In this document: one piece after another, positions 1-7,748 of the stretch
Numbering within the stretch: position 1 is the stretch's first letter
Layout: every line of letters begins with the position of its first letter
Source: Pseudomonadota bacterium
GTDB taxonomy: Bacteria; Pseudomonadota; Alphaproteobacteria; Acetobacterales; Acetobacteraceae
DNA length: 7,748 bases
Reading direction: 5' to 3'
Assembly: GCA_021828605.1 (NCBI GenBank)
Contig: JAJZEG010000146.1
Coordinates: 1 to 7,748 of the forward strand
Program-made: the position numbers and the translations under genes
The notes under the pieces: model-generated
What the model was told of the DNA's origin: nothing
Databases searched by the model: none
Seen by the model: the letters and a program-made list of their open reading frames with translations, nothing else

Positions 1-1902
1 GATCTGCATGAGCACGTATCCCAAAACATGATCGGCAGAGGCAAAAATCGGATCAGCGCGGATTTGCACTGGGGTTGACGCGCCATTGGCGCGGCGGAGT
101 GCGCTTTCGCAGCGCCAACCGAGCTGGAATTTTTGTAGCGAGTGCAATCGCTCAACCAGCAATTTGGGTTCGCTGAATAATGCGGGCAGATCAACGAGAT
201 TGCCCGTTTGTTGGTTTGTTTCGCCAATCAGCTGCGAGCACGCTTGGTTGATCAGAAGAATATCGCCCGCGACATCGGTGATGATCACCGATTGGCTTGA
301 AGCACCAACATCCTCACGGAGCTGATCGAGTTGATCATGGGCGATCAGGAGGCGCACCGAGGACGATTGCAGGACCACATCACTGACCATGCAGCCAATA
401 ACCCGTGCCGCCGCGATGTCAGCCTCGGTCCAAGGTTGTGACTGCTGACGCATCACCTGTTGCCATTGTGCAAAGGATCGACGCGGCGATAGATCGGTCG
501 GATGATCGCCAATGATCATTGGTTTTGTCGGGTCGCCGCCCCACGTAATGGTCTGAACTTCTTCAGGTCGAACCCAAATCAGATAGGCCCCCGGCGATGC
601 GGTGATTCTGACGGCGAGAACGCCGCTGGCGATGGCGGCGATCACAGCGAGCGATTCACGCGCGGCGCCTAGTCGATCAGTTGCAACCGGCTCGCCGCTG
701 AGGCATTCGGTATCGGTGTGGGAGTCGAGCCACGCGGCAATTGCGCGAATATCTTGAGTGGCGGGAACATCACCGCAGGTGGTGGCTTCGCCCTCATACA
801 TCAGAGCCACGCCCGTAGCACGGGTGGGGTGCAAAAGCGCTTGGGGATTGTCGAATAATGCGTTTCGCCAGCGCCCATCGCGGGTAAGCGCCTCGGCCAT
901 CCGTTGTTCCAGCCGGCGCGCGGAGAGTTCGGCTTGCGCGGCTGCGAAGCTTTGTAGGGCGGCAATACGGGTTGCAATGGCTTCAGCGAGCAGTTCGCAG
1001 GCCGCACGGACTTTGAATGGCACGAAATAAGGCGCGTAATGGTGACACGCAATCAAGCCCCAAAGTCGCCCCTCGATCACCAGCGACATCACCAGGGTGG
1101 CACGCACCCCCATGTTTTTAAGGTATTGGTTATGAATGGGTGACGAGGCACGCAAGACGCAGAGCGACATGTCGAGCGGGGCATCGCTCATCGGCGAAAG
1201 TGCTGGCTCGAGTTTGACCGGCTCAAAATTCACATCGACGAGCAGGCGAACCCGATGGCGCAAATACAGGCGCCGCGCGATCTGAGGGATGTCAGACGCA
1301 GGATAGCGGTTGCCAAGATAAGGCTCTAAGCCGCGCTCGCATTGTTCGGCGAAAACCTGGCCGTGACCTTCCTGATCGAATTGATAGACCATCACCCGGT
1401 CATAGCCGGTGAGAGTTTTCACGAAGCGCGCAGCTTCGTCCGCGAGATTGCGGAGAGCCACGCTAACTAAAATGCTTTGAAGCGCAGATTCGAGTTGGGC
1501 GGCGATCACGGGCTGATCAGAGTTGTCCGTGAGGGGTTCTAATTCGATCAGCAACCCACCGCCAGCCGGGCGGTGGATCAATGCCTGCAGCATGTCGCGT
1601 CGTCGACCGAGTGTGCCGCGCAGGGCCAGAGGTTGATCGTCAAGCGGTTGAGTTAAAAGCGGGATCAGCGCCGCCGGGAGGCTACCGTCGAGAGAGGCGA
1701 GCGGCTGACCGGGGCGGGCATCGGCACCGCCGAGGAAATGGGCGGCGTTGGCGCTGATTTGCGCAATGATCAGGTCAGGTTCGCTGAGAAGGAGTAGGGC
1801 ACCATGTGGTTGGATGGCGCCCGCATATTGGATTTGTTCACGCTCGCAATTCGATAGATCAGCCGTTCCGAAAGCCGGGGTGGGTGAAATGTTGACTGTC
1901 AT
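1..1902 (-). CDS. bphP: Bacteriophytochrome (PAS-GAF-PHY-PAS), 3' end cut off by the window
   Basis: This is a red/far-red photoreceptor that binds biliverdin. The open frame runs from ATG at 1902 to base 1 without a stop, giving 634 visible residues. A Shine-Dalgarno-like AGGGA lies about 12 bases upstream of the start. The N-terminal PAS region carries Cys19 in the context NCERE, the expected biliverdin attachment site, followed by IQPHG (30-34). The GAF domain has PASDIP (201-206, Asp204), His257 in PIHNQYLKNMGV and His287 in CHHY, matching the chromophore-pocket Asp and His residues of Deinococcus BphP. The PHY tongue is visible as WGG (454-456) and PRRSF (473-477). A further PAS domain follows at about 520-634. 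The output domain lies outside the window: a histidine kinase or a PpsR-interacting module are both possible. It follows ppsR on the same strand after 66 bases, so co-transcription is likely. Whether its dark state is Pr or Pfr cannot be read from the sequence. Confidence 0.96.
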   Translation of the reverse strand, partial: MTVNISPTPAFGTADLSNCEREQIQYAGAIQPHGALLLLSEPDLIIAQISANAAHFLGGADARPGQPLASLDGSLPAALIPLLTQPLDDQPLALRGTLGRRRDMLQALIHRPAGGGLLIELEPLTDNSDQPVIAAQLESALQSILVSVALRNLADEAARFVKTLTGYDRVMVYQFDQEGHGQVFAEQCERGLEPYLGNRYPASDIPQIARRLYLRHRVRLLVDVNFEPVKLEPALSPMSDAPLDMSLCVLRASSPIHNQYLKNMGVRATLVMSLVIEGRLWGLIACHHYAPYFVPFKVRAACELLAEAIATRIAALQSFAAAQAELSARRLEQRMAEALTRDGRWRNALFDNPQALLHPTRATGVALMYEGEATTCGDVPATQDIRAIAAWLDSHTDTECLSGEPVATDRLGAARESLAVIAAIASGVLAVRITASPGAYLIWVRPEEVQTITWGGDPTKPMIIGDHPTDLSPRRSFAQWQQVMRQQSQPWTEADIAAARVIGCMVSDVVLQSSSVRLLIAHDQLDQLREDVGASSQSVIITDVAGDILLINQACSQLIGETNQQTGNLVDLPALFSEPKLLVERLHSLQKFQLGWRCESALRRANGASTPVQIRADPIFASADHVLGYVLMQI

Positions 1903-1968
1903 GAGCGAAATCTTCCCTGCCGCCGCCGAGACAACCGACGCTGCATTTGTGATGGGGGCCGTTCAATT
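1903..1968 (-). other. ppsR-bphP intergenic spacer
   Basis: The 66 bases between the ppsR stop and the bphP start contain the bphP ribosome-binding site (AGGGA, about 1912-1916) but no convincing promoter, no TGT-N12-ACA site and no terminator hairpin with a T-run. This supports read-through from ppsR into bphP. Confidence 0.5.
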
Positions 1969-3285
1969 TTATTTAAGACCGTAGCGTAACATTTTCATAT
2001 AGAGGCTTTGGCGACTTAGTCCGACGGCAGCCGCCGCGGCTTTGCGGTTCCCCGCCGAGTCGCTGAGCGCTTCGGTAATATAATGGCGTTCGATAATGGC
2101 TGTCATCGTATCGACCGCTTGGGGCAGGCTCGCGTGATCAGTCGTGGAGCGCCACGATTCGAGCGCGGTGCGGATCGTGTCGTCGAAGGTGGCGCCGCAT
2201 GGGTTGGCGACGCGACGGCTGACGTCACGGATCATCAGGCCGATCAAATGCCCGTCAGTGCCGGCTGAGATTTCCACCGTCGTTGCGCCGCCATGCTCGC
2301 CTTGCAGCGTAACCGATAGCATTTTCAGATTGCCATGGCTGCGGATCAGGTCAAGCAGTGTGGCTAAGCCAGGCCCGCCGTTATGAAGCCAACGATCAAG
2401 CCGCGTGCCCAGCACCAATTCCGCACTCCCGGCCTCAACCAGATCGAGAAATGCTAGGTTCGCTTCAACAATCACGCCATCCCGATCAATGATAACGAAA
2501 CCATCGGGTAGTTTTTTGATCAGCGGCGAGCAGACCGGGCGGTGAGGTGCACTCGCTGGGCGACCCGTGATTCCAGCTTCGGTCAGGTAGAGCAAATAGC
2601 TTGGCGCATCGATCGTTTCGACGGCGGCGGTGCGCACAATCCAGGCACGACGCTCCTCGCCCAGATGGAGAATAATACTGGGTGCATGGCCATACTCGCG
2701 CGCGCGGTCCATCATTGCGAGGAACGGTGCCCGATCTGCGGCAGTGATTTCGTTCAGAAAATTCCAACTCGGGCCGATGCCAAATGTCCGGTTCGCGGCG
2801 GGGTTTGCATCGATAATACGCAATGTATCGACCTCGATCAGGAGCACCGGATCGATTGCCGCGTTAAATATAACGTTATAGCGGGTTTCAACCTCCCGCA
2901 ATTTCCAGTGATTTTGCTCCATGGCGCGCTGGGTGGCCAGCAAGCGCGATTCCAATTCGGACACGACGTGATATTGTCGGCCAATGACAATCAATCCTCG
3001 ATCCTCGCCGAGGCTTACCGCCGTATATTCCAGAGGAATTTCAAGGCCGCTCGGAAAACGTTGGTTGATCGGAGTAAAGGCAGAAACACCCGTGGTTTGT
3101 GCATCGAGCACCATCAGGCGTAATTTTTCCAGCGCTGATTGGGCGACGGTTTCAGTCCATCGACGCCCATGCCAGGGGCGCAATGTCTCGCTGGCGATCC
3201 GCTCGGAGACGATCGCATTCTGGATGATGCCATCCCGATCAAGTCGGATGGTAACATCAGGCTGCGCGAGATTGACGATACTCAT
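1969..3285 (-). CDS. ppsR: PpsR/CrtJ-type transcriptional repressor of photosynthesis genes
   Basis: PpsR represses bacteriochlorophyll, carotenoid and light-harvesting genes under oxygen or in darkness, usually at TGT-N12-ACA sites. The 438-residue product is slightly shorter than Rhodobacter PpsR/CrtJ (about 465). The order visible is an N-terminal PAS-like domain (about 8-105), a Q-linker helix with LLATQRAMEQNHWKLRE (115-131), PAS1 (about 135-235), PAS2 (about 258-355) and a Fis-type helix-turn-helix with GNRKAAAAAVGLSRQSLY (412-429), ending at RYGLK. Its cysteines are Cys252 and Cys363. Cys252 is close by number to the redox Cys251 of R. sphaeroides PpsR, but the region just before the helix-turn-helix reads IERHYITEAL, so the second redox cysteine (Cys424 there) appears to be missing. 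The next gene on the strand is bphP, which suggests phytochrome control of the PpsR2 type known in Bradyrhizobium and Rhodopseudomonas. The start has no recognisable Shine-Dalgarno sequence; ATG 3285 is preferred because the following residues match the usual PpsR N-terminus. Confidence 0.93.
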   Translation of the reverse strand: MSIVNLAQPDVTIRLDRDGIIQNAIVSERIASETLRPWHGRRWTETVAQSALEKLRLMVLDAQTTGVSAFTPINQRFPSGLEIPLEYTAVSLGEDRGLIVIGRQYHVVSELESRLLATQRAMEQNHWKLREVETRYNVIFNAAIDPVLLIEVDTLRIIDANPAANRTFGIGPSWNFLNEITAADRAPFLAMMDRAREYGHAPSIILHLGEERRAWIVRTAAVETIDAPSYLLYLTEAGITGRPASAPHRPVCSPLIKKLPDGFVIIDRDGVIVEANLAFLDLVEAGSAELVLGTRLDRWLHNGGPGLATLLDLIRSHGNLKMLSVTLQGEHGGATTVEISAGTDGHLIGLMIRDVSRRVANPCGATFDDTIRTALESWRSTTDHASLPQAVDTMTAIIERHYITEALSDSAGNRKAAAAAVGLSRQSLYMKMLRYGLK

Positions 3286-3286
3286 G

Positions 3287-3302
3287 ACTAGAACAATCTA
3301 GT
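3287..3302. repeat. Perfect inverted repeat next to the ppsR start codon
   Basis: ACTAGA (3287-3292) and TCTAGT (3297-3302) are exact reverse complements separated by ACAA. The repeat begins one base upstream of the ppsR ATG, so it could be an operator or form a small hairpin in the ppsR 5' leader. What binds it is unknown. Confidence 0.7.
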
Positions 3303-3317
3303 ATTTTTAGTAAAATA
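3302..3317. repeat. AT-only inverted repeat in the ppsR/heme oxygenase control region
   Basis: TATTTT (3302-3307) and AAAATA (3312-3317) are exact reverse complements around TAGT. It shares one base with the preceding repeat. It overlaps the -10 candidate TAAAAT at 3311-3316, so it may be a promoter element or an operator; the AT richness makes chance symmetry possible. Confidence 0.5.
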
Positions 3318-3359
3318 GCAAATAACTTGACGTTTCCCGGGGCAATTTATGGAAATCGC

Positions 3360-4022
3360 ATGGCCAATAATGCTGCCCTAGATCCACCTGTTGTTCGCTT
3401 CGCGGATCGGCTGAAAGCGGCGACGGCTCAAATGCATGTCGAAGCCGAGCGAGGCGGCGCTGTGGCATTATTGCTGCGTGGAGCCCTATCGCGCGAGGTT
3501 TATGCCCTGTTCCTGGCGAATTTATTGCCGACCTATGAAGCGATTGAGCGCGGGCTGTTACAGTGGCGTGGTTTGCCAGCCTTGCAGCCGATTGCGCACA
3601 GTTCGGTCTTTCGCGCAAAGATGTTGCGAGCCGATTTAATTGCGCTGGCTGGCCCGGAATGGACAAAACGATTGAAGCTGCTTGGCGCGGGACGCGATTA
3701 TGCCGGGCGAATCGAGGAAATCACGCGAGATGATCCAAAATTGCTGCTAGCGCATGCTTATGTGCGCTATTTGGGTGATTTGAATGGGGGCCAGACATTG
3801 GCAAAGCGCCTTGCCGTGAGTTTGGCCCTAGGGCCTGAAGCGTTAGGATTTTATCGGTTCGATCTGATCACCGATATTGCGGCCTTTCGACGCACCTATC
3901 GGCTCGGATTTGATCAAGCCGGTTTGACTCCAACGCAGGAAGATAACGTGATTACCGAAGCGCGCTTGGCATTTCGGCTGAATATCGCGATTTCAGAGGC
4001 GGTTATCGAGGTTAATATTTGA
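3360..4022 (+). CDS. hmuO: Biliverdin-producing heme oxygenase (BphO/HmuO type)
   Basis: Heme oxygenase opens heme to biliverdin IX-alpha, iron and CO using oxygen and reductant in the cytoplasm. Biliverdin is the chromophore of the bacteriophytochrome encoded nearby, which makes chromophore supply the most likely role; iron recovery from heme is less likely because no heme uptake genes are seen. The 220-residue product has the expected size. His26 in the helix TAQMHVEAE is the probable proximal heme ligand. The family signature AHAYVRYLGDLNGGQ (131-145) forms the distal helix, with Gly139, Asp140, Gly143 and Gly144; Asp140 matches the catalytic Asp of human HO-1. The ATG at 3360 is chosen over an upstream TTG at 3327 because GGAA lies five bases before it and the family N-terminus fits. 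It is divergent from ppsR and ends nine bases from the convergent amidase gene. Confidence 0.95.
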   Translation: MANNAALDPPVVRFADRLKAATAQMHVEAERGGAVALLLRGALSREVYALFLANLLPTYEAIERGLLQWRGLPALQPIAHSSVFRAKMLRADLIALAGPEWTKRLKLLGAGRDYAGRIEEITRDDPKLLLAHAYVRYLGDLNGGQTLAKRLAVSLALGPEALGFYRFDLITDIAAFRRTYRLGFDQAGLTPTQEDNVITEARLAFRLNIAISEAVIEVNI

Positions 4023-4031
4023 CCGTTAGCC

Positions 4032-4712
4032 TCAGGCAGCAAACAGCGCAGCGACACGCGCTGCTTGCGTAACGGTGGCCGGATCGGGTTGGCCGGTACA
4101 GTGCGCGGGCAAAAAGCGACGTTGGAAAGCCAAAAGCCGCGCTTCGAGAGGTGCATCGGGGTTATAGCCGATGAGTGATAAGGTGGTATTTAGGTCGCAG
4201 GCAGGCGATTCAGCGGTCGTTTTGGCGGGCCAAAAGCCGATGCCTTGAGTTGCCAGACGTTGCCAGGGGAATAATTCGCCGGGATCATTTTTTCGGGTCG
4301 GCGCGATATCTGAGTGGCCGACAATGTTTCGCCCAGGGATCGGATGGCGGGTGAGTAGCGCACGGCAAAGCGTGATAACGGCGATGATTTGTGGTTCGGC
4401 AAACGCGTGATAGCCATGCTCATGGCCAGGATTGCTGATTTCGACCCCGATTGACCGATCATTCAGGTTGGACACACCGCGCCAGTAACTTACGCCCGCA
4501 TGCCAAGCCCGATCAGTTTCGCGAACCAGTTCTTCAATTTTCCCTTTTTCATCAATAAGGTAATGGGCAGAAACTTTGGAACGCGGGTCGCACAGGCGGC
4601 AACGCGCGGCGGCGTGACTAATCATTCCGGTATAATGCAGGACCAAATGATCGATCAGGGCGTCGGCGGGGCGTTGGTCGAAATTAGGTGAGGGATTGTC
4701 AGGGCGACGCAT
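4032..4712 (-). CDS. N-acetylmuramoyl-L-alanine amidase (Amidase_2, AmpD/AmiD family) with a C-terminal peptidoglycan-binding-like region
   Basis: This zinc enzyme cleaves the bond between N-acetylmuramic acid and the stem peptide of peptidoglycan or its recycled fragments. In the 226-residue product, His26 (LVLHYTG), His133 (VGHSDIAP) and Asp143 (RKNDPG) are the expected zinc ligands; the ten-residue spacing of the last two equals that in AmpD. Glu91 (GVEISNPG) and Lys141 are probable catalytic residues. A region at about 174-222 with the helical pattern LLAFQRRFLPAHCTG resembles the PG_binding_1 domain found in AmiD. There is no signal peptide or lipobox, which favours a cytoplasmic recycling role like AmpD, whereas the extra domain recalls AmiD. 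The ATG at 4712 is chosen because upstream residues in this frame are non-family sequence overlapping djlA. The start overlaps the djlA end by 14 bases, suggesting translational coupling. Confidence 0.9.
   Translation of the reverse strand: MRRPDNPSPNFDQRPADALIDHLVLHYTGMISHAAARCRLCDPRSKVSAHYLIDEKGKIEELVRETDRAWHAGVSYWRGVSNLNDRSIGVEISNPGHEHGYHAFAEPQIIAVITLCRALLTRHPIPGRNIVGHSDIAPTRKNDPGELFPWQRLATQGIGFWPAKTTAESPACDLNTTLSLIGYNPDAPLEARLLAFQRRFLPAHCTGQPDPATVTQAARVAALFAA
4039..4068. terminator. Hairpin at the convergent junction, possible bidirectional terminator without a U-tract
   Basis: GCAA-A-CAGCGC pairs with GCGCTG-C-TTGC around an eight-base loop, giving ten base pairs interrupted by one A/C mismatch. 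It begins 17 bases after the heme oxygenase stop and lies within the last codons of the amidase gene on the other strand. No T-run follows on either side, so it is not a classical intrinsic terminator; it may protect mRNA 3' ends or help separate the two convergent transcripts. Confidence 0.4.
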
Positions 4713-5475
4713 GATCGCGTTTGATCCGGTCATAGGCGGCATTGATCCGCGCGACGCGCTCGGTGGCGCGGGCGATGAACTCGGCGGGGACACCGCGCGA
4801 GGCCAGCTGGTCGGGATGGTTGTCGCGCATGAGCTGTTTCCAATGGGTGCGGATATCCTCAAATGGCGCATTGGGCTCGACACCGAGGACGCTATAAGCA
4901 TCCTCCTCATCGAGGGCGAGCCGCGAGAGGCTGGCGGCACGGTCGCGCTCCAGCGCGTTTAGACCGAATAATACACCAATGCGGGTCAGCATATCGGTCT
5001 CGCGGCCATTGATCGGCCCATCCGCTCGAGCGATTGCGTAAAGCGCCGCAAGCACCTGTTCAAGCGTCGCCCGGTTATCGGCGAAGGTGGCGGCCAACTG
5101 GCGGGCAAATGGCTCAAAACCGTTGGCATCGCTTCTGGCGTGATCAAATAACTGGCCGATGGTGGGAACCGCAGCATCATCAATGCGGAATTGACGCCGA
5201 AACGCCTCGATTTCAGCACGAGTGACCGTGCCGTCGCATTTGGCGAGCTTGGCCGCGAGAACGGTGACGGCGATCGCAAATACCTGCTCGGGCCGACCGA
5301 TCAAAGCGGCGAGGCGTGCGCTGTCCAAGGGTAGTGCGCGCCCGAGGCGGGCGCCGATCTGACCCAAATTACCTTGATCGGCAGCGTGGCCGACCGCGAG
5401 GCCAGCCATGGCACCGACGGGGCCGCCGACCATAAAGCCCGCTGTGCCACCGATGATTTTACCCCACAAACCCAT
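4699..5475 (-). CDS. djlA: DjlA-like membrane-anchored co-chaperone (TerB-like domain plus J domain)
   Basis: J-domain proteins stimulate the ATPase of DnaK; the DjlA type is tethered to the inner membrane. The 258-residue product starts with a glycine-rich hydrophobic segment (about 7-30, GGTAGFMVGGPVGAMAGLAV) that resembles the DjlA N-terminal membrane anchor. A TerB-like helical domain follows (about 62-185), including the acidic repeat-like parts AKCDGTVTRAEIEAF and ARADGPINGRE. The J domain occupies about 192-255, with YSVLGVEPNA and the essential HPD at 220-222. It lies 45 bases downstream of lexA and overlaps the amidase gene at its 3' end, so lexA-djlA-amidase probably form one transcription unit. 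The Shine-Dalgarno sequence is weak (AAGCG close to the ATG). The exact clients in this host are unknown. Confidence 0.9.
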   Translation of the reverse strand: MGLWGKIIGGTAGFMVGGPVGAMAGLAVGHAADQGNLGQIGARLGRALPLDSARLAALIGRPEQVFAIAVTVLAAKLAKCDGTVTRAEIEAFRRQFRIDDAAVPTIGQLFDHARSDANGFEPFARQLAATFADNRATLEQVLAALYAIARADGPINGRETDMLTRIGVLFGLNALERDRAASLSRLALDEEDAYSVLGVEPNAPFEDIRTHWKQLMRDNHPDQLASRGVPAEFIARATERVARINAAYDRIKRDHASP

Positions 5476-5520
5476 GACGCTTATATCGGGTGTGGAAGGC
5501 TGATCGTCAAACGGCCTTAC

Positions 5521-6279
5521 CTAATATCGCCGCAATAGACCGACGAGACGCCCCTGGACTTTAACGCGTTCAGCCGGGACGATGCGGGTTTCGTAGCGGG
5601 TGTTTGCGGGTTCGAGCGCGATGGAGTTGCCGCGTCGGCGCAGGCGTTTAAGCGTGACCTCACCATCATCGATCAAGGCGACGACGATTTGGCCGCCTTC
5701 GGCGGTGTCACCCTTGCGAATAATGGCGGTGTCGCCATCAAAAATGCCGGCCTCAATCATGGAGTCACCCACGACTTCGAGGGCGTAATGCTCACCCGGG
5801 CCGATGAGTGCAGCGGGAACCGCGATTTCGGCATGGGCTTCGCGCAAGGCTTCGATCGGTTGGCCAGCGGCGATGCGACCATAGAGAGGCAGGGTGATGG
5901 CTGCGGCTTCGGCGGCAGCATGGGCACCGGTGAATCGGCTGGAAAAATCGCCATGAATGACGTTATGGGTAAAAGGCGGCGGGGTCATTGGCGCGAAGGC
6001 AAAGCGGGAGGGCGCCGAGCGCATCGTTTGTTCCAGCTCAATGGGACGAGATTGCGGCATGGTATCGGAGGGGAGGCGGATGACTTCGAGGGCACGGGCC
6101 CGGTGACGGTGACGACGGAGGAAGCCGCGCTCCTCAAGGGCGCCAATCAGCCGATGAATCCCGGATTTGGATTTCAGGCCAATCGCTTCCTTCATCTCCT
6201 CAAAACTGGGGGAACAACCGGTTCGGTGGAGATGTTGATCGATGAATTCGAGCAGATCATGTTGCTTTTGCGTGAGCAT
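5521..6279 (-). CDS. lexA: LexA, SOS response repressor and self-cleaving serine protease
   Basis: LexA represses DNA-repair genes and cleaves itself when RecA filaments form on damaged DNA. The 252-residue product begins with a winged helix domain (1-70; [13 protein letters not shown], then [18 protein letters not shown]). A long proline-rich linker (about 70-128) accounts for its size above the about 202 residues of E. coli LexA and is common in alphaproteobacteria. The S24 peptidase domain shows the cleavage site Ala138-Gly139 (GRIAAGQP), catalytic Ser173 (GDSMIEAG) and Lys211 (EVTLKRL). The ATG at 6279 has GAAGG about eight bases upstream. The region in front holds candidate LexA boxes, consistent with autoregulation. 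djlA and the amidase gene follow on the same strand. Confidence 0.97.
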
Positions 6280-6302
6280 GGGTAACCTTCATGGGATCAA
6301 AA

Positions 6303-6330
6303 CTAGAACAAAACGACAACGATGTTCTAG
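6303..6330. repeat. 28-base perfect dyad in front of lexA
   Basis: CTAGAACA (6303-6310) and TGTTCTAG (6323-6330) are exact eight-base reverse complements separated by 12 bases. Each arm contains a GAAC/GTTC half-site, the core of alphaproteobacterial LexA boxes, so the dyad probably organises two LexA dimers or a single extended operator in the lexA promoter. Confidence 0.75.
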
Positions 6331-6338
6331 ATATGTTT
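6306..6338. promoter_or_regulatory. Two candidate LexA boxes (SOS boxes) upstream of lexA
   Basis: Alphaproteobacterial LexA recognises GTTC-N7-GTTC. Two near-matches, each with seven of eight conserved bases, occur here: GAAC-N7-CAAC (6306-6320) and GTTC-N7-GTTT (6324-6338). They lie 27-59 bases upstream of the lexA start, where autoregulatory operators are expected. The second overlaps the candidate -10 element. Confidence 0.65.
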
Positions 6339-6353
6339 CCCGTGTCGCGTCAA
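6324..6353 (-). promoter_or_regulatory. lexA: Candidate lexA promoter
   Basis: On the minus strand, TTGACG (6353-6348) is followed after 18 bases by TAGAAC (6329-6324), giving a plausible sigma-70 -35/-10 pair and a leader of roughly 38 bases. The -10 coincides with a LexA half-site, so bound LexA would block RNA polymerase. Confidence 0.45.
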
Positions 6354-6371
6354 ATTATTTGTCGCACCGTC

Positions 6372-7319
6372 TCAATCGGCGGAGGTCAGGCGGAACTCGA
6401 TCCGGCGATTTTGCGCCATGGCGGTCGTGGAATCGCCTTTAGCGATCGGGTGGTTGGCGCCGAAGCCCGCAGCGATCACTCGGTTTTTCGGCACGCCGTC
6501 CGCGATCAGCAGATGCAGCACTGCGAGCGCGCGGGCAGTCGAGAGGTCGAAATTATCCTTATAGGGGCCGCCGGTGATTGCCTCCTGGTCGGCAAAGCCA
6601 TCGACGCTGAGCACCCAATGCAAGCCGGGCGGAATTTTTGCCGCGATGTCATTGATCGCCTTGGCGACCGTCGCGATTTTTTGTTGGCCATCGGGAGAAA
6701 GCTTGGCTGAATCGGACGGGAACAACACCGCACTTTCAAACACAAAGCGATCCCCAACGATTTTAATGTCCTTTTGCCCCGCCAACGCGTGGCGCAGCTC
6801 ACCAAAGAATGCGCTCCGATATTGCTGTAGTTTTTGCACCTTCCGGGCGAGGGCAGCGTTGAGCTGTTTGCCTAAATTGACGAGCTGGACATGCTGAGCC
6901 TGATCTTTTTTGGCGGACGCATCCAGTGCTGCGGCAAGGCCGTCAAGTTGCAGGCGCAGGGCGGCGATTTGTTCATCGAGGCGGGTCACCTGACGCAGTT
7001 CGGTGGTGTTGAATTGTTCCTGGCCCACGATTTGGGTCTGCGCGTTGGCGAGGCTCGCGCGCAAACTGGTGAGTTTGGTTTGTAAGGCCATGTTTTTGCT
7101 GTGTTCGAGCGACAGCGTATTGGCCAGTTGTGAAACATCGCCGCGTAACGCGTTGATGGTTTTATTGCTCCCCGACAGCGCGGCAGAGAGAAACGCTTCG
7201 GCAAGCACGAACACGAGCAAAACGAAAATGGTCACCATCAGCAAAGTCGATAATGCGTCGACATAACCGGGCCAGATTTCAAGGCCGTTACCGCCGCGCC
7301 TGCGCGAGAGAAGGGACAT
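6372..7319 (-). CDS. MotB/OmpA-like peptidoglycan-binding inner-membrane protein
   Basis: This is probably the stator-like, cell-wall-anchored subunit of an ion-driven MotA/MotB- or TolQ/TolR-like complex. The 315-residue product has a short basic cytoplasmic tail, one membrane helix at about 22-46, and Asp21 in WPGYVDALSTLL at the position of the proton-carrying Asp of MotB. A long coiled coil follows (about 52-170), then an OmpA-type domain (about 185-312) with VDGFAD (239-244), NFDLSTARA (256-264) and NRRIEF (304-309). Asp244 and Arg263 are the likely diaminopimelate-binding residues. The ATG at 7319 is chosen over a TTG at 7349 because it lies one base after the upstream stop and the family N-terminus then fits. 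No flagellar genes are seen, so it may not drive flagellar rotation; the long coiled coil also differs from classical MotB. lexA follows after 92 bases with its own promoter. Confidence 0.87.
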   Translation of the reverse strand: MSLLSRRRGGNGLEIWPGYVDALSTLLMVTIFVLLVFVLAEAFLSAALSGSNKTINALRGDVSQLANTLSLEHSKNMALQTKLTSLRASLANAQTQIVGQEQFNTTELRQVTRLDEQIAALRLQLDGLAAALDASAKKDQAQHVQLVNLGKQLNAALARKVQKLQQYRSAFFGELRHALAGQKDIKIVGDRFVFESAVLFPSDSAKLSPDGQQKIATVAKAINDIAAKIPPGLHWVLSVDGFADQEAITGGPYKDNFDLSTARALAVLHLLIADGVPKNRVIAAGFGANHPIAKGDSTTAMAQNRRIEFRLTSAD

Positions 7320-7320
7320 T

Positions 7321-7748
7321 TCAGCGCGCTTCGTCGAACCGAACCGCAATGGTGCGGGTGAGGATTTTCAAATCTTGTCGCAAGTCGCTCAGGCTCTGGG
7401 TGCGGCCTTGTTCGCTCTCCGTTATCAATCGAGCCAAGAGAAGTTCGATATTGCGCAAATGCGCATTGGGAATCCCGTCGTTATTTGCCGCATTGACGCG
7501 GGGCGCGTTGGCTTGTTCGGCGATTTTGGTCAGAGTTTGTTGGCTTTCACCAATTTTAAGCATGATTCGGTGTGAATTATGGATCGCCTCGGTTAGCGTG
7601 CCGATGCGCTCGGTGAGGGTTTGGGTGCTTTGCGCGGTGAGCGCGCGCGATTCCTCGCCCCGCGTGATCACCCGTTGCAACGCCTCCAAATTTTCCGCGC
7701 TATGTTCGAGCAAGGCTTGAACATAAGCGGGCATTGAACCTTCGCCTT
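7321..7748 (-). CDS. C-terminal part of a probable MotA/TolQ/ExbB-family partner protein (5' end cut off)
   Basis: The frame is open to the right edge and 141 residues plus stop are visible. They are strongly helical and heptad-like (ALLEHSAENLEALQRVI, TLTERIGTLTEAI, LRQDLKILTRTIAVRF) with no membrane segment. The position directly before a MotB/OmpA-like gene, with only one base between stop and start, is where the channel-forming MotA/TolQ-like subunit with a long cytoplasmic C-terminal tail is expected in alphaproteobacteria; the identification rests mainly on this context. An alternative is a complete 137-residue coiled-coil protein starting at ATG 7734, which has GAAGG four bases upstream. 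I favour the fragment, because the frame continues upstream without a stop. Confidence 0.55.
   Translation of the reverse strand, partial: GEGSMPAYVQALLEHSAENLEALQRVITRGEESRALTAQSTQTLTERIGTLTEAIHNSHRIMLKIGESQQTLTKIAEQANAPRVNAANNDGIPNAHLRNIELLLARLITESEQGRTQSLSDLRQDLKILTRTIAVRFDEAR

Follow-up and report, generated by a model that had tools for sequence, protein, structure and literature searches.

Heme oxygenase and bacteriophytochrome genes are known as bphO-bphP pairs from Pseudomonas and Deinococcus, where the phytochromes are histidine kinases. The BphP that is paired with BphO in Gemmatimonas is a histidine kinase as well, according to the accessible part of one report (PMC7844134). The locus described here resembles these pairs in that an oxygenase accompanies its phytochrome, but it differs from them in having a PpsR, a partner that is named in none of the three. 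A closer parallel is the far-red switch studied in Rhodopseudomonas and Bradyrhizobium. In R. palustris the complex of the bacteriophytochrome RpBphP1 with the repressor PpsR2 is induced by far-red light and depends on the HOS domain, whose helices are required for PpsR2 binding in far-red light (PMC6899989, accessible text). In Bradyrhizobium, bphP and ppsR2 lie within the photosynthesis gene cluster, as the available sections of three sources describe (PMC10569730, PMC7656271, PMC3899966), and in strain ORS278 the neighbouring tags BRADO2007 and BRADO2008 belong to a putative heme oxygenase and a putative bacteriophytochrome, respectively (PMC3899966, same sections).

The window, by which we mean the whole stretch of 7,748 nucleotides analysed from an Acetobacteraceae bacterium (contig JAJZEG010000146.1), shares several features with the systems of R. 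palustris and photosynthetic Bradyrhizobium: the order of the gene pair, a PpsR2 without a Cys in the helix-turn-helix (HTH), a nearby heme oxygenase, a type-3 BphP with PAS9 and C-terminal helices (a type assigned in the window through the protein P0241), and a second regulator, PpsR1, which here is found in the relatives of the window. Whereas modules of the R. palustris and Bradyrhizobium kind are embedded among photosynthesis genes and have a convergent oxygenase gene 3' of bphP (for example L054, L061 and L073), that of the window lies by lexA, has its oxygenase divergent from ppsR and carries no TGT-N12-ACA before ppsR2. The window bacterium is a relative of the acid-loving Acidiphilium, and the switch itself is of a known kind, sited away from photosynthesis genes. 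We consider it highly probable that the block is a far-red PpsR2-BphP1 light switch that acts on photosynthesis genes in another part of the chromosome, a reading based on the gene identities, the domain layout, the PpsR2 clade, the conserved pairing, and the photosynthesis genes and PpsR-type sites of relatives. It would extend the switch to Acidiphilium-type bacteria. The literature searched, which was accessible in part and had most subscription journals outside its reach, yielded no report of a phytochrome-PpsR2 pair in Acidiphilium and none of ppsR, hmuO and bphP together.

Gene names in the window were assigned with Pfam and NCBIfam (Table 1). As the first-pass annotation had proposed, the genes for BphP, PpsR and heme oxygenase, all with open frames, form a single block of 4 kb. 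The block adjoins ampD-djlA-lexA, in agreement with the lexA-region neighbours expected from that annotation, and beyond lexA lie two more minus-strand frames, one for an OmpA-domain protein and one of 141 aa without a name. A gap of 66 bp separates ppsR from bphP on the same strand, while the start codons of ppsR and the heme oxygenase gene face each other with 74 bp between them, which bears out the claim of a control region common to the two genes. The annotation had also seen no bch, crt or puf gene here, and our family scan of the eight window proteins found no match to these families; the eighth protein had no family match at all. No RNA families were found in the window, and no sigma-70 promoters at 3150-4120 (0.9 expected).

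Table 1. Features of the light-control block and its neighbours in the window
Feature	Coordinates	Strand	Evidence and remarks
bphP (bphP1 type), PAS-GAF-PHY-PAS9 bacteriophytochrome	1..1902, cut by window edge	-	PF08446, PF01590, PF00360; PF13426 below cut-off
ppsR2, PAS-PAS-HTH repressor of the PpsR/CrtJ family, 438 aa	1969..3285	-	TIGR02040 PpsR-CrtJ, 348.1 bits (cut-off 275.4)
Control region, 74 bp, common to ppsR and heme oxygenase	3286..3359		without TGT-N12-ACA
Heme oxygenase, 220 aa from ATG at 3360	3360..4022	+	PF01126, 1e-49 (search run on frame 3363-4022)
AmpD-like amidase, start codon uncertain	4032..4733	-	PF01510
TerB-DnaJ protein, DjlA-like	4699..5475	-	PF05099, PF00226
LexA	5521..6279	-	TIGR00498, 171 bits (cut-off 111)

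Control of ppsR by LexA was considered and rejected: GTTC-N7-GTTC with at most one mismatch occurs 14 times in the window versus 5.5 expected, yet never within 3286-3359, and three of the matches sit just before the lexA start. Nothing points to a plasmid origin of the window either; among ten PpsR-bearing plasmid records the closest PpsR, from Thiodictyon, is 43% identical to that of the window and the nine others are 25-32% identical. The gene for the Thiodictyon protein lies after bchP with no bphP annotated next to it, which counts against the switch reading.

The BphP encoded in the window comprises 634 residues and lacks about 88 C-terminal residues compared with P0241 (722 aa), a near-identical full copy from public data that differs only in the last two window residues. 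Because the window edge cuts bphP, the output type was judged on P0241 only. The closest solved relative (PDB-code: 4gw9) matches with an E value of 5e-201 over residues 5-632, and is described in the accessible text of PMC6899989 as R. palustris BphP1 minus its HOS domain. With 345 bits, the window protein scores far under the cut-off of 1040 bits of the NCBIfam BphP equivalog model, and we therefore take it to be a different BphP subtype. No kinase family is listed among the Pfam matches of P0241 at its 722 aa. In the structural model of P0241 (mean pLDDT 78.8, pTM 0.70, with pLDDT below 50 at residues 1-21, 398-401, 455-481, 517-524 and 661-664) a PAS-like domain at about 538-635 is followed by helices at 637-663, 667-691 and 699-721, a predicted C-terminal layout that fits the PAS9-HOS arrangement of RpBphP1. 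The modelled protein is thus of type 3, with PAS9 and C-terminal HOS-like helices and without a kinase. An alignment of 32 sequences shows C19, D204-I205-P206, H257, H287 and S472-F477 to be invariant; we take C19 to be the biliverdin-binding N-terminal Cys and the other residues to be phytochrome motifs.

For PpsR, a tree built by a rapid method, which flagged long branches at L006, at L034 and at L066 together with L074, separates PpsR2 (n = 81, the best 80 of 360 related loci and the window) from PpsR1 (n = 11, encoded beside bchG or ppaA) with an SH-aLRT of 100. The window protein falls in the PpsR2 clade and not with PpsR1, and with bphP directly 3' of its gene the locus is a ppsR2-bphP1 pair, as had been claimed for it. 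Its only cysteines are residues 252 and 363, none of them in the HTH. The HTH position that is Cys in the PpsR1 of L102 and L104 is Tyr in the window, and Ser in others of the PpsR1 proteins, including those of genome G001 and Acidiphilium sp. PA. According to the accessible part of PMC6899989, PpsR2 proteins usually lack this Cys, and the closest solved relative of the window protein, a PpsR (PDB-code: 4hh2), comes from R. sphaeroides. Because the Cys is absent from the window HTH, as is usual for PpsR2, redox control through this residue seems unlikely from the sequence.

Related loci were taken as the best 80 of 360 from a single scan of GTDB species genomes. In 78 of these best 80, bphP lies directly 3' of ppsR2 on the same strand; the exceptions are L072, whose contig ends at ppsR, and L052, without a recognised bphP. 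The fetched flanks of the best 80 loci contain photosynthesis genes of at least three kinds in 47 cases, at least one in 63 and none in 17, when matches at or above 40% identity to references from Roseobacter are counted and seven paralogue-prone kinds left out. Several of the 17 are short contigs, and the presence of at least one gene is a loose test. The closest loci among the best 80, L001 (MAG ZJ5.bin18) and L002 (Acidiphilium sp. 37-60-79), encode PpsR proteins 78 and 79% identical to that of the window and keep the same order, OmpA-lexA-djlA-ampD-oxygenase-ppsR-bphP. They differ from it between ampD and the oxygenase gene, where L001 has a methyltransferase gene and L002 a frame of similar size, but the window has none. 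Of the best 80 loci, 13 likewise have an oxygenase gene divergent from ppsR2, which in L001 and L002 also stands beside the lexA genes; the block is therefore not a chance arrangement. Acidiphilium sp. PA has the divergent oxygenase-ppsR2-bphP order too, with an oxygenase of the same group (L004), but there, unlike in the window, the photosynthesis genes end next to the module, with crtB some 1 kb before it (L125). The simplest reading of these neighbourhoods, in which we infer the direction of change, would be that, in the window lineage, the module left the photosynthesis genes.

The first-pass annotation presented a dedicated heme oxygenase as peculiar to this block, which is overstated: 69 of the best 80 loci have an oxygenase gene next to the module, and the divergent form is one of three arrangements. 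BLAST with the window oxygenase recovers it at 47 of the 80, in 13 cases divergent from ppsR, in 30 convergent after bphP and in four tandem after bphP. A Pfam search over 24 genomes gave weaker oxygenase matches in the genomes of other loci, and a hidden Markov model built from the L011 oxygenase added 22 loci, all with the gene directly after bphP on the same strand (in L042 as a fragment at the contig end). Because these 22 fail the BLAST match to the window protein and have low Pfam scores, they apparently represent a second subfamily. The 11 of the best 80 loci without an adjoining oxygenase are L009, L012, L016, L052, L059, L064, L071 and four that are cut by contig ends (L065, L072, L075, L078). 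On a tree of 48 canonical oxygenases, the arrangement needs five changes; the window protein groups with those of Acidiphilium (SH-aLRT 93 with six rows and 97 with the three nearest). Among solved structures it matches human HO-1 and a further 32 chains, and the HO-1 alignment, which runs from residue 13 on, spans the His of TKEVH and the GDLxGGQ segment, presumably the proximal His and the GDxxGGQ motif of heme oxygenases. In the genomes of the nearest relatives, G001 and G002, which are MAGs and may be incomplete, the module oxygenase is the sole PF01126 match, and for that reason it probably supplies BphP with biliverdin. The enzyme that makes the chromophore thus usually travels with the PpsR2-BphP1 switch.

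Where the regulon lies can be approached through the relatives. Of 16 chosen relatives, 15 have reaction-centre genes; the other, the MAG G006, carries bchG and bchP on the same contig as its module. A PpsR above the cut-off was found in 18 of 18 genomes tested. In G001 and G002 the bch, crt and puf genes are on contigs other than that of the module, as is a second PpsR (PpsR1) that adjoins bchG and bchP, which supports the earlier suggestion of a regulon elsewhere on the chromosome. Judging from these relatives, the window organism would have its own photosynthesis regulon. Among 150 genomes of the family of G002, 52 have reaction-centre genes and 20 a PpsR2-type match (at least 40% identity and at least 302 bits); the two counts were taken to cover the same 150 genomes, as the listed handles agree. 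Reaction-centre genes occur in 18 of the 20 PpsR2-bearing genomes versus 34 of the 130 others (Fisher p 6e-8, with kinship uncorrected and only indicative because the genomes are related). This speaks against the idea, also raised at first, of a regulon that has nothing to do with photosynthesis. Within the 150-genome set, the two PpsR2-bearing genomes in which reaction-centre genes were not detected, and which weigh against the switch reading, are G006 and G135; the latter, by its coordinates, appears to be the MAG of L042. Genome G056, which has reaction-centre genes, was left out of the 20 on account of its partial match (42% over residues 7-250, 199 bits). Any PpsR match at 1e-30 is found in 53 of the 150 genomes, and reaction-centre genes accompany it in 51 of these. 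In the same set, G036 has reaction-centre genes yet no PpsR match, which counts against the switch reading.

A search for the PpsR site, suggested in the first-pass annotation, came out differently in the window and in its nearest relatives. Exact TGT-N12-ACA is absent from the whole window (0.84 expected by chance), and forms with one mismatch are absent from 3286-3359, with 17 elsewhere in the window versus 19.9 expected; the missing site is a further point against the switch reading. Among 79 of the best 80 of 360 loci, one having been dropped for its short upstream DNA, TGT-N12-ACA precedes ppsR2 in 47 (shuffles gave a mean of 3.6 and a largest count of 10), and no alternative spacing between 4 and 20 in more than 10. 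L001, L002, L003, L004 and L006 lack TGT-N12-ACA in the 300 bp upstream of ppsR2, and in this the Acidiphilium sp. PA module L004 is like that of the window. The 74-bp region is partly conserved with the Acidiphilium relatives near the ppsR start, and the window and these five loci share a short block there with invariant AAA, GATTG and C; the GATTG part reads TGATTGA in the five relatives and AGATTGT in the window.

Seven of nine fetched stretches were scanned for the same site, leaving out L119 and L121. G001 and G002 both have a TGT-N12-ACA 112 bp from the bchF match, on its start side, one between crtD and crtE, and two before bchC that are 8 bp apart. Further matches are within bchZ, bchP and bchL in G001 (one each), and within bchZ (two) and 821 bp beyond crtC in G002. 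Acidiphilium sp. PA has one by bchF and seven others, within bchL, bchH (two), ppsR1 and bphP, and two that lie kilobases from recognised genes. Many matches in the scanned stretches are inside genes or far from known promoters, an observation against the switch reading.

We propose that the heme oxygenase would convert heme to biliverdin, which would bind Cys19 of BphP. In the dark, BphP, probably in the Pfr state, would be inert, and PpsR2 would repress bch and crt operons at TGT-N12-ACA sites. Far-red light would convert BphP to Pr, whose HOS helices would then bind PpsR2 and lift the repression, and PpsR1, encoded among the photosynthesis genes, would act alongside PpsR2. For the window organism we infer the photosynthesis genes, the dark state of BphP, its binding to PpsR2 and the sign of regulation.

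Could the pair have undergone re-wiring once it was away from the photosynthesis genes, so that it now controls a different regulon such as stress genes? Its position away from bch, crt and puf in the window, L001 and L002 and the lack of its own PpsR site would suit such a change. However, the nearest relatives, with the same neighbourhood, retain photosynthesis genes with PpsR-type sites, PpsR2 and reaction-centre genes co-occur in the family, and no exact TGT-N12-ACA is near lexA, djlA or ampD in the window, and we regard re-wiring as very unlikely. Equally improbable, in our view, is that the oxygenase serves mainly to recycle heme iron and sits beside ppsR by accident. Heme oxygenases recycle heme iron in many bacteria, and this one has no PpsR site in common with ppsR, but in G001 and G002 (perhaps incomplete) the only PF01126 match lies within the module, and an oxygenase, apparently of two subfamilies, adjoins the module in 69 of the best 80 loci. 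That the block is a decayed or silent relic of a switch is hardly credible: while its distance from photosynthesis genes and the missing self-regulatory site would fit decay, none of its three frames is interrupted, key residues are conserved, and gene order and neighbourhood persist in L001 and L002 at 78-79% PpsR identity.

A far-red switch for photosynthesis genes, our preferred reading, leaves a modestly unusual feature of the Acidiphilium-type lineage, a module away from photosynthesis genes and without a PpsR site. Tentatively, and with somewhat less than even confidence in the combination, we suggest that in this lineage the switch left the photosynthesis genes and lost the site for PpsR self-control, a two-way promoter (perhaps the GATTG block) setting PpsR2, BphP and the biliverdin supply together, and that ppsR2-bphP1 modules gained heme oxygenase genes of two subfamilies, on no fewer than two occasions and in three arrangements. 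Natural variants with and without the self-control site are available for comparison, and the proteins are relatives of far-red parts employed in optogenetics. Acidiphilium sp. PA carries a second copy of the module (L003), on a contig with an integrase gene.

The oxygenase-ppsR2-bphP module is present twice in a single Acidiphilium sp. PA assembly (L003 and L004), the two copies being 88% identical in PpsR, 93% in BphP and 84% in the oxygenase. Because a phage-type integrase gene lies close to the copy on a 9.6-kb contig, this arrangement suggests that the module in that copy is mobile.

In L008, L010, L011, L014, L015, L019 and 16 further loci, from Roseomonas-type and other Acetobacteraceae relatives, a heme oxygenase divergent in sequence immediately follows bphP on the same strand. 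Those listed in the Pfam search scored only about 21–48 bits against PF01126, with some matches in pieces. On Thiodictyon plasmid pTs485 (L128), ppsR is 43% identical to that of the window and comes after bchP; no bphP is annotated downstream of it in the record, whereas bphP follows ppsR in nearly all chromosomal relatives.

In L001 (MAG ZJ5.bin18) a methyltransferase gene separates ampD from the oxygenase, whereas the window has no such gene; in L002 (Acidiphilium sp. 37-60-79) the corresponding position holds a frame comparable in size. The short conserved block before ppsR, shared with L001–L004 and L006, reads AGATTGT in the window and TGATTGA in these relatives. The window BphP matches the full-length protein P0241 except in the two residues at the window edge; the mismatch could be a strain difference or could have arisen as an artefact of the contig end.

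Upstream of lexA, three GTTC-N7-GTTC sites with one mismatch each overlap an inverted repeat; judged by sequence, they possibly form the site of LexA self-control.

Positions of the features discussed
Feature	Record	Position
Two BphP residues at the window edge	Window	1-6
Conserved block immediately 5' of ppsR start	Window	3286-3310
GTTC-N7-GTTC sites, immediately 5' of lexA start	Window	6295-6338
Inverted repeat CTAGAACA-N12-TGTTCTAG	Window	6303-6330
Methyltransferase gene	L001	8388-9242
Plasmid ppsR	L128	138678-140057
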